From a virus: a stretch of 32,559 nt of DNA. Made by a program: the position numbers and the translations under genes. Shown piece by piece: positions 1-32,559 of the stretch; the first letter of the stretch is position 1; each line of letters begins with the position of its first letter. Under the pieces are notes generated by a model. The model did no database searches and had not been told where the DNA came from. It saw nothing but the letters and a program-made list of their open reading frames with translations. The DNA lies in IMG/VR virus record IMGVR_UViG_3300042865_000344, positions 1-32,559 of that record; one strand, written 5' to 3'.

Positions 1-134
1 TAAAAATTCCTCAGGGTGCGAAAATTCGTCAACGACTTCGTATTGCACGCTGTGAATCTCGTCGCTAAGATCAGCGGTTAAATTCAGATAGCTTTGCTGT
101 GCAGGTACAAGCTCATGACATACGGAATAAACTT
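1..134. repeat. Left copy of 134-base terminal overlap
   Basis: Bases 1-134 match 32426-32559 in direct orientation with a single difference, A at 127 against G at 32552. Joining the two ends keeps an 83-codon gene open, so this is the overlap of a circular or circularly permuted genome rather than two independent repeats. The mismatch is silent (TAT/TAC, Tyr). A true terminal direct repeat on linear virion DNA cannot be excluded from sequence alone. Confidence 0.9.
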
Positions 135-207
135 CGTCCTCCCAATAAGTGCAAGCCATAACCTTCCATTTACCACCTGCAAAAAATAGTGTTCCTTTAT
201 TTGCCAT
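1..207 (-). CDS. Small conserved-type phage protein, 5' part (gene crosses the genome joint)
   Basis: Function unknown. The ATG is at 207 and the frame is open to base 1. The gene continues at the right end of the window (32381-32559), where its TAA lies. Joined through the overlap it gives 83 residues, starting MANKGTLFF and ending NFARLI, acidic, with the stretch DEIHSVQYEVVDEF in the middle. The start overlaps the end of the upstream helicase-loader-like gene by 11 bases (ATGGCAAATAA), which suggests translational coupling and membership of the early operon. No membrane segment or signal peptide is visible. It looks like a family of small proteins common in Bacteroidota phages (from memory, not searched). 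Confidence 0.85.
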   Translation of the reverse strand, partial: MANKGTLFFAGGKWKVMACTYWEDEVYSVCHELVPAQQSYLNLTADLSDEIHSVQYEVVDEFSHPEEFL

Positions 208-844
208 AGTATTTTTTTACGATTAAGCGTCTGTAAATAAATTCGATTGATGCTGTGTCTGTGGGTTGAATGTCTTTAAAATGATCAGCTTTTAACTTCA
301 TAAATCTTTTGTATTCTCTAAAATCTCCGCGCTCCATTGCCTCGTCGTAAAGTTCACTTTGCCGAATCTTAGTCGCTTTGCCGTACATCTTACTCTTTTC
401 GTCGTCGCTTAATTCGACAAGGTTAAACTCCATGATCCAGTCGTAAAGATAAGGAGGAAGTAGCGAAGTTCGAAGGGTTGAATTACGATAAGATTCTATT
501 TCCTGCAATTTTTCCTCTTTGCTGATCGTGTAAGGAAGTTGAACAGGTATCGGATCGGGTTCGTCCTCAAAGGCTTGATTGACAAATTTTCGATATCCTT
601 GCATGATCTTTTCAAAGTAAGGGATTGAAAACTGGTCGTAAGGGTTAACGCTGTCGATATCTAGCTTACCCTTTACAGCTAATTTAAAAGCGACCTGAAT
701 TTCCACGCCTGCATACTTTGAATAATTTTCGCGCAGGTATTCGAGTAAAACCTTAAGCTCAAAGTTTGATGGTTGGTGTTGCTTACGAAGTCCGATCAGG
801 ATATAAATTTTCATAAGCATTTCATTCAATTCAAGGTCGCTCAA
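197..844 (-). CDS. Helicase-loader / replisome-organiser-like protein
   Basis: Probable replication accessory protein that would bring the host helicase to the phage origin. The helical core runs from LSDLELNEML through an AF-L-V-GKL stretch to YFEKIMQGYRKF. This resembles phage replication proteins that follow a DUF1376-type protein in Bacteroidota phages. The call rests on that resemblance and on gene order; no Walker motif is visible, so it is not a DnaC-type ATPase. Start is uncertain. An ATG at 1015 would overlap the previous gene by 185 bases and add a low-complexity Ser/Thr/Gln N-terminus that I doubt is translated. TTG at 844 or ATG at 820 fit the core better, and I chose TTG. The stop overlaps the next start by 11 bases. 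Confidence 0.6.
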   Translation of the reverse strand: MSDLELNEMLMKIYILIGLRKQHQPSNFELKVLLEYLRENYSKYAGVEIQVAFKLAVKGKLDIDSVNPYDQFSIPYFEKIMQGYRKFVNQAFEDEPDPIPVQLPYTISKEEKLQEIESYRNSTLRTSLLPPYLYDWIMEFNLVELSDDEKSKMYGKATKIRQSELYDEAMERGDFREYKRFMKLKADHFKDIQPTDTASIEFIYRRLIVKKYYGK

Positions 845-1541
845 TTCTCCGAGTTTTCTTTTCTTCTTCAGTTCCGAAATTTTCGACCAAGTTGTTCCAG
901 TATTCGACACGATCAGCGTCGCGGTCGTTTGATTCTGATTTGATGGCAAAGAATCCTTTCCAGCCGTTTGCGATAGATTGCTCGATAATTTTTGAAGCTG
1001 TGTGTTCATTTCCATTTGATAAGGTTTGAAGTTGGTTTAAGGAAGTTTGTTCTGTTGAGCCTGATTTAAAAGTAAAATTAAACTGATCTTTTTTATATTT
1101 TTTCCATTCGCTCCATTTTTCTTTAAATAATTCTGAAAAATTTTGAAAATCAATACCTTTTTTATTATTAGTTTCAGTTATAGTTTCAGTTTCAGTTTCA
1201 GTTTCCATATGATTAACATATGATTTTGATATCTTTTTCACTTGTTCAGTTTTCTTACCTTTTCTATTATTAGAACGACTTTCGCTGAATCCTTTTCGCC
1301 TTTCTATTTCCTTATCCAATCTTTGATTGAAAAATTTATTTTCAGAATCCTGCGCGAATTTTTGCATTATTTCAACGTCATATGTTTTACATATGAATAA
1401 CACTTGTTTTTCGGTTAAGTGTCCGTGTTGGTGTTGTGCGATTAATAACCTGAGATATTTTCCCACTTGCTCGTCGCTCATAAATTTAGTATCAGCGTCG
1501 AAGTCATTTGAATAAAAAAGGAAAGCTGGATCTTTTGCCAT
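831..1541 (-). CDS. DUF1376-like phage replication initiation protein
   Basis: Likely origin-binding or primosome protein of the phage. The N-terminus MAKDPAFLFYSNDF with MSDEQVGKYLRLL following is typical of DUF1376-type replication proteins. The C-terminal part, with LNQLQTLSNGNE and IIEQSIANGWKGFF, is the usual tail of such proteins and probably contacts a helicase loader. A low-complexity linker METETETETITET (about residues 112-124) separates the two parts and is encoded by tandem ACTGAA units. ATG at 1541 is chosen over an upstream in-frame TTG at 1562 because the TTG lies inside a hairpin and adds residues outside the conserved start. The gene has its own promoter at 1638-1667 and a structured leader. 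The following gene encodes the presumed helicase loader. Confidence 0.8.
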   Translation of the reverse strand: MAKDPAFLFYSNDFDADTKFMSDEQVGKYLRLLIAQHQHGHLTEKQVLFICKTYDVEIMQKFAQDSENKFFNQRLDKEIERRKGFSESRSNNRKGKKTEQVKKISKSYVNHMETETETETITETNNKKGIDFQNFSELFKEKWSEWKKYKKDQFNFTFKSGSTEQTSLNQLQTLSNGNEHTASKIIEQSIANGWKGFFAIKSESNDRDADRVEYWNNLVENFGTEEEKKTRRIERP

Positions 1542-1547
1542 AGAATT

Positions 1548-1601
1548 AAAAAAGCCCTTCAAGAATTAAGGAGGTCGCACTCTCCAAAATTCTATCAGGG
1601 C
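1548..1601 (-). promoter_or_regulatory. 48-base leader hairpin plus T6 tract directly before the replication gene
   Basis: On the minus strand the leader folds into a symmetric imperfect hairpin (1601 to 1554): GCCCT with AGGGC, a 3x3 internal loop, AGAATT with AATTCT, a 2x2 internal loop, GGAG with CTCC, and the 8-base loop AGTGCGAC. Six T follow (1553-1548), then AATTCT and the ATG at 1541. The loop heptamer GTGCGAC is complementary to GTCGCAC at 1628-1622, a few bases from the predicted transcript start, so a 7-bp loop-leader pairing is possible. This looks like an attenuator or pseudoknot regulator. An operator or origin inverted repeat is the alternative reading. Confidence 0.6.
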
Positions 1602-1637
1602 AATAAGTTTAATAAATAGCGGTGCGACTCGCTTTTA

Positions 1638-1667
1638 CAAAGATACTAAAACTTAATGTTATTGCAA
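1638..1667 (-). promoter_or_regulatory. Bacteroidota-type promoter for the replication genes
   Basis: Minus strand: TTG at 1667-1665, 19 bases, then TATCTTTG at 1645-1638, matching the TTTG / TAnnTTTG consensus of the Bacteroidota primary sigma factor. It overlaps the last codons of the upstream DnaA-like gene, and the predicted start near 1633 leaves a leader of about 90 bases that contains the hairpin at 1554-1601. Confidence 0.65.
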
Positions 1668-2008
1668 TGTCCGTAAATAAATAAATGCAAATTTTGTACT
1701 TTTTCTTTTATCTCAGGGTAAATGTAAAAATACGTTTCGCATTTCCTAAGCATGTGAATGATCGTCGTGTGATCCTTTTTTCCTAACAGTTCCCCGATTG
1801 CCTGCAAGGTTAAGCCTAACGAGGCGTCGTGGTAGAGTATCTGACAAGCTAGCATCCTTATTTCAACCATATACCTTCGCCTGTCTTTTTTTATCAGCGC
1901 GGAATAGTTGACGCGGAAATACTCGCATACTTTTTGAAGCACGTCCTCAGCTGACATAAATTTTTCCTCGATTAAGATTTGCTGTTTACAACAGCTACAA
2001 ATTGGCAT
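1646..2008 (-). CDS. Stand-alone DnaA domain IV-like DNA-binding protein
   Basis: A 120-residue protein that looks like the DNA-binding C-terminal domain of DnaA without the ATPase. It has the domain IV pattern: V-EYFRVNYSALIKKDRRRYMVEIRMLA, then LTLQAIGELLG, then the signature GKKDHTTIIH (family form GRDHTTVLHA), which reads DnaA boxes. The N-terminus has a CxCC cluster (residues 4-7: CSCC) that could bind metal. It sits just upstream of the replication initiator gene and overlaps the preceding gene by 14 bases. Family knowledge suggests it binds the phage or host origin; whether it activates the phage origin or titrates host DnaA is inference. The promoter for the next gene overlaps its 3' end. 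Confidence 0.75.
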   Translation of the reverse strand: MPICSCCKQQILIEEKFMSAEDVLQKVCEYFRVNYSALIKKDRRRYMVEIRMLACQILYHDASLGLTLQAIGELLGKKDHTTIIHMLRKCETYFYIYPEIKEKVQNLHLFIYGHCNNIKF

Positions 2009-2231
2009 TGTATTTAAGTTTTAAGTATTTTTTGACGCACTGCAAAGTGTATTTTTTTCGTGCGTCGTAGGGTAAAGTATTGGCGATTTCCCAGTATTCT
2101 TTTGTTCTGATTTGCTTCCAGTCGTATGTTTCTAAAAGCAGACATAAATTAAAAAGCTCTTTGTGTACTTCAAAATTCTTATCTTTTTTTATTTGTCGAT
2201 CAAAAATTTTGTTTATTTCTTCGGCTGTCAT
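1995..2231 (-). CDS. Hypothetical small phage protein
   Basis: Unrecognised 78-residue basic protein (MTAEEINKIF... ending YLKLKYNANL), rich in Lys, Tyr and Leu and predicted helical. It overlaps its upstream neighbour by 32 bases and its downstream neighbour by 14, as is usual for co-translated genes in this early operon. It lies beside the DnaA-like gene, so a role in replication is possible but not shown. Confidence 0.7.
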   Translation of the reverse strand: MTAEEINKIFDRQIKKDKNFEVHKELFNLCLLLETYDWKQIRTKEYWEIANTLPYDARKKYTLQCVKKYLKLKYNANL

Positions 2232-2523
2232 TTTTTAATTTTTTAAAATTTAGTCCGTCAAAAGCTGAACGCTTAAGTTTAAACATGTTATAATATGTTG
2301 GGTATTCAAGTATAAATAAGCGCGAATAAAAAGCAGTCATGCTGTTGCTGATCTTAAAACCTTGCTTTGCTTTTATCATTGTTTCCCACCGGATTCGCTC
2401 AATGATCATTTTGCTAGAATAGATCGACCTGTTAGCGCTTATGGCTTGCATTGTGAACGTGCAAAACATTTGATAAATTTCAGGGTTTGCTTTGTGGTAA
2501 TTTATTGCGTCGTTTAATGTCAT
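2200..2523 (-). CDS. Conserved-type hypothetical phage protein
   Basis: A 107-residue protein with PEIYQMFCTFTMQAI, MIIERIRWETMIK and a FYSRLFILEYP stretch. This pattern recalls a conserved Bacteroidota phage family of unknown function that sits near replication genes (memory only). No catalytic motif is visible; it is basic at the C-terminus. The start overlaps the previous stop by 4 bases (ATGA), indicating coupling, and the end overlaps the next gene. Confidence 0.75.
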   Translation of the reverse strand: MTLNDAINYHKANPEIYQMFCTFTMQAISANRSIYSSKMIIERIRWETMIKAKQGFKISNSMTAFYSRLFILEYPTYYNMFKLKRSAFDGLNFKKLKNDSRRNKQNF

Positions 2524-2708
2524 GGCTTAGGTTTTAAGTTGGTAAATAAAGTGCTAAACTTTTCGCCCCTCTCAGATATGACCAGCGCAACGGGGGAATG
2601 ATTCGCGATTACGTAAACCTTTTCGCCTGCCTTCGCGTAGATCTTTTTTCTGTTGTAGCTAGTCACGTCCTCGATTAAGTATTGCCAAATCATTTTTGGA
2701 TCGTACAT
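2520..2708 (-). CDS. Hypothetical small protein, SH3/KOW-like sequence
   Basis: A 62-residue protein. The segment AGEKVYVIANHSPVALVISERGEKF looks like a small beta-barrel (SH3-like) fold, but this is a weak resemblance. It overlaps the upstream gene by 19 bases and the downstream gene by 4 bases. No function assigned. Confidence 0.65.
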   Translation of the reverse strand: MYDPKMIWQYLIEDVTSYNRKKIYAKAGEKVYVIANHSPVALVISERGEKFSTLFTNLKPKP

Positions 2709-3151
2709 TTTACGGAGCTTGTAGAATGTTTTGAGGGAGGGTAAATTCTAGATACTACGCCGTCCTCATTAATGACCTCAATGCCTGCGGCTGGTAATGT
2801 TTTAAGGAATGCCTCGCGCTCCTTTATTTGCTCATCTAATGAAGCCCTGCGAATGATCAGCTCGTTATGAATTTCGTCCTCGCAAAAAGTATAATCGTAT
2901 TTCGTGCCTACCTCAGCGAGTTCGATCCTAGTTCCGTTTAAGGTTGTAGCACTTCCATACTTTGCGACTTCATAACGTAAATAATCAATGTACTCAGGAT
3001 TGCTTTTTAGCTCCTTAATAAACAGCTCCATTTTTGCGAGCATGTCAGCAGCCTCTAGGATTCGACCGCTTTCAGTTAACGCCTGAAAACTTTCCTGCGC
3101 CATTGTTTTGATCTGACCTTTTGTGAGATCTTTTGTGATAATCGGTAGCAT
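2690..3151 (-). CDS. Conserved-type phage early protein (possible Gp157-like role)
   Basis: A 153-residue protein: a helical first half (KTMAQESFQALTESGRILEAADMLAKMELFIKELK) followed by a segment with GTRIELAEVGTKYDYTFCEDE, then a charged helix and a C-terminal IYPPSKHSTSS. The pattern recalls a small family found beside recombination and replication genes in Bacteroidota phages, comparable in placement to Gp157-type proteins, but no function can be read from the sequence. Neighbours are ERF and ParB-fold proteins upstream. Confidence 0.75.
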   Translation of the reverse strand: MLPIITKDLTKGQIKTMAQESFQALTESGRILEAADMLAKMELFIKELKSNPEYIDYLRYEVAKYGSATTLNGTRIELAEVGTKYDYTFCEDEIHNELIIRRASLDEQIKEREAFLKTLPAAGIEVINEDGVVSRIYPPSKHSTSSVKCTIQK

Positions 3152-3246
3152 AAGTTTTTGATTTTAGTGATTAGGGATTGTTTCGGGTTAGGGTAGTGTG
3201 GATAAAACGAACCGAAGTTTTCAGTATGTGATTGCCAGTCCTGCAT
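3076..3246 (-). CDS. Possible short basic protein filling an intergenic gap
   Basis: A 56-residue frame starting MQDWQSHTENF. Its first 32 codons occupy the 99-base gap between the ParB-fold gene and the next gene, and the rest overlaps that gene out of frame. The C-terminus is strongly basic (KVRSKQWRRKVFRR), which may simply reflect the overlapped frame. No recognised domain. A perfect DnaA-box sequence lies inside it (3197-3205). It may not be translated. Confidence 0.3.
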   Translation of the reverse strand: MQDWQSHTENFGSFYPHYPNPKQSLITKIKNLCYRLSQKISQKVRSKQWRRKVFRR

Positions 3247-3250
3247 AAAG

Positions 3251-3961
3251 TTAAAATCTTAAATTGATTTTTTGACGTGTTCTATAGTTATAAATTTCCT
3301 CAATCAATACTTTGTATTGGTCAATGTTATTGCAGTCCTGTAATGCAGTAGGCTGAATCCTTAGCTTTTGCAGAAACTGCTCAAAATCAAATTGAGGGTT
3401 TTTAAAAATCTCGTTCATAGTTCTGATAAATGATCTCCTTTTATAACCTTCATAATATTTACCAATTTGAACCAGCTTCGACGCTATATTGTAAGCCTGT
3501 TTAAAGTTTTTGATTTTAAAATTACCGCTGTAAAATTCGTTAACGTTTTGTCCGTTCCCTAAGTCTCCGAGCAGCAGCATACATTCATTGTGACCGAATC
3601 CAAATTTATTTTTAAATTTTGAGTACTCGATGTAATGCTCATATCCTAGCTTACAATAACCTTCGAGATAATCGTCAGCGTTCCAATTTTTTGAGTTTTG
3701 GTTAAGGATGTGAACTTCCTCAAGTCCGTAACCTTTACACTCAATGTAATTAACAGGTAAGTTTAATTCTTTACAGCATTGGAATCTGTGCTGTCCGTCG
3801 ATTATTTGCTTTTTTTCGTTTACGATTATAACGGTATAAAGATAATTTTCAGCCATTGAATTTTTTAACTTGTTTAAATGCAACAGGTTTAAATTCCTGT
3901 TGCCGTCAATAGGGCTGAATAAAGAAAAATCTTTGGTTGTTTTTATTTGTATTGGTTGCAT
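3251..3961 (-). CDS. ParB/sulfiredoxin-fold protein
   Basis: A 236-residue protein with a ParB N-terminal-type domain. The key motif is IIDGQHRFQCC (about residues 53-63), the phage and plasmid variant of the ParB phosphate-binding motif, and a later N-N-KNWNADDYLEGY segment is common in such phage proteins. The C-terminal half is helical and basic. Families of this type bind DNA or CTP, or act as nucleases. In this phage it follows the ERF gene in the early operon, so a role in DNA recombination, partition or transcription is possible. A second ParB-like domain occurs in the methyltransferase gene at 27188-28318. Confidence 0.75.
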   Translation of the reverse strand: MQPIQIKTTKDFSLFSPIDGNRNLNLLHLNKLKNSMAENYLYTVIIVNEKKQIIDGQHRFQCCKELNLPVNYIECKGYGLEEVHILNQNSKNWNADDYLEGYCKLGYEHYIEYSKFKNKFGFGHNECMLLLGDLGNGQNVNEFYSGNFKIKNFKQAYNIASKLVQIGKYYEGYKRRSFIRTMNEIFKNPQFDFEQFLQKLRIQPTALQDCNNIDQYKVLIEEIYNYRTRQKINLRF

Positions 3962-3972
3962 AGTTTTAAGTT

Positions 3973-4506
3973 TTATTTGTTTAGTAATTTTTCAACGTCC
4001 TTAGATATCTTATATTTTTCTTTGATCTTGTCAATAGTGCCTCCGTTCTGAATGTAAGCTAAAGCGGATTTGAACTGCTCAGTTCCTGCATTTAACCAAG
4101 GCTTATCGTCAGGGTTTGACCTTCCATGAGTGGCGAGGTTTGCGTCGTCGTCCTCGTCAATGTTTAGGCAAAGGATTGAAGCTATTGCATAACGGCGTTG
4201 ATAGGTTATTGCAGAACCTCGACCTTGTGGATCGTCCTTTGCTGGTCTCATTTGATATTCTGCGCTTATCCATTCGCCTGAGCTGTGCATTAATATCGTA
4301 GTAAGTCCATTCTCGCCGCTAGGGAACTGAGCGAGGGAAAGATCGCACTCGATCAATGGCTCGTTAATTGCGTCCAGGATATTTGGAAGCGAGGCGTAAG
4401 ATGATTTGAAAAAAGGATTTTTCGCGTCCTTTTTAATCGTGTCAACTTTGACGTGAAACAAAGCGAGAGCCTTCGCGATGTTTTTGATTGAATCAGATTT
4501 TTGCAT
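3973..4506 (-). CDS. erf: ERF family single-strand annealing recombinase
   Basis: A 177-residue ERF (essential recombination function) protein. It anneals complementary single strands and would support recombination-dependent replication or circularisation. Visible family features are KNPFFKSSYASLPNILDAI near residue 29, SSGEWISAEY in the middle, and DPQGRGSAITYQRRYAIASIL followed by an acidic run (NIDEDDDAN). The C-terminal tail WLNAGTEQFKSALAYIQNG with a basic helix is typical of the variable region. It overlaps the preceding small gene by 14 bases. A VRR-NUC-like nuclease elsewhere in the genome (31732-32019) could process recombination intermediates. Confidence 0.92.
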   Translation of the reverse strand: MQKSDSIKNIAKALALFHVKVDTIKKDAKNPFFKSSYASLPNILDAINEPLIECDLSLAQFPSGENGLTTILMHSSGEWISAEYQMRPAKDDPQGRGSAITYQRRYAIASILCLNIDEDDDANLATHGRSNPDDKPWLNAGTEQFKSALAYIQNGGTIDKIKEKYKISKDVEKLLNK

Positions 4507-4717
4507 ACTTCAAAAGGTTGTTTAAGGTTTCAGAATAAGTGTCGTTGAATTCGTCCTGTGTGCATGGATTCCAATTTTCTAGAATCTCCGCAAGCGTTGT
4601 CTTGTAGTACATTTCGCCCTCGTCGTAGGCAACAAGTAAACATCTGTTTGCTTTGATTATGTAGGTGTCAGCAATAAGGGCAACGGCATTGGTGTAAGGT
4701 TGTTTGTAGTAGTTCAT
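4493..4717 (-). CDS. Hypothetical small protein
   Basis: Unrecognised 74-residue acidic protein starting MNYYKQPYTNAVALIADTYI. No membrane segment or motif. The start is preceded by an A-rich leader (TTAATC before ATG) and the stop overlaps erf by 14 bases, so it is probably co-translated with erf. Confidence 0.65.
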   Translation of the reverse strand: MNYYKQPYTNAVALIADTYIIKANRCLLVAYDEGEMYYKTTLAEILENWNPCTQDEFNDTYSETLNNLLKYAKI

Positions 4718-4726
4718 GATTAAGGT

Positions 4727-4852
4727 TTAAAGTAGGTTAAATAAATGATCAGCAAATAAAGCTAGCAGGATTCCAATAGTAACTGTTACAGCGTCATGCG
4801 TCCTCGCGTTGGTCGTAGTCGAATTGACGCTTTTGTTCTTTGTAGATTTCAT
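4727..4852 (-). CDS. Possible 41-residue membrane peptide overlapping its neighbour
   Basis: An ATG at 4852, out of frame inside the upstream gene, opens a 41-codon frame. It covers most of the 76-base gap after that gene and ends TAA at 4727. The product has a Lys/Thr/Asn-rich N-terminus and one hydrophobic stretch, AVTVTIGILLALFADHLF. The membrane-like segment lies entirely in the gap, which argues for a real gene, but the start is uncertain. Confidence 0.35.
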   Translation of the reverse strand: MKSTKNKSVNSTTTNARTHDAVTVTIGILLALFADHLFNLL

Positions 4853-5024
4853 TCCAGTCGATTTCATAAATAAAGTTTAAGTTGGATAAATAATTTAGTG
4901 TGTCTGTGTAGTCAATTTTGTTGAAGCAAACTTCGATAATTTCGATAGTGTCCTCTTTTGGATCGTAGTCAACAACGATATCGACTTCGTCCGCGTCTGT
5001 GCTAATTTGATGATGCAGCGTCAT
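4794..5024 (-). CDS. Hypothetical small acidic protein
   Basis: A 76-residue protein, very rich in Asp/Glu (MTLHHQISTDADEVDIVVDYDPKEDTIEIIEV...), with a beta-rich first half and a Tyr/Asn-rich second half. Acidic small early proteins of phages sometimes mimic DNA or bind host proteins, but nothing here shows that. It overlaps the ribbon-helix-helix-like gene by 23 bases. Confidence 0.65.
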   Translation of the reverse strand: MTLHHQISTDADEVDIVVDYDPKEDTIEIIEVCFNKIDYTDTLNYLSNLNFIYEIDWNEIYKEQKRQFDYDQREDA

Positions 5025-5169
5025 AAAGTTTGTTAGAAAGGTTAAGTAATTCGGTTCTGAGTTTGTTAGCTCCGATCTTGTCTACCATGTGAGTAGGCAG
5101 GTAAATAACGACCGATCTTTTTTTCAATTCGGCAGGTAATTTTTTTCTGCCTTGTTTTGTTTGTTCCAT
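5002..5169 (-). CDS. Small ribbon-helix-helix-like protein
   Basis: A 55-residue basic protein. RKKLPAELKKRSVVIYLP is a plausible beta-strand start of a CopG/Arc-type fold, followed by two helices (HMVDKIGANKLRTELLNLSNKL). It could be a DNA-binding regulator of early genes. Met at 5169 is chosen because it follows an A-rich leader (AAACAAAACAA) and the extra 12 residues from 5205 lie in the upstream gene. The RHH assignment is moderate. Confidence 0.6.
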   Translation of the reverse strand: MEQTKQGRKKLPAELKKRSVVIYLPTHMVDKIGANKLRTELLNLSNKLYDAASSN

Positions 5170-5192
5170 TTGTTTTGTTTTTGGTTTAAAAA

Positions 5193-5411
5193 TTATAAGT
5201 AACACTCTTTCAAAATTTCAATATCAGTATTTACAAACCAGTTTCTTTCATTTCTATTCATTTGCCCAACTTTGTAAAAATATTCAGCAGCCTCTCTTAT
5301 TCCTGTCAATTCCATTCCTAATTTTAATCTATCAGCCATAATTTTTTCTAAATTAAATGGAGTATAAATCCCTTTGAAAATCTGATGGTATTTTAATGTT
5401 TCTTTTTTCAT
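5193..5411 (-). CDS. Hypothetical early protein
   Basis: A 72-residue helical protein (MKKETLKYHQIFKGI... NTDIEILKECYL). The promoter at 5438-5469 fixes the start: an in-frame Met at 5438 would sit within the promoter -7 element, so ATG at 5411 (leader AACTTAAAGCC) must be used. It is the first gene of the second early promoter. No function recognised. Confidence 0.65.
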   Translation of the reverse strand: MKKETLKYHQIFKGIYTPFNLEKIMADRLKLGMELTGIREAAEYFYKVGQMNRNERNWFVNTDIEILKECYL

Positions 5412-5437
5412 GGCTTTAAGTTTTTCGTTTTGTTTCA

Positions 5438-5469
5438 CAAAGATAAGGGATGTTTTTTATTTTCCAAAA
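5438..5469 (-). promoter_or_regulatory. Early promoter 2
   Basis: Minus strand: TTTTG at 5469-5465, 19 bases, then TATCTTTG at 5445-5438. Upstream are long A tracts (on the minus strand A8, A8 and A7 runs), which may act as an UP element. The sequence from the -7 box onward, TATCTTTGTGAAACAAAAC, is identical to early promoter 1. Confidence 0.75.
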
Positions 5470-5499
5470 CTTTTTTTATTTTTTTTAAAAGTTTTTTTT

Positions 5500-5518
5500 G
5501 TGCGTTGATCAGCCGCAC
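5500..5518. repeat. Short GC-rich inverted repeat between the two early promoters
   Basis: GTGCG at 5500-5504 and CGCAC at 5514-5518 form a 5-bp inverted repeat around a spacer containing TGATCA, isolated in very AT-rich DNA about 30 bases upstream of early promoter 2. It lacks a minus-strand T tract, so it is not a terminator in the gene direction. It could be an operator. Confidence 0.35.
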
Positions 5519-5529
5519 CCCTGAGTATT

Positions 5530-5721
5530 TTAAAAAATATATCCAACTTCAATCATTTTGTATAATTTTTCCAAATGCGCCTCCCATTTTGCAATTTTAT
5601 CATGATATCTTAAATCGTAAGAAATTTTATTTTCTTTCTGTATTAAGTTCATTGTTTCAATCATTGCAGCAAAAATTTTGTTTCTGTCTTCGTTTGAAAG
5701 GGTTTGTTTTTGAGTTGTCAT
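5530..5721 (-). CDS. Hypothetical first early protein
   Basis: A 63-residue helical, charged protein (MTTQKQTLSNEDRNKIFAAMIETMN...). It is the first gene after early promoter 1 and lies alone between the two promoters, so it is probably among the first proteins made after infection. That position suits a host-takeover factor, but no motif supports a function. The ATG follows the leader CCTAAAACA. Confidence 0.65.
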   Translation of the reverse strand: MTTQKQTLSNEDRNKIFAAMIETMNLIQKENKISYDLRYHDKIAKWEAHLEKLYKMIEVGYIF

Positions 5722-5748
5722 TGTTTTAGGTTTTTTGGTTTTGTTTCA

Positions 5749-5781
5749 CAAAGATAATATCCTTTTATTCATTTCTCCAAA
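5749..5781 (-). promoter_or_regulatory. Early promoter 1
   Basis: Minus strand: TTTG at 5781-5778, 21 bases, then TATCTTTG at 5756-5749, with A-rich tracts just upstream. It sits about 90 bases downstream of the strong terminator at 5867-5900, so early transcription restarts here. From the -7 box onward it repeats early promoter 2. Confidence 0.7.
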
Positions 5782-5866
5782 TTTTTTTTAAACTTTTTTT
5801 TAAAATAATTTTCATTCAGCAGTTAATCTATTGAAAAACAATAAGTTACGGACAAAAATAATTTTA

Positions 5867-5900
5867 TAAAAAAACCCCTAACGTAGAAACGTCAGGGGGT
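5867..5900 (-). terminator. Rho-independent terminator of the late/lysis operon
   Basis: On the minus strand the hairpin runs 5900 to 5874: ACCCC, a bulged base, CTGACGT, loop TTCT, then ACGTTAGGGGT, with one mismatch. Seven T follow. It lies just downstream of the last late gene (stop at 5928) and just upstream of early promoter 1, so it separates late from early transcription. Confidence 0.85.
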
Positions 5901-5927
5901 AACTTATGCAAAAATGAAAAACAAACC

Positions 5928-6152
5928 CTAATCTTCAGCGTCCTCCTCGAATAACTCGTCGTACATTTCGGAGACGCAAATATCAATTATTTTGATGCAC
6001 TTCTTTTTGATCCTTTTAACCCTTAGCTCGTCAGCTTTATTCATGATCATTGGATCAAGCTCAGCCATTGACGACAAAGCAGAACACGCCGACTGAATAT
6101 ATTCAGCCGTCGTAGTGAAAACGATTTCCCCTTGCAGTTCCTCGTCACTCAT
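5928..6152 (-). CDS. Hypothetical small acidic protein, last late gene
   Basis: A 74-residue protein with acidic ends (MSDEELQGEIV..., ...DELFEEDAED) and a basic middle (ELRVKRIKKKCIKII). The start overlaps the metallophosphoesterase stop by 4 bases (ATGA), so the two are probably co-translated and may work together. No domain recognised. Confidence 0.7.
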   Translation of the reverse strand: MSDEELQGEIVFTTTAEYIQSACSALSSMAELDPMIMNKADELRVKRIKKKCIKIIDICVSEMYDELFEEDAED

Positions 6153-7141
6153 AGCGTTTTCCCTTTATAGATTCGTTTGTTATGAAATTTGTAATCAATT
6201 CCGTTCTCATCCATTTCAACCCATGCAAAGCCATGATTCCATTTATTGAGTGGCATGTAGGAAGGATTAAGCTCAGACAAGCAACCAACGCTCCAGGTCG
6301 TAGTTATATTCCCGTTCATGTCAGTCTCAGTGTGTTCGCTGGTTTGATGATTGTGACCTTGAAACGCTGAAGTTTTCCCCTTCATATAAAGTCCGCGCGC
6401 GATGTTTACAGGACTGAATGCGCCAAAGTATTCGTGTCCATGAATGCCGTTAAGTCCGTTGAGCTTCATGTATTGGTTGCTCTCAATCATTTGAACGCCG
6501 CGCTCGCGTGCTTTGATCAGGTTTGAAAATTCAAAGTCCTCGATTCCTGCGAGTTCGCCTGCTTTCATAAATAGAAACTGCTGATATCTTGCCTCATGAT
6601 TTCCGATCTTGAAATAAATTTTACATTTCAAAATCTCATCAAGCCGCTCAAAGAAAACTTTTAAGGTATCAAGTTCAAATTTAAAGTCGCGTTTCTTAGG
6701 ATCTTTGACAAAGCGCGAAAGTTGATGGCAGTCGATCGTATCTCCATTTAACAGAACCGCGTCCACCTGTTCCTTTTTAAGTACGGTTAACGCCTCCGTT
6801 AGCGCGTCTAAATTGTGGTAAGGTAAATGAATGTCTGATAAGATCCCGACTTTATTATGATGTGGAAACACAAAAGGCTTGTATTCTACCTCGTCAGATA
6901 CTGGCAGGTTGTAAGGATTGCGAGGACGATCCTCAGTCAAATAAGTTTCTGCATATTTTTCCTGATATCTTTCCCGATCTCGTTTTCCTTTTTTTCCCTC
7001 TATTGTGCGCAGGAAAGTCCTAGCGTCCTCAACGTCGCGGAATAAAAGATTATGATCCGCGTACATTATCCGCGCGAGTTTAAGCGTTGGCATATCAGGA
7101 AACTCAATCCTGTACTGTTTTGCTAGTTCTGTCTTATTCAT
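6149..7141 (-). CDS. Calcineurin-like metallophosphoesterase
   Basis: A 330-residue protein with all metallophosphoesterase motifs: GILSDIHLP (Asp103, His105), LNGDTID (about 132-138), KIGNHEARY (about 179-187), an IHGHEYF motif and GHNH (262-265). It would hydrolyse phosphomono- or diesters using two metal ions; the natural substrate is unknown. The N-terminal 60 residues (NKTELAKQYRIEFP... LKLARIMYADHNLLF) look like a helix-turn-helix and may bind DNA. ATG at 7141 is chosen because it overlaps the endolysin stop by 8 bases, whereas the upstream Met at 7165 would overlap by 32. It lies inside the lysis operon although it has no obvious lysis role. Confidence 0.85.
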   Translation of the reverse strand: MNKTELAKQYRIEFPDMPTLKLARIMYADHNLLFRDVEDARTFLRTIEGKKGKRDRERYQEKYAETYLTEDRPRNPYNLPVSDEVEYKPFVFPHHNKVGILSDIHLPYHNLDALTEALTVLKKEQVDAVLLNGDTIDCHQLSRFVKDPKKRDFKFELDTLKVFFERLDEILKCKIYFKIGNHEARYQQFLFMKAGELAGIEDFEFSNLIKARERGVQMIESNQYMKLNGLNGIHGHEYFGAFSPVNIARGLYMKGKTSAFQGHNHQTSEHTETDMNGNITTTWSVGCLSELNPSYMPLNKWNHGFAWVEMDENGIDYKFHNKRIYKGKTL

Positions 7142-7583
7142 AAAAGTAAAGATTTGCTTCTGCATCCCTGCGACGCGTTAACCCTTTTAACTCTACCAGC
7201 TTACCTCCTACGCGAGCCTTATTCCATTTCATAAATTCAGCGCGGATAGTACTGTCAATCGGATTCATAGCTACCTTATTTCTTAAAGTAGAACGATTGA
7301 AAGCACCAATTCCTAGATTGTAAATGAATGAACAAAGCGCGTCAAACTGGTTTTGATTTATGTTCAAACCAGTCAAAGCCTTTGACATTTTTTCAATATC
7401 CTTTAAAAGCAATTTTTCTGCGCCGTCCATACTGATTATTTCCCCTAGCTTAACCTTTTGTCCATTTCCCCAAGTCGTTGATCCGTAGCCGATCGTAGGT
7501 ACTCCAGCAGGGCATATGTAAGCGTCCTTTCTAAAACCTTCAAACTGCTTAATTAAATTAACAGCGTTTTGACTAGGTTTCAT
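7134..7583 (-). CDS. GH24 (T4/lambdoid-type) endolysin
   Basis: A 149-residue phage lysozyme (glycoside hydrolase family 24) that cleaves the MurNAc-GlcNAc bonds of peptidoglycan. The catalytic spacing E-8-C-5-T is present: Glu15 in KQFEGFR, Cys24 at the position usually Asp or Cys, and Thr30 in VPTIGYGST. The later LGIGAFNRSTL and GLTRRRDAE motifs are typical. No signal peptide or SAR segment is seen, so it needs a holin to reach the periplasm. The start overlaps the spanin-like gene by 4 bases (ATGA). Confidence 0.93.
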   Translation of the reverse strand: MKPSQNAVNLIKQFEGFRKDAYICPAGVPTIGYGSTTWGNGQKVKLGEIISMDGAEKLLLKDIEKMSKALTGLNINQNQFDALCSFIYNLGIGAFNRSTLRNKVAMNPIDSTIRAEFMKWNKARVGGKLVELKGLTRRRDAEANLYFYE

Positions 7584-8032
7584 TTTTTAAAAATTAAGAT
7601 TAATAAAATAATGACTAGCAAATGAAGCAACCCAATAAGCCACCAATTCATTATCTGAGCCTTACGCTCTAGCTTTTCAGCTTTTAATCGGTAGGCTTTT
7701 GAGTTCGCACTATCTACAACCCTGACGAGCTTTTCAACTGGCTTATATTTTGTAACGATTTCCTTTGCCTTTATAAGCCTATTTTGGACGATTGTGTCCG
7801 TTGTGTTTACTATTAAGGTGTCAACTGCCCTAATAAACTCAAAGCGTACAGAATCGTTTAATATTTCTTTGTAGATCGTGTCCGCTGTTATTGGGAATAA
7901 TTGCGCAAATTTCTCAGCCACTACCTGAGGCTGTTTACGATTTGCCTTGTCGATATGCTTAGCCGCTTTTTTTTCAGTATAGCAGGAAGCAATTAGCGAC
8001 AACAAAAATAAAATTGTTAATGTATTTCTCAT
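7580..8032 (-). CDS. Candidate unimolecular spanin (lipoprotein with C-terminal membrane anchor)
   Basis: A 150-residue protein with a lipoprotein signal (lipobox LIASC, Cys17), a charged and probably helical middle, and a hydrophobic stretch near the C-terminus (WWLIGLLHLLVIILLILIF, about 130-148). An outer-membrane lipid anchor at one end and an inner-membrane helix at the other is the layout of a u-spanin such as T1 gp11, which fuses the membranes in the last lysis step. The call rests on this topology and on position between holin candidates and endolysin; there is no sequence similarity to T1 gp11 that I can see. The start follows an A-rich leader. Confidence 0.75.
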   Translation of the reverse strand: MRNTLTILFLLSLIASCYTEKKAAKHIDKANRKQPQVVAEKFAQLFPITADTIYKEILNDSVRFEFIRAVDTLIVNTTDTIVQNRLIKAKEIVTKYKPVEKLVRVVDSANSKAYRLKAEKLERKAQIMNWWLIGLLHLLVIILLILIFKK

Positions 8033-8080
8033 ATCTTTGCATCGCGTTCATAATTAAGTTTTAAGGTTTGGGATAAAGCG

Positions 8081-8106
8081 AAGGGAGTTTCCACTCCCTT
8101 TTTTTT
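8081..8106 (+). terminator. Perfect hairpin with T8 on the plus strand
   Basis: AAGGGAGT (8081-8088), loop TTCC, ACTCCCTT (8093-8100), then T to 8106. As an intrinsic terminator it faces the plus strand, where no genes are seen. In the minus-strand transcript it lies 4 bases after the holin-candidate stop codon with no T tract behind it, so there it may act only as an RNA-stabilising stem. Confidence 0.5.
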
Positions 8107-8323
8107 ATTCCTTTCCTAAAAATTCGCCCTTTGAATTAGTGAGCAGATTTTTCATAAGGTAAGCGAGTCCGCTAGTTAAGGCTGTCAATCCGATTGCTTT
8201 CCAGTCAAACGTCAATGATCCTGCGCTGACCGTATTGTAAGCAATAGTCAAAACAGAAGTTAAAACCGTAACGATTAAACCTTTTGCGAGATCCTCAATG
8301 TTCAAGTTAAAAATTGTACTCAT
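8105..8323 (-). CDS. Holin candidate
   Basis: A 72-residue protein with two hydrophobic segments, KGLIVTVLTSVLTIAY (about 14-29) and IGLTALTSGLAYLMKN (about 44-59), and a short charged C-terminus (KGEFLGKE). Size, topology and position one gene before the spanin and endolysin suit a class II holin, though the fold family is not identified. The start overlaps the upstream gene by 4 bases. Confidence 0.7.
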   Translation of the reverse strand: MSTIFNLNIEDLAKGLIVTVLTSVLTIAYNTVSAGSLTFDWKAIGLTALTSGLAYLMKNLLTNSKGEFLGKE

Positions 8324-8562
8324 TTTGATTTGATTTGATTTATTTGAATTTCCAAAGCGTTTATTTTCTGCTCCAAATATGAAAGGCGAAGCTCAGTCAG
8401 TTTATTATTTGATTCAGTCGATTGTGCGATCTTGTCAATTTTTGCAACTAGACTGTAATAAATTCCGATAATAGTGGAACAAATTACCACCGTTGAAACT
8501 AGTACGGACTTAAATGTCCCTATTGTCATTCCCTTAATTTGCTGATTCTCGAAAGCTGTCAT
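8320..8562 (-). CDS. Membrane protein with coiled coil, holin/XhlA-like
   Basis: An 80-residue protein with one membrane segment (VLVSTVVICSTIIGIYYSLV, about 20-39) followed by a coiled-coil-like helix (LTELRLSYLEQKINALEIQINQIK). This layout resembles haemolysin XhlA-type lysis proteins or a holin partner. It starts within a TAATG overlap of the previous stop and ends inside the next holin candidate's start, so it belongs to the lysis operon. Confidence 0.65.
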   Translation of the reverse strand: MTAFENQQIKGMTIGTFKSVLVSTVVICSTIIGIYYSLVAKIDKIAQSTESNNKLTELRLSYLEQKINALEIQINQIKSK

Positions 8563-8840
8563 TAGTCGAAGTTTATATCTTTTTCAAATAATGGTGAATA
8601 AGTAAGAATGTGAGTATCAATTACGCTGTCATCCGCGCCCCACTGTTGAAGTACTGAGTTCGGAATTTCCATTGTAAAACTTTCGTCTCTGTTTTGTGAT
8701 CCTCCATTTTGATCTACAAATAAAAGCTCACATTGAGCGGTCGCGATCTCCTGCTTTCTTGTCAATGTAATAGACCAAAAAATAGCGTTAACCTTTTTTT
8801 CTTGTAAATTCCCGACGTTAATTTCTTTGATTCGTAACAT
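8562..8840 (-). CDS. Hypothetical protein after the tail fibre
   Basis: A 92-residue protein (MLRIKEINVGNLQEKKVNAIFWSITL... QQWGADDSVIDTHILTY...), beta-rich and without membrane segments. Position directly after the fibre gene suggests a fibre-associated virion or chaperone protein, but this is inference. The stop and the next start share a base (TAATG). Confidence 0.65.
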   Translation of the reverse strand: MLRIKEINVGNLQEKKVNAIFWSITLTRKQEIATAQCELLFVDQNGGSQNRDESFTMEIPNSVLQQWGADDSVIDTHILTYSPLFEKDINFD

Positions 8841-8843
8841 GGT

Positions 8844-10541
8844 TTAATAAATTGAAGTGAATACTACAGGCGCGACGTTTGTCAAAGTTGATAATGCGAC
8901 TGAGGTGTGAAGATTATTCCTGCTTACAGCGTTTCCCGCTATTTTAAAATCGTTTGTAAAATCAAAGGCATGTATTGCTCCACTAGGTAACTGAACGCCA
9001 GCTCCTAACTGAGGAACTGTTCCAGGTGTTGTTGTCCAATTAGATAAAAAAGAGATCATATAAAAGCCTTCAGTAGCATAGTAAGGGATAACAAAATCCT
9101 TATTTTGGAAAGTGTTTGAAGTACCCTTCCAGATATTCGCATCGTTTGCAGTTGAATCGACAAGCGTAGCAGTTCCACCGCTTAAAGTATAAAGCGCGAA
9201 GCCGTTGTAATTATCGCCTGTGTAGTTCCCCTGAATTCTTTGATACCACCTCACGCCTTTCAATGTATCAGGATTCGCTAAATAAAAAATATAAAAGTAT
9301 TGCGCGCCGTCTGAAATTGCTAACCCTGATGACATACCTTCTAAAGTAAATCCTGGAGGCGTCATTGCTTTTAAACTGCTACCCATTCTACGGTATAAGT
9401 CAACGATGCTTATTTCTCGTACATTGATTCGTCTTGAAAGCGAAGCTGTGTCTGCTTCACGTAGATAAGGCGCGAGCATTGCAGTCGTGTCCGAATATCT
9501 CACGCGCTGGTCAATACGTGCGCTTAATTTGGTGGTGTCAACAAGATTGTAAATTGATTGAGCCTTCCAAAGTTTATTGGTAGAATCAAAATAAAAAACA
9601 GCGTCTTGTCTTTCATTATTTACAAGAACGTTGTGAAGTTCGCCTAGTTCATAGCCGTTCTGCGGCTTCACGTATATCTGACCATTACCAGCGTTCGCTC
9701 GCTCCACGACGCCAACAAAAACCCCATGTTTCGGAGCAACTGGTTTTATCTTTGTCATTTGACCGGCGATTGAATCGAGCCACAAAATGTCGCCAGATGA
9801 ATAAGCCGCTGTGTTTAATTTTTCAACAACGCCCTGAGTAATTACGATTCCAGACGCACCTGCTGCAATATCATTCTTAACAATGCCCAAAGTTTTCGAG
9901 CTGAATGTGTCGCTTGTATTTTTTGCAAGTTTTACGGACGCTAGATCGCCAGTTGCACCGAAAAGAAAAACCACTTGCCCCTTCGTGATGGTAAAGGATT
10001 CGGCGTTTCTTACCGTAGCCTTAACGACAGCGGCTGTATCGTTTCCTGTTGAATCTTTAAACTGATATACTTCCGTTCCGTTCCGATAAGCGAAGACAGA
10101 ATCCGAACGACGCTTCACGGAATCCACCTTCAGATTGATTCGGTTTGAAAGTGTAGCCGTGTCGACTTTCCTCAAATATGGCGCAAGCATCGAAGCGGTG
10201 TCTGTGTATTTTACACGCGCGTCAATTCGTGTTGAAAGCGAAGTAGTATCAGTTGATCCACCGCCACCGCTTACCTGTGACCAGCTTAACGTTTTAGGGT
10301 TGTAAGTATAAAAACGATTGTTACAGGAATCAAAAGCTATTGCTCCCGATTTGCTCGCAAACTGAACGCTTTTCAAAGTAGGCACGCCGCAAACCGTAGG
10401 GATCTGCAACGTTGAATCAAACTTCATGCGCGGAGCTTGATACCCGTACTGAGGCATAAGCTGGTACACCTGACTAAAAGTGTCCTGACAAAAAATGACA
10501 AGACAAAAAATAACTAGAATTTTTATGTAGGGAAGTCGCAT
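8844..10541 (-). CDS. Tail fibre / receptor-binding protein candidate with N-terminal signal peptide
   Basis: A 565-residue protein. The N-terminus (MRLPYIKILVIFCLVIFCQDTFSQ) looks like a Sec signal peptide with a likely cut after SQ at residue 24, unusual for a virion protein. The body has two copies of a motif (DT-LS-RID-RV-Y-DT--MLAPYLR--DT--LS-RIN, about residues 98-136 and 337-375), a common stalk element in fibre proteins of Bacteroidota phages, and a beta-rich C-terminal region with no enzyme motif. It follows the tail terminator gene with a 19-base overlap and precedes the lysis genes, which fits an adhesin. It could instead be a secreted protein. Confidence 0.7.
   Translation of the reverse strand: MRLPYIKILVIFCLVIFCQDTFSQVYQLMPQYGYQAPRMKFDSTLQIPTVCGVPTLKSVQFASKSGAIAFDSCNNRFYTYNPKTLSWSQVSGGGGSTDTTSLSTRIDARVKYTDTASMLAPYLRKVDTATLSNRINLKVDSVKRRSDSVFAYRNGTEVYQFKDSTGNDTAAVVKATVRNAESFTITKGQVVFLFGATGDLASVKLAKNTSDTFSSKTLGIVKNDIAAGASGIVITQGVVEKLNTAAYSSGDILWLDSIAGQMTKIKPVAPKHGVFVGVVERANAGNGQIYVKPQNGYELGELHNVLVNNERQDAVFYFDSTNKLWKAQSIYNLVDTTKLSARIDQRVRYSDTTAMLAPYLREADTASLSRRINVREISIVDLYRRMGSSLKAMTPPGFTLEGMSSGLAISDGAQYFYIFYLANPDTLKGVRWYQRIQGNYTGDNYNGFALYTLSGGTATLVDSTANDANIWKGTSNTFQNKDFVIPYYATEGFYMISFLSNWTTTPGTVPQLGAGVQLPSGAIHAFDFTNDFKIAGNAVSRNNLHTSVALSTLTNVAPVVFTSIY
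9425..9531 (-). repeat. Tail fibre internal repeat, second copy
   Basis: This segment encodes DTTKLSARIDQRVRY-SDTTAMLAPYLRE-ADTASLSRRIN. The first copy (10134-10248) encodes DTTSLSTRIDARVKY-TDTASMLAPYLRK-VDTATLSNRIN. The repeat probably forms matching trimeric stalk segments. DNA identity is lower than protein identity, so the copies are not recent. Confidence 0.6.
10134..10248 (-). repeat. Tail fibre internal repeat, first copy
   Basis: First of two copies of the stalk motif of the tail fibre (see 9425-9531). It follows a Gly-rich hinge (VSGGGGSTD), suggesting a flexible link between the N-terminal part and the stalk. Confidence 0.6.
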
Positions 10542-10951
10542 TTTCCAAATTTACCTGTTAATGAAATATTTAAAGTCATTGAAACGCCTGAGAGATAGTC
10601 CTCGAATTTTTCGCTGATTCCCTCCCAACTTACGGAAGCATCTAACGAAATAGTTTGATCGTTTCTCAAAGCCGAAATAATATCGTTCGCGATCATTAAC
10701 TGATCATTGATAACCTGCTGCTCAAACTCGCCCTCTACGCCTGACTTATCCAAAAACCAAAAGGTAATTGAATAAACAATTTCACGCCCTGCGTTTAGCT
10801 GTCCGTTATTTACAACGAATGAAGCAACAGGCATGACGGGCATTTCAACCCAACCGAGCCACTCCGTTGGACTTGCAAACCTTGTCGTTTTTATTATCGG
10901 GTTGCTTTCCAGTAGGTCGGTTATCTTTTGAACTATCTGATTGTATGTCAT
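10523..10951 (-). CDS. Putative tail terminator / head-tail joining protein
   Basis: A 142-residue protein starting MTYNQIVQKITDLLE. Its pattern (helix, then beta strands with VASFVVNNGQ, IVYSITFWFLDKS, a helical INDQLMIANDIISALRN and a FEDYLSGVSMTLNISLTG segment) fits a small tail terminator or tail completion protein. Position after the connector and before the fibre supports this. It contains a possible out-of-frame small gene in its 5' part (10845-11003). Confidence 0.6.
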   Translation of the reverse strand: MTYNQIVQKITDLLESNPIIKTTRFASPTEWLGWVEMPVMPVASFVVNNGQLNAGREIVYSITFWFLDKSGVEGEFEQQVINDQLMIANDIISALRNDQTISLDASVSWEGISEKFEDYLSGVSMTLNISLTGKFGKCDFPT

Positions 10952-11003
10952 AAAATTTTGCTCTTACTTTGTCGATGTATTCCTTTTTGTATCCTTTACT
11001 CAT
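10845..11003 (-). CDS. Possible short basic protein overlapping the tail terminator
   Basis: A 52-codon frame starting MSKGYKKEYIDKVRAKFYDIQ at 11003, just after the connector stop (11006). Its first 17 codons fill the gap between the two genes and the remaining 107 bases overlap the next gene out of frame. No domain recognised; it may not be translated. Confidence 0.3.
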   Translation of the reverse strand: MSKGYKKEYIDKVRAKFYDIQSDSSKDNRPTGKQPDNKNDKVCKSNGVARLG

Positions 11004-11005
11004 AT

Positions 11006-11797
11006 TTATCGATATTGGAAAATAAATTTTTCATTTGCGGTAGTAAGGTCGCCCGTTGGTAGTGTAATTACCCCGTTCACAATTTGCAAAAATTCGGTGT
11101 CAGCCGTTGGTGCGTTAGTTATATTTTTGACAAGTCCAGAACGAACAGCCAAAAGAATAGTGCGCCCGATAAGCGTTGAAATTGTGAAAGTACTCAATCC
11201 TGCTGCCGCTGTGTAGGTCAAATAATTAGGAGCTGCGTAGCCGCTTGTACTATTGTTGTATCGAGGGTAACGCATACCGTCACGATCACCCAAATATATA
11301 GGACAGTTGTAACCTTTTTCCTCGGGGAAAATAACATCGAAGCCTGATCCTGTGTTAAAGTACTCATAGTATAAAGTATAATTTTCCTGAAGGTATTTAA
11401 TCATGCGCGTCTTATAAAACTCAGCCATTCCTAAATACTTCGATTCGAGCAGCTCCAAATCAGCGCGCGAAGGTGTGTTACTTTCCTCGCTTGTCTTTTG
11501 CAAAAATCCCTTACTAAATAACTGAAAACCCATAGTCATCGGAAGCATGCTCATAGTATACCACACAAGCGCGTCCGTCAAATAATCATTGATTAACGTT
11601 TCCTCGTCAGGTGTTAAATTATCCCCTTCAACGCCTAGCTGTAAACGCTTGTAAAGCTGTGATCCCAAAGCAGGCTGAATGTGAATATCTCCAGCAGCTT
11701 TGATCATTGGAAATAATTGCTTAGCGTCGATCTGATTCGAAGCTCCAGTCCTTTCTTTAAAGGTCTGCTCAGTTATAAAGATTATGTTCTTACTCAT
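11006..11797 (-). CDS. Head-tail connector candidate (DUF6712-like)
   Basis: A 263-residue protein. The first 130 residues (FITEQTFKERTG... AAGDIHIQPALGSQLYKRLQ... LINDYLTDALVWYTMSMLP) are a helical fold resembling the DUF6712 / connector family that sits under the portal. A C-terminal beta-rich extension (about 185-263) may be an added Ig-like or adhesin domain. It overlaps the portal stop by 4 bases, as expected for a connector made with the portal. Confidence 0.65.
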   Translation of the reverse strand: MSKNIIFITEQTFKERTGASNQIDAKQLFPMIKAAGDIHIQPALGSQLYKRLQLGVEGDNLTPDEETLINDYLTDALVWYTMSMLPMTMGFQLFSKGFLQKTSEESNTPSRADLELLESKYLGMAEFYKTRMIKYLQENYTLYYEYFNTGSGFDVIFPEEKGYNCPIYLGDRDGMRYPRYNNSTSGYAAPNYLTYTAAAGLSTFTISTLIGRTILLAVRSGLVKNITNAPTADTEFLQIVNGVITLPTGDLTTANEKFIFQYR

Positions 11798-13767
11798 TTT
11801 CTTTTGTATAGTTTAGATACCCAACGATGTCTGCAATACTCACGCGGTTCGTCAGTACGAGGGTTTGTATACCAACCGCCGCGACGCTCCCAAACTGAAT
11901 AACCAACACGCGCCGAAATTGATTCGATGTCCGAACGTGACCAAGTTTTAGTCTGTGACATTTCCATTAATACCTTACAAAATTCACGACTCGTAACAGA
12001 ATCCTTATCACTAAATCCTGGCATCCATTCGTATTTGTAACGGATAAAAAGTTCAGTTACTTTAGACTTTTTTCCTGCGAGTTCGCTCAATGGTTTAAGC
12101 ACCTCAAAAACAGGTGTTTCGTTTATTGCGCTTGCAGTAGTTTTAAGGATTCCGCCTTCGATAAAATCGTCAATGATATTCTGTACTAATTCCTGATCTA
12201 ACTTCAACGATCTAGCAATTACCGGAACGGTTATATTTTTATCTTTTTGAATCAAGTCCAAAACGTTTGCCTGAGCTTGATTAAGTTCGTCCGCAAACTT
12301 ACCGCGCTGATATTTTACTTCCTCAAAGTCACTTGCTCCGCATTCGCTAAATTCCTGTATCAATCGAGCGTCCTCGTCCATGCTGAACTTTTGTATTTCG
12401 TCCTCAGTCAAAGGATCGTCGTCGATTCCTAAAAACGTGTTAACGTCCGCGTCAGTAAAGCCAAAGCCATTTTTCAACATAAGTGAAGCCTGCGCTTTTG
12501 ATAGTTTGCCGTTCCCGAACTGCCTAACAATTCGCATGACGTTTTGATATTGACGCCCTGTTAAGTTACGAATAGCATCATTTGCCTGTGCCTTAATCTC
12601 AGCCTCAGGAAGTGCTTTTTGTCCGTCTGCTGTTATTTCATTACGCTGCAAAGGTTCGCGTCCCATTAAGGCGCGTATTTCGTCCTGTGTTAAGTTCTGA
12701 GCCATAATACCCTCAGTAAACTCAAACTTCAAAGGTTCAACAGCTTGGATCGTAAATTCTCCAACCTCGCCTTTTAAATTTCTTAACTGAGTGAACATTT
12801 CGTTAAACTCAGCTTGGCGTTCCTGTACGTATGTATTGTTAAAAATCTCGTAAGCATCGCGGATCTCGCTTCTACTTCCTAGCTGCCCCTCCGTTTTGAT
12901 GCCCATAAGCGCAGGAGAAACGATCTGATGACACGCGAAAATTTCCTGCTGAATCAGGTTATTGATGTTCGTAAAATCCTCCTTTGTCAGCATCGTCGTT
13001 CCTAGGTTCTGAATATCCGCGCTGTTTTCTCGCGAAGGATTGAACATAATAACGACACGCTTTCCGTCGTGTCCTGTAAACTTTTTCAATAAGCTCCTTT
13101 CAACTTCGCCTTGCTTTTCCTCGTGAGGCATTCCGTTGTTGAGATTAATCAAAGTCGAACCAACAAAACCCTGCTTCGCGTTTCCTAAAATATGGCGACT
13201 TACTTCGATGTCTGACTCAATGTAATTCAAGCCCTGAAAATATGAAGGCAGCGGATAAACTTCGGACGTGCTGTTGTATTCCTTAACGTATAAAATTTGA
13301 CTTCCGTATTTCTCATTGGTGTTAAACGCTGGATATTCGCGAGGCTTTTCTTTATAATCTAGCCAGTCGTTTTTAACGTAGTAGGTAGATAGATCTTTGC
13401 TCACTCGAACCTTTGCGAAGTCGATATGGTAAACCTCCGCGATCTGTCCAATACGATTCCAAATTACCTGCAAAAAATAACCGCGAAAAAGCTCGTCGTC
13501 CTTAATGCACTTTTTCATTATAGCGTTCCACGATTCGCCGCGCGAGTTCGCTAGTCCTGAATCCTCAAAACCTTTGCCATAAATGTAAGTAACCTTACTT
13601 TTTACAATAGCGCCGTGCTTAGGCGACTCATTGTAAAGATCAATCAGATATTTTGGGTAGTTGTTCAGTTCGCCAAATTCAACCCAACCTTTGCCCTTTT
13701 TTTCCTCAAAGCGAGGTTGAACAGCTCGGTCAAATTTTAGAACTATGTGCTTATAGTTATTGTCCAT
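11794..13767 (-). CDS. Portal protein fused to winged-helix-like and Mu F-like C-terminal domains
   Basis: A 657-residue portal. The first 350 residues (VEFGELNNYPKYLIDLYNE, IVKSKVTYIYGKGF, IQQEIFACHQIVSPALMGI) form the portal core through which DNA is packaged. Residues 400-446 (RQYQNVMRIVRQFGNGKLSKAQAS) match the region that follows the core in Mu gp29-type portals. Residues 490-545 (ADELNQAQANVLDLIQ... LVQNIIDDFIEGGILKT) read like a winged helix. Residues 588-657 (SVTSREFCKVLM, DIESISARVGYSVWERRGGW, REYCRHRW) look like the end of a Mu F-like minor head protein. In many phages the portal and MuF protein are separate. It starts 11 bases before the preceding stop. Confidence 0.85.
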   Translation of the reverse strand: MDNNYKHIVLKFDRAVQPRFEEKKGKGWVEFGELNNYPKYLIDLYNESPKHGAIVKSKVTYIYGKGFEDSGLANSRGESWNAIMKKCIKDDELFRGYFLQVIWNRIGQIAEVYHIDFAKVRVSKDLSTYYVKNDWLDYKEKPREYPAFNTNEKYGSQILYVKEYNSTSEVYPLPSYFQGLNYIESDIEVSRHILGNAKQGFVGSTLINLNNGMPHEEKQGEVERSLLKKFTGHDGKRVVIMFNPSRENSADIQNLGTTMLTKEDFTNINNLIQQEIFACHQIVSPALMGIKTEGQLGSRSEIRDAYEIFNNTYVQERQAEFNEMFTQLRNLKGEVGEFTIQAVEPLKFEFTEGIMAQNLTQDEIRALMGREPLQRNEITADGQKALPEAEIKAQANDAIRNLTGRQYQNVMRIVRQFGNGKLSKAQASLMLKNGFGFTDADVNTFLGIDDDPLTEDEIQKFSMDEDARLIQEFSECGASDFEEVKYQRGKFADELNQAQANVLDLIQKDKNITVPVIARSLKLDQELVQNIIDDFIEGGILKTTASAINETPVFEVLKPLSELAGKKSKVTELFIRYKYEWMPGFSDKDSVTSREFCKVLMEMSQTKTWSRSDIESISARVGYSVWERRGGWYTNPRTDEPREYCRHRWVSKLYKRK

Positions 13768-14128
13768 TGTAAACCTTAAAGGTGTTATTTTGTTCGTCGT
13801 ATTTAGTAGGAGCGTATTCTGTCTGAGGGTAAAGATACATTAAACCACTTTCACAAATTGGCAAAGTAGGATATTGATCTTCCTCAGCAACTGGATAAAT
13901 TTCATAAGTCCAGAATCCCTCAGGATAATCGTCAAAATATAGGCTTGTCGCTACGTTTGTCGTTCCGTATCGTTCAGTAAACTTTGCATCCTCAAGCCAC
14001 ATTTCAACCTCGTCCAAAGTTGTACGATTCGTAAACTTAAAATAGTAAAAATTAGGAACGCTGGAAACGTTTAGATTTCCAGTGAAATAAATTTGCTCAG
14101 AAATTTCTCCTTTTGTTAATACTATCAT
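13757..14128 (-). CDS. Small structural-region protein
   Basis: A 123-residue beta-rich acidic protein (MIVLTKGEISEQIYFTG... GFWTYEIYPV... FKVYNGQ). It resembles a small conserved protein of Bacteroidota phages encoded next to portal or tail genes, possibly a neck or decoration protein (memory only). It overlaps the portal start by 11 bases. Its leader directly follows the terminator at 14134-14164. Confidence 0.65.
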   Translation of the reverse strand: MIVLTKGEISEQIYFTGNLNVSSVPNFYYFKFTNRTTLDEVEMWLEDAKFTERYGTTNVATSLYFDDYPEGFWTYEIYPVAEEDQYPTLPICESGLMYLYPQTEYAPTKYDEQNNTFKVYNGQ

Positions 14129-14133
14129 GACTT

Positions 14134-14164
14134 AAAAAACCCCGACTTTTAATCGGTCGGGGTT
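14134..14164 (-). terminator. Terminator after the tail tube gene
   Basis: Minus strand: AACCCCGAC (14164-14156) pairs perfectly with GTCGGGGTT (14146-14138), and T to 14134 follows. It lies between the tail tube gene (stop at 14187) and the next gene, so it should reduce read-through into the portal genes. Confidence 0.85.
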
Positions 14165-14186
14165 CTCAAATTTAGTTTATTATTTA

Positions 14187-14726
14187 CTAAGTTCCTGGTG
14201 TTTCCAAAGCAGCTGCAACGGTTGACGATACGATAAGGAAGTCATCACGCTCTACTGAGCTGAATGTCAATACTGATCCGTTACGATCTCCCGCTGCTGT
14301 TCCTGATCCGCTTTCAGCAGTATCTAAAAACATACCAAACTCTTTTCCATAGAGTCTGAAGCTCCCGTCCATCTCCTTGGTACAGATCGTTACGCGATTC
14401 TTAGCGAGTGTCTGAATGATGTTACGAACACTTGCAGAACGTGCATTGATTGGGAAGCTAACTTGATGTGTGTAAAAGATAGTTCCGTTCTCCTGCGATC
14501 CTGTCAAAGCGTTTGAGCTTGATGCAGTAGCGCGAGGAACTTCAAATTTCCAAAAACGTTTTCCGCTTGCTTTTGTCATTGCAGTAACTGTTCCGCTTAC
14601 GTCAGTTACGCGGCTGTTTCCTGATGCGTCGTAAAGCGCGGAGTTCTCAATAATATAAACTGCTTCGATACCGCCGACTGCTTCGCGGCAGTCAATTGTG
14701 TAACCTGATGTTATTGCGCAAGGCAT
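14187..14726 (-). CDS. Major tail tube protein
   Basis: A 179-residue beta-rich protein starting MPCAITSGYTIDCREAVGGIEAVYI, a start I associate with tail tube proteins of Bacteroidota phages. It forms the hexameric rings of the non-contractile tail. It follows the major capsid gene and is flanked by terminators on both sides (14741-14770 and 14134-14164), suggesting tuned high expression from a separate transcript end. No sheath gene is seen, consistent with a siphovirus. Confidence 0.75.
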   Translation of the reverse strand: MPCAITSGYTIDCREAVGGIEAVYIIENSALYDASGNSRVTDVSGTVTAMTKASGKRFWKFEVPRATASSSNALTGSQENGTIFYTHQVSFPINARSASVRNIIQTLAKNRVTICTKEMDGSFRLYGKEFGMFLDTAESGSGTAAGDRNGSVLTFSSVERDDFLIVSSTVAAALETPGT

Positions 14727-14740
14727 AGTGATTAGAGTTT

Positions 14741-14777
14741 AAAAAAAAAGGCGGTGTTTATTGCACCACCCTTTTTT
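14741..14777 (-). terminator. Terminator after the major capsid gene
   Basis: Minus strand: GGTGGTG, loop, CACCGCC (14770 to 14750) with one G-U pair, then nine T (14749-14741). The plus strand also has a T6 run after the stem, so it could act in both directions. It lies between the capsid stop (14793) and the tail tube start (14726). Confidence 0.8.
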
Positions 14778-14792
14778 GATTTATGAATTTAA

Positions 14793-15758
14793 TTAGATAG
14801 CAGATTTAAACTTCACGCATTCGTTAGTGAAGGCTACGTTTACTCCTATTTTGAAAGCAACTTTACTTCGTATTTCCTGATTATCCAAGCTGAACCATAC
14901 ATTATAGTTAGTATACTCATCTTCCAAATCTACTGCTAAAACCATGTTTGACAAGCTGATAGCGTAAGCGTCGCCTGTTCCGTTCAAACCATGTACAGCG
15001 ATAACCTCGATCGCAGTGCCTGGAAGGATGAAGCTGTTAGCGTTAGCGTCCTGAGGATTGTAAGCGAACAGATTCAAAGCGCGATAAGCCATGATTAGCA
15101 AACGATACCAGTCATATCCTACGAAAATTTTAACGTCTCCTTTTCCGATTACTGCTGCAGGGATTGCTTTGTAAATTCCTTCAGTTGCAGCAACAACGTT
15201 AGACTGAGTAATGGTTGCGATTGCAGAACCGCTCACTCCTGTGAATCCTGAAACGTTTGCGTCAACTGGAGAACCTGCATCGATCAACTTCATAAGTCCG
15301 TCGAACTTATTTGTATTCGCTGTGCTTCCTGTTGTTTCACCTTGCCAGATCGCAGTCTCTAACTGTGCAGCGATACGAGCGTTTTTCTTAGCTAAGTAAG
15401 CGTCCAAAAATTCAGTATTTCCAAAATCCTCATAATTTGAACCAGCCTTCAAAGCCTCCTGAGTAAAGTAAGTTTCAAAGTTCTTAGGGCAAATGGTTTC
15501 AGATACCTGAATCTTACCAACGGTAACAGTACGCTGAGTGAAGGTAGTAGTTCCTGAAGGGTTGTAACCGCAGCCGTCAGTCTGAAAAGCCGCGTCTGTG
15601 TCCATTAAAGGAATCGCTGCGCTAGATTTTACTCCAGTCAAAACGATACCCTGATCCATGATTAATTGCTGAGTCTTCGCGCCGATAACCGCTGAGGTCA
15701 AAAGCGGACGAACTCTTTCTGAAGTATAAGCTGTTAAGCCTGTGAGGTCGAGTGCCAT
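14793..15758 (-). CDS. Major capsid protein
   Basis: A 321-residue protein, MALDLTGLTAYTSERVRPLLTSAV..., with no catalytic or membrane motif. Size, beta-rich composition, position after protease and scaffold, and the strong terminator behind it point to the major capsid protein, presumably HK97-fold. Asn/Thr/Ala-rich loops (EYTNYNVWF, NANSFILPGTAIEV) are typical. It has an A-rich leader (AAACACAAACACA) before the ATG. Confidence 0.8.
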   Translation of the reverse strand: MALDLTGLTAYTSERVRPLLTSAVIGAKTQQLIMDQGIVLTGVKSSAAIPLMDTDAAFQTDGCGYNPSGTTTFTQRTVTVGKIQVSETICPKNFETYFTQEALKAGSNYEDFGNTEFLDAYLAKKNARIAAQLETAIWQGETTGSTANTNKFDGLMKLIDAGSPVDANVSGFTGVSGSAIATITQSNVVAATEGIYKAIPAAVIGKGDVKIFVGYDWYRLLIMAYRALNLFAYNPQDANANSFILPGTAIEVIAVHGLNGTGDAYAISLSNMVLAVDLEDEYTNYNVWFSLDNQEIRSKVAFKIGVNVAFTNECVKFKSAI

Positions 15759-15779
15759 TGTGTTTGTGTTTGTATTTAA

Positions 15780-16319
15780 TTAAGAAAATAAAATGTCGTA
15801 AGATTTTTGTTTTTGTTCGTTGAAGCTAGATGCACCTTTTACAACTGGATCAGCTGCACCGGTAGGAGCTTCAGCCAAAGTTTTAGTTAAGTTCAATAAG
15901 CCTTCAATAACTTGATTAGCCTTATTCAACTTGCTTTCATAGTCAGCAAAACGTGTTTCGTAAGCTGCAAATTTTGACTCGTAAGCTGAAAACTTTTCGT
16001 TGGTTGCAGATTCGAACGCGCTAAATTTAGCGGTCATATCGGCAGGGACTTCGATCTCGATTTCTGTTTCTGCTTTTGGCTTGATCTCCATGATCGCGCC
16101 GTTCTCGCCTAAAACGATAACAGTTCCGTCCTCGAGTGTGTGTTCGCCTACGGGAGCAGGTACGCCGTCAATGGTAACGATACCACCAACAGCAAGCTCG
16201 GTAACTTGTACCTTAGTTCCGTCTTGTAATGTTGCTTCAATCATTTGAATTGGTTGTGCAGGGGTATTCATAGAATTAAATACTTCCCTTAGTTTTTCGA
16301 TTACTTCGATTGCTTTCAT
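15780..16319 (-). CDS. Probable scaffolding or capsid-assembly protein
   Basis: A 179-residue protein between the prohead protease and capsid genes. A beta-rich N-terminal part (about 25-85) is followed by a near-regular coiled-coil repeat in units of seven (KFSAFES-ATNE-KFSAYES-KFAAYET-RFADYES-KL, about 97-131) and a Pro/Ala/Gly tail. Position and coiled coil suit a scaffold that lines the prohead and is removed by the protease. The N-terminal part could instead be a decoration domain. Confidence 0.6.
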   Translation of the reverse strand: MKAIEVIEKLREVFNSMNTPAQPIQMIEATLQDGTKVQVTELAVGGIVTIDGVPAPVGEHTLEDGTVIVLGENGAIMEIKPKAETEIEIEVPADMTAKFSAFESATNEKFSAYESKFAAYETRFADYESKLNKANQVIEGLLNLTKTLAEAPTGAADPVVKGASSFNEQKQKSYDILFS

Positions 16320-16333
16320 ATTGTATTATATTT

Positions 16334-17695
16334 TTAGTTTGTAATTTTGACACTTAAAAGCTCAGCTATCTTTTTCAAGGCGTTTTCCTCGGCTGTCATA
16401 GGCTGATCGTACTCGAACATTCCTTCAACAGAAAATCCTTTGTACTCGCCACGTTTTACAGCGTTCCAAACGTCATTATTTTCAACATAGAATGAAGCGA
16501 ACCAGCTGCCGTCTGCAACCCCTTCAAAGCCTTTCATAGGCATAATGCCGCGCTCCTTATCCACAAGCCAACTCTCAAACATAGTAACCCCTTTTACCTT
16601 TTGGTTCGGATCGTGCATCAAGTTGACGCGGTTATTATATTTTCTTTTCGCGAACTTTATAGCAATAGCCTTAATCGTATCGGCTGAGAATTTTACATAA
16701 TGCTCGCCGATCTTTTCGTTATTCCTGTAAATGAGTTCGTCAGCTAGCATCATTGGACCAGATATTATCCGCTTTTCCTCATTCATTATTTTGAACGACA
16801 TTTTATCCTTGTCGATCTGAGCGAGTTTACGAGTTGCCCACTCTACGCCTGCATCCCCACCCCACGCCAGCCACATTAAGCGTCCGCATCCGTCGCCTAG
16901 TTCTTTCTGTGAGTTTTGTCTGTGACGCTCAAACGCTGCCATTCGTGCGATCGTGTCGCGGCTTATTGGTTCGCCGTTTGCGAGTTGGTTCGCGCGAATT
17001 TTCCCGACGGGCGTTCCACAACTACCCCAGCCGTTTTTTTCTGCATATCTTAAAGCAGCCTTTGCATTTTCTGACGCTGCTTTCGGATAGTCGGTATAAG
17101 ATTCAAACTGCATTGCGTAGGAATCAGCAAAGGATTTAATTTTTTCGATATGCGCCTCCATGTAGCTCACATCGTGAACCATTCCGATTAGCTTGTCTAT
17201 TTCCTGCATCAAGTCGTAAAAATCGTCTAACAAAATAACAGCCTCGGAAACTTGATCAGGTGTAGCCTTTTGTAGATCAATAACATTTTTCTCGATACGA
17301 AAAATTGAGTCAGCTATCTGAGCAGCGGAGCGGATCATTCCTTGCTCGTCTATCCCTACATTCATTTCCACTAAATGTTTGAAGGTAGCCGTAGCCATTG
17401 GACACATATAAAAATGCGTAGGCTTATATCCGTAAATATCCATAACAGAAAAATGCTGCTCCCAAATTGAGTAACAAATCGCTGCCGCTTGTTCCTGATC
17501 TTTGCCCTCAGAAACTACGTAAGAAATACAGCGCGGAATAAAGTCCGTTTCGTGTTCGCCTTTTGACGGCTCGATAAAATTAAAGGCTAAAAAATCCTTT
17601 TGAATGGCAGGCGCGTCAACGAGTGCAATGTAGTCCACTTCCGCGTCGTCTCCCATGTTTTCGCTGATCTTCAGCTCATAAATTGGTAGTGTCAT
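16334..17695 (-). CDS. Mosaic prohead protease (XkdF-like core with inserted modules)
   Basis: A 453-residue protein built from several modules. N-terminal residues 5-38 (YELKISENMGDDAEVDYIALVDAPAI) and residues 300-430 (GPMMLADELIYR, EHYVKFSADTIKAIAIKF, NLMHDP, VKGVTMFESWLVD, WNAVKRGEYKGFSVEGMF) form an XkdF-like protease that trims the prohead. Between them lie a Cys-containing segment (52-79: FIPRCISYVVSEGK, AAAICYSIWE), a helical segment (about 88-200: GYKPTHFYMCPMATATFKH) and a third segment (about 203-291: YPKAASENAKAAL, CGTPVGKIRANQLANGEPIS, AWGGDAGVEWA). The last two occur in other phage structural proteins from memory; their function is unknown. Confidence 0.8.
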   Translation of the reverse strand: MTLPIYELKISENMGDDAEVDYIALVDAPAIQKDFLAFNFIEPSKGEHETDFIPRCISYVVSEGKDQEQAAAICYSIWEQHFSVMDIYGYKPTHFYMCPMATATFKHLVEMNVGIDEQGMIRSAAQIADSIFRIEKNVIDLQKATPDQVSEAVILLDDFYDLMQEIDKLIGMVHDVSYMEAHIEKIKSFADSYAMQFESYTDYPKAASENAKAALRYAEKNGWGSCGTPVGKIRANQLANGEPISRDTIARMAAFERHRQNSQKELGDGCGRLMWLAWGGDAGVEWATRKLAQIDKDKMSFKIMNEEKRIISGPMMLADELIYRNNEKIGEHYVKFSADTIKAIAIKFAKRKYNNRVNLMHDPNQKVKGVTMFESWLVDKERGIMPMKGFEGVADGSWFASFYVENNDVWNAVKRGEYKGFSVEGMFEYDQPMTAEENALKKIAELLSVKITN

Positions 17696-17706
17696 GTGTT
17701 TTGTTT

Positions 17707-19830
17707 TTATCCGATTCTAGCAGCGCGGTTCAGCCTTTGTATTCGTTCCTGACCGCTTGATACGTCAGACTCTACTACATAAGCGCGAGCCGCTGCATTA
17801 CCGATTTGATTTACTTGTGATTGATTTAAAAGTGTTGATTGAGCTTGTGGTTGTAAAGGTGGAGCAGTTACGTCAGGAACAGCTTGCCCTCCGCCACCAA
17901 CTGAACCCCCACCGCCTGCTGATCCACCGCCTCCGATTTGAGACAAACCTTTCGCAGTTGCAGCGATTGAGGTCGCGATTCCAATACCTGCGTTGATCTT
18001 TGCGAAAGCGATTTGTTTAGCCGCGAATGCCTTAGCCGCAAACCATGCAGGGTTGGGAACGCCTGGAGGTAACAATGGAGGCACAAGCGCAGCGGAAGCA
18101 GCCGCGCCTGCGATTTGTTTCTGAGCGTCCAAAATAATTTTAGCAATAGTCAAAGCGTTTTCTGCAATAAGCACCGCTTTTTGAACGCCCTTATTTTTTT
18201 CAAATAAAGTTTTAACAAGTCCTAAGCCAGCCGCTACGGTAGTGAAATAAGCGTTTTGTATTTCCTCTTTTGCTTTCGCTTCCGCTTCCGCTATTTTTTT
18301 TCGTTCCTCCGCTGCTTTCTTTTCGTCCTCAGTTAGCTTATCCTGCTTAGCTTTTGCGTCAGCTGTTTCTTTGTCTGCGCGTTCTTTGTTTAGTGCCTCA
18401 GTTTTAACTCGTTCCTCAGCGTCGATTATAGCTTTTCTGTTCTTAAATTCCTGTTCACTAATTAACCCCTGCTCCAAAAGTTTAAGCTGTTCCTCTGTTT
18501 GCTTTTCGTTTTGGTAACTTATCTCTAACAGCTTCCGGTCAAAATCGCTTTTTGCCCTCGCTAAACTTTCGCGGTATCTAAATTCGTCCGATTGCTTTTC
18601 CTGCTCAGCTAATTTTTGAGCGTGTTCTTTTTGTTTTTTTAGTTCCTCCTCGCGCTGCTTTTCTAGCTCCTTATCTTTTTCCTCTTTTATTTTTGCCGCG
18701 TCGCTAGCTTCTTTTTTGTCGATCTCTTTAAGTTGTAAAACTAAACCAGCCTTATCGTTTTTAAGTTTTAATAAAGTGTCCTTTGCTTCCTTTACTACCT
18801 TGTCGCCTTCGGCTTTTGTTTCGGCTGGATCAAATAAAAATTTTGCAACACCTTCGGCTGCTGCCTCATTGAGCTTTGTGATCTGATCGTTAATATTTTC
18901 GGTCGTGATTTTACCAAAACCCAACGTTTCGCTTACCTTATTTGCTGCACCGATAAGCGCATCAATCGGAGCGGCTAAAACACGCAAACCAACAGCAGCA
19001 ATTTCTAAACCTGTGCGAGCTAGTTGTTTCGTAAAGTTGTAATTTCTTTCTGCTGCTTCCTGCCTTTGTTTTGCGATTGCTTCCTCACTTGCAACAGTCG
19101 CCTCCGCTGCCTTTATAGTTACGTCGTATTGATCGAGCTTAATCTTTAAAATATCCTTTTCGGATTTGCCCTGAAGTTTAAGGATGTTATCCTGCGCTCC
19201 GATCGTATCGAGTTTCTTTTTCTGTGTTTCGTAGTTATCCTTAGTCCTTTTATTTAGCTTTTCCTGTTCCTCACTTACCCCGTTAACAGCCTCTTTAATG
19301 TCGTCCCAATACGCGTAAATTGTACCCAATGCGACCACGAGCAAACCGATACCAGTCGAACCAATAGCTTTTTGAATTCCTTTGAAAGCGTCAACCGCTA
19401 CTGTTTTTAAATTCTTAAACGAATCCTGAGCCTCTAGGATTGAGTTTAATCCCTGACTTAATGCAAGCGCGCCCTGTACTTTGACAAGGGTTTTTTCTAG
19501 CTCCTTCGATTCCGAACCAAATAAAGCCTGCGCACCTTGTAAAGCAGCGAACCCCCCTGCGACGCCTTGAAGCGCAGCACCAAACGCTTTGAATTTAGCG
19601 TCAGGATTGAAAGCCTCAGTCAACGCCTTAGCGTCTCCGATCTCGTCCTTTAAACCTGCGACACGCTTAGCCGCTGCGACCGCCTCCGCTGAAGTTTCCC
19701 CGAACTTTTCGCGCATTGCGATCAAGTCCTGAGTTGCCTCGCGAAGTTGTTTTTTTATGCTACCGACGGAACTTTGCGCCTGTGATCCGTCAACCGTTAT
19801 TTTTACGCCGACTTCCGTATTAGTTGCCAT
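17707..19830 (-). CDS. Tape measure protein
   Basis: A 707-residue protein that sets tail length; at about 0.15 nm per residue the tail would be near 105 nm (rule of thumb). Features: an Ala/Lys-rich helical N-terminus, a membrane-like segment (STGIGLLVVALGTIYAYW, about 157-174), a long charged coiled coil (about 370-530, Lys/Glu-rich), a Pro/Ala hydrophobic region (GAAASAALVPPLLPPG), a Gly-rich hinge (GGGGSAGGGGSVGGGG) and a C-terminal ARAYVVESDVSSGQERIQRL motif seen in tape measures of Bacteroidota phages. Unusually, it lies downstream of the tail tip genes and far from the chaperone. Confidence 0.9.
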   Translation of the reverse strand: MATNTEVGVKITVDGSQAQSSVGSIKKQLREATQDLIAMREKFGETSAEAVAAAKRVAGLKDEIGDAKALTEAFNPDAKFKAFGAALQGVAGGFAALQGAQALFGSESKELEKTLVKVQGALALSQGLNSILEAQDSFKNLKTVAVDAFKGIQKAIGSTGIGLLVVALGTIYAYWDDIKEAVNGVSEEQEKLNKRTKDNYETQKKKLDTIGAQDNILKLQGKSEKDILKIKLDQYDVTIKAAEATVASEEAIAKQRQEAAERNYNFTKQLARTGLEIAAVGLRVLAAPIDALIGAANKVSETLGFGKITTENINDQITKLNEAAAEGVAKFLFDPAETKAEGDKVVKEAKDTLLKLKNDKAGLVLQLKEIDKKEASDAAKIKEEKDKELEKQREEELKKQKEHAQKLAEQEKQSDEFRYRESLARAKSDFDRKLLEISYQNEKQTEEQLKLLEQGLISEQEFKNRKAIIDAEERVKTEALNKERADKETADAKAKQDKLTEDEKKAAEERKKIAEAEAKAKEEIQNAYFTTVAAGLGLVKTLFEKNKGVQKAVLIAENALTIAKIILDAQKQIAGAAASAALVPPLLPPGVPNPAWFAAKAFAAKQIAFAKINAGIGIATSIAATAKGLSQIGGGGSAGGGGSVGGGGQAVPDVTAPPLQPQAQSTLLNQSQVNQIGNAAARAYVVESDVSSGQERIQRLNRAARIG

Positions 19831-20257
19831 ATACTCTCATTTCAAAAGGTGTGTTTAATAAAATTTCGTTAGTCAAACTTCCACCTTTGTAGGTGAATAT
19901 CTTCAAGTTTGAAACGTTAACGATATAGGTCTGAATGCTGACAACGTCCGAATTGATTGAGGAATGGTTGGCGAAGTTGCACCAGAAGCCTTGCGTAGTG
20001 TCAAAGATATCGTCATCGCTTTCGATGTTATATTCTCCAGTTCCTACATAGGTCAAAGTAAGCCCTGCCAAATATCCGCTATCCTTATAAGCATCAATCG
20101 TTGGTGCGTCCGTTCCTGTCTGCGTTATTGTTCCAATAAGAACGCGATACTCAGGCGTTGAAGTCCAACCGCTGCCGTCGTATTCCAAAGTGGAACCAGT
20201 CGCTCCGCTGATATCAATCCACGTTCCTTCGAATTCGTCAAAGTATTTAATGATCAT
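19820..20257 (-). CDS. Small tail tip-associated protein
   Basis: A 145-residue beta-rich protein (MIIKYFDEFEGTWIDISGATGS...), acidic, without catalytic motif. ATG at 20257 is chosen because it forms a TAATG overlap with the previous stop; an earlier Met at 20299 would sit within the previous gene. It lies between the 712-residue tail tip protein and the tape measure gene and probably belongs to the tail tip. Confidence 0.65.
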   Translation of the reverse strand: MIIKYFDEFEGTWIDISGATGSTLEYDGSGWTSTPEYRVLIGTITQTGTDAPTIDAYKDSGYLAGLTLTYVGTGEYNIESDDDIFDTTQGFWCNFANHSSINSDVVSIQTYIVNVSNLKIFTYKGGSLTNEILLNTPFEMRVYGN

Positions 20258-22395
20258 TAATAAAGTGTATTTATAACCCTTAACAGTTCGACCTGACAAA
20301 CATCGTCCTCAGTAAAGTCAGATATTTTAATCAACCTGTAAAGTGTTCCGTCTATATATATAAATTTCCCAAAATTTAGATTGAAAATGTCCTGCTCATT
20401 TAATTTCATTTTGCAGGTTATCAATCGCGAATCCTTGTCAGTTATCTCCGCGAAGTAAGGCGAATAGTAAACGTTAAAAAGATTATTCGACAAAGTGCCT
20501 GTGTCAAACGTTGTATAAATTTCTTTTGGCGCGCCGAAATTTAGATCAGCCTGAGGGTTGTCAGGGTTATCCATGTGACCAGCGTAACCGTAGGAAGTCA
20601 ACGCGCTGCTGAGGTTTGTTCTAGTCGCGCTTTTGATATACCACGTTGGAACGCCTGTTATTTTTTTAGCTTGTAAAATTCGGATATTGTGTTCTGTGCT
20701 TTCCTCAGCGTTATTGTTTCGCTTGTAAATTACAGGAAGCACTTTGCTTTGTCCTGCATATTTAACCACAGGCGTAGGGCTGAAAATTACCTCTACTTTT
20801 TGAGTATCCTTTGTGAACTCTAGCTGATTATCAAAAACCCTGTCGGCATAACCTTCGTTATATTTTTTACGATACTGATCGTTATAATAGTCCGAGTCCG
20901 ATCTATATCCTAGCTGATAATAACGCGAGTTAATCTCAGACATTGGCTTAATCTTAATCGGCTTTGAATGATCTATTTTATCTGACCAATCTAAGTAAGA
21001 ACTCTTATCAGTATCGTAAAAATCTACGTAAGGCTCAATGATTAACTTTTTTTCTGTGAACTTATCTTCAACCGCTATAAGGTTAAACATTTTCATAACG
21101 GAGCTAAAAAAATCCTTTTGCAAAATGTTTGCAGGGAGCGTTCCGTTTACGATCAGATAATCTCCATAAGCCGCAGGAATAAAAGACTGATTTTCGTTAA
21201 ATATCCTAATGCTTGAATTCGTTTGATTTATCGAGAAGTCGATAACCGAGTCAGCTGGTCCCGTACTTCCTGCAATATTTAGCTGAATTTCTAGCGTATC
21301 GTTTTGCGCTAGTTCAACGTTTAAAGATTCGCCCCTCATTCCTATATTGTAAAACATAGGAAAAGCAGTACTTGCACCCCACGCTGAAACTGGTCCTCCG
21401 ATCTTGTCGCTATCCCACAAAACCTCAGTTCCGTTTTTTACAAGCGATAAAAAAACAAATACTTCGCCGTAGGTAGGAAACGAATCAGTTGGAGCAGATA
21501 CCGCAAAAGTTCCGTTGAAGCTAAGTATTATCCCCGTCGTTATTGTTGTCGCAGGCGTGTAAGTGAAAACTCTGTCGTCAGGCGTTGTGAAAGTTGTCGT
21601 TTGAATGTTTTTAAGCTCAATCGTTTCAAGTCCACTAACAGCTCCGAATGATCTCGTAGGATTTGCAGCTAACTGAATGACGCTTTTATATTGTAGCCTG
21701 TTTTGATTATTCGGAACAATTAACCGCTTAAAAAAAGCCGTATCCATAAAAGTTGACTCCAAAGTGTAGCCAGCTTGTTCAGCGATTTTCATCATGTACT
21801 GACGAACATAAAATGCAGGACGAAACGCTGTAAAGTAGTAACTGTTTTTTGCGAAGTCAGGATCAGACAAAGGACTCACGTTTCCATAATCAATCAAAGG
21901 ATAATAGTAACCTGTCCCACCGCTTACGCCGTTCCAGCTGTTTGTTATGTTAGTCACGTTCCACGTGTGATCGTATTCGCTAAAATCTAAGTCCGTTAAT
22001 TTACGCGAACTCATAGCGTTATAAAAACCCCCTAGCTCGCCAAACAAAGCGACTTCGTACTCGATATAATCGCCATCGATAATGATCTCCAAAAGCCTTA
22101 GCACGCCCTTCATAACCTGCAAGCCGTTGATTTCCATTCGAGCCTTTGCAGACTTCGAGGCATTAAAATTGTAATTAACATTCGGAGCTATATCCGCTGT
22201 AAAATTTGAATTGCTAAACTCAAAAATATTACCTAGCAGCCTGTTATTATTTGCAGTCCCTGGAAGCACGATCGTTTTTGTGAACGACGTCGATTTGCTG
22301 TCAACATTGTTAAGATCGTCAACAGCATAAGTCGTTTGTTGGCTAAAATCTTTTGTAAGATCAAGCTCCTGATTTTCAATGAATATTCTTGTCAT
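20257..22395 (-). CDS. Large tail tip / baseplate protein
   Basis: A 712-residue protein starting MTRIFIENQELDLTKDFSQQTTYAVDDL, with KSTSFTKTIVLPGTANN, LMKGVLRLLEIIIDGDYIEYEVALFGELG and a C-terminal DGTLYRLIKISDFTEDD. The pattern fits a Tal/baseplate-hub-type protein of the distal tail of Bacteroidota phages. Beta-rich, no lytic or adhesin enzyme motif. It follows the Dit-like gene with a 4-base overlap. Confidence 0.7.
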   Translation of the reverse strand: MTRIFIENQELDLTKDFSQQTTYAVDDLNNVDSKSTSFTKTIVLPGTANNNRLLGNIFEFSNSNFTADIAPNVNYNFNASKSAKARMEINGLQVMKGVLRLLEIIIDGDYIEYEVALFGELGGFYNAMSSRKLTDLDFSEYDHTWNVTNITNSWNGVSGGTGYYYPLIDYGNVSPLSDPDFAKNSYYFTAFRPAFYVRQYMMKIAEQAGYTLESTFMDTAFFKRLIVPNNQNRLQYKSVIQLAANPTRSFGAVSGLETIELKNIQTTTFTTPDDRVFTYTPATTITTGIILSFNGTFAVSAPTDSFPTYGEVFVFLSLVKNGTEVLWDSDKIGGPVSAWGASTAFPMFYNIGMRGESLNVELAQNDTLEIQLNIAGSTGPADSVIDFSINQTNSSIRIFNENQSFIPAAYGDYLIVNGTLPANILQKDFFSSVMKMFNLIAVEDKFTEKKLIIEPYVDFYDTDKSSYLDWSDKIDHSKPIKIKPMSEINSRYYQLGYRSDSDYYNDQYRKKYNEGYADRVFDNQLEFTKDTQKVEVIFSPTPVVKYAGQSKVLPVIYKRNNNAEESTEHNIRILQAKKITGVPTWYIKSATRTNLSSALTSYGYAGHMDNPDNPQADLNFGAPKEIYTTFDTGTLSNNLFNVYYSPYFAEITDKDSRLITCKMKLNEQDIFNLNFGKFIYIDGTLYRLIKISDFTEDDVCQVELLRVINTLY

Positions 22396-23570
22396 CGTCT
22401 GAAGCCGTAGCGTTTTTGATTTACGTCAATATTGACCTCTAAAACTTTGAGCTTATTATTTTGGTAGGTGCTGTATTCGAAGTTAGTATCCTTAATTGTT
22501 ACAGGATAATAATCGCTTTCGATTTCAGCGTAAACCTGAGGCGACATAAATAACTCAGCTAACCATTGATATTCTGCGTCTGTTGGGTAGTCCATTGTTA
22601 AGCGGTAATTCCATTCAGCCTTTGATCCGTAATTTATTACGCTTTCATTGTACACGTTTTTGGAATCATAGTAAGTTACCTCAGTATTGGAAAAAGTAAA
22701 GTCCCTTTTTTCAAAGGTCTTTTTTTCGATTGCCATATTTAAACGCGAAGCCAAAGCAAAACGCGCTGTATCATACATCCCGTATTGATTTATAAAATAC
22801 AGATTTATAGTTGTGTATCTCGGATCGCAGTCCACGTAAACGCGGAAAGTTTCAGTATCAACGCTTGATTTCGAAAGATAAAAATCATAGTATTTGACAT
22901 TGCTGTCAATAGCGGTTGAACCGATCGCGGTATTAAGCGCAGCCGATCCAATATCGAGCTGAAGGTAACCCGTTGTGATATTGATCGTGTTCGCCGTTTC
23001 ATAAGTGTTTATTAAGTTATTCCCTTCGTTGTATGTCTTTACAAACATTCGATGCGTGCCTGTACCCTTAAATGGCAGGAGGAGCTTTTCCCCTAGTTTT
23101 ACTTTTGCGTATCTCGGTCGGTTCGTTAAATACTTTTGCGCGAAGGTTGAAGTCGTTGCCTGCCTGCGATTGAAAACGTTGGGAGTCCAGTTGTAAGCTG
23201 TTGTACTTCCTGAGGCTAAGTTTGTCGTTGTTGTTCCCGTCAGCTCCTCGCCTACTCTTATCTGATAAGTGATTGCAACCTGTCCCGAAACATTCGGCTG
23301 TACTAAGCAATTTACTGGAGCGGTTGCCGTTGTAGGTGTGAACCAATTAAATTGGATTTCATTCCTTACAACTTTTGAAGCGTTAAAATATCCACGTCCA
23401 TTCGTAGGCTCAGGATAAACTTTTGCCCTTATTAATTGCGTCGCTCCATTGTAAACATCAAAAACGTATTTGAAGTCAGTACTTCCTGAAAGCGTGCTGT
23501 GTGCTATATGCCATAGATCGTCCTGTACTGACGTTTCTCCGCTTGGGTTTATTAGTGTGCTTATGCTCAT
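22392..23570 (-). CDS. Distal tail (Dit-like) protein candidate
   Basis: A 392-residue beta-rich protein (MSISTLINPSGETSVQDDLWHIAHS... ENVDVNQKRYGF-type end). It sits before the large tail tip protein, the position of Dit, but no unambiguous motif supports the name. The C-terminal LKVLEVNIDVNQKRYGF recalls tail proteins. It overlaps its upstream neighbour by one base and its downstream neighbour by 4. Confidence 0.6.
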   Translation of the reverse strand: MSISTLINPSGETSVQDDLWHIAHSTLSGSTDFKYVFDVYNGATQLIRAKVYPEPTNGRGYFNASKVVRNEIQFNWFTPTTATAPVNCLVQPNVSGQVAITYQIRVGEELTGTTTTNLASGSTTAYNWTPNVFNRRQATTSTFAQKYLTNRPRYAKVKLGEKLLLPFKGTGTHRMFVKTYNEGNNLINTYETANTINITTGYLQLDIGSAALNTAIGSTAIDSNVKYYDFYLSKSSVDTETFRVYVDCDPRYTTINLYFINQYGMYDTARFALASRLNMAIEKKTFEKRDFTFSNTEVTYYDSKNVYNESVINYGSKAEWNYRLTMDYPTDAEYQWLAELFMSPQVYAEIESDYYPVTIKDTNFEYSTYQNNKLKVLEVNIDVNQKRYGFRR

Positions 23571-24202
23571 TATTCGAAAATGTTTATTACTACTGTTTTA
23601 CCTATTGTGTCTGCGAGTTCCTGTTCAAAGCCATTTAACATTTTTTGAACTACTGGGTTTATAAAATCTCGCTTTTTGATACCGTATTTTTTGATATTAT
23701 AGATCAAAGTATTTAAACGCTGATCCGTCTCGCTTATCTTTTTAAATTTAGATTCTGTTTTTACAGCTCCATATTTTTTGACGTCGCTTGCCCTAAATTT
23801 TGCTTTTCCACTTGTCAACCATTTACGAAGGCTTTTACGCCCTTCGTCACTCATTCCGTAGTTTCTAAACTTATAAGGAGAATCAGGTGCGTTCCTTTCG
23901 CTGTCCTTACCTTTTACCCCTCGATCTACGAAAGTGGCGTATTTTACATACTCAATGTTAAGCTCAACAACGTTAGGCTTTTCAACTAAATAGTATTTGA
24001 TGTTTGTTTCAATGTCTCCGCTAGCGACTATCTTTTTTCTATTCACAATATCAACCCACGCTTTGCGGAAAATATCAGCGCGTTCTAAAAGCAAAGCACC
24101 GATTTCCTCAGCCTGCACCTCAGTAAAACCAGCGTCTCCCGTACTTCTAAGGAAGCCGTTTTCAATTACCGTTTTTTGAAGTTGCTTTTGTGTTTTAGCC
24201 AT
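23570..24202 (-). CDS. Tail completion protein (HK97 gp10-like)
   Basis: A 210-residue protein. NIEYVKYATFVDRGVKGKDSERNAPDSPYKF is the characteristic region of HK97 gp10-type proteins, in which a Y--FV-RG motif is followed by a basic loop. These proteins close or complete the tail. The rest is helical and basic. The start overlaps the chaperone frame by 8 bases. Confidence 0.65.
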   Translation of the reverse strand: MAKTQKQLQKTVIENGFLRSTGDAGFTEVQAEEIGALLLERADIFRKAWVDIVNRKKIVASGDIETNIKYYLVEKPNVVELNIEYVKYATFVDRGVKGKDSERNAPDSPYKFRNYGMSDEGRKSLRKWLTSGKAKFRASDVKKYGAVKTESKFKKISETDQRLNTLIYNIKKYGIKKRDFINPVVQKMLNGFEQELADTIGKTVVINIFE

Positions 24203-24925
24203 TCCGTTTTAATAACTTTTTTTCCTGTTCTGCTTCCATTTCGCGTTTAAGTTTTATGTAAGTTAGATCGTTAAGGAACTGACGCGGCTTCAAATTCCAT
24301 ACCTGCTCTAAACTTACAGCCTCGAATTCAGATACCAACTTGGCTTGATATAGCCATCCAAACGCTGCAAAAAATCCCTGCGTTGCTGCTCCACCTGCTC
24401 CGCTTCCTGACTGCTCAAAAAGGGTTTCAAACTCCTCATTAAGCTGTCGAAAAGTTTGCAAAAAAAAACAGCGGACTGATAAGCTACATCAAAGTCCAGT
24501 TTCAACATATCTAACGCAATAAACTCGTGATCTCGCTCAGTCTTAACTACTCCCTTCCAGCCTAGTTTTATCGGCGTCGCCATTGTTGCCATGATCTTAT
24601 GAAGGTTCATAATTATGTCAGCTCCAAAGGTTGCAGCTTCAACATATTTCCCTGCATTCATTTTTGTAACATCATAGGTCAAATGATACAGCCTTCCGTT
24701 TGCCCTCACGAACTGCTTAGGCTTAGACTTGATCATTTTAACCGACAAACTTTCAAAGGATTTTGCGACCTTACTGCACACTTTTTCAAACGATTTCATA
24801 GACATAGCGTCAACCTTTTCGGCTGAGTATCCCGTCATGATCTGAACGTACAAACTAGATTTTTCTAGATCAGTCGCCTCCATTAATGATACTGAGTAAA
24901 GCTGTTGAAATTTTTCGATAGTCAT
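24195..24925 (-). CDS. Tail assembly chaperone, long form by -1 frameshift
   Basis: Predicted 243-residue frameshift product. The zero frame starts at ATG 24925. At GTT-TTT-TTT-TGC (T9 run 24468-24460) a -1 slip on T-TTT-TTT moves ribosomes to a second frame that ends at 24195. That frame has a stop (TGA) shortly upstream and no ATG, only the TTG produced by the T run, so it is unlikely to start on its own. This is the layout of lambda G/GT-type tail chaperones, which help assemble the tape measure. The shared N-terminus (MTIEKFQQLY... LNAGKYVEAATFGADIIMNLH... WKGVVKTERDHE) is all-helical. The -1 tail ends LKLREMEAEQEKKLL-type. Confidence 0.6.
24314..24925 (-). CDS. Tail assembly chaperone, short (zero-frame) form
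   Basis: A 203-residue product from the same start (24925, 29 bases after the TerL stop). After the T9 run the zero frame reads CKLFDSLMRSLKPFLSSQEAE... and stops at 24314. Chaperones of this type are normally made in excess over the frameshifted form. An earlier Met at 24991 lies within terL and was not used. If the T run has ten bases in the real genome, only the long form would exist. Confidence 0.65.
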   Translation of the reverse strand: MTIEKFQQLYSVSLMEATDLEKSSLYVQIMTGYSAEKVDAMSMKSFEKVCSKVAKSFESLSVKMIKSKPKQFVRANGRLYHLTYDVTKMNAGKYVEAATFGADIIMNLHKIMATMATPIKLGWKGVVKTERDHEFIALDMLKLDFDVAYQSAVFFCKLFDSLMRSLKPFLSSQEAEQVEQQRRDFLQRLDGYIKPSWYLNSRL

Positions 24926-24953
24926 TGTACTATTATATAAATTTTCAAAGTTA

Positions 24954-26108
24954 TTAGACAAACCGATAAACGCCCTGAAACTTATGGTCATTTTTGCACC
25001 TGACCGCTAAGGCTAAAGCGTTAACGCAGTCGTCATGGAATCCGCTCGGTGCGTTATATCTTACCCCTGTTGAGGTAAACACGTACTCAAACACGTTAAG
25101 CTCGTCAGTTATTTTGCCGTCAGGGAAGCCGATCTCCTGCTTATGTATAGCGGACGCGAGTAGCTCCATGATTTGCTGCTTTGATGTTGACGTGTACTTA
25201 AAGCCATGCATCGCGCTAAATGATCTTTGCAGGTCCTCAGTAATGGCATCTCCAACGCCTGTGCTGTCAATCATTACAGGACGTGAACGATCAAGCGTCA
25301 GGATATGCTCACGCGTTGACTTCCAATCTTTTTGAAATCGATCAAATTTGCACACGTGACCATGCTGATCTAACCCGATAATGACCGTCCAGTCATGCGA
25401 TTTCGCGAGGTCAATCCCGTAATAAAGTGGGGGTAAATTTGACAAAGGTTTGACACAGGTTCTGATATGTTCGCTCCCGAAAGGATTTGAAGCGTTCTCC
25501 ATAGCGTTCGCCATGTATTCCTGTTCGAATACCGCTGAGGGTAATTGATTCCTCGCCTCGTCGATTTCTGACTTATCAATGTAAGGGTTATCGTAGGTGC
25601 TAAATTTAAAAGCTGACCATTCAGCCTCGCCACCTTTTTGGAATAACGAGTAAAAGTAATTTTTTCCCTTAGGCGTTGAAAGGAATAACGCCCGCCCTTT
25701 ATAGTCCGTTAGCGTTGGACGGATTGAGTTCAACCAGCCGTCCTCTAGGTTCGGAATGAAAGAAGCCTCATCTACAACTACTAAATGAAATTTGCGACCG
25801 CGCAAAGCGTCGAGCCGTTCCCCTGTGAAAAACATAACTGAGCCTTCGTTGGGAAAGGTTATCGTTAAGTCCGATTTGTTATGTTCAAATGGAATTACCT
25901 TTGTGAGCTGTTTAAAAAACGTTTTGGCGAGTTGGTAAGTTGGTGTAATGTAAGCGACTGCGCTCCCTTTTATAGCCTCGAAAATGATCTCTAATTGCGC
26001 TAGCTCAGATTTTCCGAAACGCCGTCCACACATAACAACACGAAAGCGAGACTGATCGTCAAAGATCGCCTGTTGGTTTTCGTGAAGTTCGGGGATGTGT
26101 ATCTGCAT
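24954..26108 (-). CDS. terL: Terminase large subunit
   Basis: A 384-residue packaging motor and nuclease. Walker A is GRRFGKS (28-34), Walker B is LVVVDEAS (109-116), motif III is STPKG (144-148). The RNase H-like nuclease has Asp233 (YYGIDLAKSHDW), Asp281 (MIDSTGVGD) and Asp359/360 (FHDDCVNALALA). It is compact compared with many TerL proteins. It starts immediately after the stop of a 25-residue membrane peptide (TAAATG), so it is probably translated by coupling. Confidence 0.95.
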   Translation of the reverse strand: MQIHIPELHENQQAIFDDQSRFRVVMCGRRFGKSELAQLEIIFEAIKGSAVAYITPTYQLAKTFFKQLTKVIPFEHNKSDLTITFPNEGSVMFFTGERLDALRGRKFHLVVVDEASFIPNLEDGWLNSIRPTLTDYKGRALFLSTPKGKNYFYSLFQKGGEAEWSAFKFSTYDNPYIDKSEIDEARNQLPSAVFEQEYMANAMENASNPFGSEHIRTCVKPLSNLPPLYYGIDLAKSHDWTVIIGLDQHGHVCKFDRFQKDWKSTREHILTLDRSRPVMIDSTGVGDAITEDLQRSFSAMHGFKYTSTSKQQIMELLASAIHKQEIGFPDGKITDELNVFEYVFTSTGVRYNAPSGFHDDCVNALALAVRCKNDHKFQGVYRFV

Positions 26109-26186
26109 TTATTTCCAAAGCTGTTTGATCATTTGAACAGTTCCAATGGCTGCAACGACTAAGGATAAAATAATTATGTATTTCAT
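26109..26186 (-). CDS. 25-residue membrane peptide next to terL
   Basis: MKYIIILSLVVAAIGTVQMI then KQLWK: one hydrophobic helix with a basic end. The stop directly precedes the terL ATG and the start lies 4 bases after the stop of the twin peptide. Perfect spacing in a packed operon supports a gene. Function unknown; a lysis, assembly or host-membrane role would be guesswork. Confidence 0.55.
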   Translation of the reverse strand: MKYIIILSLVVAAIGTVQMIKQLWK

Positions 26187-26189
26187 AGT

Positions 26190-26267
26190 TTAATCTTTCC
26201 AGTGTTTGTCTATAAATCGCATAAGGGCAAACAGTACCCCTATTGTTATGAACGAGAGTAAAATCAT
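26190..26267 (-). CDS. 25-residue membrane peptide after terS
   Basis: MILLSFITIGVLFALMRFID then KHWKD: one hydrophobic helix with a charged end. The start overlaps the terS stop by 4 bases (ATGA), the usual coupling signal here. With its neighbour it forms a tandem of equally long membrane peptides between the two terminase genes. Confidence 0.55.
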   Translation of the reverse strand: MILLSFITIGVLFALMRFIDKHWKD

Positions 26268-26626
26268 AAGATCGTTTTCCCCTTAGTAATAACGAACTCG
26301 ATCTTACCTGTATTTTCGACGGTGCTGGTCTCTTTCGGTTTTCCGTAGACACGAGTTAACAAAGTATCAAGCGAATACAGCGAACCCTTTTCGAGGCTTT
26401 TACGCATAGCTCCCGCGATTGTTTTTTCTAAGATCGTCGCCTTTGGGTTATCCCAAACAGATTTTAGTTCCTCTAAGTCCATAGCCATTAACGCCTGAAT
26501 CGTATCGTTAACCTCGCTGGCTTTGTATCCCTGCTCCTTTAGTAAGCTGATATATTTACGAGGTCGCCCGTTAGGATTTGCAACCTCGCCTTTTTTAAAT
26601 GGTTTTAAGTTCTGTTCGTTTGCCAT
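26264..26626 (-). CDS. terS: Terminase small subunit (DUF5681-like)
   Basis: A 120-residue protein starting MANEQNLKPFKKGEVANPNGRPRK, the DUF5681 signature of small terminase-like proteins, followed by a helical region (LKEQGYKASEVNDTIQALMAM, AMRKSLEKGSLYSLDTLLTRVYG). It should recognise phage DNA and direct TerL. Position right before terL (with two tiny peptides between) supports this. Coupled to the HNH gene by a 6-base gap. Confidence 0.8.
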   Translation of the reverse strand: MANEQNLKPFKKGEVANPNGRPRKYISLLKEQGYKASEVNDTIQALMAMDLEELKSVWDNPKATILEKTIAGAMRKSLEKGSLYSLDTLLTRVYGKPKETSTVENTGKIEFVITKGKTIL

Positions 26627-26632
26627 GTCTCT

Positions 26633-26899
26633 CTATTTTCTCACTATTTTTTGATTCATTTTTTCCTCGTGAATTTCCCTCAGAAAATCTTTGTACTTTG
26701 TTTTGTCGCCGTATCGGTCATGACATATCCGACAGACTGCCATAAGGTTACTGACGTTGTCTTGTGTTTTAGAACCTCCCATGCCTCTCCGCTGTATGTG
26801 ATGTATATCGACGGCTTTTGATCCGCAGACCTCACATGGTATAAAAGACTCAGTATCGTATCCGAAAAAATCAAAGTAAACTTTCGTGTGTTTTTTCAT
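26633..26899 (-). CDS. HNH endonuclease
   Basis: An 88-residue HNH protein: PCEVCGSKAVDIHHIQRRGMGGSK, NVSNLMAVCRICHDRYGD. The two CxxC pairs bind zinc, and DIHH plus the later N and H complete the HNH fold. HNH proteins next to terminase genes take part in DNA packaging and end formation in HK97-like phages. ATG at 26899 fits the family start (MKKHTKVYFDFFG); the upstream Met at 26962 would read inside the previous gene. Confidence 0.9.
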   Translation of the reverse strand: MKKHTKVYFDFFGYDTESFIPCEVCGSKAVDIHHIQRRGMGGSKTQDNVSNLMAVCRICHDRYGDKTKYKDFLREIHEEKMNQKIVRK

Positions 26900-27191
26900 T
26901 AATAAAGTTTTTGTAAACCGTTCCCGATACGTTAATGCTATTCGCCACAGGGTAACCTTCAAAAATTATGCCGTCCTTATCTCCGACAAGTTTAACCTGC
27001 TTAGAGTTCGCCTCACGCGCAGCAACTGGAAAAGGGAAACGGCTGTTTTCAATCCTTACCTTGTCAATCATTCGAACCCACAAGCGCGAGCGTTCACGTG
27101 AGCTACTTCCGTAAAGGTAAACGGAAGCCATTTGTATTTCCTTAAATACAGCCATAAGCTGTTTCTTTTCTGTGTTGTAAAGTGCGATCAT
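26871..27191 (-). CDS. Conserved-type phage protein of unknown function
   Basis: A 106-residue protein (MIALYNTEKKQLMAVFKEIQMASVYLYG...) with a basic middle (SSRERSRLWVRMIDKVRIENSRF). It looks like a small family found near methyltransferase and terminase genes in Bacteroidota phages (memory only). The start overlaps the methyltransferase stop by 4 bases and the end overlaps the HNH gene by 29. Confidence 0.7.
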   Translation of the reverse strand: MIALYNTEKKQLMAVFKEIQMASVYLYGSSSRERSRLWVRMIDKVRIENSRFPFPVAAREANSKQVKLVGDKDGIIFEGYPVANSINVSGTVYKNFINEKTHESLL

Positions 27192-28318
27192 ATTTCTACT
27201 CCGTTCTTTTTTATTTTTAAATCAGGATCAAGTGCTTTCATTCTGTCGATAATAACCTGGCAATATTTAGGCTCGAGTTCCATACCGTAGCATTTGCGTT
27301 TGAGTTGGTGCGCTGCGACCATTGTTGAACCGCTTCCGAGGAAAAGGTCTAAAACTAAATCTGCATCTATTTTCTCTAAAACCCATTCGTGCAATTTAAT
27401 TGGTTTTTGACTTGGGTGTAATCTTGATTGACCTTTTTCACTATCTTTTCTAAATCCATCCCAAATATGTTTAAATATTTGTACATTATTTAAAATGTTT
27501 GTCCAGGCAAGTTCACCCATTGAGTAGGTTGTTGTGTCTTTGCCATCTTGCTTATCCCAAATTAACCAACCGCCTGCATTTGGCAATTTATTTGCATAAT
27601 GATTCGCACCCCAAAATACTAATTTATCGCATATTGAATATGCTAAATTAAAAGCATCAACCGCAGTATTAATGTCGGAATCGTTTTCATATTGTTCCCA
27701 ACCAAGTTGCTGCATTCTTGAGTTACTATTAACTACTGATATTCCATAAGGTGGGTCGCTTATGCAAATATCTGCCTTCTGTCCATTCATTAACTTCGCC
27801 ACTGCGTCGCTATCTGTTGAATCCCCACAAAGCAAACGATGCTCCCCTATTTCGAATAGGTCGCCGAGTACAATATCCGTCTTAATTTCGTCAGGCACTT
27901 CAAAGTCATCCTCCTCAGCTTCTAGAGTTTCAGGTTCAAAGTTAGGTATATCTAAACCCCACTCTGTCAACTGCTCAGCGTCCCAATTATTTGCTAGATC
28001 GTCCCAATCCCACTCGCCGTAACCGACGTTATCTTTTATAATAAATTCGCGCTTTTGTTCCTCAGTCCAGTCGTCAGCCATTGTTATCCACGTTTGAGGA
28101 ATTTCTGAATAGCTTAATTCCTTCAAAGCCTTTAATCTCATGTTGCCTCCGAGTGGATAAATTTTCCCGTCTGTGTCAGTTACGCAAACAATCGGACGCT
28201 TGTCTAACATTGCAGGAAACGTCTCGATTGATTTAACCAGCTTTTTAAATTTATCGTCCTTAATTAAGCGAGGGTTATTCGGGTTCGCTTTGATTTTTGA
28301 AAGTTTTATTTTTCCCAT
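27188..28318 (-). CDS. ParB-domain / DNA methyltransferase fusion
   Basis: A 376-residue protein. The N-terminal 100 residues are a ParB/Srx-type domain with the PLGGNMRLKAL motif (55-65). The rest is a class beta amino-methyltransferase: DPPYG (188-192), HPSQKP (301-306) and the SAM-binding DLFLGSGS (324-331), with motif order DPPY then FxGxG. It would methylate adenine N6 or cytosine N4, probably to protect phage DNA from host restriction. No partner restriction enzyme is seen. The start overlaps the preceding stop by 13 bases. Confidence 0.9.
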   Translation of the reverse strand: MGKIKLSKIKANPNNPRLIKDDKFKKLVKSIETFPAMLDKRPIVCVTDTDGKIYPLGGNMRLKALKELSYSEIPQTWITMADDWTEEQKREFIIKDNVGYGEWDWDDLANNWDAEQLTEWGLDIPNFEPETLEAEEDDFEVPDEIKTDIVLGDLFEIGEHRLLCGDSTDSDAVAKLMNGQKADICISDPPYGISVVNSNSRMQQLGWEQYENDSDINTAVDAFNLAYSICDKLVFWGANHYANKLPNAGGWLIWDKQDGKDTTTYSMGELAWTNILNNVQIFKHIWDGFRKDSEKGQSRLHPSQKPIKLHEWVLEKIDADLVLDLFLGSGSTMVAAHQLKRKCYGMELEPKYCQVIIDRMKALDPDLKIKKNGVEI

Positions 28319-28530
28319 AGATCGTTTGTTGCTTCGTGATACCTTCCGAATTGAATCGGCTGCTGGCTTTTTAATTTCTCAATATACAAAACAGCGTCCA
28401 TAAGTTCCTCCTGTAAATGGTTCAGATAGTCGTCCTTATCGTTTTCGAATAAGGTCGTTCCGTATTTCTTTATTCCTATTTCTGAACGCTGGTTAAATTT
28501 GTCAATTACCTGCTGAACTATTTTATCCAT
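28306..28530 (-). CDS. Small MazG-like protein
   Basis: A 74-residue helical protein: GIKKYGTTLFENDKDDYLNHLQEELMDAVLYIEKLK, with EELMDA resembling the acidic EExxD metal-binding motif of all-alpha NTP pyrophosphohydrolases. Such phage proteins are thought to clean the nucleotide pool. It is short (a single half motif) and its catalytic activity is not certain. Overlaps its neighbours by 8 and 13 bases. Confidence 0.6.
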   Translation of the reverse strand: MDKIVQQVIDKFNQRSEIGIKKYGTTLFENDKDDYLNHLQEELMDAVLYIEKLKSQQPIQFGRYHEATNDLWEK

Positions 28531-29155
28531 TTTTTTTATTTACGTAGTAATTGCCTGTCCTGTCGTACTCAGAAATAATATCGTTATAAATTGAATGCAC
28601 GCGGATCAAACTTTCGTCTTTCATTTTTCTGTATTCCGTTTGATTGCCTACGTCATGACCAATATGCTCAGCTTCTAAAATTGGAATATAGTAATTTATA
28701 AAACCAGACTTTTCTGCTCGATAACAAAAATCTGAGTCCTGCATTCCGTACGGATCATGATCCTCGTTATAATATCCTATTGAATCAATTAGCTTTCTCG
28801 ACATAATACAATTTCCAAAAGTTGCAGGTGTTTGATGTATAGGCATTCCGTTTAGAAAAGAAATAGGGGGTAAATCTAAAACAGTGTGAAAACCAACTAC
28901 GCCGCTGTTTTCAATTTTCTTTAAATATCTAACCATAACAGCGAGCCAGTCCTCAGGCATTCGAATGTCATTCGCACAGGTAACTACTGAATCGTATTGC
29001 TTAGTTTTCTCTAGTCCTTCGTTTAAAGCGGCTGCAACGCCAAAACGATCTATTGTAAATAAGTCAAAAGGATAGCCAGCCTTACCTACTGATTCAAGTG
29101 CTTTTTTTGTGTGTTCGTGCCTTGAATAGTCCAAAAAAATTATTGCTACTTTCAT
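28523..29155 (-). CDS. Family 2-type (GT-A) glycosyltransferase
   Basis: A 210-residue GT-A glycosyltransferase. MKVAIIFLDYSRHEHTKKALESV is the nucleotide-binding start; AANDIRMPEDW-type text at 61-70 (ANDIRMPEDW) holds a D-containing donor site; PATFGNCIMSRKLIDSIGYYNEDHDPYGMQDSDFCYRAEKSGF (about 110-152) is the acceptor part with the ED-like QDSDF. It would transfer a sugar from a nucleotide donor, acceptor unknown. The gene starts four bases inside the acyltransferase stop (ATGA) and shares an operon with a GT-B enzyme and the acyltransferase. Confidence 0.85.
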   Translation of the reverse strand: MKVAIIFLDYSRHEHTKKALESVGKAGYPFDLFTIDRFGVAAALNEGLEKTKQYDSVVTCANDIRMPEDWLAVMVRYLKKIENSGVVGFHTVLDLPPISFLNGMPIHQTPATFGNCIMSRKLIDSIGYYNEDHDPYGMQDSDFCYRAEKSGFINYYIPILEAEHIGHDVGNQTEYRKMKDESLIRVHSIYNDIISEYDRTGNYYVNKKNG

Positions 29156-29628
29156 TTATTTTTACTTAGATATCGGGCAGGATTGCCAACATATTTAGAG
29201 TTTTCTTTTGTTTCAAGACCTTTCGTAATAACCGCGCCCATTCCAATCATGCAGCCTTGCGCGATTTGTTGCCTTTGATGTATAACAGCGTTCAAACCGA
29301 TATTAGTTCCGTTACCAATAATTGCATGACCTCCGATTTTAGCACCGCAAGAAATAGTAACGTCGTCCTGAATTACACAATCATGACCGACGTGACTGTG
29401 CTTCATTAAATAACAATTTTTACCGATTTCAGTTTGCCTAACTGCGCCGCTGTCAACGGTAACATGACCAGTCAAGCGGCTGCCCGATTTGATCAAAACT
29501 CCCTTATCAATTCCTTCCATGCCTTTCCACTCAGCAGGGAAACCGATAATGCAAAATGGACCGATGTAAACGTCGTCCTCAATTATAACGTGTTTTCCAA
29601 TCAGTGCTGTTGGGTGTATGTATTGCAT
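29152..29628 (-). CDS. LpxA-like hexapeptide-repeat acyltransferase
   Basis: A 158-residue left-handed beta-helix protein: IHPTALIGKHVIIEDDVYIGPFC, EIGKNCYLMKHSHVGHDCVIQDDVTI, IGGHAIIGNGTNIG, and a C-terminal GNPARYL. The HSHVGHDC segment (77-84) resembles the LpxA catalytic His region; NPAR ends are usual in sugar N-acetyltransferases. It probably acylates a nucleotide sugar or glycan. It lies between two glycosyltransferase genes, so sugar modification is the likely role. Confidence 0.85.
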   Translation of the reverse strand: MQYIHPTALIGKHVIIEDDVYIGPFCIIGFPAEWKGMEGIDKGVLIKSGSRLTGHVTVDSGAVRQTEIGKNCYLMKHSHVGHDCVIQDDVTISCGAKIGGHAIIGNGTNIGLNAVIHQRQQIAQGCMIGMGAVITKGLETKENSKYVGNPARYLSKNK

Positions 29629-29719
29629 TGTTTAAAAGTTTACGGAGTTCGCGCCCTAGATCCTGATCGTTAGGGTATTTCTTAATCAGTTCAATAATTT
29701 TATCAAATAATAGATTCAT
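29579..29719 (-). CDS. Possible 46-residue protein before the acyltransferase
   Basis: An ATG at 29719 overlaps the end of the upstream gene by 17 bases. It opens a 46-codon frame (MNLLFDKIIELIKKYPNDQD...) whose stop lies 50 bases inside the acyltransferase gene. Leucine-rich helical peptide, no motif. It fills the gap between genes, but the overlap is large. Confidence 0.4.
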   Translation of the reverse strand: MNLLFDKIIELIKKYPNDQDLGRELRKLLNNAIHTPNSTDWKTRYN

Positions 29720-29981
29720 AGTGTCGGTAAGCCATTGATAAAAATTCAGCTACGCAGGCAGGGCAACGCTTATTGTACGTGTGGTGTGGAAAGTCGATTT
29801 GATACACACTCAAAAGCTCGTCCTGTGCTTCGTGTGTAAAGTTAATGACTTCGCCTGATATTACGAAAAGCTCATAAATATGTTTATGCTTTAAGTAAAT
29901 CGGCAAACGCTTGTCGTCTGTTTTTGTTAATGTTTCGGAGGCTGTACTTTTCGACCGCCCACTCGTAGAGTTTTTCGCCAT
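29703..29981 (-). CDS. Small Cys-containing protein after the GT-B gene
   Basis: A 92-residue protein. The core (YELFVISGEVINFTHEAQDELLSVYQIDFPHHTYNKRCPACVAEFLSMAYRHY) has a CPAC pair and is helical; no family recognised. ATG at 29981 gives a Ser/Thr-rich N-terminus encoded inside the glycosyltransferase gene (98-base overlap), so a TTG near 29909 may be the true start. Confidence 0.5.
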   Translation of the reverse strand: MAKNSTSGRSKSTASETLTKTDDKRLPIYLKHKHIYELFVISGEVINFTHEAQDELLSVYQIDFPHHTYNKRCPACVAEFLSMAYRHYESII

Positions 29982-30909
29982 GATCTGAAATTGCGTTTTT
30001 ATTGTTAATGTAAAAATTCATATGCCGATACCAATCGTCCTGAGTTTTAACCCAAAGCACAGGCGCGTCCGCGTCGTCTGAATAGGGAGGCACTCCCTGA
30101 CAAATTACAGGAACTTTTTTCGAAGCTGCTTCTAAAATTTTTAGGTTTGATTTGTACGCGCTCCAGTCATTTGCTACCAAAGGAATGAGCATAACGTCCG
30201 CGCTGTCGTACATTTTCAAATACTCAGTAACCGGAAGCGTCCTAAGTATCTCATGCTTAAGTGATCTGTTCGCCGTCATGAAGTCCGTCATAGTGTCCCA
30301 AATATGTTTTGAAATACTATTGCTTTCGTCATAGCCTCCGATAACCATTTGAACGTCGTAAAAGTGACCTTTGAGCCTGCGAACGGGATTCTTTAAAATC
30401 CTTAAATCCTCAACGTGTGTACATCCACCCGCCCAAAAAAAGCGCACCCTGTCCGATTCTGTTTTGTTAACTTGAAACTGATCCTCTCCAAATGGTAAGG
30501 CGTTCGGGAAAATATGCACGTTATTATTGAACTTCCTGACCTTATCCGCGAGCCGTTCGTGAGTAACGGTAACCATGTCAGCGTCGTAAAGATTTTTCTC
30601 AATTATCGGAGCGTGATTTTTATAGTCCCAATAATTAATGTGATTCGTTGGTAGATTCCAGTCGTCGTCGATATCCATTACTATTTTGCAGCCGAATCCC
30701 TGCCTAATTAAGCCGATCTCATTTGAGTAAGGGTTAACTCTATTGTAAAGGAAAATATCGAAGCTGTCTCCGATCTGCTCACGCATTAAGGCATTGCTGA
30801 CCATACCTTCAACGTTATCCATAAAACCCAAAGGCAGCGCGATCCTGTGATAAGTTACGCCTGAGTCCTTTTGACCAAAGCCGAAGATTTTTATTTTCTT
30901 GTCATCCAT
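29884..30909 (-). CDS. GT-B family glycosyltransferase
   Basis: A 341-residue GT-B (GT1/GT4-like) enzyme. It starts KIKIFGFGQKDSGVTYHRIALPL; the middle has IVMDIDDDWNLP and HIFPNALPFG; the C-terminal donor region has MLIPLVANDW and YKSNLKILEAASKKVPVICQG, which fits the E-containing donor motif of the family. It would transfer a sugar from a nucleotide donor to an unknown glycan, protein or DNA acceptor. Neighbours are the acyltransferase and GT-A genes. Confidence 0.85.
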   Translation of the reverse strand: MDDKKIKIFGFGQKDSGVTYHRIALPLGFMDNVEGMVSNALMREQIGDSFDIFLYNRVNPYSNEIGLIRQGFGCKIVMDIDDDWNLPTNHINYWDYKNHAPIIEKNLYDADMVTVTHERLADKVRKFNNNVHIFPNALPFGEDQFQVNKTESDRVRFFWAGGCTHVEDLRILKNPVRRLKGHFYDVQMVIGGYDESNSISKHIWDTMTDFMTANRSLKHEILRTLPVTEYLKMYDSADVMLIPLVANDWSAYKSNLKILEAASKKVPVICQGVPPYSDDADAPVLWVKTQDDWYRHMNFYINNKNAISDHGEKLYEWAVEKYSLRNINKNRRQAFADLLKA

Positions 30910-31139
30910 GCGATTACGTTTGAAGTGATCCCTGCGCCAAAAATCACAGCGACAAAGTGAGCGACCTCAGGGAAAAAATATAAAGCCGCTGCAACCCAAA
31001 CCGACAAGCAGATAAAACAATCTAAAGGCTTAAGCCGTTTCCCCTTAGGAAATTTCAGCTTTGCTTTTATCCAATTCGGAATGGCTGCGATCTCAATAAA
31101 ATAAAATGAAAAAAATACCGCTGCGATTAAAATAAGCAT
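30891..31139 (-). CDS. Small membrane protein with CxxC
   Basis: An 82-residue protein with hydrophobic segments (LILIAAVFFSFYFIEIAAI, ICLSVWVAAALYFFPEVAHF and AVIFGAGITSNVIAWM) and a CFIC motif at residues 41-44. The pattern (CxxC at the start of a membrane helix) recalls DUF1360-type membrane proteins, a weak match. It lies between the sigma-like protein and the glycosyltransferase gene, which it overlaps by 19 bases, so it may serve the glycan cassette. Confidence 0.6.
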   Translation of the reverse strand: MLILIAAVFFSFYFIEIAAIPNWIKAKLKFPKGKRLKPLDCFICLSVWVAAALYFFPEVAHFVAVIFGAGITSNVIAWMTRK

Positions 31140-31246
31140 GATACTAACTTTATTAGTAGGAAAATAGAGAATAGAAGGATCGAGGCTGCTATGAAATAGT
31201 CCACGAGCATTGATCCAATACTACCGATTAACTTTATTGATTTCAT
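31127..31246 (-). CDS. Possible 39-residue single-span membrane protein
   Basis: MKSIKLIGSIGSMLVDYFIAASILLFSIFLLIKLVSCLF has one strong hydrophobic helix. An upstream Met at 31345 would give 72 residues but lies inside the sigma-like gene. ATG at 31246 leaves a 26-base overlap, and Met13 (ATG at 31210) starts 11 bases after the previous stop. Either internal start is more credible than 31345. Confidence 0.4.
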   Translation of the reverse strand: MKSIKLIGSIGSMLVDYFIAASILLFSIFLLIKLVSCLF

Positions 31247-31739
31247 TTCTGAGCTGTTTTTTAGTTTCTTTGACCACGTTAAAAACGTGTTTTTGAGGGA
31301 TTCCGAAAAATTCCGCAACCTTGACGCAGTTTCGAAGTTCGACATATTTTTGGAAAATTATTGATTCATGCGCATCCTTTGCGCTGGATAGTAACTTTTT
31401 ATCGAGTACCCTTTGAGCTGTGTCCGCGCTCCCTAGATCGTTTTTAATCATGGTAAGCCTCAGATATTCGCGAGCCTTATCGATTGCGCTTTTTTTGTAC
31501 TTATAGTAAAAGGGCGAAGTTGACGAGTAGGCTAAGTTGTAAATAATGCGAAGGGCAAACCCTGTAAAGTTTTCGCGTGTCTTGATCCTGATTAAGTCCT
31601 CGCAGTTATACTCCAAAAGAATCAAAGCGAATTCCTGTTTAAGATCAGCTTGCAAGTCAGTAGGGTTGATCTTACTGATGACCTCGTTTATTTTCGGATC
31701 ATTGTAAGCGTGTTCTACTATTTCCCTGCAATCATTCAC
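31221..31739 (-). CDS. Sigma-70-like / HTH protein
   Basis: A 172-residue protein. Residues 26-70 (PTDLQADLKQEFALILLEYNCED, FTGFALRIIYNLAY) look like a sigma region 2 helix pair. Residues 133-165 (ELRNCVKVAEFFGIPQKHVFNVVKETKKQLR) read as a helix-turn-helix like sigma region 4. A phage sigma-like factor could direct late transcription, but the acidic/aromatic signature of ECF factors is weak and it could be another HTH regulator. Coupled to the VRR-NUC gene by 8 bases of overlap. Confidence 0.55.
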   Translation of the reverse strand: MNDCREIVEHAYNDPKINEVISKINPTDLQADLKQEFALILLEYNCEDLIRIKTRENFTGFALRIIYNLAYSSTSPFYYKYKKSAIDKAREYLRLTMIKNDLGSADTAQRVLDKKLLSSAKDAHESIIFQKYVELRNCVKVAEFFGIPQKHVFNVVKETKKQLRNEINKVNR

Positions 31740-32019
31740 TTATTCCAATTTTTTTAAGTATATCATTTAAACACAAAACTACATCAATTTGACCAGTCCA
31801 CGAATCAAAAAACTTTATTTCGTCAGGTGTGAGCTTTCTTTGACTAGGTGGTCGTTCGCCGTCCTTAATTTCAAAAAGATAGTTTTTCCCTTTATAGCCT
31901 ACGATAATATCTCCAAAGCCTTTGCCGATTGTATGAGTAGAGACAACGCTTACTCCTGATATTTTGCGCAGGCTTGTCATAATTTCGCGCTGGTTTGTGT
32001 CAACTTTTTTTATCTGCAT
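31732..32019 (-). CDS. VRR-NUC-like PD-(D/E)XK nuclease
   Basis: A 95-residue nuclease with the PD-(D/E)XK pattern: Asp37 in GFGDIIVG, then Glu50 and Lys52 in YLFEIKDG, followed by SQRKLTPDEIKFFDSWTG, a common C-terminal part of VRR-NUC phage enzymes. The family cuts branched or single-strand DNA; a Holliday-junction or replication-fork role with ERF is plausible. Overlaps its small upstream neighbour by 20 bases. Confidence 0.75.
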   Translation of the reverse strand: MQIKKVDTNQREIMTSLRKISGVSVVSTHTIGKGFGDIIVGYKGKNYLFEIKDGERPPSQRKLTPDEIKFFDSWTGQIDVVLCLNDILKKIGISE

Positions 32020-32149
32020 TTTTTAGTTGTTCAATCTTTATAAAAACCAACTCTCTACAAATTTGAAAAATAAATTTATCTCTTTCCTCTTTTGTAGATA
32101 CTTGCAGTCTGTGTATCTGTTGCTCTAAGTCAATAAGCATTTCTTTCAT
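32000..32149 (-). CDS. Small coiled-coil protein
   Basis: A 49-residue charged helical protein (MKEMLIDLEQQIHRLQVSTKEERDKF...), a likely coiled coil. The start overlaps the upstream stop by 4 bases (ATGA) and its stop lies inside the nuclease gene, so it is well supported as a short gene by spacing alone. Function unknown. Confidence 0.6.
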   Translation of the reverse strand: MKEMLIDLEQQIHRLQVSTKEERDKFIFQICRELVFIKIEQLKNADKKS

Positions 32150-32370
32150 TGTTTAGGTTGTTTAAATGTTTGTTCATAATATCTCTCTGCAAAAGCTGAT
32201 CCTGTTCTTGAAGCAGCATCTTCTATTTCTTGCTTGTGCATTTCTTTAGCTTGTTGCAATGCTTCAGCAATATCTACTATAGATTTTACGGAAGATATTT
32301 TTCCGTCAGAATGAAGTTGTATAATGTTAAAAACTTCATTTGCAAAAAATTCGATTGATGTTTTTTTCAT
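32146..32370 (-). CDS. Hypothetical small protein
   Basis: A 74-residue helical charged protein (MKKTSIEFFANEVFNIIQLHSDG... EALQQAKEMHKQEIEDAAS...). It starts after an A-rich leader (TTTAAAACTTAAAAA) 10 bases after the stop of the gene that crosses the genome joint, and its own stop overlaps the next start. No motif recognised. Confidence 0.75.
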   Translation of the reverse strand: MKKTSIEFFANEVFNIIQLHSDGKISSVKSIVDIAEALQQAKEMHKQEIEDAASRTGSAFAERYYEQTFKQPKQ

Positions 32371-32380
32371 TTTTTAAGTT

Positions 32381-32559
32381 TTAAATTAATCTAGCAAAGT
32401 TTTTACCTTCAAATAAAGGCACTCCTAAAAATTCCTCAGGGTGCGAAAATTCGTCAACGACTTCGTATTGCACGCTGTGAATCTCGTCGCTAAGATCAGC
32501 GGTTAAATTCAGATAGCTTTGCTGTGCAGGTACAAGCTCATGACATACGGAGTAAACTT
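32381..32559 (-). CDS. Small conserved-type phage protein, 3' part (gene crosses the genome joint)
   Basis: The 3' portion of the gene at 1-207, from the window end to the TAA at 32381. It encodes the C-terminal part (...EEFLGVPLFEGKNFARLI). Bases 32426-32559 repeat bases 1-134, so this and the left entry are one 83-codon gene. G at 32552 against A at 127 changes TAT to TAC without changing Tyr. Confidence 0.85.
   Translation of the reverse strand, partial: VYSVCHELVPAQQSYLNLTADLSDEIHSVQYEVVDEFSHPEEFLGVPLFEGKNFARLI
32426..32559. repeat. Right copy of 134-base terminal overlap
   Basis: Repeats bases 1-134 with 133 matches; the difference is at 32552 (G for A at 127). With the duplicate removed, the circle is 32,425 bp. 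Confidence 0.9.

Follow-up and report, generated by a model that had tools for sequence, protein, structure and literature searches.

What kind of element lies between the promoter and the start codon of a phage replication gene, and how might it act on that gene? The question arises from the window analysed here, a 32,559-base viral record; its genes, nearly all on the minus strand, include those for ERF, portal, lysozyme, terminase and tail proteins. The gene at issue (831–1541, minus strand) encodes a protein of 236 aa with a DUF1376-like N-terminus, an O-like or primosomal factor judging from its matches to PHROG_678 'replication initiation O-like' (3.8e-8), phrog_6451 'primosomal' (4.1e-6) and DUF1376 (5e-4, under the Pfam cut-off). 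The next ORF on the same strand (197–1015, 272 aa) belongs to PHROG 26016, of unknown function, and overlaps the replication gene by 185 bases in another frame. On the other side, directly 5' of the leader, a minus-strand gene (1646–2008) encodes a protein of 120 aa that contains the DNA-binding C-terminal domain of DnaA (Pfam Bac_DnaA_C, 4.6e-14), and its stop codon is immediately followed by the -7 box of the leader.

A preliminary description of this DNA had listed a promoter (1638–1667), a 48-base hairpin (1554–1601), a T6 tract (1548–1553) and the ATG at 1541, and had read the interval as the leader RNA of the replication gene. All of these features are present, on the minus strand to which every coordinate below refers, and the element does sit between a promoter and a start codon of the same orientation. 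The -7 box TATCTTTG (1638–1645) matches TAnnTTTG, the -7 promoter consensus of Bacteroidota (PMC7366714), and the weak motif TTG (1665–1667), 19 nt upstream of the box, may represent a -33 element. Transcription is predicted to start at about 1634–1630, just after the box, and the host phylum would be Bacteroidota, judging from the promoter consensus together with relatives in Bacteroidota genomes. The predicted transcript opens with a 5'-terminal hairpin, HP1 (1618–1633), of the form AGCG-(A GTCGCAC)-CGCT, in which the stem AGCG/CGCT (1633–1630/1621–1618 in the MFE fold) closes a loop of 8 nt, A plus GTCGCAC; similar hairpins enclose the equivalent loop segment, k1 (1622–1628), in relatives. 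An A/T-rich linker (1602–1617) connects HP1 to HP2 (1554–1601), a three-part, terminator-like hairpin that reads GCCCT-gat-AGAATT-tt-GGAG-(A GTGCGAC)-CTCC-tt-AATTCT-tga-AGGGC and carries the second loop segment, k2 (GTGCGAC, 1574–1580), at its apex. The T6 tract directly 3' of HP2 resembles that of an intrinsic terminator. It is followed by a copy of AATTCT (1542–1547) and the ATG (1539–1541), so that HP2 ends 12 nt, and U6 only 6 nt, upstream of the AUG.

Folding gives both hairpins. HP2 alone reaches -21.2 kcal/mol (z -5.2, with none of 200 shuffles as good), and the leader as a whole (1633–1548) folds into two hairpins at -26.5 (z -3.8). With a GC-rich base followed by a U-run, HP2 and the T6 tract have the feature of an intrinsic terminator directly before the start codon, in agreement with the preliminary description; a simple terminator scan passed over HP2 on account of the interruptions in its stem. 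Elsewhere in the window the strongest terminator-like structures are two hairpins of about -25 kcal/mol, each followed by a T-run, at 5838–5874 (minus strand).

The apical loops of HP1 (A plus GUCGCAC) and HP2 (A plus GUGCGAC) are both 8 nt long and exactly complementary over 7 nt, and the model allows a possible 7-bp kissing helix between them. The preliminary description had correctly noticed that the loop heptamer GTGCGAC (1580–1574) is the exact complement of GTCGCAC (1628–1622); it had missed that the partner, k1, is itself enclosed by a stem, which makes the contact one of loop with loop and not of a loop with a single-stranded 5' end. On the leader strand of the 32.6-kb window neither heptamer has a second copy, and no third site complementary to k1 or k2 is found. 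A 7-nt match within the window sequence considered alone is weak (p about 0.013), and the weight of the evidence therefore has to come from relatives.

Relatives of the replication protein were taken from viral and genome collections and their upstream leaders compared. Many are directly preceded by the same leader design written in different letters. Whether such pairs exceed chance was addressed by three tests in which the hairpin criterion was blind to the complement. Among 33 non-redundant hairpin-bearing leaders a loop complement of at least 7 nt was found upstream in 70%, as against 6% when leaders were swapped between loci; in an enlarged set of 58 loci the figures were 52% and 7%, and 63 control loci without the hairpin showed no excess (9.5% versus 11%). 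The strictest blind test demanded an exact 7-mer, an apical loop of 6–12 nt and the window's k1–k2 spacing. Of 81 non-redundant loci 19 passed, whereas shuffled sequences gave 0.68 on average (maximum 4 in 300 runs) and swapped ones 1.17 (maximum 5). These shuffled and swapped controls rule out a chance match. A GU-tolerant, region-wide test gave 34 observed against 10.7 expected, although it is permissive and noisy and the exact-loop tests are cleaner. The design is not universal: in about 41–48% of the hairpin-class loci these tests reveal no clear k1:k2 pair, loci in which the gene lies inside an operon are without the leader element, and in the five named or deposited phage records examined (MT837034, X14, Scipio, psageK9 and FGH) the gene is present and the kissing leader absent.

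Three sets of leaders were alignable enough for pair counts, and in all of them the loop–leader pair and the stems covary, the outcome of a comparison that the preliminary description had proposed. In A3, the ATGAAAGAC set of 19 leaders, 100% of the cells are paired and both sides have changed in 13 of 24 pairs, the k1:k2 helix contributing 6 of its 9; the k1:k2 variants include GCAACTCAG/CTGGGTTGC, GCGTACCCT/AGGGTACGC, GACTATCCG/CGGATAGTC and GCTCGTTCG/CGGACGAGC. The set nearest to the window's class, A6 (6 leaders), is 95% paired, with 16 of 31 pairs double-changed and k1:k2 100% paired, and the proteobacterial set A4 (5 leaders) is 98% paired, with 13 of 39 pairs double-changed. In each of the three sets all 500 shuffles fell short of the real covariation score; shuffles do not remove relatedness, yet slid structures preserve it and still score much less. 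Some covarying pairs are wobbles that read U-G on the sense strand, and this argues for an RNA of that strand and not for duplex DNA. On this comparative evidence the structured RNA is real, its pairing being kept in dozens of distantly related phages though the letters change completely. Since complementarity persists through free changes of letter, every phage has a lock and key of its own, and the pairing is directly testable by compensatory mutation.

The variability of the pairing segments is itself striking. Within A3 the diversity of k1 and k2 is 0.39–0.40 compared with 0.04–0.11 in the linkers, the P1 stem and the tail, about four times that of the rest of the leader, a contrast that a conserved mini-ORF constraining the remainder of the A3 leader could exaggerate; the apical hairpin is as variable as k1 and k2 (0.41). 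The mini-ORF, of 13 codons (MKN(I/F)LNPxxTALP), is conserved in the L250–L280 group (e.g. L250:1390-1500), where it follows k1 and overlaps the 5' arm of HP2. Its frame is kept by a paired deletion and insertion, a pattern which suggests that this subgroup translates it as a leader peptide.

The kissing leaders come in two classes. In class I, to which the window belongs together with L036, L037, L038, L057, L059, L067 and others, k1 measures 6–8 nt and forms the loop of a hairpin at the 5' end, k2 the loop at the apex of HP2. Class II leaders (L004, L047, L051, L088, L120, the L250 group and others) have a longer k1 of about 8–13 nt that lies near the predicted 5' end without a 5' hairpin and pairs into HP2. 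Measured over 21 class I leaders, k1 and k2 lie 43.3 +/- 3.3 nt apart, and the linker (sd 7.0) and the HP2 arm (sd 6.2) are about twice as variable. The statistic is descriptive because the leaders were picked by eye after the pairs had been seen and HP2 was delimited from MFE folds, which also means that the anticorrelation of linker and arm is partly built in. A near-constant spacing despite a variable linker and arm fits pairing within one molecule. The promoter and the U-tract accompany the element: a TAnnTTTG box lies upstream of 65% of the kissing-class loci versus 6% of the no-hairpin loci, and a T-run of at least 5 precedes the ATG in 62% versus 11%. Nearly all class I leaders have T4–T9 behind HP2; the ATGAAAGAC subgroup has only a U-rich tract there (TATTTAGTTTT), and L004 and L120 are without a clear U-run.

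The same two hairpins are found before homologous genes in proteobacterial phages with sigma-70-like promoters, some with GGAG before the start codon. Their k1/k2 pairs are GGACTAG/CTAGTCC, GGACAAG/CTTGTCC, GAATCAG/CTGATTC and GTACCAG/CTGGTAC, at a spacing of 45–48 nt. Directly before other homologous replication genes, in the position that the kissing hairpins occupy, are matches to the int-alpA RNA (RF02996), two of them over the gathering score of 35.8 (L009, 39.2 bits; L347, 37.4 bits) and four just below it (L359, L362, L367 and L342, the last with 32.5 bits, E 0.004). The proteins encoded by L341, which has the kissing leader, and L342, with its sub-threshold int-alpA match, are 81% identical. 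Judged from these sequences, the two types of RNA may be interchangeable before the same gene, and their apparent interchangeability hints at a similar job. The int-alpA RNA resembles the C4 antisense RNA. A position before replication genes (L342:910-985, L347:904-980) is unexpected for an RNA named after integrase–alpA loci, and no tyrosine integrase is found in the L342, L347, L359, L362 or L367 records.

The leader RNA is probably regulatory and throttles phage replication. On balance we favour the explanation that it is a cis-folding attenuator in the 5' leader of the replication-gene mRNA. Transcription would start just past the TAnnTTTG box and the transcript would form HP1 at once; after the short A/U-rich linker HP2 would fold, and the two 8-nt apical loops would pair over 7 bp to give a compact kissing-loop fold. 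HP2, with its GC-rich base, and U6 would constitute the attenuator proper, so that much of the transcription would end at U6 and release leader molecules some 85 nt long. HP2 would also crowd the start codon, and the replication protein would be made from read-through molecules only. The loop–loop helix would most likely stabilise HP2 and the 5' end and in this manner set the strength of the brake. The computation supports the architecture, its place between promoter and start codon, the covariation, the near-constant spacing and the U-tracts; from these we infer the transcription start, the termination, the effect on translation and the direction of regulation. Against an attenuator it counts that a loop contact which stabilises a stem provides no switch of its own, that the terminator scan passes over HP2, that the U-run is less clear-cut or missing in some leaders, and that so many hairpin-class loci have no clear k1:k2 pair.

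By analogy, the leader would work like the attenuators of phage and plasmid replication genes. As in intrinsic-terminator attenuators such as the Gifsy-1 IsrK leader, which ends as an sRNA and acts both in cis and in trans (PMC4825925), a terminator-like hairpin closes the leader before the gene, and a short as well as a read-through RNA would be expected. Unlike in these systems, the loop of the terminator in the window would be tied to a 5' hairpin by the 7-bp kissing helix, and U6 ends so close to the AUG.

The main rival to a cis attenuator is a trans-acting immunity or copy-number RNA in the manner of P4 CI or P1 C4, which we regard as unlikely but well worth taking seriously. The terminated leader would be a stable sRNA whose k segments act as specificity determinants, k1 or k2 pairing with its counterpart on sibling transcripts of its own or a co-infecting phage and causing their premature termination. 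Precedents exist in Gifsy-1 IsrK and in the P4 CI RNA, which stops the replication genes by premature termination (PMC4825925). The diversity of k1 and k2 (about 0.39) in leaders that are otherwise near-identical resembles that of incompatibility loops, and it would be best explained by a role of the letters in contacts from one molecule to another too, such as they have in plasmid incompatibility RNAs and the P4 CI RNA; in RNAI of IncK plasmids the incompatibility loops are diverse, and in the I-complex the loop letters set the specificity (PMC10724649). The alternation of kissing hairpins and int-alpA matches at the same place among proteobacterial homologues, seen even within the pair of 81% identity (where the match is below gathering), fits such an RNA as well. 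Against it, the near-constant k1–k2 spacing indicates pairing in cis, and the window offers no third complementary site. A tyrosine integrase occurs in just 3 of 32 leader-bearing records, and in 18 records there were no HTH_3 match over the cut-off and no resolvase; their rarity makes lysogenic immunity doubtful, an argument that is only suggestive as the records may be fragments.

The P4 CI, P1/P7 C4 and int-alpA RNAs are, like the window's, phage leader RNAs that precede replication or antirepressor genes and exert control via short complementary segments. Unlike in these, both complementary segments in the window lie within one short leader as hairpin loops at a fixed spacing, and there is neither a conserved CUAG/CGAAAAG core nor an Rfam match. 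In P4 CI immunity a single segment can pair with two sites that flank it (seqA and seqC), unlike in the window, whose heptamers are each found once on the leader strand. The repZ leader of the IncI/IncB (I-complex) plasmids, with its stem-loop I, RNAI and pseudoknot, likewise uses loop pairing in the mRNA leader of a replication initiator, but its antisense RNA comes from the opposite strand and it includes a leader peptide, which the window is without. A search of the opposite strand from -100 to +80 at 34 kissing loci found no TAnnTTTG box, the only box type searched, and we reject an opposite-strand antisense RNA. Attenuation by a leader peptide is likewise rejected: the conserved uORF is limited to the ATGAAAGAC subgroup of class II, several class I leaders have no uORF, and the window leader holds no ATG-initiated one. 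With features of each tested and found to differ, the leader is not shown to belong to the C4, P4 CI or I-complex families.

A bolder form of trans action, which we put forward tentatively and think rather doubtful, is a phage RNA system of self and non-self recognition. The hypervariable, co-diversifying loop pair would be a determinant akin to those of incompatibility, and the terminated leader RNA would prevent replication in those phages alone whose loop letters are identical to its own. If true, this would combine copy-number control with superinfection exclusion without a protein repressor, and the leader RNA would possibly determine which phages replicate together in one cell.

A platform for protein binding appears improbable. 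Here the replication protein would bind the leader and control its own synthesis, or a phage RNA-binding protein would bind it, and the position of the element before the replication gene as well as its constant geometry with variable letters, which suits the recognition of shape, would agree with this; our analysis identified no protein partner or conserved unpaired motif. The mRNA of T4 gene 32 has a 5' pseudoknot through which the protein exerts autogenous control. The window's leader is likewise a folded 5' end of the mRNA of a phage replication gene, but it forms kissing hairpins, not an H-type pseudoknot, and gives no sign of autogenous binding.

We consider it quite improbable that the leader switches between mutually exclusive structures, as the preliminary description had proposed, with k1:k2 pairing keeping HP2 open and the leader choosing between terminator and anti-terminator. 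It is true that k1, being transcribed earlier, could seize k2 while the 3' arm of HP2 is still missing, and that the class II pair, at 9–13 nt or longer, would strain HP2. In class I, the window included, both apical loops measure 8 nt and k1 sits in its own hairpin at a near-constant distance from k2, so that both stems and the 7-bp helix can coexist. The AATTCT copy before the ATG, which might have offered an alternative pairing, is present in the window but not conserved (the closest relative, L036, has AGATC in the arm and ATTCT before the ATG), and no conserved antiterminator pairing was found. A DNA element, the inverted repeat near the replication gene serving as origin or operator (the alternative in the preliminary description), is barely credible given loop–loop pairs that covary over a distance of about 43 nt and include U-G wobbles on the sense strand, their location between a same-orientation promoter and the start codon, and the loci with the gene inside an operon that do without the element.

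The kissing leader represents a class of leader RNA that has apparently not been described. No Rfam family reaches its gathering score in the window, what appears at E up to 10 being unrelated families at chance level, and no description of such a leader was found in the open literature. It is a widespread class of structured leaders in phages, placed on the gene that starts DNA replication, mostly behind Bacteroidota-type promoters and also in proteobacterial phages. Other large hairpins, unlike the kissing leader, lie before related replication genes (L012 upstream of 3001, L017 upstream of 2560 and L022 upstream of 2467), and this family of replication genes may attract several kinds of leader RNA.
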